A stretch of 46,483 bases of DNA from an uncultured Candidatus Nemicrothrix sp. GTDB lineage: Bacteria; Actinomycetota; Acidimicrobiia; Acidimicrobiales; Acidimicrobilacustridaceae. Of this stretch, positions 1 through 46,483 are shown in pieces; positions within the stretch are counted from its first letter, which is position 1; every line of letters begins with the position of its first letter. The translations under genes and the position numbers were made by a program. The stretch covers positions 1-46,483 of the forward strand of contig CAIPQK010000111.1 of assembly GCA_903867185.1 (NCBI GenBank). The letters are read 5' to 3'. The notes under the pieces were generated by a model, which was not told the origin of the DNA, did no database searches, and was given only the letters and a program-made list of their open reading frames with translations.

Positions 1-821
<821 letters not shown>

Positions 822-832
822 CTGATGCTCCT

Positions 833-1603
833 TCAGCCGACGACGCCGGTAAGCACGGCGATCGGGAACGTGATGTTGACGCCGGCCACAAGTATCGCGA
901 ATCCAGCAGCGAAGCCACGGCGAAGCGGATTGTGTCGGGGGTTAAAGCGTGCGCTCATCGAGCCAAGGCTCTGGAAGATGCTCCAGGCACCGTGGTAGAG
1001 GTGGAAGCCGAGTGCGATGTTGGCGAGGATGTACAACGCGGCAACAGGGGCACGATCAAGACTGCTGGCGACATTGGCATAAGGGTTGCCGTTGACGAAG
1101 TCCGGGTTGGCCCAGCCCCACGTGAGGTCGGCCAGATGCCAAAGCAAGAAGAGGCCGACGATGATGCCGCTCCAGCGCATGGTGCGAGCCGCCCAGTTCA
1201 CTGCCACATAGTCGCGTGGTGACTTGTAGTTGACCGGTCGGGCCTTGTGGTTGATGCGGGTAAGCGCATAGGCCGACTGGATGTGCAGAGCGAATGCGCC
1301 GATGAGGCCAAGACGAAGTATCCAAAGGACACCTGTGGGCGGAACGATCGGCACAAGGAGTTGGCGCAGGAACTCTGCGTACTCATTGAAATGCGACTCG
1401 CCCAGATACATCTTGAGGTTGCCGATCATGTGGAAGAGCACGAACCCCATCAGCATGATGCCGGTGAGAGCCATGATCCATTTCTTGCCCACTGACGACT
1501 TGTAAAGGTCGATAATGGCGAAGTTGCTGCGTCGGTTGGCCTTGCGAATCGTCGGGGACGAAATGTCCGGAGTTAGCGCTGGCGGTTCCTTGGTTGCTGT
1601 CAC
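833..1603 (-). CDS. sdhC: Succinate dehydrogenase cytochrome b subunit
   Basis: Membrane anchor of succinate dehydrogenase that binds haem and passes electrons to quinone. The open frame extends further upstream, but the GTG at 1603 is preferred because AAAGG lies seven bases before it and the resulting 256 residues fit the family; the longer form would also overlap the divergent gene at 1812. After a polar N-terminus the protein shows about five hydrophobic segments (beginning near residues 43-62). Candidate haem-ligand histidines include the one in [10 protein letters not shown] (His58) and those in [18 protein letters not shown] and [10 protein letters not shown]. The stop overlaps the sdhA ribosome-binding site, so the pair is cotranscribed. 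The 208-base gap to the gene at 1812 must hold divergent promoters, but I cannot assign -35/-10 boxes convincingly. Confidence 0.93.
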
Positions 1604-1811
1604 GAGCAAACCTTTCTTAGAAGCGGCTGTGACTGGAACTGGTCTTCGTCCGGCAGAGCCAAGACCAAGTGAGATCACGCTACTCACCGACAATGGTGAG
1701 GGGCGAACCCTGCGGTCGCTCTTTCGGGCCTCGGCTCGCCCAAGGTGGGGGCGTCGGCGGTAGGTTGAGGCGTCCATCGTCCGGCCATCGGGTCCGGCAG
1801 GGGAGGAAACG

Positions 1812-3218
1812 ATGTCTGAGCGTCCGACCACTCTCGGAGAACTACGCGCATCTGGCTGGGTGAGTCGTTCCGTAAAGGACGAGCTCCGTCAGAACGCGAT
1901 TGAACGGATCAAAGCCGGAGAACCGCTCTTCGACAGCGTTCTTGGCTACGAAGACACCGTTCTTCCGCAACTCGAGAATGCGATCCTCGCCGGACACGAC
2001 GTGATCTTCCTCGGTGAACGCGGTCAGGCCAAGACCCGCATGATCCGGTCGCTCACCGATTTGCTCGATGAGTGGATGCCCATCGTGGCGGGCTCAGAGA
2101 TCAATGACGACCCCTATGGGCCTGTCTCAAAGCCGGCTCGAGACCTCGTGGCCGAGATGGGCGATGCCACCCCAATCAGTTGGGTGCACCGAGACGAGCG
2201 TTACGGCGAGAAGCTCGCCACCCCCGACACCTCAATCGCCGATCTCATCGGCGAGGTCGATCCCATCAAGATCGCCGAAGGTCGCCATCTCTCAAACGAA
2301 GAGACCATCCACTTCGGTCTTGTTCCTCGCACCAACCGCGGCATCTTCGCCATTAATGAACTTCCCGACCTTGCCGAACGCATCCAGGTCGGTCTGTTGA
2401 ACGTTCTCGAAGAGCGCGACGTGCAGATCCGTGGCTTCAAACTCCGGCTTCCGCTCGATGTCTTGTTGTTCGCGTCAGCTAACCCCGACGACTACACCAA
2501 CCGTGGTCGCCTCATTACGCCGCTGAAAGACCGTTTCGGTTCGCAGATTCGCACCCATTACCCACTCACGGTCGCAACTGAAGTCACGATTGCCTTGCAA
2601 GAGGCGCGCGATCTTGCGGTGCCCGGACTCGAAGTGCGTTTGCCGGCGTACATGACCGAAATCGTTGCTGAGTTCTCACAACTTGCGCGTCGAAGCCCGC
2701 ATATCAATCAGCGTTCGGGTGTTTCTGTTCGCTTAACGGTGGCAAACCTCGAAACCCTTCAGGCCAACGCAATGCGCCGTGCTCTGCAGCATGGAGAATC
2801 CATTGTGGTCCCGAGAGTTTCCGATCTCGATGCGCTCGCCGCATCGACAATCGGCAAAGTCGAAATCGAAACGATCGAAGAAGGTCGTGAAGGGCTTGTG
2901 GTCGAGCAGATTCTTAAGGCCGCAGTGCTCGGAGTTTTCCGTGAGCACATTGCCATCGAGAATCTGCGCGAGGTCGTCGACTCCTTCGATGGCGATCGCC
3001 TCGTAAACGCTGGCGAAGATGTTTCGTCCGCCGATTACGTCGCATTGCTGGCCGATATCCCTGCGCTTGCCCCGCATATCACTGCCCTCACCGGCGGCGA
3101 CACAACACCAGAAGTTGTTGCCAGCGCGGTCGAGTTCGTCCTCGAAGGTCTGCACCTTTCGAAGCGACTCAACAAAGACGCAGTGGGTGCACGAGCGCAA
3201 TATCGCGGTCGTGGCTGA
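1812..3218 (+). CDS. MoxR/ChlI-like AAA+ ATPase (Rv0958-type)
   Basis: A 468-residue AAA+ ATPase of the MoxR/magnesium-chelatase I class, thought to act as a chaperone that remodels target proteins together with a VWA-domain partner. Seen: Walker A GERGQAKT at residues 68-75, Walker B GIFAINELPDL at 177-187, sensor-1 ASANP at 221-225 and a likely arginine finger in KDRFGSQI near 240. A strong GGGAGGAAA lies just before the ATG. Length and motifs match proteins labelled 'magnesium chelatase', such as mycobacterial Rv0958 (from memory), but no chlorophyll or cobalamin chelatase genes are nearby, so that label is probably misleading. The likely partner is the VWA protein at 5184, separated here by two opposite-strand genes. 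It converges with rpiA with a 14-base gap. Confidence 0.85.
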   Translation: MSERPTTLGELRASGWVSRSVKDELRQNAIERIKAGEPLFDSVLGYEDTVLPQLENAILAGHDVIFLGERGQAKTRMIRSLTDLLDEWMPIVAGSEINDDPYGPVSKPARDLVAEMGDATPISWVHRDERYGEKLATPDTSIADLIGEVDPIKIAEGRHLSNEETIHFGLVPRTNRGIFAINELPDLAERIQVGLLNVLEERDVQIRGFKLRLPLDVLLFASANPDDYTNRGRLITPLKDRFGSQIRTHYPLTVATEVTIALQEARDLAVPGLEVRLPAYMTEIVAEFSQLARRSPHINQRSGVSVRLTVANLETLQANAMRRALQHGESIVVPRVSDLDALAASTIGKVEIETIEEGREGLVVEQILKAAVLGVFREHIAIENLREVVDSFDGDRLVNAGEDVSSADYVALLADIPALAPHITALTGGDTTPEVVASAVEFVLEGLHLSKRLNKDAVGARAQYRGRG

Positions 3219-3232
3219 CCGCAGGTAGGGAA

Positions 3233-3928
3233 TTAGCGCTGGTCGTTGACCAGTTCGCGAACGCCGTCGAGGCCCGCAATTACAACTCGTTCCACCATCG
3301 AACCGGGAAAGATCCCGTGTTCAACAATGCCCGGGGTGTTCGCAAGAGCAATGCCGAGTGCAACAGGATCAGCAATGGTGCCGAACTGCGCGTCCATGAC
3401 GAGGTTGCCGTTATCGCTGCGTCGATCTCTCGTGGTGAGCGACGATGCACCGAGAGCTTCGACAGCAGTCGTAACTACTCCGGGTGCGAAATCGAGGACT
3501 TCAAGCGGCGTGCCGAAGGGGCCGAGTGCAGGAACGAGTTTCGATTCATCAACAACGATGATGAATCGGGGTGACATTGACGCCACGATTTTTTCGCGAG
3601 TGTGAGCAGCGCCACCGCCCTTGGTGAGGTTGAACGCAGGGTCGACCTCGTCGGCTCCATCGATCGCAATATCGAGTGCGCCGATCTCATCGGGTGAAAT
3701 CACTTTTAGCCCTAGAGATGTTGCGAGCTCATGAGTTTGAACGGAAGTCGACGTGCAAATGATGTCGAGTGCACGTTCGCCGAGTTCGATGATTGTCCAG
3801 TAGACGGTGGAGCCGGTGCCGAGACCAACGCGCATGCCATCGGTGACGTAACTTGCGGCGTGACGACCCGCGGCCTCTTTGGCGATGTCTTGAGGCGAAC
3901 GGTCGGCGTTGCTCTGTTCAGTACTCAC
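3233..3928 (-). CDS. rpiA: Ribose-5-phosphate isomerase A
   Basis: Interconverts ribose 5-phosphate and ribulose 5-phosphate in the non-oxidative pentose phosphate pathway, in the cytosol. The 231-residue protein has the phosphate-binding loop GLGTGST (35-41), the catalytic segment DGADEVD (90-96), KGGGAA (103-108) and the following REK with Glu112 as the likely general base. The N-terminus carries about 12 extra polar residues before the conserved part. The start is GTG at 3928, without a clear Shine-Dalgarno. It follows the GH1-like gene by only 17 bases on the same strand, so the two are probably cotranscribed. Confidence 0.95.
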   Translation of the reverse strand: MSTEQSNADRSPQDIAKEAAGRHAASYVTDGMRVGLGTGSTVYWTIIELGERALDIICTSTSVQTHELATSLGLKVISPDEIGALDIAIDGADEVDPAFNLTKGGGAAHTREKIVASMSPRFIIVVDESKLVPALGPFGTPLEVLDFAPGVVTTAVEALGASSLTTRDRRSDNGNLVMDAQFGTIADPVALGIALANTPGIVEHGIFPGSMVERVVIAGLDGVRELVNDQR

Positions 3929-3945
3929 GCCGAGAGCATCGCACG

Positions 3946-5154
3946 TCAGCGAGGTGCGGCGCGCAGTAATTCGGCGCTGACACGCGGGTCTCGATTGCGA
4001 TCAAACACGCCATCGGGCACGTCGAATCCGCATTCGGGTGTCCATCCGTCAATGCCTGACTCCCAGAATGCATTGGTGACCACGATGCCGTCGTCTGCGG
4101 CGCGCTGGGTTTCGAAGATCGATCCGGCGAGAACCTCGGCGCGTCGATCGTCTTCATGAGCGGTGAGTCCAGTGCCGAGGACTGCGAACGTTCGGCCGGG
4201 GAAGTTGTCGGCGAGGCGACGAATGGTGACACCGAGACCTTCGGTCCACGGCGCTCGACCATCGGGCGCCACGGGAGCATCAATCGGGTAGGGCTTGGTG
4301 GTTCCGTCGGCGAACAGCGTTGAGCCGCCGCGGTAGGTGAAGCCAACGAGGTCGTACGCGCCGGCCAGCCCGTCGATCTCTCGTTCAGCAAGACCAGGAA
4401 TGGAGATGACCCCGTCGTTGAGTTCGCGAACCCATGAACCGAAACGCAAGCGATCAACCGACTCAACGCGTTTGCGCGCGGCGTCTCGTTCATCGGGTTC
4501 ACGCGACATCACGCCGGGCTCCACCGGACACGTATCGATGCACACGGCGACTGGGGGAGCACCGCTACACAGCAGGCGGTTGGCTTCAAATGACGCGCGG
4601 TGCAAGGTCAGCAGCGCCTCAAGGAACTTTCCCGGATCGCTTTTATAGGGAGGTCGACTGCCAATGAGATGCCCTTCAAGGGCTCGTGTGTACGGGTCGA
4701 GAATCGGCACCCACGCGGCAACTAGGTGGCCAAAGGTTTCTGCGACACGGTCAACATGACGAGGCCAGGTGAGGCGAAGACCGTCGGAATCGTCGAACCC
4801 GCGCTGATCTTCGGAGAACCAGCCCGGCAGTGGGCCATCGTGCAGCACCGCCCAAACGTCGATGCCGGCGGTCCGGGCCACAGTCAGAACATCGGTGATG
4901 TGATCGACTGCATCGCTGTCCCAATGCCCAGGGTGGGGTTCGAGTCGTGACCAATCGAGGGTCCATCGCATCGTGGGAATGCCGGCCTCGGCCAGCATGG
5001 GCAGATCAGAGCGGTACTCGAAACCGAAACCGCTGCCGATCATGGAATCGGGAAGGGTGCCTTCGGCGGTGAGGGTCGACCAATCGCTTCGATCTGACAG
5101 CCCTTCGGAGCCGGCAGCGGTTGTAGCGATGCCCCAAAGGGCTGGGTCGGTCAT
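3946..5154 (-). CDS. GH1-fold (beta-glucosidase-like) protein lacking catalytic glutamates
   Basis: A 402-residue protein whose whole length can be laid on glycoside hydrolase family 1 by eye. Residues 61-76 (MRWTLDWSRLEPHPG) match the barrel segment usually written RFSIAWSRI.P.G; GIDVWAVLHDGPLP (97-110) matches the strand that carries the LxHxxLP motif; YDLVGFTYRGG (267-277) matches DFIGVNYY; and the end, with FWESGIDGWTPECGFDV, matches the WSLLDNFEW..GY..RFGL tail. However, the acid/base motif T(F/L)NEP reads ILDP (151-154), and the nucleophile motif I/V-T-E-N-G reads VLGTG (325-329), so both glutamates are missing. It is therefore unlikely to be an ordinary beta-glycosidase; a binding or structural role is possible. 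Start is ATG at 5154, 29 bases from the divergent VWA gene. It is likely cotranscribed with rpiA. Confidence 0.75.
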   Translation of the reverse strand: MTDPALWGIATTAAGSEGLSDRSDWSTLTAEGTLPDSMIGSGFGFEYRSDLPMLAEAGIPTMRWTLDWSRLEPHPGHWDSDAVDHITDVLTVARTAGIDVWAVLHDGPLPGWFSEDQRGFDDSDGLRLTWPRHVDRVAETFGHLVAAWVPILDPYTRALEGHLIGSRPPYKSDPGKFLEALLTLHRASFEANRLLCSGAPPVAVCIDTCPVEPGVMSREPDERDAARKRVESVDRLRFGSWVRELNDGVISIPGLAEREIDGLAGAYDLVGFTYRGGSTLFADGTTKPYPIDAPVAPDGRAPWTEGLGVTIRRLADNFPGRTFAVLGTGLTAHEDDRRAEVLAGSIFETQRAADDGIVVTNAFWESGIDGWTPECGFDVPDGVFDRNRDPRVSAELLRAAPR

Positions 5155-5183
5155 ACCTGCAGTATTCCCGGTACGGTGCCTCT

Positions 5184-7199
5184 ATGGGCAGAGCCAATCG
5201 GGTTCAGTACTCGCGGTGGGACGGCACGCAGGTCGGATTCGATCTCGACGCCACCGACATCTTCGACGAAATCACTGACGATCTGCTGTATCACGGCGAT
5301 ATCAACGCCGCGCTGCGCCGCATGATGCAAGAGGGATTCGACTCTGACAACGGCGAGCGCATGAAGGGCTTGCGAGAAATGATGGACGAGCTCCGACGTA
5401 AACGTCGTGAAACGCTCGAAAGCCATGACCTCGGTGGCATTTACGACGAAATCGCGAAAGAACTCCGCGAAGTAGTTGACACCGAACGCGAGGCAATCGA
5501 TGAACTTGCGCAAGAAGCGCGAGATTCCGGCGACGCCCGTCGTCAAGAACTCACTGAACAAGTTGCGACCGAACGGCACCTGTCGCTCGACTTGATGTCG
5601 CAAGATCTCGCCGGCATGGTGCGCGATCTGCAGAACCACGACTTCACGTCATCTGAAGCGCGCGAAAAGTTCGAGGAACTCGTCGAGAAACTGCGTGAGC
5701 AGTTGATGCAGCAGTACGTCGATCAGATGTCGGGAGCGGTCGAGAACATGTCTCCCGAAGACATGGCCCGCATGAAAGATATGTTCGCTGAGCTCAATCA
5801 CATGCTCGAACAGCGCCAGAACGGCGAAGAACCCGATTTCGATAGCTTCATGGAGAAGTTCGGCGACTTCTTCCCAGAAAACCCGCAAAACCTTGATGAA
5901 TTGCTTGAGATCATGGCGGCCCGGATGGCTGCCGCTCAGGCGATGATGAACTCAATGACGCCCGAACAGCGCGCTCAGATGCAGTCGCTGTCCGATCAGT
6001 TGCTCGAGGACATGGATCTTCGTTGGCAAATGGATCAACTCGGTCAGAACTTGGCTCAAGCATTTCCTGATCTCAACTGGAATCGTCGTTACGAATTCTC
6101 GGGTGACGAACCGCTCAACATGGCTGATGCCAATCAGATGCTCCAGGAACTTGGCGATATCGATCAGCTCGAAAACTTGTTGAAGGGTGCGGCGAATCCT
6201 GGCGCACTTGCCGAAGTCGATCTTGACCGTGCTCGCGAACTTCTTGGCGACGACGCAGCCCGCAGTCTCGAACAGATGGCGGAACTCTCACACCGCCTCG
6301 AAGAGTCCGGTTTGGTCGAGAACAAAGAGGGAAAGCTCGAACTCACGCCACGCGGCATTCGCCAACTTGGCCAAAACGCGCTCGACGAGTTGTTCAACAA
6401 ACTCGATATGGACAAAGCCGGGCAGCACGAAATCGCGCGCATCGGCGTTGGTCACGAACGTGATCACTCCACCAAGCCCTATGAATTCGGCGATCCGTTC
6501 AATCTCGATATCGGTCGCACCGTCCGCAATGCCATCTTCCGCAGTGGTGCCGGCACGCCCGTGCAGCTCACTCCGGAGGACTTCGAAGTTGAGCGCACCG
6601 AGCATCTGGTGCGCTCCAGCACTGTTCTTATGGTCGATCTTTCGCTGTCGATGCCGATGCGAGGCAATTTCCTGCCGGCCAAGAAGGTCACGATGGCGCT
6701 CCACGCGCTCATCACCTCGAAATATCCTCGCGACTACCTCGGCCTTGTTGGCTTCAGTCGTTCGGCAGCGGAACTCAAAGCCGAGCAGTTGCCCGAGGTT
6801 TCATGGGACTTTGATTACGGCACCAACATGCACGAGGGCCTCATGATCGCCCGACGCTTGCTGGCGAAGCAGTCCGGCACCAAGCAGATCATCATGATCA
6901 CTGATGGCGAACCCACTGCCCACGTCATGCCGAACGGCCAGATTTTCTTCGATTATCCGACCCGACCCGAAACCCGCGACGCGACATTGCGCCAGGTGAT
7001 GCTCTGCACCAAAGAGGACATCGTCATCAACACCTTCATGCTCGACCCGAATCCGTACCTCAGTGAGTTCGTCGAAAAGATGAGCCAGCTGAACGGCGGA
7101 CGGGCCTTCTTCACGACCCCAGAGAACCTGGGTGACTATGTGTTGGTCGACTTTTTGAACAACAAACGAGAGATGCTTCGGGGCCGTCGAGCCGGCTGA
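5184..7199 (+). CDS. VWA-domain protein, partner of MoxR-like ATPase (Rv0959-type)
   Basis: A 671-residue cytosolic protein (no signal peptide or membrane segment seen). The first ~400 residues are charged and helical, rich in Glu, Met and Leu, and probably form a long coiled or bundled region. The C-terminal third is a von Willebrand factor A domain with a complete metal-ion-dependent adhesion site: DLSLS near residue 485, the Thr in GTNMHEG, and TDGEP at 573-577. Length and architecture resemble mycobacterial Rv0959, which in that genome sits beside the MoxR-like Rv0958 (recalled synteny). By analogy with other MoxR-VWA pairs it may act as the adaptor that brings substrates or metal to the ATPase at 1812. 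The target is unknown. Confidence 0.8.
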   Translation: MGRANRVQYSRWDGTQVGFDLDATDIFDEITDDLLYHGDINAALRRMMQEGFDSDNGERMKGLREMMDELRRKRRETLESHDLGGIYDEIAKELREVVDTEREAIDELAQEARDSGDARRQELTEQVATERHLSLDLMSQDLAGMVRDLQNHDFTSSEAREKFEELVEKLREQLMQQYVDQMSGAVENMSPEDMARMKDMFAELNHMLEQRQNGEEPDFDSFMEKFGDFFPENPQNLDELLEIMAARMAAAQAMMNSMTPEQRAQMQSLSDQLLEDMDLRWQMDQLGQNLAQAFPDLNWNRRYEFSGDEPLNMADANQMLQELGDIDQLENLLKGAANPGALAEVDLDRARELLGDDAARSLEQMAELSHRLEESGLVENKEGKLELTPRGIRQLGQNALDELFNKLDMDKAGQHEIARIGVGHERDHSTKPYEFGDPFNLDIGRTVRNAIFRSGAGTPVQLTPEDFEVERTEHLVRSSTVLMVDLSLSMPMRGNFLPAKKVTMALHALITSKYPRDYLGLVGFSRSAAELKAEQLPEVSWDFDYGTNMHEGLMIARRLLAKQSGTKQIIMITDGEPTAHVMPNGQIFFDYPTRPETRDATLRQVMLCTKEDIVINTFMLDPNPYLSEFVEKMSQLNGGRAFFTTPENLGDYVLVDFLNNKREMLRGRRAG

Positions 7200-7211
7200 A
7201 ATCCCTATACG

Positions 7212-7273
7212 CCTCAAGGGTTTTTGAGGATTTGAAGGATTTTTCTGAAGGCGGATTTTGCGCGAAACCGCCT
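7212..7273 (+). terminator. Two stem-loops downstream of the VWA gene
   Basis: Just after the VWA stop there are two inverted repeats. The first pairs CCTCAA (7212-7217) with TTGAGG (7224-7229) around a six-base loop. The second pairs AGGCGG (7249-7254) with CCGCCT (7268-7273), and can be extended with TTT/AAA inside if one base is bulged. Neither has a clean U-run directly behind it, although T-rich sequence surrounds both. A transcription terminator is plausible and is the simplest reading, before the separately regulated whiB gene. Confidence 0.4.
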
Positions 7274-7389
7274 ATTTAGGCCTATTTCCGCAGGTGAGAG
7301 GTCATTTTTCGGTAGCACTGGCACCAGAAGACTGCCCCGGAGGCCAGATCCCCCTTGCGTTTGTCCCACCGACGGGGCAGAATCACGCC

Positions 7390-7403
7390 GGTGTAATTAC
7401 ACC
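7390..7403. promoter_or_regulatory. Perfect 14-bp palindrome upstream of whiB2-like gene
   Basis: GGTGTAATTACACC is a perfect inverted repeat whose last base lies 54 bases before the whiB start codon. A second inverted repeat, GGAGC...GCTCC, follows at about 7407-7422. Such a site could bind a dimeric regulator, or the TAATTA core could lie in or near the promoter. No binding protein can be named from the sequence. Confidence 0.45.
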
Positions 7404-7457
7404 CGTGGAGCACCGGCGCTCCGGGGGAAGCTGCTCGAGTCCAGGAGGACCCAAAGC

Positions 7458-7787
7458 ATGCCGCAATCGATTTCTCTCACAAACGCACAGAACACTCCGG
7501 CGGCCATCGATCTCGATGGCGAGGACAAGTCTTGGCAGGACATGGCCAACTGTCTCGGCGTCGATCCCGACCTGTTCTTCCCCGAGCGTGGTGCATCCAC
7601 CCGCGAGGCCAAAGAGGTCTGCAAGGGCTGCGTCGTTCGTGACGATTGTCTCGAATACGCCCTCGCCAATGGCGAGAAGTTCGGTATCTGGGGCGGCATG
7701 AGCGAGCGTGAGCGTCGCCGTATTCGCCGCCAGCGTGCATTGGCCCGTGCCGCAGCAGCCGCACCGGCTCGCACCGCAACGGCCTAA
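7458..7787 (+). CDS. whiB2: WhiB-family regulator, WhiB2/WhmD type
   Basis: A 109-residue iron-sulfur transcription factor of the actinobacterial WhiB family; WhiB2-type members control septation and cell division. The four cluster cysteines are Cys32, Cys55, Cys58 and Cys64 (CxxC spacing for the middle pair), followed by the G[I/V]WGG turn at 76-80 and a basic tail RERRRIRR. The segment FPERGASTREAKEVC and the ending DDCLEYALANGEKFGIWGG resemble WhiB2/WhmD more than the WhiB1, 3, 4 or 7 types, as judged from memory. An Ala-rich extension closes the protein. AGGAGGA lies about eight bases before the ATG. A palindrome at 7390 may regulate it. Confidence 0.9.
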   Translation: MPQSISLTNAQNTPAAIDLDGEDKSWQDMANCLGVDPDLFFPERGASTREAKEVCKGCVVRDDCLEYALANGEKFGIWGGMSERERRRIRRQRALARAAAAAPARTATA

Positions 7788-7829
7788 GCCTCTCTGCCGA
7801 TCGTTCGCTGTCCCTCTGCCGGCGAAGCG

Positions 7830-8609
7830 TTAGCGATCGAACCGATACTCAATCGTTGTTTCGATTGAAAGGTTGAGCTGTTCCCATCGTTTCGGTGCCA
7901 CCATTTCGAGGACGGCTCGGGGAATCAAACCAACGAGTTCCGCGCGTTCAATGTCGGCGGATGCGGCCACGATGTCGTAGACCTCGGCCGGGCCCACGTG
8001 GAGTGGGTCGATCAGGTTCATCGACACCTGAACCCGATCGCCGACCTGCAGGCCTAACGCCCGCACGCCTGGGCCGCGGAGCGAAGTAGCGAGTGCCTTG
8101 GCCTGTTCGAGGCTGGCGTCAGAAAGCCAAAGATTCCATGCCATCAATGGGTTTCTGGCCCCGACGGCAACGGCTCCGGCGGTGGGGTGAGGTTCCGGCG
8201 GGCCGAAGTCGGGTCGGAGTGTTGTGAATGCTCCGCGACGAACATCGGGCAGGGTTCGTTCCGGTCCGTAGAGAAAGACGGGGACGCGGAGTTCATCGGC
8301 GATCCACCACGCGTTTGCATCGCGCGCAGTGAGAGCGTCGTCGAACGTGGAACCTTCAAGCGGCACAAACGGCACGACGTCGACCACGCCAATTCGCGGA
8401 TGCACGCCTGCGTGTGAACGAAGATCGAGTCGCTGCACTGCGGCGCGGATGATCGCTGGGGGAGCGGCTGCACCGATCACTGTGAGTACCGACCTGTTGT
8501 GATCGGGGTCGCAATGCACGTCAAGAAGGTCATTGCCTGCAGCGAGCGCGATTTCCTCGATGAGGTCAAGGTCGCGGCCTTCGCTGATGTTGATGACGCA
8601 CTCAATCAC
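7830..8609 (-). CDS. ftcD: Glutamate formimidoyltransferase-like protein
   Basis: A 259-residue protein matching the formiminotransferase half of FTCD, which moves the formimino group of formiminoglutamate to tetrahydrofolate in histidine degradation. Seen: N-terminal CVINISEGRD, DPDHNRSVLT at 34-43, and SHAGVHPRIGVVDVVPFVP at 65-83, which contains the family's catalytic/folate-binding histidines. It is shorter than the ~325-residue mammalian domain, but both halves are recognisable, ending in the conserved LVGLIPRAVLE. No cyclodeaminase domain and no other hut genes are present in the window, so the substrate is a family-based inference. Start is GTG at 8609. It lies 94 bases downstream of the second whiB on the same strand. 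Confidence 0.85.
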   Translation of the reverse strand: MIECVINISEGRDLDLIEEIALAAGNDLLDVHCDPDHNRSVLTVIGAAAPPAIIRAAVQRLDLRSHAGVHPRIGVVDVVPFVPLEGSTFDDALTARDANAWWIADELRVPVFLYGPERTLPDVRRGAFTTLRPDFGPPEPHPTAGAVAVGARNPLMAWNLWLSDASLEQAKALATSLRGPGVRALGLQVGDRVQVSMNLIDPLHVGPAEVYDIVAASADIERAELVGLIPRAVLEMVAPKRWEQLNLSIETTIEYRFDR

Positions 8610-8703
8610 GGTTGATCACGAACGCGATCCTGCCCCATCCATCTCCGGGAGGTGAAGATGAACGGGGCAGGTCTTGGTTGGCAGGGTCGTTGGCCGGATG
8701 CGA

Positions 8704-8955
8704 TCAGATCGTGATGAGGTGGCTCGGGATGCGTCGGCCCCTGAGCATCCGGCGTCGCTGTCGTTCGGAGGTGCCGCCCCAGACGCCGTGGTCGATGCGG
8801 TTATCGAGGGCGTAGTTCAGGCACTCGTCCGCCACCGGGCAAGTGGCACAAATGCGCTTTGCCACCTCAACGCCAACCCCATCGCTGGGGAAGAAGGTGG
8901 AGGCGGGATGGTCTTTACAGTTGCCGTTATTCATCCAGGGGGTGGGGGTTTCCAT
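8704..8955 (-). CDS. WhiB-family transcriptional regulator (second copy)
   Basis: An 83-residue WhiB protein with cluster cysteines Cys13, Cys36, Cys39 and Cys45, the GVWGG turn at 57-61 and a basic helix RQRRRMLRGRR. The segment FFPSDGVGVEVAKRIC is unlike the WhiB2-type neighbour at 7458. The frame is open well upstream. I chose the ATG at 8955 because it gives a family-sized protein, but no good ribosome-binding site marks it, and the ATG at 8967 is an alternative. It could bind an iron-sulfur cluster and partner with the primary sigma factor, as known for the family. The target genes are unknown. Confidence 0.88.
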   Translation of the reverse strand: METPTPWMNNGNCKDHPASTFFPSDGVGVEVAKRICATCPVADECLNYALDNRIDHGVWGGTSERQRRRMLRGRRIPSHLITI

Positions 8956-9132
8956 GCCCGGGACCATACGGATGGGGGGTGAAAGGTGGGGTAAGGCCAA
9001 CCCCCGGTTTCGTTTAAGTGGTTCCATTCCCGAGCCTGGTACCCGTTGGGGAGCCGTCAGCGACTCGCCGCTAGGCTGGTCCACCTTGCGGGGTCGCTCT
9101 TGGCCCTCATATGACGAAAGTGCAGTGCAGCC

Positions 9133-9399
9133 ATGTCCATGCCCGAAATCGTGTCCGACCAGCCGCCGCGTGGCCATGTCCGAGTGATCTACCTCGGCCC
9201 GGTCGCCCCGCACTGGGATGTTCAAGGCGATTCCGAGGTTCGTGGCCTTGTTGATGAGTTCCGCAATCGCGTCATGGCTCGCCTTCTCCTTCTTCCGCCG
9301 CACGACCCGCAATTCCGTCGCAACAAAGAACGCGTTGCACGTGATGCCGAGCGCGAGAACCTCGTGCTTGTCTGGGACCTCGGCCTTCCCGAAGAGTGA
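9133..9399 (+). CDS. Small conserved-looking protein of unknown function, coupled to ppk
   Basis: An 88-residue soluble protein that I do not recognise. It is basic and Arg-rich in the middle (residues ~45-75, many Arg/Glu pairs suggesting a helix) and has a hydrophobic opening strand HVRVIYLGPVAPHW and a closing strand NLVLVWDLG. It is judged real because its stop codon overlaps the GTG start of polyphosphate kinase (GTGA at 9396-9399), its codon usage matches its neighbours and no other gene fits the region. The start could be the ATG at 9133 or the ATG two codons on. The 177 bases before it are shared with the divergent whiB. Confidence 0.6.
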   Translation: MSMPEIVSDQPPRGHVRVIYLGPVAPHWDVQGDSEVRGLVDEFRNRVMARLLLLPPHDPQFRRNKERVARDAERENLVLVWDLGLPEE

Positions 9400-11510
9400 A
9401 CACGCGGCTCGGGGTGTCGTGCCCCGTCGTGCACCTCACGCCTGCCGAACTTGCTACATCGCCAGAGCGATTCCTCAATCGCGAACTTTCATGGCTCGAT
9501 TTTGACGCCCGCGTTCTCGCACTCGCGTCGAATCCCGACGTTCCACTTCTCGAGCGGACAAAGTTCGTCGCAATTTTTGCGCAGAACCTCGATGAGTTTT
9601 TCCAGGTTCGGGTTGCGGGTCTGAAAGATCAAGTTGCCGCTGGTCTTGGAAAGTTGACAGCCGATGGCCTTACCGCCGCCCAGCAATTGCGCGAGATTCA
9701 CGAGCGAATTTCGTTGCTGGTATCGCAGGCTGAAACGGTCTTTGTCGATGAACTGGTTCCGGTCCTTGCGAGTGCCGGCATCGTGTTCTCGAGTTACGAC
9801 GATCTCGATGCTGAAGATCGTGTATTCCTTGAAACTGTTTTTGAGGAGCGGATCTTCCCAGTTCTCACGCCATTGGCCGTCGATCCCGGGCATCCGTTTC
9901 CCTATATCTCTGACTTATCGCTGAACCTTGCTGTTGTCGTGAACGATCCAGTAACGGGCGAGCATCGGTTTGCGCGCGTGAAGGTGCCAAATCTGCTTCC
10001 GCGGTTTGTGGTCATGCCCGATGGTGAGCGCTTTATTCCGCTTGAGCAGGTCATCGCATCGCATCTCGATGTGCTGTTCCCGGGGATGGAGCCAGGAACT
10101 CATTACGCATTTCGTGTGACCCGAAACGCCGACCTCACGGTCGAAGAAGAAGAAGCTGATGATCTCCTCGAAACCATTGAATTGGAATTGCGTCGTCGGC
10201 GCTTTGGTCGCGCTGTGCGGCTTGAAATCGATGCGAATGCGTCCGAGGAAATCCTTGAGCTGTTGACCGAGGAACTCGATCTCCAAGACAGTGACATCTA
10301 TCGATTCAGCGGGCCCTTGGACTTGGGCGGGCTTTTTGGTCTCATGACACTTGATCGCCCCGATCTCAAAGACGAACCGTGGGCGCCCATTACCCAACCT
10401 CGCTTAACCAGCACCGACCCTGACGAGCCGGTCGACTTCTTTTCTGTCATTCGTGACCGCGATGTACTGGTGCATCACCCGTACGAATCGTTTTCGACTT
10501 CAGTCGAAGAGTTCATCCGGCAAGCGTCCTACGACCCAGCCGTGCTCGCCATCAAACTGACGCTGTATCGCACCTCTTCCGACACATCGATCATCGAGTC
10601 GCTTGTTCGTGCTGCCGAACGCGGCAAGCAGGTCGCAGCACTGGTTGAACTGAAAGCCCGTTTCGACGAGAAGAAGAACATCGGTTGGGCGAAGGAACTT
10701 GAAAAAGCTGGCGTGCACGTGATCTATGGCCTTATGGGGCTGAAGATTCACACGAAGACAACGCTTGTGGTTCGTGAAGAGCACGATGGCATTCGCCGCT
10801 ACAGCCACATCGGTACGGGTAACTACAACCCGAAGACTGCGCGTCTCTATGAAGACATTGGTCTCCTCACGGCTGACCCTGCGGTGGGTTCCGATCTCAC
10901 GCAGTTATTCAATCTCCTGACTGGGTTTGCCCGTGATCCGGAATTCTCGAAGCTCCTCATTGCACCTTCAACCGTGCGTCCTGGCATTGCTGAACTGATC
11001 GCGAACGAAGCTGCACTGGGTTCGAACGGCCACATCATGCTCAAGATGAACAGCCTTGTCGATGCTGCACTCATCGATTCGTTGTACGCGGCATCGCAAG
11101 CCGGAACCCGAGTCGATCTCATTGTCCGAGGTATTTGCTGCCTTCGCCCAGGAGTGCCGGGACTTTCAGAGAACATCAACGTTCGTTCCATAGTTGGTCG
11201 TTTCCTCGAACACTCTCGGATCTATTACTTCGCTCACGGCGCGGACGGTGCGCCGGTGTACTACATCGGGTCCGCCGATCTCATGCCTCGAAACCTTGAT
11301 CGTCGTGTTGAAGCGCTCGTTCCCGTTGAAGACCCTCAGCTGCAGGAGCGACTTCACCAAATTCTCGACGTGAATCTTGAGGATGATCATTTAGCGTGGG
11401 CATTGGGTTCGGACACGAGATGGAATCGAGTCGTCGCGTCTGATGGGAATACCGGGAGTTTCGATACGCACCGTCGCTTTCAAGCGCTAGCGCTTGAACG
11501 TCGCAACTGA
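9396..11510 (+). CDS. ppk1: Polyphosphate kinase 1
   Basis: A 704-residue enzyme that reversibly polymerises the ATP gamma-phosphate into inorganic polyphosphate. All four domains appear present: the N-terminal RELSWLDFDARVL and AQNLDEFFQVRVAGLK, the central HPFPYISDLSLNLAVV, and the catalytic C-terminal half with LYRTSSDTSIIESL, ELKARFDEKKNI, GLKIHTKTTLV and YSHIGTGNYNPKTARLYED. In the last motif His471 aligns with the phosphorylated histidine of E. coli PPK. The second catalytic region, LEHSRIYYFAHG, and RNLDRRVEALVPV are also intact. The GTG start at 9396 overlaps the upstream stop; GTG codons further in could also serve. The Nudix gene follows after three bases, recalling the ppk-mutT1 pairing of mycobacteria. 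Confidence 0.97.
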   Translation: MNTRLGVSCPVVHLTPAELATSPERFLNRELSWLDFDARVLALASNPDVPLLERTKFVAIFAQNLDEFFQVRVAGLKDQVAAGLGKLTADGLTAAQQLREIHERISLLVSQAETVFVDELVPVLASAGIVFSSYDDLDAEDRVFLETVFEERIFPVLTPLAVDPGHPFPYISDLSLNLAVVVNDPVTGEHRFARVKVPNLLPRFVVMPDGERFIPLEQVIASHLDVLFPGMEPGTHYAFRVTRNADLTVEEEEADDLLETIELELRRRRFGRAVRLEIDANASEEILELLTEELDLQDSDIYRFSGPLDLGGLFGLMTLDRPDLKDEPWAPITQPRLTSTDPDEPVDFFSVIRDRDVLVHHPYESFSTSVEEFIRQASYDPAVLAIKLTLYRTSSDTSIIESLVRAAERGKQVAALVELKARFDEKKNIGWAKELEKAGVHVIYGLMGLKIHTKTTLVVREEHDGIRRYSHIGTGNYNPKTARLYEDIGLLTADPAVGSDLTQLFNLLTGFARDPEFSKLLIAPSTVRPGIAELIANEAALGSNGHIMLKMNSLVDAALIDSLYAASQAGTRVDLIVRGICCLRPGVPGLSENINVRSIVGRFLEHSRIYYFAHGADGAPVYYIGSADLMPRNLDRRVEALVPVEDPQLQERLHQILDVNLEDDHLAWALGSDTRWNRVVASDGNTGSFDTHRRFQALALERRN

Positions 11511-11513
11511 ACG

Positions 11514-11972
11514 GTGGCTGGTTCTCGAGAGATGTACGAAAACAACGAGCAAGCAGATGAAAGCGCGATGTTTGACGTGCGTGCTGCCGGAGGCGTCGTC
11601 TCCAGAGGTGCCGGAACTGAACTTGAACTCGTAATTGTGCATCGTCCTCGTTATGACGATTGGACCTTCCCTAAGGGAAAAGCCGAATCAGACGAAACCG
11701 ATGAGCAAACAGCGCATCGCGAAGTACTTGAGGAAACGGGATTCAATTGTGAACTTGGCGAGGAACTGCCTTCAGTGACCTATCGCGATCACAAGAACCG
11801 ATCGAAAATCGTTCGCTATTGGGAGATGACAATCCGTTCGGGTGTCTTCCAAGCGAACGACGAGGTTGATGTTCTTGAATGGGTGAGCGCCGCCGAAGCG
11901 GGGGAGCGCCTTACCTATGACCACGATGTCGATGTGCTGTCGGCATTTCTCACTTTGGTTTCGGAACGCTGA
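11514..11972 (+). CDS. Nudix hydrolase (MutT1-like Nudix domain)
   Basis: A 152-residue protein with a complete Nudix box: the frame G-x5-E-x7-REVLEETGF, starting at KGKAESDE. This motif binds metal and hydrolyses a nucleoside diphosphate linked to another group. The preceding VIVHRPRYDDWTFPKGK is typical of MutT1/diadenosine-polyphosphate hydrolases. Unlike mycobacterial MutT1, which sits beside ppk and carries a C-terminal histidine-phosphatase domain, this protein ends right after the Nudix fold. The GTG at 11514 gives the longest form; the ATGs at 11532 and 11568 (MFDVRAAGGVV) are plausible alternatives. It probably shares an operon with ppk. Confidence 0.88.
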   Translation: MAGSREMYENNEQADESAMFDVRAAGGVVSRGAGTELELVIVHRPRYDDWTFPKGKAESDETDEQTAHREVLEETGFNCELGEELPSVTYRDHKNRSKIVRYWEMTIRSGVFQANDEVDVLEWVSAAEAGERLTYDHDVDVLSAFLTLVSER

Positions 11973-12005
11973 GCACACCGAACCAATAGGTGAGGCAGGG
12001 TCGAA

Positions 12006-12416
12006 TCAGGCAGTGAGTTCGGCGATCAGTTCGCGAACTCGTCGCTCGATTTCGTCACGGATTGGTCGGACGGCTTCTACGCCTTGTCCGGCAGGATCTT
12101 CAAGAACCCAATCGAGATAGCGAACGCCAGGGAAGAACGGGCAGTTGTCGCCGCAGCCCATCGTGATCACGACATCGCAACGTTCAACAATTGCAGCGTC
12201 GAGAATTTTGGGGTGCGCACCGCGCTCAACGAGGTCGATGTCAACTTCGTTCATAGCTTCAATAACCGCTGGATTGAGGGTGCTCGCCGGCGCGCTACCG
12301 GCAGAGAGCACTTCGATGCGATCGCCGGCAAGGTGGTCAAGAAAGCCCGCCGCCATTTGTGAGCGCCCAGCGTTGTGCACGCATACAAACAAGACGGTGG
12401 GGTTCGTTGTTGTCAT
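12006..12416 (-). CDS. arsC: Arsenate reductase, LMW phosphatase fold
   Basis: Reduces arsenate to arsenite in the cytosol. The 136-residue protein has the phosphatase P-loop CVHNAGRS, with nucleophile Cys12 and Arg18 (CX5R), and a second cysteine pair in MGCGDNCP that fits relay cysteines. The conserved WVLEDPAGQ carries the catalytic Asp. Whether thioredoxin or mycothiol is the reductant cannot be decided from sequence. Its ATG overlaps the aquaporin stop by one base (TGATG), so translation is coupled. It is the last gene of the arsI-aquaporin-arsC operon. Confidence 0.93.
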   Translation of the reverse strand: MTTTNPTVLFVCVHNAGRSQMAAGFLDHLAGDRIEVLSAGSAPASTLNPAVIEAMNEVDIDLVERGAHPKILDAAIVERCDVVITMGCGDNCPFFPGVRYLDWVLEDPAGQGVEAVRPIRDEIERRVRELIAELTA

Positions 12417-13117
12417 CAGTCTTCCTCGTGGAGCATGAGAATCTCATCGGCAAATTCGTCAACATCGGGGAACACGATGCGGATGGCGACGAGAGCGAGA
12501 GCCATTCCGGCGAATTGAGCGATGATGAATCCGGGGGCGGATTTCGGAGCGATACCCGCGAAGGAATTGGAAAGGCTTCGGCCAAGCGTGATTGCAGGAT
12601 TGGCGAAACTCGTTGATGACGTGAAGAAATACGCCGCAGCGATGTAGCCAGCCACCACGAACGGGGCCAGTGACGACTTGCCTGATCGGACGACGCCAAA
12701 GATCACGAGGAGCAGGCCGAGCGTGGCGACGATTTCACCAAGCCAAATGCCACCGCCGGAGCGAGTTTTGGTGGAGATATCGATTGCCGAGAGTCCGAAC
12801 ATGAGGTTGGCCGCCATGACGCCAACAAACATTCCGAGCAATTGTGAAGCGATGTACGGCAACACGTCTCGGTTAGGCATGCCGCCGAATACTCGATCGG
12901 CAATTGTCACAAGTGGATTGAAATGAGCACCGGAAACCGGGCCGAAAGCGCTGATGAGTGCGACCAATCCGCCAGCGGTTGCGGCGGTATTACACAACAG
13001 TTGAAGAGCAACGTTGTCGGTGAGATTCGTGGCCATGATGCCGGAACCAATCACCGTGGCGATGAGAAATGCAGAACCAAGAAATTCGGCCACGCACTTT
13101 CGGAGCAGCGGTGACAT
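12416..13117 (-). CDS. Aquaporin / MIP channel of the arsenic operon
   Basis: A 233-residue membrane channel of the major intrinsic protein family with about six helices. It has both half-helix signatures: SGAHFNPLV (NPL at 67-69) in the first half and FANPAIT (NPA) in the second, the latter followed by the usual LGRS. In several bacteria an aquaglyceroporin inside an ars operon (AqpS in Sinorhizobium) lets arsenite leave down its gradient. Its position between arsI and arsC, and the absence of ArsB or Acr3, support that role here. The ATG at 13117 is preferred over the one nine bases upstream because it forms a TGATG overlap with the arsI stop, as at the arsC junction. Confidence 0.88.
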   Translation of the reverse strand: MSPLLRKCVAEFLGSAFLIATVIGSGIMATNLTDNVALQLLCNTAATAGGLVALISAFGPVSGAHFNPLVTIADRVFGGMPNRDVLPYIASQLLGMFVGVMAANLMFGLSAIDISTKTRSGGGIWLGEIVATLGLLLVIFGVVRSGKSSLAPFVVAGYIAAAYFFTSSTSFANPAITLGRSLSNSFAGIAPKSAPGFIIAQFAGMALALVAIRIVFPDVDEFADEILMLHEED

Positions 13118-13575
13118 CAGCAACAACCAGTCTTCGCAGCCAGATTCACCGACTCGCTAGGAGTCGTCGCGCAGCAGACTTCGCCACCGTCGATTGGAGC
13201 GGAACCAAAAACTTCAGAGTCGGAGAGAACGGTGTAGACCTCCCAGCGGGCATCGTCGGGATCGCGGACCCAGACCTTGTCTTGGACGGCGTAGCAACAG
13301 GTGGTTTGTTCTTCGATGTCAGTTGCGAAGCCGATGCTGTCAAAACGTTGCGTTGCGTCGACGACTTCCTCGGTAGAGGAAACCTCGATACCGAGGTGGT
13401 TGAGTCGTTCGGCGACCGCATTCTCGATAAGGACCAGCTTGAGGGGAGGATCGGAGATGGCGAAGTTGGCGTAACCCTCTCGAACTTTGGCGGGTTCTGT
13501 GTTGAACATCTTTGAATAGAACGCGATTGCCTCGTCGATGTTGGAAACATTGAGAGCAAGTTGGACTCGGGACAT
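13117..13575 (-). CDS. arsI: ArsI/CadI-family glyoxalase-fold protein
   Basis: A 152-residue vicinal-oxygen-chelate (glyoxalase) protein. ArsI members cleave the C-As bond of trivalent organoarsenicals; CadI is the name for cadmium-induced relatives. Seen: MSRVQLALNVSNIDEAIAFY at the start, the arsenic-binding cysteine pair in TTCCYAVQDKVWV, and the metal-site region DPDDARWEVY. Two further pairs, CC in EVCCAT and the terminal GCC, may add thiol ligands. The ATG at 13575 has GAGGAG just upstream; an in-frame ATG further up lacks this. First gene of the minus-strand ars operon, divergent from arsR. Organoarsenical lyase activity is family-based and unproven here. Confidence 0.87.
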   Translation of the reverse strand: MSRVQLALNVSNIDEAIAFYSKMFNTEPAKVREGYANFAISDPPLKLVLIENAVAERLNHLGIEVSSTEEVVDATQRFDSIGFATDIEEQTTCCYAVQDKVWVRDPDDARWEVYTVLSDSEVFGSAPIDGGEVCCATTPSESVNLAAKTGCC

Positions 13576-13601
13576 GAGACTCCTCAGTTCAGGCATTCAA
13601 C

Positions 13602-13647
13602 GTATCGATGACTGTCGATACAAACTATCGTTAAGATATCGATAGTT
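13602..13647. promoter_or_regulatory. Candidate ArsR operators, two palindromes
   Basis: The 115-base gap between arsI and arsR contains two inverted repeats. GTATCGATGACTGTCGATAC (13602-13621) has perfect seven-base arms around a six-base centre. Next to it AACTATCG (13623-13630) pairs exactly with CGATAGTT (13640-13647). Both use the half-site (T)ATCGAT or its close variant, so one dimeric regulator could bind both. The encoded ArsR is the obvious candidate, and either promoter could be blocked from here. Confidence 0.6.
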
Positions 13648-13690
13648 GTCAATATCCACATTGGGAATATCTACATCGAGGTGGCGAGCA

Positions 13691-14035
13691 ATGGCACCGA
13701 AGAACCTGAAAGCCGAAGCTGTATCCAAAGTCTGCTGCGGAAAGGCTCGCGATATTCCCCTCAGCGAACGCGATGCCGATGAACTGGCGGCAGTCTTCAC
13801 CGCGCTGTCAGACCCAGTGCGATTGCGGCTGCTCTCTATTATTAGTTCGGCATCGGAAGGTGAAGTGTGTGCGTGCGACCTCGTGGCACCGATTGGTAAG
13901 TCGCAGCCAACCGTGAGCCATCATCTCAAAATCCTGTTCGAGGCGGGCCTCGTGGATCGAGAGAAGCGAGGGGTCTGGGTTTGGTACTGGGCGGTGCCAG
14001 AGCGGATCAAAGCAGTCGCATCTCGGTTGCGCTGA
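13691..14035 (+). CDS. arsR: ArsR-family arsenite-responsive repressor
   Basis: A 114-residue winged-helix repressor. The recognition region GKSQPTVSHHLKILFEAGLV is typical of ArsR/SmtB. The start at 13691 (GAGG about nine bases upstream) places adjacent cysteines at exactly Cys15-Cys16 (KVCCGK). With EVCACDL (Cys60, Cys62) this recalls the Corynebacterium ArsR type, which senses As(III) with an N-terminal CysCys pair and a third cysteine. The open frame reaches back to 13646, but that form would begin inside the operator palindrome. Divergent from arsI and 137 bases before pstS on the same strand; it probably represses both itself and arsI-aquaporin-arsC. Confidence 0.9.
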   Translation: MAPKNLKAEAVSKVCCGKARDIPLSERDADELAAVFTALSDPVRLRLLSIISSASEGEVCACDLVAPIGKSQPTVSHHLKILFEAGLVDREKRGVWVWYWAVPERIKAVASRLR

Positions 14036-14061
14036 GCGCTCAAGCGAGGAATTCCTTTCCC

Positions 14062-14083
14062 GTTCACCTTGCGTACACCTAAT
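14062..14083 (+). promoter_or_regulatory. PHO-box-like direct repeat upstream of pstS
   Basis: GTTCACCTTGC (14062-14072) is followed immediately by GTACACCTAAT (14073-14083), two 11-base units with GT(T/A)CACC cores. This matches the 11-base direct-repeat PHO box known for PhoP in streptomycetes. A looser GGTCAC / GTTAC / GTCGCC series continues from 14095. The likely binding protein is the RegX3/PhoP-type regulator encoded at 20781. Confidence 0.6.
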
Positions 14084-14109
14084 GCATGAGAAATGGTCAC
14101 ATTGGTTAC

Positions 14110-14159
14110 TTACGGTCGCCATTGGAAGCCAAATCTGGCTTGCCGTAACCATTTGTTAC
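14110..14159 (+). promoter_or_regulatory. Nested inverted repeats in the pstS leader
   Basis: Three inverted repeats lie between the PHO-box-like site and the pstS ribosome-binding site: AAGCCA/TGGCTT (14126-14131 with 14136-14141), enclosed by TTACGG/CCGTAA (14110-14115 with 14143-14148), and GTAAC/GTTAC (14145-14149 with 14155-14159). They could fold the leader RNA or be further protein-binding sites. The third overlaps one arm of the second, so the two are mutually exclusive. Confidence 0.4.
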
Positions 14160-14172
14160 AGGGAGTATTACC

Positions 14173-15252
14173 TTGCGTTCATCTAAGCGGAGTGTTGCAT
14201 GGCTTCTGGCCATCGTTGTCACCGTCGGTCTTGTTGCCGGCGCTTGTGGCAAGAGCTCATCAAACTCAACCTCGTCCACGACAAGTGCGGCCTCGAAGTT
14301 TGATTACAAGTCCATCTCTGGAACCCTCAACGGCTCGGGTGCAACGTTCCCGAAGGCGTTCTATGAAGAAACGATTGCTGGATTCAAAAAGGTCGCATCT
14401 GGTGTGACTGTGAACTACAACGCGGTTGGTTCGGGTCAGGGCAAGAAGGATCTTGCTGCCGGCACCTCCGACTGGGCTGGTTCGGATTCACTCGTGAGCG
14501 ATGCTGACAAGGCCACGTTCAAGGGCCCATTCCTTTACTTCCCGACAGTTGCGGCTCCCATCACGGTTTCCTACAACCTTTCGGGCGTGAAGAGCATCAA
14601 CCTCTCCGCAACCACGCTTGCTCAGATTTTCATGGGCAAGATCACCACCTGGAACGATCCGGCAATCGCCGCTGACAATTCCGGCGTGACGCTTCCGAGC
14701 ACCAAGATCACTGTTGCCGTTCGTTCCGACGGCTCAGGCACCACGTCGAACTTCTCGAAGTTCCTTGCGGCTGCTGATCCGACTGACTTCACCATCGCTG
14801 CTGGCGACACCGTCGCATGGCCCGCCGCTCAGGCTGGTAAGGGCAACGCTGGTGTGGCTCAGATCATCAAGGACACCCCCGGAGCAATTGGCTACGTCGA
14901 TCTTTCCGACGCCAAGGCAACTGGTCTGTCATTCGCTTCCATCAAGAACAAGGACGGCAAGTTCGTCGCCCCGACTCTTGAGGGTGCAACGGCTGCACTT
15001 GCCAACGCGACCATGAAGGATGATCTGACCTACTCAGCGCTCAACACCGCTGGCGCAGAGGCCTACCCGATTACCGCTGGCACCTACGTCCTCGTCTATG
15101 TGACACCGGCGTCGAATGCCTCAGCCATCAAGGGTTGGCTCACCTACCTCCTTACAGAGGGCCAGAACCTCGCCAAGGACGTCGATTTCGCACCGCTTCC
15201 CACGGCACTCCGTGACAAGGCGCTTGCGCAGATCACCCAGATCCAGGGCTAG
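14173..15252 (+). CDS. pstS: Phosphate ABC transporter substrate-binding lipoprotein
   Basis: Captures phosphate outside the membrane and hands it to PstCA. The 359-residue protein starts at TTG (14173) with GGGAG eight bases upstream. It has a lipoprotein signal peptide ending in VAGAC, then a Ser/Thr-rich linker (about residues 28-42). Family motifs follow: GSGATFPKAFYEE, NYNAVGSGQGKKDL, DWAGSD, GKITTWNDPAI and RSDGSGTTSNF, the last being a phosphate-contact loop. It is the first gene of the pst operon, with pstC after nine bases. Confidence 0.97.
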   Translation: MRSSKRSVAWLLAIVVTVGLVAGACGKSSSNSTSSTTSAASKFDYKSISGTLNGSGATFPKAFYEETIAGFKKVASGVTVNYNAVGSGQGKKDLAAGTSDWAGSDSLVSDADKATFKGPFLYFPTVAAPITVSYNLSGVKSINLSATTLAQIFMGKITTWNDPAIAADNSGVTLPSTKITVAVRSDGSGTTSNFSKFLAAADPTDFTIAAGDTVAWPAAQAGKGNAGVAQIIKDTPGAIGYVDLSDAKATGLSFASIKNKDGKFVAPTLEGATAALANATMKDDLTYSALNTAGAEAYPITAGTYVLVYVTPASNASAIKGWLTYLLTEGQNLAKDVDFAPLPTALRDKALAQITQIQG

Positions 15253-15261
15253 AACGTCCCC

Positions 15262-16254
15262 GTGACCCTGCTTCTGCAAGACGATGGCGTCGCCCCCCAT
15301 GGAGGGGGCGACGCTTCGTCGTTGCTTGAACCAACGTCAGGTCGGCGAGGCGATTCAGCATTCAAGGCTGTCGCTCTCATCGCTGGTCTGGCGGTTTTGG
15401 CGATTTTGGGACTCATCGCCTACTCAACAACTAAAGAAGCATGGCCTGCGTTCAAGCAGGAAGGTCTTGGTTTCATCACCTCGACCACGTGGATTCCTGC
15501 GGAGAACAAGTTTGGCGCTCTCGCATTTATCTACGGAACGGTCCTGTCCTCACTCATTGCGTTAGTCCTAGCTGTCCCGGTGAGTTTGGGAATTGCGCTT
15601 TACGCGAATGAAGCAGCTCCACGTCGGCTGCGTAAGCCAGTCGTTTATGTGATGGATCTTTTGGCTGCGATCCCATCAGTTGTCTACGGACTTTGGGGCA
15701 TCATCGTGCTCGCCCCCGCGATCCAGCCTGTTTACAAAGCAATAAGTGGTGCAGTCGGAGACATCCCAGTGTTGGGGTGGTTCTTCAACGGAGAAAGCGG
15801 ACGCAGCTATATGACTGCCGGCATCATCCTGGCAATCATGATCACGCCGATCATCACATCTTTGAGTCGTGAAGTCATCGCAACGGTTCCTCCGGCGCAA
15901 CGCGAAGCCGCGTACGGGATGGGTGCCACTCGCTGGGAAATGATTCGCGCAGCAGTTCTTCCATGGAGTCGCGGTGGCATCGTGGGCTCCGTGATGCTTG
16001 GTCTTGGTCGAGCAATGGGCGAAACCATCGCGGTTGCGCTTGTCATTGGCTCCCAAGCAAAAATCACCACACACCTTTTCGACGCCGGCGACTCAATGGC
16101 AGCGGTCATCGTGAATCAATTTGGTGAGGCGTCCGGAACGCATCGGGCGGCTCTGATTGGGCTTGGCGTCGTGTTGTTTGGAGTCACGATCATCGTGAAT
16201 GTTTCCGCCCGCAGCATCGTCAGCCGATTCGATCGCCGAAGCCAGGGGGCATGA
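15262..16254 (+). CDS. pstC: Phosphate ABC transporter permease PstC
   Basis: One of the two membrane subunits of the phosphate importer. The 330-residue protein has a polar N-terminus of about 34 residues, then six hydrophobic segments and the ABC-permease loop EAAYGMGATRWEMIRAAVLPWSRGGI, which contacts PstB. The start is taken as GTG at 15262, nine bases after pstS. A strong GC hairpin (15287-15314) lies inside the first 18 codons, which are poorly conserved-looking, so a start after the hairpin is conceivable. The stop lies two bases before the pstA start codon. Confidence 0.95.
   Translation: MTLLLQDDGVAPHGGGDASSLLEPTSGRRGDSAFKAVALIAGLAVLAILGLIAYSTTKEAWPAFKQEGLGFITSTTWIPAENKFGALAFIYGTVLSSLIALVLAVPVSLGIALYANEAAPRRLRKPVVYVMDLLAAIPSVVYGLWGIIVLAPAIQPVYKAISGAVGDIPVLGWFFNGESGRSYMTAGIILAIMITPIITSLSREVIATVPPAQREAAYGMGATRWEMIRAAVLPWSRGGIVGSVMLGLGRAMGETIAVALVIGSQAKITTHLFDAGDSMAAVIVNQFGEASGTHRAALIGLGVVLFGVTIIVNVSARSIVSRFDRRSQGA
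15287..15314 (+). repeat. Strong GC hairpin at the pstS/pstC junction
   Basis: GCGTCGCCCCC (15287-15297) is exactly complementary to GGGGGCGACGC (15304-15314), with a six-base loop CATGGA, giving an uninterrupted 11-bp stem. It begins 35 bases after the pstS stop codon and lies in the first codons of pstC as annotated. No U-run follows, so it is not a classical terminator. Confidence 0.8.
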
Positions 16255-16255
16255 G

Positions 16256-17155
16256 ATGACTGATCTTCTGTCTCCCGATGTTGAGCGTCTACTTCTCGAT
16301 GCGACCACAAGTCGATCACGTCGAGTGAAGAATCGCCTTGCTTCAATCTGGATGATCGGCGCGTTGCTCGTAGCTCTTGTGCCGTTGACCCTGGTGATTG
16401 GTTATGTGCTGTTTAAGGGCATTGGTCAACTTTCGCTGGCGTGGTTCACCGAAGACCTTCCGACCATTACCCGTAAGGCGGGCGGCGGCATGGGTCCGGC
16501 CATCGTCGGAACGCTTCTCATCACGTTCGTTGCTGCTCTCATGGCGATACCGCTCGGAATTCTGGGCGCGATTTACCTCCATGAATACGGCGGCAAGGGT
16601 CGCACCGCTCGACTAATTCGATTCATGGCCGATGTCATGACTGGTGTGCCATCAATCGTGATGGGCCTGTTCATCTACACGGTTTGGACGCTGACTTTCG
16701 GTCTGAATGGTTTCGGTGGTTCGCTTGCGCTCGGTTGCCTGATGCTTCCGATCATTATCCGCACAACCGAGGAAATGCTTCGCCTGGTTCCTGATGAATT
16801 GCGTCAAGCGAGTTATGCGTTAGGAAACCGAAAGTGGCGCACGATTGTCACTGTCGTGCTCCCGGCTGCCTTTGGCGGCATTACATCGGGCGTGATGATC
16901 GCTATTGCTCGAGCTGCTGGTGAAACGGCACCACTGGTTTTCACAATTGGCGCCGCGCGAAATCTGAATATGAATATTTTCCAAGGTCCGATGACAGCGC
17001 TCTCTGTCCAGATCTTCGGAAATGCACAAACGCCGTTCGAAGCCGCTCAAGCTCGCGCCTGGGGCGCGGCCCTCACGCTTGTCGGCATCGTCTTTGCAAT
17101 GACCATTCTCGCCCGCGTTGTGTCTTCCCGGGTTGCCCGGCGACACTCCGCCTGA
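16256..17155 (+). CDS. pstA: Phosphate ABC transporter permease PstA
   Basis: Second membrane subunit of the phosphate importer, 299 residues. The ATG at 16256 is preferred over upstream in-frame codons because AGGGGG lies just before it and the upstream frame overlaps pstC. It shows about six membrane segments and the permease loop LVPDELRQASYALGNRKWRTIVTVVLPAAFGGI. GETAPLVFTIGAA near the end is characteristic of PstA. It sits between pstC and pstB in the usual order. Confidence 0.96.
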   Translation: MTDLLSPDVERLLLDATTSRSRRVKNRLASIWMIGALLVALVPLTLVIGYVLFKGIGQLSLAWFTEDLPTITRKAGGGMGPAIVGTLLITFVAALMAIPLGILGAIYLHEYGGKGRTARLIRFMADVMTGVPSIVMGLFIYTVWTLTFGLNGFGGSLALGCLMLPIIIRTTEEMLRLVPDELRQASYALGNRKWRTIVTVVLPAAFGGITSGVMIAIARAAGETAPLVFTIGAARNLNMNIFQGPMTALSVQIFGNAQTPFEAAQARAWGAALTLVGIVFAMTILARVVSSRVARRHSA

Positions 17156-17212
17156 TCGCCCTAGCCTCCTGACGTGACTGAAACCCACGACTCCGACCCA
17201 GAGGACGTTTCA

Positions 17213-18061
17213 ATGTCTCCTGAACTTGCCGCAACGACCGAACCTGTCGTGGCCCAATCGCCAGTAACTCAACTAGCCGAACCGACGGTCGTCTTTGATG
17301 TTCGGGAGCTTGACGTCTACTACGGCCAGTTTCGCGCTGTGCGCGATGTGAATCTCGAAGTTCATCAGCATGAGATCACCGCGTTTATCGGCCCATCGGG
17401 TTGTGGAAAATCGACGGTGCTCCGTTGTTTTGACCGAATGAATGACCTCATCGAGTCAGCGCGCGTCGAGGGAAAAATTCTCTATCACGGGGTAGACCTC
17501 TACGACCCTCGTGTCGACCCGGTTGAGGTTCGGAAGCGAATTGGAATGGTTTTCCAAAAGCCGAACCCGTTCCCCAAGTCCATCTACGACAATATTGCGT
17601 TCGGACCTCGTCTGGCAGGCAACAAGGGAAACCTCGACGACGTTATTGAGCAGGCATTGCGTCGAGCTGCCCTGTGGGACGAAGTCAAAGATCGATTGAA
17701 GAAGTCTGCCATGGGACTGTCTGGTGGTCAGCAGCAACGGCTTTGCATCGCTCGGGCCATTGCCGTCGAACCCGAAGTCATTCTGATGGATGAACCGTGT
17801 TCGGCACTCGATCCGATTGCTACAGCGCGTATTGAAGATCTCATGCAAGAACTGAAGTCTGACTACACGATCCTTATCGTCACGCACAACATGCAGCAGG
17901 CAGCTCGTGTAAGCGATCGCACGGCATTTTTCACAACCGAAGTGAATTCAGAAAGCGATACTCGAACGGGCGTCCTGGTCGAATTCGGTTCTACCGACAA
18001 GATTTTTTCGGCTCCATCCGATGAGCGTACGGAAAATTACATCACCGGGCGATTTGGTTGA
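17213..18061 (+). CDS. pstB: Phosphate ABC transporter ATP-binding protein PstB
   Basis: ATPase that drives phosphate import. From the ATG at 17213 it has 282 residues, with Walker [10 protein letters not shown] (60-68), signature LSGGQ (169-173), Walker B VILMDEP (189-195) and the PstB-specific CFDRMNDLI and [12 protein letters not shown]. The frame also allows a GTG at 17174, but only the ATG has a good ribosome-binding site (AGAGGA, about nine bases away). The stop is one base from the probable start of the first phoU. Confidence 0.96.
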
Positions 18062-18062
18062 G

Positions 18063-18728
18063 GTGAGAAACATCCGTCAGCAGTACACCTCGGAACTCGA
18101 GCAACTCGCCCTTCAGGTCGAACTGATGGGTGTTCTTGTCGACGAAAATTTGGAGCGAATGCGAACGGTCTTGCATTCGGGCGACGTCAAAGTTGCTGAG
18201 GAAGCCATTCAAACCGACGATCGAATCGACGCGATGAACGTTTCACTTATGGAGCGGTCCTATGAACTGCTTCGCCGTGAAGCTCCCGTTGCATCTGATC
18301 TCCGACTCATTGTTTCTGTGCTTCGGGTAACTGCCGAACTTGAGCGGATCGGTGATCTCGCACTCCGAATTGCCAAGTTGGCCCCCGAGCACGAATTACT
18401 TACTCGGGTGCCAACCTCGTTCGACATCCTCGAAACACTCGCCGGCCATGCGGTTTCGCAGTATCGAGACGCACTTCGATCCTGGTCCACGCTCGATCTC
18501 GCCCTTGCCGAACGTGTCGCATCCGAGCCAGAGGTGGCCCTGGCCTCTCGGCATCTTGTTGAAGCGCTACTTGCCTACGAGGGTCCCGACGCTGTGGTCG
18601 TTGCTCTCCGTACGATGGTGGCAGGCCAAGCGCTGGATCGTATTGCCGATCACTCTGCAGTCCTTGGCGCTCGAATTCGTTATCTCATCACCGGCGACCC
18701 AGACCATCTCGCGGCGGAAGTTCGATGA
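18063..18728 (+). CDS. phoU: PhoU family phosphate signalling protein (copy 1)
   Basis: PhoU links the Pst transporter to the sensor kinase and damps phosphate uptake and Pho signalling. The 221-residue protein has the two expected three-helix repeats, each with a metal/contact motif of the E.xRxxD kind: ELERIGDLALRIAKLA in the first and QALDRIADHSAVLGAR in the second. GTG at 18063 gives the standard PhoU beginning (RQQYTSELEQLALQVELMG). A longer frame back to 18021 would overlap pstB by about 40 bases. The second phoU follows after 33 bases. Confidence 0.92.
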   Translation: MRNIRQQYTSELEQLALQVELMGVLVDENLERMRTVLHSGDVKVAEEAIQTDDRIDAMNVSLMERSYELLRREAPVASDLRLIVSVLRVTAELERIGDLALRIAKLAPEHELLTRVPTSFDILETLAGHAVSQYRDALRSWSTLDLALAERVASEPEVALASRHLVEALLAYEGPDAVVVALRTMVAGQALDRIADHSAVLGARIRYLITGDPDHLAAEVR

Positions 18729-18761
18729 GTTGGGTAAGAGGATTAATCGGACGGAGTCGGA

Positions 18762-19508
18762 ATGCCTGAGCAACGAAAAACGTTCCATCAAGATCTCGAC
18801 GAGATTCGCGACGACATTGTTCGTCTCGGCGCACTCGTGGGCGAGGTAATTCCACGCGGAACAGACGTACTCCTCACAAACAACATGCATGGCGCTCAAG
18901 CGATTATCGAGGCCGATGATGAGCTTGACGATCTCTCGTTGCGGATTGAAGAGCACTGCTACCACGTGCTTGCACTTCAACAGCCAATGGCATCCGACCT
19001 TCGTTCAATCGTTACGGGGCTTTGGCTGACCGGAGAACTTGAGCGTTCAGGTGATCTCATGGTCAACGTCGCCAAAGGTGCGCGTCGTATCTACGGCGTC
19101 ACTCTTGACCCAAAGCTGCGGGGACTCATTGAGCGCATGAGCGAGGAAGCCTCACGGCTCATGAAGCTTGCGCTCGATGCCTATGCCGAGAGAAATGCAA
19201 GCCTTGGCGTTGCAATCGACGATATCGACGATGCTCTTGACACCCTTCACGGCGATTACATCGAAGCTATTTTTGAATCTCACGCAACTCACGACATTGG
19301 GCTGCAGGCATCGGTGCAGCTTGCTCTCATCGGCCGTTACTACGAGCGCATTGGCGACCATGCAGTAAATATTGGGCAACGAGTCCAGTACATGGTGACG
19401 GGCTGGCTTCCGGAACAGACAGGTGCCGCTCGTCTGGTTGCACGACGCTCGCTTGCAGCGGAAATTAAAGCGGAAGATCCGGCAGTGGGAACCGGTCACG
19501 ACCTATGA
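18762..19508 (+). CDS. phoU: PhoU family phosphate signalling protein (copy 2)
   Basis: A second, diverged PhoU of 248 residues. Again two repeats are visible, with TGELERSGDLMVNVAKGA and GRYYERIGDHAVNIGQRVQY. It carries a C-terminal extension of about 30 residues absent from copy 1. GGAG precedes the ATG. Its last codons overlap the start of the histidine kinase gene by four bases (ATGA), so this copy is the one coupled in translation to the sensor. Two PhoU proteins in one operon may divide transporter-facing and sensor-facing work; this is inference. Confidence 0.93.
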   Translation: MPEQRKTFHQDLDEIRDDIVRLGALVGEVIPRGTDVLLTNNMHGAQAIIEADDELDDLSLRIEEHCYHVLALQQPMASDLRSIVTGLWLTGELERSGDLMVNVAKGARRIYGVTLDPKLRGLIERMSEEASRLMKLALDAYAERNASLGVAIDDIDDALDTLHGDYIEAIFESHATHDIGLQASVQLALIGRYYERIGDHAVNIGQRVQYMVTGWLPEQTGAARLVARRSLAAEIKAEDPAVGTGHDL

Positions 19509-20776
19509 ATACGGTCATTGTTAGTGCACTGATCTCGGCAGTTCTTGCTGCTGCATTGGCGACCCTTCTTGCTCGATTTTTCTGGAATCGCGCGCAGCGA
19601 AATCACGTCTACGAGTCAGCAATGCGACTTGGACTTGATTCCGCAACCGAAAACGATCTCTCGCGGTTCGGTGATCTGCTTTCGGCCGTCGAGCGATCGG
19701 TTCGAGACTTACGTTCCGCAAACCATGAATCAGATGAAGCGAGTTTTCGGCTTCAAGCTGCACTCGATGCATTGCCGGTCGCCGTCATGGTGTTCGATGG
19801 CGAAGGCCTCGTGATCGATTCAAACCTGGCGTCCACTCCATTTCTTGAAGCGCGTCACGGCGATGCCCTCGTGGGTGCAGCAGTAAATGACCTCGTCCGA
19901 ATCGCAAATTCGGGTCAAGAGGCATCAACGGTTATTGAATTGTTCGGACCGCCTCGACGAACAGTGGTGGTTTCGACGCTGCCTCTGCCTGCTGAAGGTC
20001 GACCAGGCGTGGTGGCTTTTGTCGAAGACATCACCGAACGCAAGCAGCTTGAGGCGATTCGTACCGATCTCGTCGCGAATATCAGCCATGAATTGAAAAC
20101 CCCGGTGGGCGCAATCGGACTACTGGCCGAGACCCTTGAAGGTGAAAACGATCAAGTTGTCGTCGAACGACTGGCCTCTCGGATTCACACAGAAGCGATG
20201 CGAATCGCACAAATCATCGAAGATCTGATTGAACTTTCCCGAATCGAGTCCATCGATGGAGCCGGTAGCGGGACCGTGGACCTTAACGATGTTGCCGCCG
20301 ATGCCGTGGAACGACTTCGAGCGGCGGCGTCGCAAGCAGGTGTGGAAGTTGAGCTGCACGCTTCTTCGTCGGAAGCGCTGATTATCGGTGAGCGCCGACA
20401 ACTTCTTTCGGCAATCGGAAATCTCATCGATAACGCTATTAAGTACTCCGATCCCGGAACCACAGTCGAAGTGACTGTCGATCGCGCTGATACCGAAGTA
20501 CTCGTGCGGGTTGCTGACCATGGAATCGGTATTCCCACCCGAGATATCGACCGAATCTTCGAGCGGTTCTACCGAGTCGATCAGGCGAGAAGCCGCAAGA
20601 CCGGTGGAACCGGGCTTGGTCTTGCAATCGTTCGCCACGCGATCGCCAACCACGATGCACATATCGAGGTTGAGTCGAGGCTGGGCGAAGGTTCAGTCTT
20701 CCTCCTGCGGTTCCAATCGGTCGTCGACGATTCGATAGATGATCAAACAATTTCCCGCTTGAATGAAAGGGCATGA
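19505..20776 (+). CDS. senX3: Sensor histidine kinase of the phosphate response (SenX3/PhoR type)
   Basis: A 423-residue membrane kinase. It has a single N-terminal membrane helix (about 5-26) with essentially no extracytoplasmic loop, a PAS-like domain (about 85-175), a HisKA domain with phospho-acceptor His195 in NISHELKTPVGAIGLLAE, and an ATPase domain with NLIDNAIKYSD, DHGIGIP, FERFYRVDQARSR and GGTGLGLAIV. The HisKA sequence is very close to mycobacterial SenX3 from memory. Lack of a large sensor domain fits kinases that read Pst occupancy through PhoU. The start codon overlaps the second phoU (ATGA). Confidence 0.94.
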   Translation: MNTVIVSALISAVLAAALATLLARFFWNRAQRNHVYESAMRLGLDSATENDLSRFGDLLSAVERSVRDLRSANHESDEASFRLQAALDALPVAVMVFDGEGLVIDSNLASTPFLEARHGDALVGAAVNDLVRIANSGQEASTVIELFGPPRRTVVVSTLPLPAEGRPGVVAFVEDITERKQLEAIRTDLVANISHELKTPVGAIGLLAETLEGENDQVVVERLASRIHTEAMRIAQIIEDLIELSRIESIDGAGSGTVDLNDVAADAVERLRAAASQAGVEVELHASSSEALIIGERRQLLSAIGNLIDNAIKYSDPGTTVEVTVDRADTEVLVRVADHGIGIPTRDIDRIFERFYRVDQARSRKTGGTGLGLAIVRHAIANHDAHIEVESRLGEGSVFLLRFQSVVDDSIDDQTISRLNERA

Positions 20777-20780
20777 GGTA

Positions 20781-21497
20781 ATGACCGACACCACTTCAGT
20801 TCTCGTAGTTGAGGATGAAGATTCCTTTATCGATGCCCTTGAAATAGGGTTGTCGCGAGAAGGTTTCAAAGTCACGGTGGCTCGAGATGGGGCCGAGGCA
20901 CTCGAAATTTTCGATGCACTTGATCCCGACCTCGTGCTTCTTGATGTGATGCTCCCGAAGGTTTCGGGTATTGATGTTTGTCGCGAACTTCGATCTCGGT
21001 CGAATGTTCCCATCATCATGGTGACGGCCAAGGGCTCCGAGATCGACACCGTGGTCGGACTAGAAGTTGGAGCAGACGATTACGTCACGAAGCCCTATCG
21101 AATGCGTGAACTTGTTGCTCGAATGCGAGCGGTACTCCGTCGACGTCCGTTTGATATTCCAGAAGCACAAACGGCGGTAGATCCCGCTGAAACGATCCGG
21201 GTAGGCGACGTGGTCATTGATCATGAAAGCCATGAGGTCACCGTTCGCGGTGAACTTGTCCAACTTCCACTGAAAGAATTCGAACTACTTTCGCTACTTC
21301 TCACCAATGCCGGCCGCGTTCTCACTCGCGACACGCTCATCGATCGAGTCTGGGGGAATGACTATGTGGGCGATACGAAGACACTGGATGTTCACATCAA
21401 ACGTCTGAGGTCCAAGGTGGAACTTGATCCCACGAACCCCGTGTGTATCGTCACGATCCGTGGTCTCGGCTACAAGTTCGACGTTCCAAAGCGCTGA
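20781..21497 (+). CDS. regX3: Response regulator of the phosphate response (RegX3/PhoP type)
   Basis: A 238-residue OmpR-class regulator, receiver plus winged-helix domain. The phospho-acceptor is Asp55 (LVLLDVMLPK), with the acidic pair in VVEDED at the start and the conserved Lys104 in VTKPY. The DNA-binding half ends in DTKTLDVHIKRLRSKVE and VTIRGLGYKF. The ATG at 20781 gives a normal-length N-terminus; an in-frame ATG 18 bases earlier would overlap the kinase gene. It probably binds the PHO-box-like repeat at 14062 and so controls its own operon. Confidence 0.95.
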   Translation: MTDTTSVLVVEDEDSFIDALEIGLSREGFKVTVARDGAEALEIFDALDPDLVLLDVMLPKVSGIDVCRELRSRSNVPIIMVTAKGSEIDTVVGLEVGADDYVTKPYRMRELVARMRAVLRRRPFDIPEAQTAVDPAETIRVGDVVIDHESHEVTVRGELVQLPLKEFELLSLLLTNAGRVLTRDTLIDRVWGNDYVGDTKTLDVHIKRLRSKVELDPTNPVCIVTIRGLGYKFDVPKR

Positions 21498-21539
21498 ACA
21501 ACTGCGAATTAGGCGGTTGCGTCTCACCTGCCTCCTAGC

Positions 21540-23264
21540 ATGAACAACGTGACTCCGGAGTCCACGTCCCCCAACGGCAAGCGCCCTCGCGGCCCGCAGC
21601 CAACGAGTCGCGATCCTCGTCGACCCTGGGCGCCTTCACCATTTACGCGTTTGGCCCGAGCCCACGCTGCATCGGTGTCTGGCGATGCGCTGTTCGCTAT
21701 TGGTCTCGCCGGGTCAGTGTTCTTTTCGCTCGACTTCACCTCAGCTCGTTGGCGTGTTGCGTTGTACCTGCTGCTGACCATCGCCCCGTTCGCAATTGCT
21801 GCGCCGCTCATCGGCCCCGCCATCGACCGGATCAAGGGTGGCCGTCGCTGGATCATCGTCGGATCAATGCTGATGCGCGCAGTGCTCGCGTTTTTCGTGG
21901 TTCGTCACATGAACACGATCCTCTTTTACCCAGAGGCATTCGGCATGCTCATCATGCAGAAGATCTATTCGATTTCGAAAAGCGCGGTCATCCCCAGCAC
22001 GGTGCATAGCGACGAGGAGTTGGTACAGGCCAATTCACAACTCACGACGCTCTCATCGATTGCGGTCGTCATCGCTGCGATACCTGGCGGCATTCTCTAC
22101 GCAATCGGAGGCGGACGAGCCACGGTCGCGCTCGGCGCGATTGTGTTCGCGGTCGGAACCATTCTTGCTCTGCAGCTTCCTCCAACCACTGTTGCCGCCG
22201 AACCCGCGGGCGAAGCCGAGCGAGAAGAACTTCGCAGCGCCGGAATCACTCACGCCTCAGTCGCAATGAGTCTTATCCGCGGCATGGTTGGGTTTCTTTC
22301 GTTCATGTTGGCGTTTGACTTCAAGAATGCCGGCGCACCGCTCTGGCAGTTGGGTCTTGTTGCCGCCACGGCACAATTCGGTTTTTTTGTCGGCTCATTG
22401 ATTGTTCCAAGACTTCGCCGGGTGATTACTGAAGAACGGATCTTGGTTGGCAGTCTGATCGTTACGAGTGCTGCTGGTCTGATCACCGCGTTCATTGGCG
22501 GACTCGGCGGCGCAGCCCTGTTGTCGATGATGCTTGGTGTCACGAGTTGCTCCGCCAAACAGGCTTTCGATTCGATCGTGCAACGCGATGCGCCCGACGC
22601 GAACCGCGGTCGTTCATTTGCGAAATTCGAAACTCGATTCCAACTTATTTGGGTGATTGGTGCGCTCATCCCGATCATCATTCCGATTCCGTCAGCATTG
22701 GGCTTCGGCCTCATCGCTATTTCAGCGTCGGTTGCCGTCGCCTTCTATCTCGTTGGGCTTCGAAATGTTCGCGCCGGCCGCGTGCCGGTGGCTCGCAAAG
22801 GGGTTCTGCGTCGACCGATTGAAATCGACGGCCGCCACCCCTCCGCTCAACCTCAAGACGATGATTCGACCCGCGTGGTTGATCGCGGCTTCGCTGGCCC
22901 CGAAACGCCGCCGGCATGGGGTCCACCGCTCGACTTCATCAGTCCCGATGGTTCCGACATCGCTGTTGCTTCGCACGATGCCGCCCGCCGCTGGATGCGC
23001 AGACCATCACCGGAAACGCCCAGCATGCTGGCCGAACCCTTGACCCCCGCAACTCCTCTGGCAGCTCCAGTACGACCGAGTGATCCCACGACCTTCGATT
23101 ATTCCGCCCCTAGTTCGGGCGCCGATGCTCCAACGCCTGTCGAGCCCCACCGCCCAGCGGGCGAATCAGCCGAGTCGCGCACAAGCCAGAGCGAGGGCTA
23201 CCTGTTCGGGCCCGATGCATGGGAAGAGCCGGAGTTTCCCGACGAACCGCCGCCGATTTCCTGA
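21540..23264 (+). CDS. MFS-type transporter with long disordered C-terminal tail
   Basis: A 574-residue protein. Residues ~40-410 form a major-facilitator-like bundle with about 10-12 hydrophobic segments; the loop PLIGPAIDRIKGGRRW resembles the family's signature loop between helices 2 and 3. The remaining ~160 residues are hydrophilic and rich in Pro, Ala, Asp and Ser (for example PETPSMLAEPLTPATPLAAP) and look disordered and cytosolic. The N-terminus is also basic and Pro-rich. The transported compound cannot be told. It lies 42 bases behind regX3 but has no visible tie to phosphate, and it converges with the next gene with 12 bases between stops. Confidence 0.8.
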   Translation: MNNVTPESTSPNGKRPRGPQPTSRDPRRPWAPSPFTRLARAHAASVSGDALFAIGLAGSVFFSLDFTSARWRVALYLLLTIAPFAIAAPLIGPAIDRIKGGRRWIIVGSMLMRAVLAFFVVRHMNTILFYPEAFGMLIMQKIYSISKSAVIPSTVHSDEELVQANSQLTTLSSIAVVIAAIPGGILYAIGGGRATVALGAIVFAVGTILALQLPPTTVAAEPAGEAEREELRSAGITHASVAMSLIRGMVGFLSFMLAFDFKNAGAPLWQLGLVAATAQFGFFVGSLIVPRLRRVITEERILVGSLIVTSAAGLITAFIGGLGGAALLSMMLGVTSCSAKQAFDSIVQRDAPDANRGRSFAKFETRFQLIWVIGALIPIIIPIPSALGFGLIAISASVAVAFYLVGLRNVRAGRVPVARKGVLRRPIEIDGRHPSAQPQDDDSTRVVDRGFAGPETPPAWGPPLDFISPDGSDIAVASHDAARRWMRRPSPETPSMLAEPLTPATPLAAPVRPSDPTTFDYSAPSSGADAPTPVEPHRPAGESAESRTSQSEGYLFGPDAWEEPEFPDEPPPIS

Positions 23265-23276
23265 TCTCGTCTGATT

Positions 23277-24503
23277 TCAGGCGTCGTCGGGTAATTCGAT
23301 TCGGGCCAGCCACAGACCGGGCGCTTGGATTTCTGCTGGCGTCGGCAGTGTCCGTTCTGATTCCCAAAGGCGAACCAACCCATCGTTGCCTTCCCGCTCA
23401 ACAATTCCGGAGACGAATGCTGCGCCGCGGTCAAAGGTGGCTTGGGTGAGTTCAAGTCCGAAAAGTCGTTCGACGAAACGGTCGGAATCGTCGGCTTCAA
23501 CGCGTCGGCGGCGAACGGCTTCAGAGATCATCGTGGTGTTCGAGAGTAACGATGAGCCGACCGTGTCAACAATGTGGTCGACGTAGCCAACGATCGCAGC
23601 GATCAGGGCTTCGAATTTCGGAAGCATGTCTCGTTGGGCTTGCGACTGGATCGCACCTAGGAGAACCTCGGGATCACCGAACATCGATTGCATTCCAGTC
23701 ATCGATGACGGATCAGACATGTCGAAGTCAAGAGAACTGAGGCGATCCTCGAACGCGTTTGAGTCAGGTTCGAATCCGGCGGCGTATGCGGAAAGAAAAC
23801 TGTCGACGGTTGCTCGAACATGAGGGATGCGAAATACCGAGTGCATCGCTATTTCCTGAGCACAAACCCAGAGACGAAGGTCATCGATTGGGATGCTCCA
23901 CTCGGTCGCAAAAGTCTCGAGGTTTTTGGGAATAACCATGAGTTCGTCAGTCGGTGTTCTAGGGACTGGCAAGTCGTACTGACCAAACGAACGGCGCGAC
24001 AGGTGGCCGATCATCGAGCCGGCCGTCATCCCGAGCATCATCGGTCCCATCATCGCCATGAGCGGCGCCATGAAGCCGAGTGGGTCGGATGCGTCTGGGG
24101 CAGTCGGTGAAACGGGAGGAGTGAGTGAACTGGCGAGTCGTTCGAAAAGCGGGCGCCATGCATCGAGCGTCGTTGCTGCCCATTGACCGCGTGTCACGGG
24201 CATGATGGAAATGCCAGTGCCACCGAAACTCGTTGGAAGGCCGGTGGCGTTGCCAACATGAAGTTCGGCGATTCGAACGAGTTGTTCTAAGTGAATGCGT
24301 TCGAGCGGATCGATGGATCCTTCGTCGCCACCGTCTGCCGCAATCGAAAGCGCTAGTTGACGCGCCGCGTCCCAGCCCACGGGTCCTTGTTGCGCAAATA
24401 ACTTGGCGAGGTCTCCGAAAAGGGGCATGCCGGAGAGGGGCGAGTCGCCAGGATCTCCGTCGGGTTCGCTGTCTGAGAAGGGGTCGGGGGGTAGATCATC
24501 CAC
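23277..24503 (-). CDS. Zincin_2 / DUF2342-family protein without HExxH
   Basis: A 408-residue protein of the zinc-metalloprotease-like fold family DUF2342 (related to mycobacterial Rv3195, from memory). Diagnostic parts are a small-residue, Met-rich GMTAGSMIGHLSRRSFGQYDLPVPR (split here at residues 158-182), then LMVIPKNLETFATEW and DDLRLWVCAQEIAMH (208-221). At the position of the zinc motif the sequence reads QEIAMH, so the first histidine is Gln216 and the second metal position is Met220. Catalysis as a zinc peptidase is therefore unlikely. The N-terminal 25 residues are acidic and Pro-rich. Start is GTG at 24503, with an 86-base gap to the divergent gene. Confidence 0.75.
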   Translation of the reverse strand: MDDLPPDPFSDSEPDGDPGDSPLSGMPLFGDLAKLFAQQGPVGWDAARQLALSIAADGGDEGSIDPLERIHLEQLVRIAELHVGNATGLPTSFGGTGISIMPVTRGQWAATTLDAWRPLFERLASSLTPPVSPTAPDASDPLGFMAPLMAMMGPMMLGMTAGSMIGHLSRRSFGQYDLPVPRTPTDELMVIPKNLETFATEWSIPIDDLRLWVCAQEIAMHSVFRIPHVRATVDSFLSAYAAGFEPDSNAFEDRLSSLDFDMSDPSSMTGMQSMFGDPEVLLGAIQSQAQRDMLPKFEALIAAIVGYVDHIVDTVGSSLLSNTTMISEAVRRRRVEADDSDRFVERLFGLELTQATFDRGAAFVSGIVEREGNDGLVRLWESERTLPTPAEIQAPGLWLARIELPDDA

Positions 24504-24589
24504 GGCTTCAGGCTAGGCCTAGACGGGGGTTGTGACTCCTCGGGAGGGCTCCCGGACAGAGCAATGCCCGAACGCGCCATGATGGCGGT

Positions 24590-25660
24590 GTGGGAGAAAT
24601 TGTGGTGGTCACTGGTGCCGATCTGCCGATCGGGCGGAGAGTGATTGCTGCCGCGCTCGCCGAACCCGGAGTCGACCGTGTGGTCGCTGTCGGCGCGCAA
24701 CCCTCAATTCGGAGACTCGAAACCAGTGGCGATGGCGCTGAGCTGCTCCTCGCTCCATTCGCCCTCGACGATTCGCGTTTAGTTCCGCTCGTTACGGGAG
24801 CCACCCGGGTTTTCCTCGCAGGGCCGCGATCGGGACTTGATATTGATGGCACCGGCGGATCTCACATCGACGTGATCGCCGCTCGCACGTTCCTTGCAAC
24901 GCTCACGCGTGTTGGTTCCGTGAGCACGGTTGTTGTCTTGTCTTCGGCGCTTGTTTACGGAGCGCGAGCTGATAACCCGATACCACTCACCGAACACGCA
25001 CCGGTTCGTCCGAACTCCGCGATTAATGCGTCGAACGAACGAGCAGAACTTGAGCGACTCTGCGGAACATGGGCACGTTCTCGTGGAGCGACCTGCGCAG
25101 TGGTTCGTCCTTGCATCGTGGTCGGACCAGAGAACGGCAAATGGTTAGCTCGATCCTCGTGGGCCACTGCCGGCTTGCAACTCAGCGGAGTTGTGGCTCC
25201 GGTGCAGTTTGTGCATCTTGACGATCTCACCACCGCACTCGCTGCGGTCTGCCGAGCGCGATTTGATGGACCGGTCAATGTCGCTCCCGACGGCTGGCTA
25301 AGTGTTGATGAGGTTCGCGCGCTTAAGGGCCCTACCGCTCGACTGCGCATGCGGAAACCCTTTGTGCATGTCCTTGCTCGACTCGGCGAGCACTTCGGTG
25401 TTGCCCCCGGTGACCCCGATGCACTTCTTGCCAGTTCAGGGCAATGGGTCGTGGCCAACGATCGAATTCGGTCCTTGGGATGGACGCCGACGTTCAGTAA
25501 TGAAGAGGCATATGTGGACTCCGACCGAGGCGGTGTGTGGGCTCGGCTGACCCCCCGCCATCGTCAGCATTTAGCGCTTGGAACGGTGAGTGCGTTGGTC
25601 CTGGGTGCGGCGGGAGGAGCGGCGGTTTTCGTACGCCGACACCTCAAGTCCGGTCGGTGA
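24590..25660 (+). CDS. NAD(P)-dependent epimerase-like (extended SDR fold) protein with C-terminal membrane helix
   Basis: A 356-residue protein with an SDR-type Rossmann start (VVVTGADLPIGRRVIAAAL) in which the usual GxxGxxG is reduced. It also has VVVLSSALVYG (114-124), typical of epimerases, and VRPCIVVGPEN and VQFVHLDDLTTALAA further on. The YxxxK pair expected about residue 145-150 is not visible: the region reads SAINASNERAELE. A hydrophobic helix, LGTVSALVLGAAGGAAVFV, near the C-terminus followed by RRHLKSGR would tether it to the membrane. It may bind a dinucleotide without acting as a normal dehydrogenase. The start is GTG, and the 3' end overlaps the convergent gene by 17 bases. Confidence 0.7.
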   Translation: MGEIVVVTGADLPIGRRVIAAALAEPGVDRVVAVGAQPSIRRLETSGDGAELLLAPFALDDSRLVPLVTGATRVFLAGPRSGLDIDGTGGSHIDVIAARTFLATLTRVGSVSTVVVLSSALVYGARADNPIPLTEHAPVRPNSAINASNERAELERLCGTWARSRGATCAVVRPCIVVGPENGKWLARSSWATAGLQLSGVVAPVQFVHLDDLTTALAAVCRARFDGPVNVAPDGWLSVDEVRALKGPTARLRMRKPFVHVLARLGEHFGVAPGDPDALLASSGQWVVANDRIRSLGWTPTFSNEEAYVDSDRGGVWARLTPRHRQHLALGTVSALVLGAAGGAAVFVRRHLKSGR

Positions 25661-26819
25661 GTCTCACTTTTGTGGAACTCGTTGATCCTGATCGTTTGAA
25701 TTCAACATTTACCGAGTCATTTGCAACGAAACGGCGAAGAGCAACAACGAGGTCAGAACTGTTGTGTACCGGAATTTTTCCGAGCGCAGTGATGAGGTCG
25801 CCAGACACAAGGCCGGCGATCTCGGCGGGACTGTTCGCACTTACCGATTGAATTAACGCCCCACCCCCTGCAGCATCAGTGCTGATGATTCCAAGCCACG
25901 CACGGTGCACAACGCCGGTGGCGATGATGTCATCGGCAACGTGAGTGGCCCACGCAATCGAGTTTGCGAATTCGGTGTGCGCTGTCGGAAGGGTGAGGGT
26001 TGATGGAGCAGAAATCATTGCATTCGTTCGAGATGACGCAGATGTGCGTGATGTGAGGAGTCCAATCACCGCACCGGCACGAGTACAAAGAACCGCTGAT
26101 GGTGTTGGCGGCGTTGTCTCGAGTGACGATGCGATCATGTCGTGCATCGAGGTTCCATCAGTAGCGTCGATTCGTTGTCCTGACGATTGAAAGACTGCCG
26201 ACGCCACCCACGAACGACGATCGGTTTCAATGCGGCCGATGACGTAGACAGCGTCTCCCTGTTCGATGGAACTCAGGTCGCCAACGACGGGAGTCATCAG
26301 ACCGGAAGCTTCGATGTCGATGACCCCAATATCGTCGGAAGGATCCGTCCCGACGACGGTGGCGTTAAATGACCGTCCGTCGAAGAGGGTGACCGTGATC
26401 GAACGCGCATCGTGAAGGGGATCGGAGGCGGTGATCACATGGCCATCAGGACGGATCATCAATCCGGTGGTCATGGTTACAACGGTTGGGCCGTCGATTG
26501 TGATTTGCACAACTGCCGGTGACAGTGACGCGAGCACGTCATCAGAAAGGTCGTGGGATGCGGGACCGCTTGCAACGGCGGTTCCATCGTGAGTCGCGCC
26601 ACTCGAATGGAATGTCCCAAACGCGGCAATTCCGGTTCCGATTGCAATCACCAGAAGGAGGATGAACGCCGTGAGTCCCGAGCGGGAGGAACGACGATTG
26701 CGGGCAGAGGCAAGCGAATGCGGCCCGTCAACCTCTGAAGGATGACGCCACAATCGGTCGTCTTGGGGCAGAGGCGGGATGAACCCGGCATCGTCATCCG
26801 GGTCATCGGGGAACGGCAT
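25644..26819 (-). CDS. HtrA-like membrane PDZ protein with a lost catalytic triad
   Basis: A 391-residue protein with an acidic cytosolic N-terminus, one membrane helix (about 49-68), a trypsin-like S1C domain (about 90-280) and a C-terminal PDZ domain (about 300-388). Alignment by eye to DegP/HtrA is clear: GHVITASDPLHDARSITVTL matches GYIVTNNHVV...ITVTL, and VVGTDPSDDIGVIDI matches VVGTDPxxDIAVLKI. The catalytic histidine is replaced by Asp133, and the GNSGGPL loop reads TPSAVL (239-244), so Pro240 stands where the serine should be; only Asp163 of the triad remains. It is thus probably a pseudoprotease that still binds peptides through PDZ. It is divergent from moaE. Confidence 0.8.
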   Translation of the reverse strand: MPFPDDPDDDAGFIPPLPQDDRLWRHPSEVDGPHSLASARNRRSSRSGLTAFILLLVIAIGTGIAAFGTFHSSGATHDGTAVASGPASHDLSDDVLASLSPAVVQITIDGPTVVTMTTGLMIRPDGHVITASDPLHDARSITVTLFDGRSFNATVVGTDPSDDIGVIDIEASGLMTPVVGDLSSIEQGDAVYVIGRIETDRRSWVASAVFQSSGQRIDATDGTSMHDMIASSLETTPPTPSAVLCTRAGAVIGLLTSRTSASSRTNAMISAPSTLTLPTAHTEFANSIAWATHVADDIIATGVVHRAWLGIISTDAAGGGALIQSVSANSPAEIAGLVSGDLITALGKIPVHNSSDLVVALRRFVANDSVNVEFKRSGSTSSTKVRLTDRT

Positions 26820-26880
26820 GGGGCGAATGTAGCGGTGGGCCCCGCAGAGTTGGCCGCGGCCCCCACTACGATGGGAAACC

Positions 26881-27363
26881 GTGACTCTTACACCGCCTAC
26901 CTCCGACGATTGGATCGCGTTAACCGATCAATCGCTCGATGTCGGTATTGCAACCGATTGGGTGGCACTTCCTGGCTGTGGTGCGGTGGTGGTTTTCAGC
27001 GGGTTAGTGCGCGATCACGCCGATGGCTCAAACGGAGTGACTCATATCGATTATGAAGCGTGGGCAGAACAGGTCATTCCACGCCTCACGGCCGTGGCTG
27101 ACGAAGCCCGGCGGCGCTGGCCCGATCTTGGTCGAGTCGCCCTATGGCATCGCGAAGGCCGAGTGCTGCTGAGCGAATCATCTGTTGTGGTCGCAGTCTC
27201 ATCACCTCATCGCGGAGCGGCGTTCGATGCGTGCGAGTTTGCTATCGACACGCTGAAAGAGTCAGTTCCGATCTGGAAAAAAGAATTCTTCGACGGGGGC
27301 TCCCAATGGGCGCGCTCCGCGCAGCACATCACCGATGTGAATGAACGCGGAGTTCTTGCATGA
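26881..27363 (+). CDS. moaE: Molybdopterin synthase catalytic subunit
   Basis: Large subunit of molybdopterin synthase, which puts the dithiolene sulfurs into precursor Z during molybdenum cofactor synthesis. The 160-residue protein has GAVVVFSGLVRDH (family: GA...F.G.VR), YEAW, LWHREGRVL, VAVSSPHRGAAFDACEFAID and the catalytic lysine region LKESVPIWKKE. Start is GTG at 26881 with GGGAAA upstream. No moaD or other moa genes are in the window, so the sulfur-carrier partner lies elsewhere. Its last bases overlap the next start (ATGA). Confidence 0.94.
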   Translation: MTLTPPTSDDWIALTDQSLDVGIATDWVALPGCGAVVVFSGLVRDHADGSNGVTHIDYEAWAEQVIPRLTAVADEARRRWPDLGRVALWHREGRVLLSESSVVVAVSSPHRGAAFDACEFAIDTLKESVPIWKKEFFDGGSQWARSAQHITDVNERGVLA

Positions 27364-27578
27364 GCGGCGTCGGCTTCCTTCTCATCGCGGTCATCGTGAG
27401 TCTCGTCGGGTCGATCATTGTTTGGATCCGCCACCGCAAGCCCACACATTTCATGTCGAGTGTCGACGATTTTCAACGCGAGATGGATGCCTTGAGTACG
27501 CCTCCGGTTCCTTCGACGCCACCTCGTCCAGTTCGTCCTGTACAAGATGCCGACAAGCGTCGACTCGGAGGCCGTTGA
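27360..27578 (+). CDS. Small single-pass membrane protein between moaE and mreB
   Basis: A 72-residue protein with one N-terminal membrane helix (about 4-23), a basic RHRKP stop-transfer, and a Pro-rich cytosolic tail (STPPVPSTPPRPVRPV). I do not recognise a family. It is judged real because it overlaps moaE by ATGA and ends two bases before mreB, whose ribosome-binding site lies in its last codons. Position suggests a link to MreB or the envelope, which is inference only. Confidence 0.6.
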   Translation: MSGVGFLLIAVIVSLVGSIIVWIRHRKPTHFMSSVDDFQREMDALSTPPVPSTPPRPVRPVQDADKRRLGGR

Positions 27579-27579
27579 G

Positions 27580-28575
27580 ATGGCACGCGACATTGCAATC
27601 GATCTCGGTACGGCAAACACACTCGTCTATGTGCGCGGCGAAGGCATTGTTCTCAATGAGCCCTCCGTTATCGCTCTGAATAGCCGTACCCAGGATGTCT
27701 TGGCGATGGGGCACGAGGCCTGGCAGATGATCGGACGTACTCCGAGCTACATCGTCGCCGTCCGGCCGCTTCGTAAGGGCGCCATTACCGATTTCGAAGT
27801 CACCCAGCGCATGATTCGACTTCTACTCCAGCGAGTGGGCGTCAACCGCTTCAACCGACCTCGAGTGGTTATTTGCGTGCCGTCTGCCATTACTGCTGTT
27901 GAGCAGCGCGCAGTAACAGAAGCCGCCCGTCGCGCCGGCGCTGCCGAAGCGCATCTGATCGAACAGCCCATGGCTGCGGCAATCGGATCGGGTCTTCCTA
28001 TTAATGAGCCACTTGGCAACATGGTCATCGACATCGGTGGTGGCACATCCGAAGTTGCGCTGATTTCTCTTGGCGGAGTGGTCGCTCTTGAAGCTGTTCG
28101 TGTCGGGAGTTTCGATATCGATGCGGCAATCCAGACCTACATTCGTCGTGAATACGGAATCGCTGTCGGTGAACGTACGGCTGAAGAAATCAAAGTCACG
28201 ATCGGTTCGGCCTGGCCGACTGAAAACGAATACGCCGCAGAGGTCCGCGGTCGTGAGCTTATGAGTGGTCTTCCGAAGACCGTGGTGCTCACCGCCGAAG
28301 AAGTTCGCGAAGCGATCGACGAACCAGTGTCTGCCATGGTCGATGCAGTGATTGCATGTCTTGGCCAAGCACCGCCTGAACTGGCTCAGGATCTCATCGA
28401 ACAGGGTATTTATTTGGTCGGTGGCGGCGGCATGCTGCGCGGTCTCGATCTGCGCATTGAGTCCGAAACCGAAGTTCCCGTGCACCTTGTAGAGGCACCG
28501 CTCGAGTCTGTTGTGCTCGGAGCAGGCCATTGCGTCGAGTCATTCGATGCACTCAAGGTCATGTTTATGGACTGA
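27580..28575 (+). CDS. mreB: Rod-shape-determining actin homologue MreB
   Basis: Filament-forming ATPase that guides cell-wall synthesis along the cylinder. The 331-residue protein has the actin-fold ATP motifs DLGTANTLVY, GAITDFEVT, VVICVPSAIT, EQPMAAAIGSGLP, DIGGGTSEVALIS and LVGGGGMLRGLD. The ATG at 27580 has GGAGG eight bases upstream; an in-frame start at 27547 would overlap the small gene before it. mreC, mreD and rodA are not adjacent, which is unusual for a canonical mre locus. The 3' end overlaps the convergent HEAT-repeat gene by 11 bases. Confidence 0.95.
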   Translation: MARDIAIDLGTANTLVYVRGEGIVLNEPSVIALNSRTQDVLAMGHEAWQMIGRTPSYIVAVRPLRKGAITDFEVTQRMIRLLLQRVGVNRFNRPRVVICVPSAITAVEQRAVTEAARRAGAAEAHLIEQPMAAAIGSGLPINEPLGNMVIDIGGGTSEVALISLGGVVALEAVRVGSFDIDAAIQTYIRREYGIAVGERTAEEIKVTIGSAWPTENEYAAEVRGRELMSGLPKTVVLTAEEVREAIDEPVSAMVDAVIACLGQAPPELAQDLIEQGIYLVGGGGMLRGLDLRIESETEVPVHLVEAPLESVVLGAGHCVESFDALKVMFMD

Positions 28576-29200
28576 GATCCTCGGCTGCTTGTCTGACTTG
28601 CCAATCGCGATCGGTTGTTGCTTGTTCGATCGCGGCATCGACTTCTGGTCCATCAAATGGGGCAAGTGCAATCACTGCCCGTCGGCGTACCGTCGCCTTA
28701 TCGGAAGTGGCCGAAAGGATTGCGGGAAGTCCCGACAGATCTCCCAGAGCACCGAGTGCGGCGACTGCCGATTCGCGACACAGCGCGTCGTCATGAGTCG
28801 TTGCGATTTCGCTCAGCCGTGCGATCGTTGCCTCCGAGGCGGGAGGACGTTCGCCACAGGCCCACGCAGCTATCTCCACGACGGAAATGTCGTCATCATC
28901 GAGAAGTAGCGCGATGGCAGAAGCGACCTCGGCGTCGATTGGGTCTCCGACCAAACCGTTCCATGATGTTGATTCGGTGCACGCGCGACGCCGCATGATG
29001 GGGTCGGGGTCAGTTGTGGCGCCGAGGAGATCTTCTTTTGTCAGGGCATCGAGCCGGTGTAAGGCCCCGAGCGCGGTGGCTCGGACGTTCGCATCGACAT
29101 CTCGAAGTAATTCCCGCGCAGTAGAGATGTCGCCGTCGTAGCCCGCGATGGCAGCGCGACGTTGACGGGCGACGGTTTCGTTGAGTTGACGACCTGTCAT
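28565..29200 (-). CDS. HEAT-repeat protein
   Basis: A 211-residue all-helical protein built of about five to six repeats of roughly 31 residues. Recurrent D-x-x-V-R-x-x-A-x-x-A-L-like pieces are visible (DANVRATALGAL, DPIMRRRACTES, DDISVVEIAAWACG, DALCRESAVAALGALGD, KATVRRRAVIALAPF, DWQVRQAAEDL). Such proteins are scaffolds or, in some cases, phycobilin-lyase-like; nothing here points to a lyase. It starts two bases beyond the stop of the small membrane-protein gene at 29202-29384, so both are probably one transcript. Confidence 0.8.
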   Translation of the reverse strand: MTGRQLNETVARQRRAAIAGYDGDISTARELLRDVDANVRATALGALHRLDALTKEDLLGATTDPDPIMRRRACTESTSWNGLVGDPIDAEVASAIALLLDDDDISVVEIAAWACGERPPASEATIARLSEIATTHDDALCRESAVAALGALGDLSGLPAILSATSDKATVRRRAVIALAPFDGPEVDAAIEQATTDRDWQVRQAAEDLSP

Positions 29201-29201
29201 T

Positions 29202-29384
29202 TCAGCCGGCTACAGCGCCGAAAAGCCCGAAGAGTGCCGCAACGGAAAGCGCAAGACCTGCGGCGAGGGCGGCGCCGAGAATGGCGAGGACAACGCCAAG
29301 ACCAACCCCAGATCGGATTCGGTCGGAAGTCGTTGGTCCGATGTCATCGCCGTAGATCGGCTGCCATTGATTCGTTGTCGTCAC
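29202..29384 (-). CDS. Tiny membrane protein upstream of the HEAT-repeat gene
   Basis: A 60-residue protein ending in a single long hydrophobic stretch (VGLGVVLAILGAALAAGLALSVAALF, shown in pieces: GLGVVLAILG then LALSVAALFG) that could cross the membrane once. The soluble start TTTNQWQPIYGDDIGP is polar. I chose the GTG at 29384, which follows AAGAGGA directly; the spacing is short, and the frame stays open to 29438. The next gene starts within two bases, supporting a real coding region. Function unknown. Confidence 0.5.
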   Translation of the reverse strand: MTTTNQWQPIYGDDIGPTTSDRIRSGVGLGVVLAILGAALAAGLALSVAALFGLFGAVAG

Positions 29385-29499
29385 TCCTCTTATTCTCGCA
29401 CCCCATCGACGGGCGCGCCGGATTATGGCGCTGGGCATGGCAGGCTGAGCCCCTCAATTGGGCCAATCTGCCGCACTCTGCGGCCGGCGATGGAGTCTC

Positions 29500-30624
29500 G
29501 TGGTCGACCACAACGAAGAAGATCTCGAGTCAGTCGTCGAGACCGAGGCGCCACACTGGAGTCGCCGTCGGCGTTGGGCCACCTCAATTGGTTTCCTGCT
29601 CGCCGTGGTTGTCATCACACTCGGGTTGGTTATTCGAATTCCGTATTACGTGTTGTCGCCGGGTTCATCTCGTCCGACCGAATCACTGATTTCGGTGGAA
29701 GGTGCATCGACCTATGAAACAAACGGCGACGTGGATTTCCTCACAGTGTCACTCCGGCAAGCAACACCAATCGAAGCGCTAGCAGCGTGGGTGAATCCTG
29801 ATCTTGATCTGACGCCAGAGGAAAACATTCTTGGAAAGCAGTCACCCGATCAAAATCGCGATCTCAACCTACGGATGATGGCCGACTCAAAAGATGCTGC
29901 TCAGTATCAGGCGCTGAAACGACTTGGTTATGCGATCGAATCAAACGGAACAGGAGCGGTAGTTGCGTCAGTCGTTGACGAAGGACCGTCTTCAGGTCTC
30001 CTCGTTTCTGGCGATGTCATTACCCGGGTGAATGGACAGCCAATCTCTTTCAGCCAGGAATTGATCACCATTGTCAGTTCAAGCAGTCCTGGTTCGACAC
30101 TTTCAATGTCTGTCGAGCCGTTTGATTCTTCTGTCGCCAATGCGCTCCCAGCTCGCGAAGTGCAAGTGGTGCTCGGTGCGCGTGACAACGATGCCTCAAA
30201 AGGCTTTCTTGGGGTCTCTACGTTTACCCGCGACCTTTCGTTCAAGTTCCCGGTGCAGATCTCAATTGATTCAGGTCAAGTGGGTGGACCTTCTGCGGGT
30301 TTGGCCTTCACATTAGGGATCCTTGATGTGATGACCGAGGGGAGTCTTACGGGCGGTCTTTCGGTTTCTGTCACAGGGACGATGGCGCTCGATGGAACGG
30401 TTGGGCCGATTGGAGGAATCCATCAGAAGGTGATGGCTTCGCGTCGTGCTGGCGTCGATTTGATGCTGGTTCCATCAAGTGAAATCGACGAAGCGCGAAA
30501 GTACGCAGGCACGTTGAGGATTGAGCCGGTGGATTCTCTTGATCAGGCGCTTGCGGTTCTCACGACGGTAGGCGGCGGAAATTCGGTTCTCCCGCCGGTC
30601 GGCACCTCGGCCAACGCCAACTGA
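29500..30624 (+). CDS. Membrane-anchored PDZ-Lon (S16) protease, YlbL type
   Basis: A 374-residue protein: an N-terminal membrane helix (about 28-48), a PDZ domain (about 145-225) and a C-terminal Lon-type protease domain. The Ser-Lys dyad is intact: Ser265 in GGPSAGLAF and Lys310 in GIHQKVMAS. It resembles B. subtilis YlbL and mycobacterial Rv3194c, whose gene lies beside a UPF0182 gene as it nearly does here (recalled synteny). GTG at 29500 has GGAG five bases before it. Substrates are unknown; the neighbouring DivIVA-like protein is a candidate by position only. Confidence 0.9.
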   Translation: MVDHNEEDLESVVETEAPHWSRRRRWATSIGFLLAVVVITLGLVIRIPYYVLSPGSSRPTESLISVEGASTYETNGDVDFLTVSLRQATPIEALAAWVNPDLDLTPEENILGKQSPDQNRDLNLRMMADSKDAAQYQALKRLGYAIESNGTGAVVASVVDEGPSSGLLVSGDVITRVNGQPISFSQELITIVSSSSPGSTLSMSVEPFDSSVANALPAREVQVVLGARDNDASKGFLGVSTFTRDLSFKFPVQISIDSGQVGGPSAGLAFTLGILDVMTEGSLTGGLSVSVTGTMALDGTVGPIGGIHQKVMASRRAGVDLMLVPSSEIDEARKYAGTLRIEPVDSLDQALAVLTTVGGGNSVLPPVGTSANAN

Positions 30625-30676
30625 TTGCTACTGGTATCACCGGATTGGCGGGGTTTCATCGGTACTCTTGTCGGCG

Positions 30677-32530
30677 ATGGCAGCCGACTCGTCCGGGCCG
30701 ATCGATCCCGACCGCATTCTCGATAAAACCTTCGCGACCGTAAAGAAGGGCGTTGACCCTGTTGAGGTTCAGCGTTACCTCCTCAAGATCTCGAACCAAC
30801 TGAAGGCCTCGCAGACGCGCATAGCGGAACTCGAGCGTCAGGTTGAGCAGTCGCGTCGTCAAAGCGCTGAACACGATCCCATCGATCCATCGAATCTCAC
30901 CAAGTTGCTCGGCGAGGAGACCACGCGGGTTCTCGATGCAGCCCAGTCCGCCGCAGCCGAGATCAGGGCCAAGGCCGAAGAAAATGTCGCCCGCCTCCTT
31001 CGTGACTCTCGTGAAGAAACCATTCGTCTTCGGGAAGAAACCGATGCGTTAGTCGCTCGGCGTCGAGAAGAAGCCGAGCAAATTGCCGAAGAGATCCGTG
31101 AGAACGCTGCAGCCCAGCGCGAAAGTGCTGAAGCTGAAGCTGCAGCAATTATTGAAGCGAGCAAGCAGCAAGGACGCGAGATGGTCCTTGAGGCACAGCA
31201 GGTTCGCCAGCGGATGCTTGACGATCTCGCTCGACGGCGTCAGGCACTTCGCGAGCAGATCGAGCAGTTGCAAGCCGGGCGCGATCGCATTTCCGCCGCC
31301 TACGACATCGTGCGCGAAACGCTTGCGGTCGCGACCGAAGAACTCGATGTTGCGTTACCCGAAGCTCGACTCGCCGCCGAAGTTGCGTCGTTGCAGATTG
31401 TCGACGCTGAACCTGAAGCAACGATTACCCCGATTGTCACTGCCGAGGATTTGGGCGTTCCAGTCATCGATGTTTCGCCTGCGGATCGACCTCGCAATGT
31501 TGAAACCCCAGCCGAGCCGAAGTCCTCTGCGCCCAAACTGACGGTCGTTCCTCCGGTGCAGGAACCAAAAACTGAGAAATCCAGCGATTCGACCTCTGAG
31601 AACGCTGAACCAGAGCAACCCGTCGACTCGACTCCAGTTGCGGAAGATCCGCGCGAAGGGCGGCACTCGTCGTCAGTCCGAGTCGTTCGCACCTCAAGCG
31701 GTAAAGCTGCCGATGTTTTTGCTCGTCTTCGCCAAGAAGGTGAAGACGAAGTCGCTCAGACGGGCGATAGCCCTGAAGACGAAATGACGGCACCGAGCGT
31801 TGACAATGCACTCTCCGAGACAAAGATTGGCGCGACTGACGCTGTTGGCGAAGAGATTGAAGCCGACTCCGATGCCGATCAAGCCTTCATCGTTACTCGT
31901 AATGCAGCAGTTGCGGCGATCGAAAGTGCTCTAGCGCGACGGATCAAACGAGAGCTTTCAGACGAACAGAACGAGTTGCTTTCAACGCTTCGATCGGTCA
32001 AAGGAAACGTGACCGCAATCGCGTTTCTTCCCACTCCTGAATCACAACTTGAGCGTTATGAAGACATTGCGCTTCCTGCTCTTGCCGATGCGGCGGAAGC
32101 GGGCGCTTCGATTGCTCCAGCTAAGGGACGAGGGACATCTCGTGCATCGGTGGGTGACCTGGCTGCCGATCTGGCTTCAGCCATCGTTGGACCGCTCCGC
32201 GATCGTCTCGAACGAGCGGTCTCGGAATCGGCGGGCGATCGCGATGATCTTGCCCAGCGCATTCGGTCGACCTTCCGTGAGTGGAAGAGCCAACGAGTCG
32301 ATGAGTCAGTGACATTTGGGGTTCTCTCGGCGTGCAATCGAGGAATCCTCGATCGTCTGCCCAAGGCATCGCAGGTGCGCTGGGTGGTTGCCGCTGGCGA
32401 TGCTCCTTCCCCCGATTGCGAAGACAATGCGCTTGGTGGTGCTACCGAGCGGGGTGCGGCGTTTCCAACAGGCCATAACGCCCCGCCACTGCACCCCGGA
32501 TGCCACTGCGTCGTACTTCCTGCACTCTGA
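30677..32530 (+). CDS. DivIVA-like coiled-coil protein fused to a phage Mu gpF-like C-terminal domain
   Basis: A 617-residue cytosolic protein in three parts. Residues 8-40 (DPDRILDKTFATVKKGVDPVEV) look like the membrane-targeting start of DivIVA/Wag31. Residues ~40-240 are a long Glu/Arg/Ala-rich coiled coil. Residues ~240-400 are acidic, Pro/Ser-rich and probably disordered. The end (about 405-617) is folded: helices around RRIKRELSDEQNELL and FREWKSQR, then VRWVVAAGDAPSPDCEDN (567-584) and FPTGHNAPPLHPGCHC (596-611). The cluster of Cys581, His600, His606, Cys609, His610 and Cys611 matches the closing C/H motif of phage minor-head proteins of the Mu gpF/SPP1 gp7 group. No other phage genes are near. 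ATG at 30677 was chosen over a TTG three codons before. Role unknown; polar or envelope scaffolding is plausible. Confidence 0.7.
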   Translation: MAADSSGPIDPDRILDKTFATVKKGVDPVEVQRYLLKISNQLKASQTRIAELERQVEQSRRQSAEHDPIDPSNLTKLLGEETTRVLDAAQSAAAEIRAKAEENVARLLRDSREETIRLREETDALVARRREEAEQIAEEIRENAAAQRESAEAEAAAIIEASKQQGREMVLEAQQVRQRMLDDLARRRQALREQIEQLQAGRDRISAAYDIVRETLAVATEELDVALPEARLAAEVASLQIVDAEPEATITPIVTAEDLGVPVIDVSPADRPRNVETPAEPKSSAPKLTVVPPVQEPKTEKSSDSTSENAEPEQPVDSTPVAEDPREGRHSSSVRVVRTSSGKAADVFARLRQEGEDEVAQTGDSPEDEMTAPSVDNALSETKIGATDAVGEEIEADSDADQAFIVTRNAAVAAIESALARRIKRELSDEQNELLSTLRSVKGNVTAIAFLPTPESQLERYEDIALPALADAAEAGASIAPAKGRGTSRASVGDLAADLASAIVGPLRDRLERAVSESAGDRDDLAQRIRSTFREWKSQRVDESVTFGVLSACNRGILDRLPKASQVRWVVAAGDAPSPDCEDNALGGATERGAAFPTGHNAPPLHPGCHCVVLPAL

Positions 32531-32578
32531 GTAGGGCGACGCTGGATTGAACTCAGAACCCCCGTAGGCTGGGCAATC

Positions 32579-35500
32579 ATGCGTCTCCCCACTGACATGC
32601 CCCAGCGCCGTCGCTTCTCCCGAGGCCGTATTGCTCTCATCGTCATCGTGGGGGTGGTGTTCGCTCTATTCATGTCGCTCCGAGGCCTTGCTGGTTTCTG
32701 GACCGACTGGATGTGGTTCGACTCGCTGGGACTCGGCTCGGTATTCACCGGAATTCTTGGGGCCAAGATCGCGTTAGGCGCAATCTTCACGGTGGCCTTC
32801 TTTGTGATGGTGATCGTGAATCTGGTGATTGCCGATCGCATCGCTCCGAAAGTTCGCGAGACCGGGCCAGAGGATGATTTGCTCGATCGATATCACGCAA
32901 CGATTGGTCGTCGCACAAAGACCGTTCGTGTCGTGGTTTCGTTCGTACTCGCTTTAGTCGCCGGACTAGGTATGTCCGGCGAATGGAAGCAGTGGATCCT
33001 TTTCCGCAACGGCGGAAGCTTCGGCGTTAACGATCAAACGTTTAACACCGATGTTGGTTTCTATGTCTTCAAACTTCCGTTCTACAGCTCTGTCACAAAC
33101 TGGCTTTTTGCTTCCGGCATCATCATTCTCATCGTCACGTTGGTGGCCCATTACCTGAACGGTGGCATTCGCTTTCAGACACAGGGTCAGCGCGTAACCC
33201 CTCAGGTCAAAGCGCATATTTCTGTAGTACTAGGTCTCCTCGCACTTGTGAAAGCGGCCGATTATTGGTTGCAGCGCTACGCGCTGACCTACTCGACTCG
33301 GGGCACAGTCGATGGTGCGACCTACACCGACGTAAAGGCGCAACTTCCAGTTATCTATTTGTTGCTTTTCATCGCGTTGTTGTCATTCGGACTTTTTATC
33401 GCCAACATTTGGCGCCGCGGTTGGACGCTCCCTGTGGTTGCGGTTGGCCTCTGGGCTTTGGTGTCAGTAATTGCGGGTGTCGGTTATCCAGCATTCATTC
33501 AGAGGTTTGTTGTCGAACCCGAGGAATCGACGCGCGAGACGCCATATATCCAGCACAACATCGATTCCACTCGCACCGCTATGGGTTTGAGCAGTGTTGA
33601 TACTCAGCCGTTCCTTTTCAATCAAGACAAAGCGCTTGCAACGCAGAGCGTCAACGACAATCCCGGGACAATTCGCAATATTCGACTTCTCGATCCAACC
33701 ATCGTCGAACCGACTTATCAGCGGTTGCAGAGCCAGTACTCACAATTGCGTTTCAACGAACTCGATGTCGATCGTTACCCGATCAAAACTCCATCTGGAG
33801 ATATCGCCAATACGCAGGTAATTGTTGGAACTCGAGATCTCAACGTTGGCCAGATCCCTCAGAACTCATGGGAAGGCCAGCATCTCGCCTATACCCACGG
33901 TTATGGCGTTGCGATGGCTCCGGCAAACGCAACAACGACGCAGGGACGCCCTGATTTTCTCATTCGAAACGTCCCCCAGATCGTCGATACATCACGAATT
34001 TCGGCCGATGTTTCCCAGCCGCAGCTGTATTACGGCGAGAACGTTTCGGGTTACGCAATCACGAATGCGTCTCGCGAGGAAATCGACTACGTCCAGGCCG
34101 ATGGGCAGACAAAGTTCACGCAGTACTCCGGTTCGGGCGGTGTGAAACTTGACTCCTTCATTAAGAAGGCGGCCTACGGGCTGAAGTTCTCCGACTGGAA
34201 CTTGGTCGTCTCCAACTTCCTTAACTCTGATTCTCGAATTGTTTATCAACGTGACATACGCCAGCGCATTGAGGCTGTTGCGCCATTTATGCAGTTCGAT
34301 TCCGATCCCTATCCCGTCATTCAGGACGGTCGTGTTGTCTACATCTTCGATGGCTACACAACGACGGATCGCTATCCGAACGCACAGCGAGCTGATTCGA
34401 GTGGCCTTCCCGCAGGAAGCGACCTTGGCGGGAAGCGATTTAATTACATTCGCAATTCAGTAAAGGGTGTTGTCGACACCTACGACGGCACGGTGAAGCT
34501 CTACATCGTCGATCCCTCTGACCCGATCGTGAATGCCTACCAGAAGGCGTTTCCAGCACTATTCGCTGGAGTCGATGAGATGCCAGCGACGCTCAAGGCA
34601 CATTGGCGCTATCCGGAAGATCTCTTCCGCACCCAAACCAATATGTTCGGGCGGTATCACATCAGCGACCCGAAGGCTTTTTACGAGAAGACCTCAAGTT
34701 GGTCAGTTGCGCAAGATCCTGGCTCAACTGTCAACGGTTCTGCCGCAATTGTGACCGCGAATCAAACGTTAAACGGCACCACCGTGTTGCGAACAAAAGA
34801 AGCTCGTATTAGTCCGGTCTATTCATTGATTCGTCTGCCGGGCCAAGTAACGGAATCATTCGTGATGTTGCGTCCCTTCGTTCCTTATTCGGAAGATGAC
34901 TCGAAGAAGACACTTACGTCGTTCATGGTGGCGAATAGCGATCCCGCGCAGTATGGCAAGTTGACGGTCTATGAAATGCCTTCGGGTTTCAATATCGACG
35001 GCCCGGCAATCGTCAATGCCAACATTCTTTCTGACCCTGAAGTAAGTAAATACACAACCCTGTTGAATCAGCAGGGCTCGCGCACACAATTCGGCAGCCT
35101 CATGCTGACGCCGGTCAACAACTCAATTATTTACATTCGTCCGTTGTACGTCTCGTCGGATAACAACACGCAGATTCCTGAACTCAAGCAGGTCATTGCG
35201 GTATTTGGTGGGCAGGTTGTCATGAAGCCCACGCTTCGTGAGGCACTCCAGACCTTGTTCCCGGGCGCAAACCCCCAGACGTTCGAGTCAAGCACCGTTC
35301 TGCAAGATGACACCGGAAGTAACGGTTCGAGTGGCGGTGGCGCAAGTTCCTCGAGTTCTACGACCACCACAACGATTCCCTCAACTGGCAATGCCACGAA
35401 GGATCAGCTCATTGATCAGGCGGCGAAAGCATTGACAGATGCCGATGCTGCATTGCGCAACGGCGATCTTGCTGGTTATCAAGCGAAGGTCAGGGAAGCG

Positions 35501-35623
35501 CAGAACTTGATCAATCAAGCTCAAGCGCTTCCGAATGGAACGACGTCGAGTTCCGGTGCGTCGGGTTCCTCCGGTTCGTCTAGTACGACAACAACAGTGA
35601 TCCGGTCCGGTACGCCAGCCTGA
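32579..35623 (+). CDS. UPF0182 family large membrane protein
   Basis: A 1014-residue membrane protein of UPF0182 (DUF1624-unrelated; actinobacterial Rv0064/Rv3193c type). The first ~310 residues hold about seven membrane helices. The next ~600 residues are a large extracytoplasmic domain with family motifs such as WTDWMWFDSLG, YIQHNIDSTRTAMGL, RDLNVGQIPQNSWEGQHLAY (given in part), YIFDGYTTTDRYP and HWRYPEDLFRTQTNMFGRYH. The C-terminus is Ser/Thr-rich (SSSSSTTTTTIPST) around a short helix with DQAAKALTDADAALRNGD. Biochemical function is not established. The stop codon directly abuts that of the convergent tetR gene (TGATCA). Confidence 0.93.
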   Translation: MRLPTDMPQRRRFSRGRIALIVIVGVVFALFMSLRGLAGFWTDWMWFDSLGLGSVFTGILGAKIALGAIFTVAFFVMVIVNLVIADRIAPKVRETGPEDDLLDRYHATIGRRTKTVRVVVSFVLALVAGLGMSGEWKQWILFRNGGSFGVNDQTFNTDVGFYVFKLPFYSSVTNWLFASGIIILIVTLVAHYLNGGIRFQTQGQRVTPQVKAHISVVLGLLALVKAADYWLQRYALTYSTRGTVDGATYTDVKAQLPVIYLLLFIALLSFGLFIANIWRRGWTLPVVAVGLWALVSVIAGVGYPAFIQRFVVEPEESTRETPYIQHNIDSTRTAMGLSSVDTQPFLFNQDKALATQSVNDNPGTIRNIRLLDPTIVEPTYQRLQSQYSQLRFNELDVDRYPIKTPSGDIANTQVIVGTRDLNVGQIPQNSWEGQHLAYTHGYGVAMAPANATTTQGRPDFLIRNVPQIVDTSRISADVSQPQLYYGENVSGYAITNASREEIDYVQADGQTKFTQYSGSGGVKLDSFIKKAAYGLKFSDWNLVVSNFLNSDSRIVYQRDIRQRIEAVAPFMQFDSDPYPVIQDGRVVYIFDGYTTTDRYPNAQRADSSGLPAGSDLGGKRFNYIRNSVKGVVDTYDGTVKLYIVDPSDPIVNAYQKAFPALFAGVDEMPATLKAHWRYPEDLFRTQTNMFGRYHISDPKAFYEKTSSWSVAQDPGSTVNGSAAIVTANQTLNGTTVLRTKEARISPVYSLIRLPGQVTESFVMLRPFVPYSEDDSKKTLTSFMVANSDPAQYGKLTVYEMPSGFNIDGPAIVNANILSDPEVSKYTTLLNQQGSRTQFGSLMLTPVNNSIIYIRPLYVSSDNNTQIPELKQVIAVFGGQVVMKPTLREALQTLFPGANPQTFESSTVLQDDTGSNGSSGGGASSSSSTTTTTIPSTGNATKDQLIDQAAKALTDADAALRNGDLAGYQAKVREAQNLINQAQALPNGTTSSSGASGSSGSSSTTTTVIRSGTPA

Positions 35624-36214
35624 TCAGACGGTCGGCCAGTTCCCACTCTCAAGTGCAGTCACAAAGAGAGTGACGGTGGCCTGCAGTGCAATGTCGTCAT
35701 CGGCCGCGCTCAGGGGAGTACCGGGCTCGATCAGGCCGCGCACGGTTGCACTAAACACTCGATGGCCAATGATGACCTGTTGGTCAGTGAGCCCGAAAGA
35801 AGCGAGCACAGTGCGAATCGGTTGCGCGATTCGCTTCGCTTGTTCGCGAAACTCCGGGTCGTCTGCACCGAGATGGCCGCGTAATGCGGCCATTCTTCCT
35901 GGGTGGGCGCGTGCAAAATCACGTTCCGCTTCGGCAATTTTGGTGAGAGCTTCAGCCCCACTGCGCCCAACGGTGGCGGCCCAGACGACGTCAGCAAGTT
36001 CAGTCACCGAGAGAACCGCAACCTCGCGGCGAAGGGCATCGAGTCCGTCGACGTGGGAATAGAGCGAACTCACATGTCGATCGACCGCTTCGGCGACGCG
36101 AGACAGTGTCAGATCGTTCCAACCGACGACATCGGCAAGGTCCGCAGCGGACTCAATAAGCGTGGCGCGATCAAGGAACGGTCCCGTGACGCGAGATTGG
36201 GTGGCAGAACTCAC
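35624..36214 (-). CDS. TetR-family transcriptional regulator
   Basis: A 196-residue repressor with an N-terminal helix-turn-helix (LIESAADLADVVGWNDLTLSRVAEAV, then HVSSLYSHVDGLDAL) and a C-terminal ligand-binding bundle that resembles the WHG-type TetR_C domain (HPGRMAALRGHLG, IGHRVFSATVRGLI). It begins at the GTG at 36214, which overlaps the amidohydrolase stop as GTGA; a TTG nine bases further up is the longest alternative. As the last gene of the CoA-transferase operon it probably controls that operon, with an acyl-CoA or related ligand. The ligand is inference. Confidence 0.88.
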   Translation of the reverse strand: MSSATQSRVTGPFLDRATLIESAADLADVVGWNDLTLSRVAEAVDRHVSSLYSHVDGLDALRREVAVLSVTELADVVWAATVGRSGAEALTKIAEAERDFARAHPGRMAALRGHLGADDPEFREQAKRIAQPIRTVLASFGLTDQQVIIGHRVFSATVRGLIEPGTPLSAADDDIALQATVTLFVTALESGNWPTV

Positions 36215-37317
36215 AGGTTCCAAACCTTGATGGCGTTATCGCAGACCATTTTTCGCTTCTCGTCATACGGGATGTCGGTAAATGCGCGTTCGATGAGATC
36301 TTGTGAGTCGGGCCAGCTCGTCACGGGGTGGGGAAAGTCTGTTGACCACAAGATGTTGTCGACGCCTACGTCGTAGCGAAGGGCCTCGATTGAACGAGGC
36401 TCGTCAATGAACGTCGTCCACATGTTGCGACGGAAATAGAAACTTGGGAGTTCGCTGAGGTTGTCGTACACGTAACCCTGGCGTACGACCATGTCGTCGA
36501 TCAGGTGAAGGTAATGAGCAATCCAGCCGATACCCGGCTCGACGAAAACAAGTTTGAGATCAGGGAACTTTTCGAGAGTGCCAGTGAGAATCCACATGCC
36601 CAGCGCTTCTGCGGTGGAGAGGGCGGTCATGGTGACCATGATCCCCTTTTGCGGTGTTGGGTCACGGCGAGTGAGGTCGTCGAGATTGGTGTTAATGCCA
36701 ATGTGACAGCACATCGGAAGGCCAGTCTCCTGGACTGCTGACCAAAGGGGTGCGTAGCGGTCATCGAAGTAGTCGGGCTGAGCGAGTTCGGTTGGGAACA
36801 CGGGAATCTGCAACGACTTCGCGCCCATAGATGCAACACGGTGCACCTCGGCGACCGCTGCATCGATGTCATGAATTGGAATCTGATAGCTCACGACCAA
36901 TCGGCGAGGATCGGCCGACGCGAACTGCGTGAGCACGTCATTGAATGCTCGGGTGGCTTCTGCGGCGCCACGTTCCATATCGCCGATGTAGCGAAACGCA
37001 CTGACTTCCGAGTAGATGACTTCAACGTCGACGCCGTCGGCGTCCATGTCGGCGAGTCGATCTGAAGCTGTGTGATAACCGGGACGAGTGAAGGCTGCAT
37101 GAGGGTTGCGCTTCATCGCATCGGCATTGACCTGAGCCGAGCTCATGTTGGCGGCGACGCGTGCAGCGAATGCTTGCTGGGCCTTGTCGTAGTCGGGGTG
37201 GAACTTTGGATCGAGGTTGGCCTTGACCTGCTCTTGCGAAATCGAAACGTGTGAATCGGCCGAAATGATTCGTTCGCCGGTGCGGTTCAGGATGATGTCG
37301 GATTCGGTAAGTGTCAT
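36211..37317 (-). CDS. Amidohydrolase-2 family metal-dependent hydrolase/decarboxylase-like protein
   Basis: A 368-residue TIM-barrel protein of the amidohydrolase_2 (ACMSD-like) group. Candidate metal/catalytic residues are in ISADSHVS near the start, CCHIGIN in the middle (His), VFVEPGIGWIAHYLHLIDD, and STDFPHPVTSWPDS near the end (Asp). Members of the group decarboxylate or hydrolyse ring-derived acids and are common in aromatic and steroid catabolism. AAAGGAAAG lies before the ATG at 37317. The gene starts 14 bases after the thiolase-like gene and overlaps tetR, so it is part of the same operon. The substrate is unknown. Confidence 0.88.
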   Translation of the reverse strand: MTLTESDIILNRTGERIISADSHVSISQEQVKANLDPKFHPDYDKAQQAFAARVAANMSSAQVNADAMKRNPHAAFTRPGYHTASDRLADMDADGVDVEVIYSEVSAFRYIGDMERGAAEATRAFNDVLTQFASADPRRLVVSYQIPIHDIDAAVAEVHRVASMGAKSLQIPVFPTELAQPDYFDDRYAPLWSAVQETGLPMCCHIGINTNLDDLTRRDPTPQKGIMVTMTALSTAEALGMWILTGTLEKFPDLKLVFVEPGIGWIAHYLHLIDDMVVRQGYVYDNLSELPSFYFRRNMWTTFIDEPRSIEALRYDVGVDNILWSTDFPHPVTSWPDSQDLIERAFTDIPYDEKRKMVCDNAIKVWNL

Positions 37318-37331
37318 GACTTTCCTTTCGC

Positions 37332-38468
37332 TCAGCGGCCCAAGATGATGCCGCTACGGCCGGCGCTGACGAGAACATGCTCAGCCCCGGAGATCTGGTT
37401 GGACGACGTGCCGCGAAGTTGGCGCACGCCTTCGACGATGTTGTTCATGCCGTGGATGTAGCCCTCGCCGAGAAGCCCGCCATTGGTGTTCGTGGGGAGC
37501 GAGCCCCCGCGACCAATGTGACCATCTTTGATGAAGTCACTTGCTTCTCCTCGGCCGCAGAAACCAAAGGCCTCCAATTGAAGGAACACGATGGGGCTGA
37601 AGTTTTCGTAAATCATTGCGACGTCAATGTCGGCGGCGGTAATGCCGGCTTGTCGATACAGCTGCTCACCGAGAACCCGACCTTCGGGGTACTCGCAGAG
37701 GTCGTCGTGGTAGTAGGCAAACATTTCGTGGCCACCCTCAAGCTGAATAGCTGATGACCCAAGGATGGGGACAGCGTCCGATCCATGATCGGCGGCTCGC
37801 TCGGCTGTTGTAATCAGTAGCGCGACGCCACCGTCGGATTCGAGACAACAGTCGAGTTTGCGCAGGATTGGTTCGACAATCCAGCGTGAATCCTGATGGT
37901 CCTGAAGCGTGATCGGTCGCTCGAAGAACTGCGCATTCGGATTTGTCGACGCCCAGTCACGCGCTACGACGGTGTAGCGACCGAAGTCTTCGTTGGTGAG
38001 GCCGAACTCGTACATGTAGCGCTGGAAAGTCAATGAATAGACCTTGGCTGGTGTATTCAGGCTGAATGGGCTGGCCCAGTTCCAAGCGGGATCGGGATTG
38101 GCCTGCACTGGTTGGCCGAAGCGATGTCCGGAACGTTCGTTGAACGCTCGATAGACAAGAACAGCGTCGGCTTGACCGCTTTCGACGGCCGCCGCAGCGA
38201 GTTGCACGGTTGCACTCGCGCCTCCGCCACCTCCGCGAGTGCGGGCACAGAAGCGCAACATCGGTACCCCGAGCGAGCGGATAAGTGCGAGCTCGTCGTT
38301 TGTGTCCATCGAAAAAGTGACAGTGCCATCGACCTCGGCGGGGGAGAACCCTGCGTCTCGGATCGAAGCGAGCGACGCTTCAGCGGCGAGCTGCATCGTG
38401 GACCGCCCAGAGTTCTGAGAGAACTCGGTATGGCCGATTCCGGCGATGACCGCGCGTTTACCGCTCAT
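37332..38468 (-). CDS. Thiolase-fold lipid-transfer/aldolase-like protein (SCP-x/Ltp2 type)
   Basis: A 378-residue thiolase-superfamily protein. The N-terminus KRAVIAGIGHTEFS, EVDGTVTFSMDTND and the end NNIVEGVRQLRGT...AEHVLVSAGRSGIILGR are those of SCP-x thiolase-like proteins. Where thiolases have the nucleophilic Cys (NxxCASG) this protein reads RTRGGGGGASA (76-86), with no cysteine, so it should not make or cleave a thioester by the thiolase route. This pattern, and a DUF35 partner gene overlapping by four bases (ATGA), fit the Ltp2-type retro-aldolases of steroid side-chain breakdown. Substrate assignment is inference. Confidence 0.85.
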   Translation of the reverse strand: MSGKRAVIAGIGHTEFSQNSGRSTMQLAAEASLASIRDAGFSPAEVDGTVTFSMDTNDELALIRSLGVPMLRFCARTRGGGGGASATVQLAAAAVESGQADAVLVYRAFNERSGHRFGQPVQANPDPAWNWASPFSLNTPAKVYSLTFQRYMYEFGLTNEDFGRYTVVARDWASTNPNAQFFERPITLQDHQDSRWIVEPILRKLDCCLESDGGVALLITTAERAADHGSDAVPILGSSAIQLEGGHEMFAYYHDDLCEYPEGRVLGEQLYRQAGITAADIDVAMIYENFSPIVFLQLEAFGFCGRGEASDFIKDGHIGRGGSLPTNTNGGLLGEGYIHGMNNIVEGVRQLRGTSSNQISGAEHVLVSAGRSGIILGR

Positions 38469-38872
38469 GACTGCACCTCAGCCAAACGGAATTGAGGGAG
38501 CACCGTGCCGTCGTAATCGACGAAACAGACCTCGACTCTTTTGTCGTTGAGCACTTGGTCGTGTGTCGGCGCAACATCGATGAGGTTGGAGACAATCCGG
38601 GTGCCTTCGTCGAGTTGCACAAGAATGACGATTCGGGGTTCCGCATCAGGCTCGGTCGGGTGCTGGGAAATGATCCACGTGAGTATCGAACCTTCGCCGG
38701 CCGACTCTGTCGCCTGATTGTTCATCGAACCGCAATTCGCACAGATTGGCGTTGGCGGGTGGCGAAGAACCTCGCAATCACCACATTGTTGGATCAGAAG
38801 CTTGTGATTCTTGGCGCCTTCCCAAAAGAAGGCGTCGTCGAAGTCGAAGATAGGAGGTCGGACAGTTGTCAT
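38465..38872 (-). CDS. DUF35 zinc-ribbon / OB-fold acyl-CoA-binding partner
   Basis: A 135-residue protein with an N-terminal helix (FDDAFFWEGAKNHKLLIQQC), a rubredoxin-like zinc ribbon with Cys30, Cys33, Cys44 and Cys47, and an OB-fold (GEGSILTWIISQHP, RIVILVQLDEGTRIVSNL, VEVCFVDYDG). DUF35 proteins bind and present acyl-CoA to thiolase-fold partners. Coupling in translation to both neighbours (ATGA overlap with the CoA-transferase upstream and with the thiolase-like gene downstream) supports a complex with the latter. Confidence 0.9.
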   Translation of the reverse strand: MTTVRPPIFDFDDAFFWEGAKNHKLLIQQCGDCEVLRHPPTPICANCGSMNNQATESAGEGSILTWIISQHPTEPDAEPRIVILVQLDEGTRIVSNLIDVAPTHDQVLNDKRVEVCFVDYDGTVLPQFRLAEVQS

Positions 38873-41298
38873 AGTGAGCGCTCCTGGCGGAGGGTGGATT
38901 GGAGGACGACTCCATCAGCGATGAGTGCGTCGATGTCGCTCTGTTCGAAGCCAATTTCGCTCATGATGTCGATGGTGTCATGGCCCACAATCAGAGGTGG
39001 TCCGGCGATACGTGTTGGCGTTTCGGAAAATGTCCACATGTGTGCGAATTGATCGAATCGGCCAACCTGGGCTTGGTGCATTGTGGTGACAAGGCCGGCA
39101 TCGCGAAACTGCGGATCATCGAACAAACGCAGTGAGAATTGATCATCTTCGATTTCACAGGGAACACCGGCGTCATCAAGTAAGCGAAATGCTTCGGAAG
39201 CCGAGAGCGCTCGAAAGCTGGTGGTGAGCGCTTCGATCGAGCGATCGTTCTCCATTGCTGTAAGTCCGTCGATGCCAAGCGAACGTTCAACCGCCGACCA
39301 CTGCGCATCGTCCTGGACCGCGAGGCAGATCCATCGGTCGGCTGTCTCGTAGAGGCGAGTGCGTGGACCGGTGCCGAACATGAGAGCGTCAACCTTTGGC
39401 CGGTCAACGCCTTCGCCGGTTTCGGCATCGACCCATGCGTAGGAAGTGTTCAGCAGACAGGCAGCGAGAATCGATGTGGACAAAAACTGGCCTTCACCGG
39501 TGAGTTCTCGGTGATAGAGCGCTTGAATCATTGCATTGGCGGCCAAAAAGCCGTTTCCGGTGTCGCCGAATGATGTGAGGCTCCAGATCGGCTTCCCGCC
39601 ATTGGCCATGCCGCCATCCTCGTATTCGACGCCCGCGAGGCAGGCTCCGGTTTGGTCATTGCCCGGAAGGTGAGCGCGGCTTTTATCGAACCCCGAACTG
39701 TGGCAATAGATGAGGTCGGGTTTGATCGTTACGAGTGATTCGTAATCAACGCCGAGGCGAATTGCGGCTTCATAGCGCATGTTGTGTTGCACGATGTCGG
39801 CGCGTTTGACCAACTCATGCAAGACGGCAAGACCGCGCGGATCTTTGAGGTTGATGGAAATGGATTGTTTGCCCCGGTTTGCGGTGTAGGCGATGTGGGT
39901 TGAATGCCAGAACGTGTCGTACACGGTGTTGACCTTGATCACGGTGGCGCCGAGATCGGATAACAACTGGTTGCTGAATGGGCCAGCAATCGCAAGACCG
40001 AGATCAAGCACAAGTACCCCATCAAGCGGTGCTTTCAAGTCGCCCGATGAGGCAGTTGGTGTTGCGGGTATGGGGTTCAGGAGTTCAGCAAGAATCTCAT
40101 CAGTGTGCTGGCCAATAGTTGGTGCCGGTCCTTGCACCATCCCGGGCGTCTTTGACATTCCATAGACGAGGCCCACCTGGCGGATTGGACCAACTTCGGG
40201 ATCGTTGAGAGTGACAACGATTCCTTCATCGATAAGTGCCTGATCGTTGAGCGCATCTTCTGGTCGGCGAGTTGGTTGCATTGGAATACCAACCTGCGCG
40301 GCAGCTTCGAGCCAGTCGTTCGATGGGTACTTGGCGTACGCCGCTTTCATTTGCGAGTGATAGTGGGCGAGTACGACGAGTTCGCTGTAATCGGGTCCTA
40401 TGCGTGTTGGATCATCGGTGGGCTTGTTGATGCGGTCGTCGACACTGATGGTGTCGCCTTGAGAAACACCGAGAGCGAAGGATGGGTTCGGCACCCAATT
40501 TTGAATCCACTTTCCGTCAGCACACTGAAAGTGGCCTTTGCTTCCGCGAGGGTCGAAGATCCAACACATGTAACCGTCGGCTTCGGGGTGTTCTGGCCGT
40601 TGCCATCCGCCCGCGGTGCTTACGAGCACTCCCTGAAGCAGTGACGTCTCAACCCACTGGCCGCGACCAGTATGTAAACGAGCTCGCAACGCAGCGTTGA
40701 TTCCCGTCAATGCCAAAAATGAAGCGCCGAGACTTGGCCAACGAGACTGCGGATAGAGCGGGCCTTCGCGATCGGGGCCATCAAAACATCCGGGTGGAAT
40801 GTCGAGGTCTTCAAGTTCAACAGGCAGTCCGCAGATACGACCGATCGATGTACCGACCCAGCCGCGCTGTTCCCAATGCAGACCAGTGCGAGCTGCGACG
40901 AGTGCATCGATGCCGGGACGATTTTTGAAATCAACATGGCGGCCGTAGGGGGTGATCGAACACATCACAAGGCGCGGATTGCGTACGCGAAGTGTTTCCC
41001 AATCGAGACCAAGCGTTTCGGTAACGCCGAGATCAAAATTTTCGACGAGCACGTCGGCACGATCGATGAGGGCGAGGAGCTGTTCGCGTTGTGCTGCATC
41101 ATGAACGTCGAGTTCGATGCTGCGCTTACCTCGGGCCCACACTCGTGCGCCGGTTTCGGTGTTGCGTGTGGGATCGCCGCCGGGTGGTTCAACTTTCACG
41201 ACGTCCGCGCCGTAATCAGACAGCAGCATCGTTGCCATCGGCCCAGAGATCCCACTCGTGAGATCAATGACCCGGATTCCCCCCAGAACTCCAGCCAT
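38869..41298 (-). CDS. Tandem (duplicated) class III CoA-transferase, CaiB/BaiF family
   Basis: An 809-residue protein containing two complete family III CoA-transferase halves, about 1-405 and 420-809. Each starts with the same signature: RVIDLTSGISGPMATMLLSDYGADVVKVEPP (residues 9-39) and VLVLDLGLAIAGPFSNQLLSDLGATVIKVN (428-457), each given only for position. Each keeps a candidate catalytic Asp (Asp131 in RPGIDALV; Asp548 in PGNDQTG). Usual members are ~400 residues and act as interlocked dimers, so the fused pair may fold as one intramolecular dimer. ATG at 41298 was chosen; the frame allows 36 more bases. First gene of a five-gene coupled operon. Confidence 0.9.
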   Translation of the reverse strand: MAGVLGGIRVIDLTSGISGPMATMLLSDYGADVVKVEPPGGDPTRNTETGARVWARGKRSIELDVHDAAQREQLLALIDRADVLVENFDLGVTETLGLDWETLRVRNPRLVMCSITPYGRHVDFKNRPGIDALVAARTGLHWEQRGWVGTSIGRICGLPVELEDLDIPPGCFDGPDREGPLYPQSRWPSLGASFLALTGINAALRARLHTGRGQWVETSLLQGVLVSTAGGWQRPEHPEADGYMCWIFDPRGSKGHFQCADGKWIQNWVPNPSFALGVSQGDTISVDDRINKPTDDPTRIGPDYSELVVLAHYHSQMKAAYAKYPSNDWLEAAAQVGIPMQPTRRPEDALNDQALIDEGIVVTLNDPEVGPIRQVGLVYGMSKTPGMVQGPAPTIGQHTDEILAELLNPIPATPTASSGDLKAPLDGVLVLDLGLAIAGPFSNQLLSDLGATVIKVNTVYDTFWHSTHIAYTANRGKQSISINLKDPRGLAVLHELVKRADIVQHNMRYEAAIRLGVDYESLVTIKPDLIYCHSSGFDKSRAHLPGNDQTGACLAGVEYEDGGMANGGKPIWSLTSFGDTGNGFLAANAMIQALYHRELTGEGQFLSTSILAACLLNTSYAWVDAETGEGVDRPKVDALMFGTGPRTRLYETADRWICLAVQDDAQWSAVERSLGIDGLTAMENDRSIEALTTSFRALSASEAFRLLDDAGVPCEIEDDQFSLRLFDDPQFRDAGLVTTMHQAQVGRFDQFAHMWTFSETPTRIAGPPLIVGHDTIDIMSEIGFEQSDIDALIADGVVLQSTLRQERSL

Positions 41299-41380
41299 GA
41301 CTGGCATCTTGGTCCGCCAAAAGGCTTTTGGCAATGGCCAACACGATGTTGTTAACGAGTCGGGGGCCTACGCTGCGCCC

Positions 41381-42316
41381 ATGGCCCGGGCAGAACGATT
41401 GGATCTCGATGTGGGCGGCCTGGGCCCCGATGGCGTCGAGTGGATTGCCGCTGATTTGATCGTCCCCGATGGCGTTTCTGCTGCTCCGCTCATGGTCTGT
41501 TTCCCGGGAGGCGGGATGACTCGGCGCTACTTCGATCTACCCGAGGAGCAGCCGGGTGAATGGTCGATGGCCCGCTATCTCGCTGATCACTTCGGAGTTG
41601 CGGTCGCTGTTGTCGATCACCCTGGAGTGGGGGAAAGTTCGGTACCTGTCGATCCGTATACGTTGAACCCGCGAGTTGTCGCTGACATTGATCATGGCGC
41701 GTTGTCGGAACTTGTAGCGCACGCAATGGACTTATTCGAACCGACGCGCCTCATTGGGCTTGGTCATTCGATGGGGGGCTTGGTGGTCGCGCACGCGCAG
41801 TGGCATCACCGTTCTTTCGACGCGGTGGCCTTTCTCGGTTTTGGTGGGGCGGGATTGCCCGAGTACTTGACTCAGGATGAACGTTCCTATTCCGACAATT
41901 ACGACCGGCTCGAACCAGTGCTCGCTGAATTGGTTCGCGAACGATTCGGAACTGGGCTTGTTCCCGGCTCAACGACGAGCTCTGACATGTTGAATCCCGG
42001 AACGCTTTCCGAGGCCCGCCAGATACTTGCCACAGCCTCGGGGCCGTTGTTGGCCCTTTGTGGTCTGGCTTCGATGGTTCCGGGTTCGTCGAATGCCGCT
42101 CTGGCCTCGATTGAAGTTCCTGTGTTTATCGGTCTAGGTGAGAACGACATCGCCGGAGACATCGGCAAGGTTGCGGCTCTGCTCACCTCGTCGGGTGACG
42201 TGACGACCTATGTGCTGGCTGGCGCTGGCCACAACCATTCGATTTCGAAAAATCGGACAGAACTGTGGGACGCGCTTGGAAATTGGGTTGTCGCGCTTAC
42301 AGAGCGGGACAACTAA
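41381..42316 (+). CDS. Alpha/beta-hydrolase
   Basis: A 311-residue hydrolase-fold protein. Oxyanion-hole region CFPGGGMTRRYFD, the strand AVAVVDHPGVGESS, the nucleophile elbow GLGHSMGGLV (Ser of GHSMG), a late acid in GLGENDIAGD and the catalytic His in GAGHNHSIS are all present in the right order, so it should be an active esterase- or thioesterase-like enzyme. The ATG at 41381 is preferred; the open frame back to 41258 overlaps the divergent CoA-transferase. It stops three bases before the convergent acyl-CoA synthetase. Substrate unknown. Confidence 0.88.
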   Translation: MARAERLDLDVGGLGPDGVEWIAADLIVPDGVSAAPLMVCFPGGGMTRRYFDLPEEQPGEWSMARYLADHFGVAVAVVDHPGVGESSVPVDPYTLNPRVVADIDHGALSELVAHAMDLFEPTRLIGLGHSMGGLVVAHAQWHHRSFDAVAFLGFGGAGLPEYLTQDERSYSDNYDRLEPVLAELVRERFGTGLVPGSTTSSDMLNPGTLSEARQILATASGPLLALCGLASMVPGSSNAALASIEVPVFIGLGENDIAGDIGKVAALLTSSGDVTTYVLAGAGHNHSISKNRTELWDALGNWVVALTERDN

Positions 42317-42319
42317 GCG

Positions 42320-44014
42320 TTACTCCTCGACGAATCCGGCTTCGCTTCCGTCGGCAAGAACGTGCTTGAGAATCTTGCCGCTGGGATTACGCGGAAGTCG
42401 TTCGGTGCGAAGTTCGACATAGGCCGGAATCTTGTACACCGAAAGTGACTTCTTACAGTGTTCGTGCACGTCGAGATCAGTGATGTTGGTGTCGGAGGCA
42501 ATCACGATGATTGCCTTTACTTCTTGGCCGAGAATGTCGTGGTCGACGCCAATCACCGCTGTCTCGATAACGCCGGCCATCTCCTCGATGCAGTTTTCGA
42601 TCTCAAACGGATAGATATTTTCGCCGCCGCGAATGATGAGATCGCGCTTGCGTGAGGCGATATAGATGCAGCCTCCCTCAATGCGGCCGAAATCGCCGGT
42701 ATTGAACCAGCGACCGGGAAAGAATGCTTCGGCGTTGGCGGAAGGGTGGCGCCAGTACTCGGTCATGAGCAGTGGGCTACGTACGCAGATGTTTCCTTCG
42801 CCGCCTTCGGGAAGTTCATTGCCTTCATCGTCCATGATCTTCACTTCACAGGTTGGAAGCGCCGGCCCGATGCATTCGGGAGAAACCTCGAGCATCCAGT
42901 TGGGTGCGAACGAAACAAGTGATCCGGTTTCGGTAGAGCCGTACCCGGTTGACATGGTGTGGTCGAGGTGGGGAAAGCGATTGGCAAGACGGCGCATGAT
43001 CTCGGGAGTGGTTGCCGAGCCACCCATTCCAACCGACATCACCTGTTGCGGCGGAATCTCGGCACAACGAGGGCTATCGAGCAAGCGAAGGATGTGTGTG
43101 CCCGTACCGCCGATGATGTTGACCTTGTTTTCGATGATGAAGTCGATGACATCGTCAGCTTCGAATCGAGTGAGGAACCACGCTCCTGTTGAACCAGTCT
43201 GAAGGCCATTGACTGTTGCACCGAGACCGGAAACATGGAACGAGGGGAACACCACGAGTCGGATGGGAGGCGGTCCTTCAGATGGTCCTCGACCGGCCAT
43301 GACCATGCCGCGAGCGCCAAGGAAATTCTGCAGAGTTGTGTAATGGACAACGCTTCGGTGTGAAAGCACCGCTGCTTTTGGACGACCGGTTGTGCCGCTT
43401 GTGAAAATGAGGATGGCGGCATCATCTTCGTCGATGGAGTTGGCGGGAATAGATGCTTCGGGGGCATACGCCAGCATCATTTCAAGGTCTTCGTCGAGAT
43501 CGAACCGGGGGATCGTGATGTCACTAGAAAGTCGCGCGGCTCGCTTGACATCGAATAACAGCAACTTTGGCTCGGTGAGATCAATTGCGTGCTGCATTTC
43601 TGATTCGGTCCACCAGCCGTTCATGGCAACGGTGATTGCTCCCATCGAAAGACAGGCCCAGAACGAGACAATCCAGCCGTAGGAATTCGCTCCACAGATG
43701 GCGACACGGTCACCGTGGCCGATTCCGTGTTCACGCTGCAGCCACGAAGCAACCGACGCGACGTCAGATTCGAACCCAGCAAAGGTGACTCGCCGGCCAT
43801 CGCTGAAGATCATGGATTCGCGATCGCCAAACTCGAATGAGTTGATGAGAATTTCGCGCAGTGAACGGGCGCGGTTGCGCAAGACGCCCATGGTTTCGCC
43901 ACGCACGTCTTCTTGGACAACTTCGAATGGAGCTCCAGGACTGATGAGGCGCGCAGTGGCCTCGTGAAGTGCAGCGAGTTGCGGCAATGTGTGGGCGGGG
44001 CCGGTCTCAGTCAC
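42320..44014 (-). CDS. Acyl-CoA synthetase (AMP-forming, ANL superfamily)
   Basis: Activates a carboxylic acid to its CoA thioester through an acyl-adenylate. The 564-residue protein has every core motif: ILIFTSGTTGRPKAAVLSH (P-loop), STGYGSTETG, GRWFNTGDFGRIEGG, RKRDLIIRGGENIYPFEIE (hinge) and the catalytic lysine in PRNPSGKILK. GGAGGAAAC stands directly before the GTG start at 44014. It is of the fatty-acid/cholate-CoA ligase type rather than acetyl-CoA synthetase; the exact acid is not predictable. It likely feeds the adjacent CoA-transferase operon and is divergent from the SDR at 44079. Confidence 0.94.
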   Translation of the reverse strand: MTETGPAHTLPQLAALHEATARLISPGAPFEVVQEDVRGETMGVLRNRARSLREILINSFEFGDRESMIFSDGRRVTFAGFESDVASVASWLQREHGIGHGDRVAICGANSYGWIVSFWACLSMGAITVAMNGWWTESEMQHAIDLTEPKLLLFDVKRAARLSSDITIPRFDLDEDLEMMLAYAPEASIPANSIDEDDAAILIFTSGTTGRPKAAVLSHRSVVHYTTLQNFLGARGMVMAGRGPSEGPPPIRLVVFPSFHVSGLGATVNGLQTGSTGAWFLTRFEADDVIDFIIENKVNIIGGTGTHILRLLDSPRCAEIPPQQVMSVGMGGSATTPEIMRRLANRFPHLDHTMSTGYGSTETGSLVSFAPNWMLEVSPECIGPALPTCEVKIMDDEGNELPEGGEGNICVRSPLLMTEYWRHPSANAEAFFPGRWFNTGDFGRIEGGCIYIASRKRDLIIRGGENIYPFEIENCIEEMAGVIETAVIGVDHDILGQEVKAIIVIASDTNITDLDVHEHCKKSLSVYKIPAYVELRTERLPRNPSGKILKHVLADGSEAGFVEE

Positions 44015-44078
44015 GTTTCCTCCAGATTGATGGCGTCCTGCGTGACAGGAGCCAATGCGTGGGCGATGCTAGCGGTCT

Positions 44079-44852
44079 ATGACCGGAATGCTTGAAGGGA
44101 AAGTTGCGCTCATCAGCGGATGCGGGGCCGGGATCGGAGAAGCTGCAGCGCGGCTGTTCGCCGAGAACGGAGCGACGTTGTGGCTCAACGATCGACGAGA
44201 CGACGCACTTGATCGCGTCGTGAATGATCTGCTCGCGACCGGGGCAAACGTGAGTGGTGTCGCCGGAGATATGAGTGATCCGATGTTCGTGAACTCATGG
44301 GTCCAAGGCGCGGTCGATGCCTATGGCCACATTGATGTGCTTTACAACAATGTCGGTGTGTCTCGTTCGGGGTTGATCGGCGACCTCAGCGATGCAGACT
44401 GGCGGTTTCAGCAGTCGGTCACACTCGATTCGGTGTTCTACGCCACACGTGCGGTGATCCCACACATGATCGCCAACACCGGGGGATCGATCGTGAGCAT
44501 GTCCTCGGGTGCTGGCATTGGCGGTAACTACAACCTTGGTGGCTACGCCGCAGCAAAAGCAGGCGTGATCAATCTGATGGAAACGGTTGCCACGGAATAC
44601 GGTGCTCATGGAATTCGAGCGAATGCTGTCACGCCAGGCCCGACAGCCACGGCGCCACTTCTCGACTATCTGGCAACGCAGCCTGGTGGCGTCGATGCAC
44701 ATGTAGCTGATCTGGATTTGAATCGACTTAGCGAGCCCGAGGAAGTTGCTCAGACAGTTTTGTGGCTTGCGTCGGATTTCTCATCGAACATCACCGGTAT
44801 CTGTGTGCGCAGCAATATCCGTGCGGCAAGTCGCCGTCCGCACGGATCCTGA
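44079..44852 (+). CDS. Short-chain dehydrogenase/reductase
   Basis: A 257-residue classical SDR. NAD(P)-binding GCGAGIG, NNVG in LYNNVGVSRSG, the catalytic Ser in VSMSSGAG, and YAAAKAG (Tyr and Lys intact) are seen, then RANAVTPGPTATAP. The C-terminus is unusual: after the conserved ASDFSSNITG the family's DGG segment is replaced by ICVRSNIRAASRRPHGS. No alternative frame restores DGG. The DUF1214 gene follows after 13 bases, so both are cotranscribed. It is probably an oxidoreductase for a hydroxyacyl or alcohol substrate. Confidence 0.9.
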   Translation: MTGMLEGKVALISGCGAGIGEAAARLFAENGATLWLNDRRDDALDRVVNDLLATGANVSGVAGDMSDPMFVNSWVQGAVDAYGHIDVLYNNVGVSRSGLIGDLSDADWRFQQSVTLDSVFYATRAVIPHMIANTGGSIVSMSSGAGIGGNYNLGGYAAAKAGVINLMETVATEYGAHGIRANAVTPGPTATAPLLDYLATQPGGVDAHVADLDLNRLSEPEEVAQTVLWLASDFSSNITGICVRSNIRAASRRPHGS

Positions 44853-44865
44853 GGGGAACAACGAC

Positions 44866-46047
44866 ATGGCATCGAATGAAAGCGTGGAACTGACAGCGTG
44901 GCGCGACTTCTGTCGTCGACTCGAAACTGTCGGCGAACAGTTGATGTCCGAACCATTTCCCGTCGACGCTGCGGTGCGAGCTGAGGGTTATGACCACATG
45001 GCCGAACAGGTGCTGTGCTGGTTGGGATGGTCTATTGGTTTTCCGAATGCTGCTCGTCCGTTCTTTATGCGCCAGAACGATCTGGTTACGCAATGGGGTG
45101 GCCCGAATGCCGACAATGCCTATCGGCACGCGCGCATCGATCACACCAAGCGGTATCGGGTGAGCGGTCGCATGCATTCGTGCGAAGAGTTCATCTTGGC
45201 GATGCGGGCCGGATTCATGCATCAGGAGAAGTGGGGAACACTCGCCGAGCACAACGGAAGCGATCTCGGAATCGGCAAGGGCGATGAGTTTGAGTTCTTC
45301 CTCGGTGGCGATGGCACCGAACCAGGTTGGTTGCCAATTCCTGAAGGTGCAGTCATGTGCTCACTTCGCGAGTACTACTTCGAATGGACCGAGGATGAAC
45401 CGGCAACGTTCACTATTGAATGTCTTGATGGTCCGGATCATTTGCCTCGAGTAACTGCCGAGGACTTTGCGGCAAAGGTTGCCGATGCGGCTGCCGGAGT
45501 CGAACGTTCGATGACGTACTGGAACCAGTACATGATCGATCAGCGGGCAATGCGCGAAGACAACTCGTTCCAAGGTTCTTTCGCACAGGAAAAGGGTCTT
45601 GCTGCGGCTCGCTATGGATTCTGTTTCTGGGATCTTGGTCCCGATGAAGCGCTCATCATTGAAAGCGAAGCTCCCGATGCGCGTTATTGGAGTTTGCAGC
45701 TCTATCCCGAGGGCTGGTTTGAACTGGCTGATCCGGTTGAACGCATCACGAGCTTGAACGACCGCCAGTTTCGAATGTCCGACGACGGACGCCTTCGTGC
45801 GGTGGTGTCGCATCGCGATCCGGGCGTCGATAACTGGCTCGATGCTGGTGGGCGTGAACGTGGTCTCTGCACGCTGCGGTGGTTCTGGCCCCTCAGCGAC
45901 GACGCCCCTGAACCAACCGCGCGACTCGTTCACGTCGATGAGGTGTGGGACGGTCTGCCGCCTGACACCGTTCGAGTATCGATGGAAGAACGCTCAGTGC
46001 TTCTTGAATCTCGCCGTCGCCACTTGGCGTGGCGTTTCCGCACTTGA
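44866..46047 (+). CDS. DUF1214-domain protein
   Basis: A 393-residue soluble protein. Its C-terminal half has DUF1214-like features (DEALIIESEAPDARYWSLQLYPEGWFE in part, FRMSDDGRLRAVVSHRDPGVDNWLD in part, and TLRWFWPL). Such proteins are common next to acyl-CoA and steroid catabolic genes in actinobacteria, but their reaction is unknown. The ATG at 44866 has GAGGGGA upstream; the frame is open 120 bases further, overlapping the SDR gene, and was rejected. The N-terminal half (HMAEQVLCWLGWSIGFPN) is not assigned. Confidence 0.75.
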   Translation: MASNESVELTAWRDFCRRLETVGEQLMSEPFPVDAAVRAEGYDHMAEQVLCWLGWSIGFPNAARPFFMRQNDLVTQWGGPNADNAYRHARIDHTKRYRVSGRMHSCEEFILAMRAGFMHQEKWGTLAEHNGSDLGIGKGDEFEFFLGGDGTEPGWLPIPEGAVMCSLREYYFEWTEDEPATFTIECLDGPDHLPRVTAEDFAAKVADAAAGVERSMTYWNQYMIDQRAMREDNSFQGSFAQEKGLAAARYGFCFWDLGPDEALIIESEAPDARYWSLQLYPEGWFELADPVERITSLNDRQFRMSDDGRLRAVVSHRDPGVDNWLDAGGRERGLCTLRWFWPLSDDAPEPTARLVHVDEVWDGLPPDTVRVSMEERSVLLESRRRHLAWRFRT

Positions 46048-46050
46048 GTG

Positions 46051-46483
46051 TTACGGGCGCATGATGCCGCCACCGTCGACCGAAATGGTCTGGCCGGTGA
46101 CATAGCGACTTCCATCGCTCAATAGGAACGCAACTGCGGGACCAATGTCGTCAACGGCGTCGCCATCGCGACCGACGGGGTTGTCGTCGTACATCGACGC
46201 GAATGCTGCTTCACGCGCTGGGTCAGAACCGGCGACGGGAGCGCGGTGACCAGCTGACGCGGGCAGAACGCAATTCACCGTGATTCCGTCCCGGCCCCAT
46301 TCGCGAGCAGCAGTGCGAGTGAGTGAACGGATTGCTTCATTCGATGCTGCGTAGGGGCCGTAACCCGCAGCTCCGGTGAGACCCATCGAGGTTCCCATGG
46401 TGACAATGCGGCCCCAGTTGTTTGCGGCCATGTGCGGTTGCGCTGCTTGCATCAGCCACAGTGCACCCTTGGGGCCAGTATCA
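46051..46483 (-). CDS. Short-chain dehydrogenase/reductase, partial (5' end outside window)
   Basis: The last ~143 residues of an SDR whose start lies beyond the right edge; the frame is open to the final base. Seen: GRIVTMGTSMGL (Ser region), YGPYAASNEAIRSLTRTAAREWG, ITVNCVLPASAGHRAP and the closing GSRYVTGQTISVDGGG. In the active-site motif YxxxK the lysine is replaced by asparagine (YAASN). Convergent with the DUF1214 gene, three bases apart. Confidence 0.9.
   Translation of the reverse strand, partial: DTGPKGALWLMQAAQPHMAANNWGRIVTMGTSMGLTGAAGYGPYAASNEAIRSLTRTAAREWGRDGITVNCVLPASAGHRAPVAGSDPAREAAFASMYDDNPVGRDGDAVDDIGPAVAFLLSDGSRYVTGQTISVDGGGIMRP

Follow-up and report, generated by a model that had tools for sequence, protein, structure and literature searches.

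A DivIVA-type coiled-coil protein ending in a diverged phage MuF domain, encoded before UPF0182 in Acidimicrobiia

Phage head parts that have been captured by bacteria are usually viewed as toxins, decoys or prophage debris. DivIVA-like proteins act in cell division and form dimeric coils, and a division function is described for DivIVA and GpsB proteins alike (PMC9858780). The phage MuF or minor head proteins (PF04233, TIGR01641) include Mu gpF and SPP1 gp7, the latter of which is described as binding strongly to the portal and supporting the start of infection (PMC6316719). MuF domains also occur in polymorphic toxins, and one survey placed 87% of the MuF genes on bacterial chromosomes near portal or terminase genes (PMC5576092).

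Here we describe a gene in which these two families meet. It lies in a window of 46,483 nucleotides, by which we mean the whole stretch of DNA that was analysed, from an uncultured Candidatus Nemicrothrix sp. of the class Acidimicrobiia. Its product has the N-terminal head and coil of DivIVA, Wag31 and GpsB (PF05103) and matches the structures 2WUJ and 6LFA and those of GpsB; unlike these proteins it ends in a folded MuF domain of ~220 residues, and its head motif reads KGVDPVEVQ. With the phage MuF and minor head proteins, and with the portals of phrog_2662, it shares a helical core, a beta tail and an H-x2-C-x-C ending, whereas it differs from them in being fused to DivIVA, in being cellular and apparently inherited mostly vertically, in scoring below the family cut-offs and in having no portal or terminase gene among ten neighbours. 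The last point also sets it apart from the surveyed chromosomal MuF genes (ten ORFs were considered). As in the polymorphic toxins the MuF domain is part of a multidomain protein, however in the toxins as described a toxin domain follows it and here it is the C-terminal end (PMC5576092); no toxin families were seen in the fusion protein in Pfam, NCBIfam or PHROGs. Open-access literature on DivIVA with MuF, minor capsid, UPF0182 or domestication made no mention of a DivIVA-MuF fusion among the matches listed, subscription papers and preprints being outside the scope of that search.

Architecture of the fusion protein and identity of its C-terminal domain

The gene is a single frame of 617 residues without a stop at 30677-32530 on the forward strand, as the preliminary description of the locus had it, and its parts are as follows.

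30677..32530, + strand: DivIVA-MuF fusion gene, 617 aa (stop-free frame, recurring as a single frame in relatives)
30698..30874, + strand: DivIVA-type head, residues 8-66 (PF05103 over cut-off; family profile against PDB 2WUJ, E 4.7e-12)
30887..31387, + strand: long coiled-coil helix, residues 71-237 (full-length AlphaFold2 model)
31388..31852, + strand: acidic linker, residues 238-392, mostly disordered apart from one short predicted helix, 343-360 (low pLDDT; charge)
31853..32356, + strand: MuF helical core, residues 393-560 (AlphaFold2 models; retained where the tail is lost)
32357..32527, + strand: C-terminal tail of the MuF domain, residues 561-617, which has beta strands and the Cys/His cluster (models, alignment)
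32408..32419, + strand: putative metal site, first half, SPDC, residues 578-581 (CxxC in 67/95 aligned relatives)
32492..32509, + strand: putative metal site, second half, HPGCHC, residues 606-611 (C609 and C611 in 95/95, H606 in 93/95)

The alignment of close relatives begins at the same methionine, and a sequencing error that joined two genes is excluded because both halves share one frame in many genomes. The base composition was said to match that of the neighbours and does so, with a GC of 0.585 for the gene and 0.53-0.60 for its neighbours; the GC3 of the MuF part is 0.50 as against 0.54-0.67 in neighbouring genes, a small difference. Promoter and terminator scans of the locus were both uninformative (no promoter-like site; 9 terminator-like sites, 7.5 expected).

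The start of the protein is DivIVA-like, PF05103 matching residues 11-130 with 34.6 bits against a cut-off of 28 (E 2.2e-8); in a genome-wide search with the DivIVA profile the fusion protein scored 39.5 bits, and a second DivIVA gene of the same genome lies elsewhere, on contig C24. A profile of 55 full-length relatives matched the PDB entries of DivIVA (2WUJ, E 4.7e-12), Wag31 (6LFA, 7.4e-9) and several GpsB structures, and the NCBIfam GpsB model matched the fusion protein weakly (E 2.4e-4, below the family cut-off). Compared with RGYDxxEVD the head motif retains G, D, E and V, with V replacing Y and Q replacing the last D, and in several relatives from outside the class it reads RGYDRDEV. 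In the full-length AlphaFold2 model (55 sequences, whole-protein pLDDT 79.1) there are helices at residues 11-16, 28-64 and 71-237, so that the head is followed by a long helix as in DivIVA-like domains. A coiled coil is thus predicted where the earlier account had placed one, at ~170 residues and not the ~200 given there. The linker is indeed acidic, with a net charge of -21 over residues 241-397, and is mostly disordered in the model from 238 to 392; residues 393-617 form a confident domain with ten-residue pLDDT means of 82 to 98 from residue 401. Modelled alone from ten sequences the C-terminal domain reached a mean pLDDT of 89.5 and a pTM of 0.86.

The folded end had been likened to Mu gpF, and profile, predicted fold and relatives agree on MuF homology of residues 398-617; the structure prediction and profile check that had been proposed beforehand recovered phage minor-head and portal relatives. 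As far as profiles can tell, the domain is a diverged homologue of MuF (Mu gpF/SPP1 gp7) rather than a textbook member, since its scores fall below the Pfam and TIGRFAM cut-offs: the isolated domain scored 15.5 bits with PF04233 (cut-off 29.6) and 17.7 bits with TIGR01641 (cut-off 39.65), models which matched eight (best E 0.0045) and nine (best E 4.3e-5) of ten relatives at E <= 1. In PHROGs the domain matched phrog_2662, annotated as portal protein, at positions 574-707 of 717 with an E value of 4.5e-12, and all ten relatives did so at E <= 1 (best 3.9e-13). When the profile of 95 cellular domains was compared with that of seven phage proteins the E value was 4.9e-13, and eight reversed and column-shuffled controls gave 0.22 to 0.95; this phage set, which does not include SPP1 gp7, is not independent, since six of its members had been picked up with the domain of the window as the query. 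Single phage proteins compared with the cellular profile gave values from 6.6e-14 (Strzyga) to 2.1e-6, and Mu gpF alone was not significant (E 0.067). The evidence from PHROGs and Foldseek is independent of the phage comparator set.

A Foldseek search of viral models (BFVD) with the model of the domain returned 36 matches at E <= 1e-3, the best of which was a phage portal protein (E 2.9e-6, TM 0.75); the named matches were portal, head morphogenesis, capsid and capsid-maturation proteins and a protein whose name refers to a Zeta toxin domain (TM 0.77), and the full-length model gave a similar list with 41 matches at E <= 1e-3. When the domain was compared with phages by tblastn 64 records were found at E values up to 10 (best 2e-3), and the best 30 of these comprised 19 annotated as head, capsid, MuF or portal proteins, 8 as hypothetical proteins and 3 as helicases or primases. 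Gene context was inspected for six of these phage records: one match is itself a portal gene, three immediately follow one, a fifth comes four genes after one and the sixth has no portal gene within the stretch shown. A divergent relative used as the tblastn query had zero matches in phages, and a viral scan with a phage portal C-terminus found two loci. In the PDB the sequence profile of the MuF domain met weak unrelated chains only, and Foldseek with VIA-align returned mainly helical bundles, with no solved relative of the MuF domain standing out. A chance Cys/His motif is rejected on the PHROG match, the profile-profile E value and its controls. The domain is not filed in the Phage_Mu_F family because its score lies below the curated cut-off and its gene lacks the phage context; it is a domesticated homologue of the MuF superfamily.

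The Cys/His signature at the end of the protein holds in part. In the 95 tail-bearing sequences, Cys609 and Cys611 are invariant and His606 (93/95) and Cys581 (84/95) are well conserved, whereas His600 (46/95) and His610 (7/95), which had been counted in the signature, are not; these 95 come from 111 domain sequences, 16 having been dropped as truncated, weak or near-identical, so the counts exclude tail-less members. Position 578, a Ser in the window, is Cys in 78 of the 95 relatives; all 95 have one or both cysteines of the CxxC pair (578-581) and 67 have both, the window having Ser-Cys. Together these residues could form a zinc site. The Cys/His end is, on the evidence of the alignments, not an essential part of the MuF domain, because the match stops before it, with the helical core retained, in 18 of 139 class genomes (not counting one match truncated where its contig ends); for eight of the 18 the fetched frame itself ends there.

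Two species of the window's own genus have the DivIVA part alone between PDZ-Lon and UPF0182 (184 and 228 residues). At loci L206, L219, L022 and L025 DivIVA-only genes precede UPF0182 in the usual place of the fusion gene, which suggests either that the MuF half has been lost or that this is an older state without MuF. From the tail-less and DivIVA-only relatives the DivIVA part appears to be the most lasting, followed by the helical core and then the tail.

In the two closer pairs of sequences that were compared, the linker had a dN of 0.28-0.32, as against 0.085 for the helical core and 0.077-0.099 for the tail, where dS was 0.85-3.3 and partly saturated; in two more distant pairs the dN of these parts was 0.25-0.39, with dS mostly saturated or not computable. 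The MuF parts therefore look to be under purifying selection in the two closer pairs, about as strong as that on the coil.

Distribution, inheritance and gene neighbourhood

A survey of the fusion across the class, which the preliminary description had proposed, found the MuF domain in 139 of 198 class genomes and 91 of 103 genera, and in 115 of the 137 good-quality class genomes, all with a 95-row profile; a ten-row profile recovered 111 of the 198. For the order the ten-row profile gave 159 of 198 genomes and 115 of 134 genera. In a sample of 396 genomes from the phylum 57 have the domain, 19 of them outside the class (95-row profile, E 1e-4), and the ten-row profile gave 53 (E 1e-3). A first search for relatives had matched in 30 of 37 genomes, in three of which (G001, G008, G011) the sole match was the other DivIVA gene. 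The 18 named loci of relatives are mostly from unclassified actinobacteria, with one each from Acidimicrobiales, Acidimicrobiia and Microthrixaceae; three labels of Bifidobacterium breve and one of Acidobacteria among the named loci are taken to be mislabelled bins. The domain is absent from 59 class genomes, and among 20 of these that were listed eleven belong to one genus with genomes of ~1 Mb, which resembles Actinomarina in this.

In a tree which left out Mu gpF, eight of the nine families with three or more rows can each be split off at a single branch (five are starred, and f3 has 40% support), and the remaining family f1 needs two changes; this is the pattern that long, mostly vertical inheritance would give. 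Cells and phages are separated by two changes on the free tree, and a tree constrained to keep the 95 cellular rows in one group had a higher likelihood (p-AU 0.679), hence a single origin of the cellular MuF domains is neither rejected nor established by the tree. The earlier idea of a captured phage domain survives in that a MuF homologue sits in a cellular gene, however the capture appears ancient and mostly vertically inherited, and not local. A recent prophage is rejected, with zero phage families among the ten neighbours and zero relatives in viral contigs (ten-row profile).

The genes around the fusion gene that matter here are given below.

27547-28575: MreB gene, upstream (Pfam scan)
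29458..30624, + strand: PDZ-Lon (S16) protease gene, upstream (PF05362 and PF13180)
32579..35623, + strand: UPF0182 membrane protein gene, downstream (PF03699, E 2.4e-259)

None of the ten neighbouring ORFs matched a phage family (Pfam, E 1e-5), in particular there is no portal or terminase, which agrees with what had been said of the region. In addition to MreB/Mbl, the stretch just upstream at 25644-29200 encodes MoaE, a HEAT-repeat protein and an HtrA-type PDZ protease, and the HEAT-repeat gene is found beside PDZ-Lon again in several relatives.

The place of the fusion gene between PDZ-Lon and UPF0182 is conserved in the class, where UPF0182 is downstream on the same strand in 94/95 genomes, PDZ-Lon is upstream in 40/42 and a DivIVA head is detected in 68/72 by a short strict profile. 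Outside the class the corresponding numbers are 18/19, 1/17 and 13/17, and overall UPF0182 lies 3' of the fusion gene in 112 of 114 genomes; all these counts are of fetched loci that extend far enough to show the feature in question, one row per genome with named duplicates excluded, and are not a random sample. The four genomes outside the class in which the head was missed are two from family f123, one with a fragment (L121) that has a head-bearing frame just upstream, and one from f133 whose MuF-only protein lies away from UPF0182 and may be a prophage gene. A MuF-type protein at L235:2948-3808 has neither a DivIVA head nor an adjoining UPF0182 and is possibly a prophage gene. Two loci from beyond the class, L109 and L113, have a histidine kinase and an unknown protein of ~400-435 residues upstream in place of PDZ-Lon.

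One class genome (G239, contigs C19 and C23; loci L228 and L229) has two UPF0182 genes, each after its own fusion gene. Both copies consist of a tail-less DivIVA-MuF gene, a PDZ-Lon gene and UPF0182, the whole set seemingly having been duplicated.

UPF0182 does not need the MuF domain, since it persists without it both in the class and in other actinobacteria. It was found in 103 of 149 genomes elsewhere in the phylum and in 16 of 20 checked class genomes from among the 59 without the domain. In 18 chosen regions 5' of UPF0182, from genomes outside the class without a match to the ten-row profile, there was no MuF domain, one DivIVA-only gene and eight PDZ-Lon genes; two class regions fetched alongside do contain the fusion gene, overlooked by that profile. 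At eight loci of the small-genome genus PDZ-Lon directly adjoins UPF0182.

Possible roles of the fusion protein

Gene context and literature speak for a scaffold that acts in the envelope or in division and uses its MuF domain to hold UPF0182 or a neighbour, and a function in the envelope shared with its neighbours, as had been suggested for the locus, is what we infer. In the form that we prefer, and which seems to us evenly poised, the protein would be a membrane scaffold whose MuF domain docks on a partner, most likely UPF0182, for wall growth or division. A phage MuF domain would have been fused long ago to a DivIVA-type coiled-coil protein, in an ancestor of the Acidimicrobiia that some other classes of actinobacteria probably share. 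The DivIVA head and coil would dimerise and lie against the cytoplasmic side of the membrane, probably where it is curved, as at the pole or septum, and the linker would give the C-terminal domain its reach. There the helical core may dock on its membrane partner as the phage relative gp7 docks on the oligomeric portal, an act that would cluster or position UPF0182 in wall growth or division, whilst the Cys/His tail would be auxiliary, probably stabilised by zinc, and lost in several lineages.

Two described proteins are of interest for this scaffold, Rv3193c of Mycobacterium tuberculosis, presumably its UPF0182 protein, and YlbL of Bacillus, presumably a PDZ-Lon protease. Rv3193c is reported to interact genetically with Rv0954, a member of the divisome, being among 14 membrane-protein hits, six of them division genes, that were depleted when Rv0954 was mutated (PMC8093794), and YlbL is described as helping to clear a division inhibitor (PMC6051672). 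Against the scaffold are the persistence of UPF0182 in genomes without the MuF domain, including actinobacteria in which Lon and UPF0182 adjoin, the two f123 genomes outside the class without a DivIVA head by the strict profile, and the window's own head, which deviates from RGYDxxEVD. The MuF domain is furthermore dispensable in some lineages, as these keep the DivIVA part alone, and the position before UPF0182 could reflect an old operon rather than contact.

Of the other explanations the one that survives best, rather unlikely as we judge it, is a GpsB- or SepIVA-like division regulator, whose MuF domain binds a wall synthase, FtsZ, MreB or PDZ-Lon and for which UPF0182 is an old operon neighbour. 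It draws on the division role of DivIVA and GpsB proteins as described (PMC9858780), the weak NCBIfam GpsB match (E 2.4e-4, below cut-off), the MreB gene at 27547-28575 and the finding of UPF0182 without the MuF domain, and it has against it UPF0182 downstream in 112/114, the duplicated UPF0182 with a fusion gene of its own, and a PDZ-Lon gene upstream in only 1/17 genomes outside the class.

The preferred scaffold can be taken further, to a re-used portal-docking surface by which the MuF domain would hold an oligomeric UPF0182 on the DivIVA scaffold, as a cellular analogue of the portal/minor-head pair; we regard this extension as unlikely.

Quite improbable is a DNA tether, with chromosomal DNA bound by the MuF domain and fastened to the membrane or pole through the DivIVA part. 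A paper on SPP1 gp7 reportedly calls gp7 a DNA-binding protein in its title, but the cellular MuF domains are acidic (median net charge -8 and pI 5.2 over 95 sequences, -6 in the window); charge alone is not decisive here because the seven phage comparators, used at the length retrieved and not trimmed to the domain, include two strongly acidic proteins and five that are not. An anti-phage decoy, which would disrupt head assembly by binding the portals of infecting phages, would fit the homology to a portal-docking family, however a wide vertical spread and a fixed place beside UPF0182 are unlike a defence gene and make it very improbable. That the MuF likeness is convergence of a helical bundle and a Cys/His knot, or a decaying scrap of prophage, is scarcely credible: the single-model Pfam and TIGRFAM scores lie under the curated cut-offs and Mu gpF alone gave 0.067, but the profile-profile E value of 4.9e-13 with its poor controls, the best single phage E value of 6.6e-14, the fold matches to viral models and the purifying selection all speak against it.

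DivIVA-MuF looks like a housekeeping part, kept in most of the class and present outside it. In the fetched loci the fusion gene is almost never found without UPF0182, for which it is a predicted cytoplasmic partner gene, and it may thus offer a way into the study of this membrane protein, which is large and conserved and is annotated as uncharacterised.
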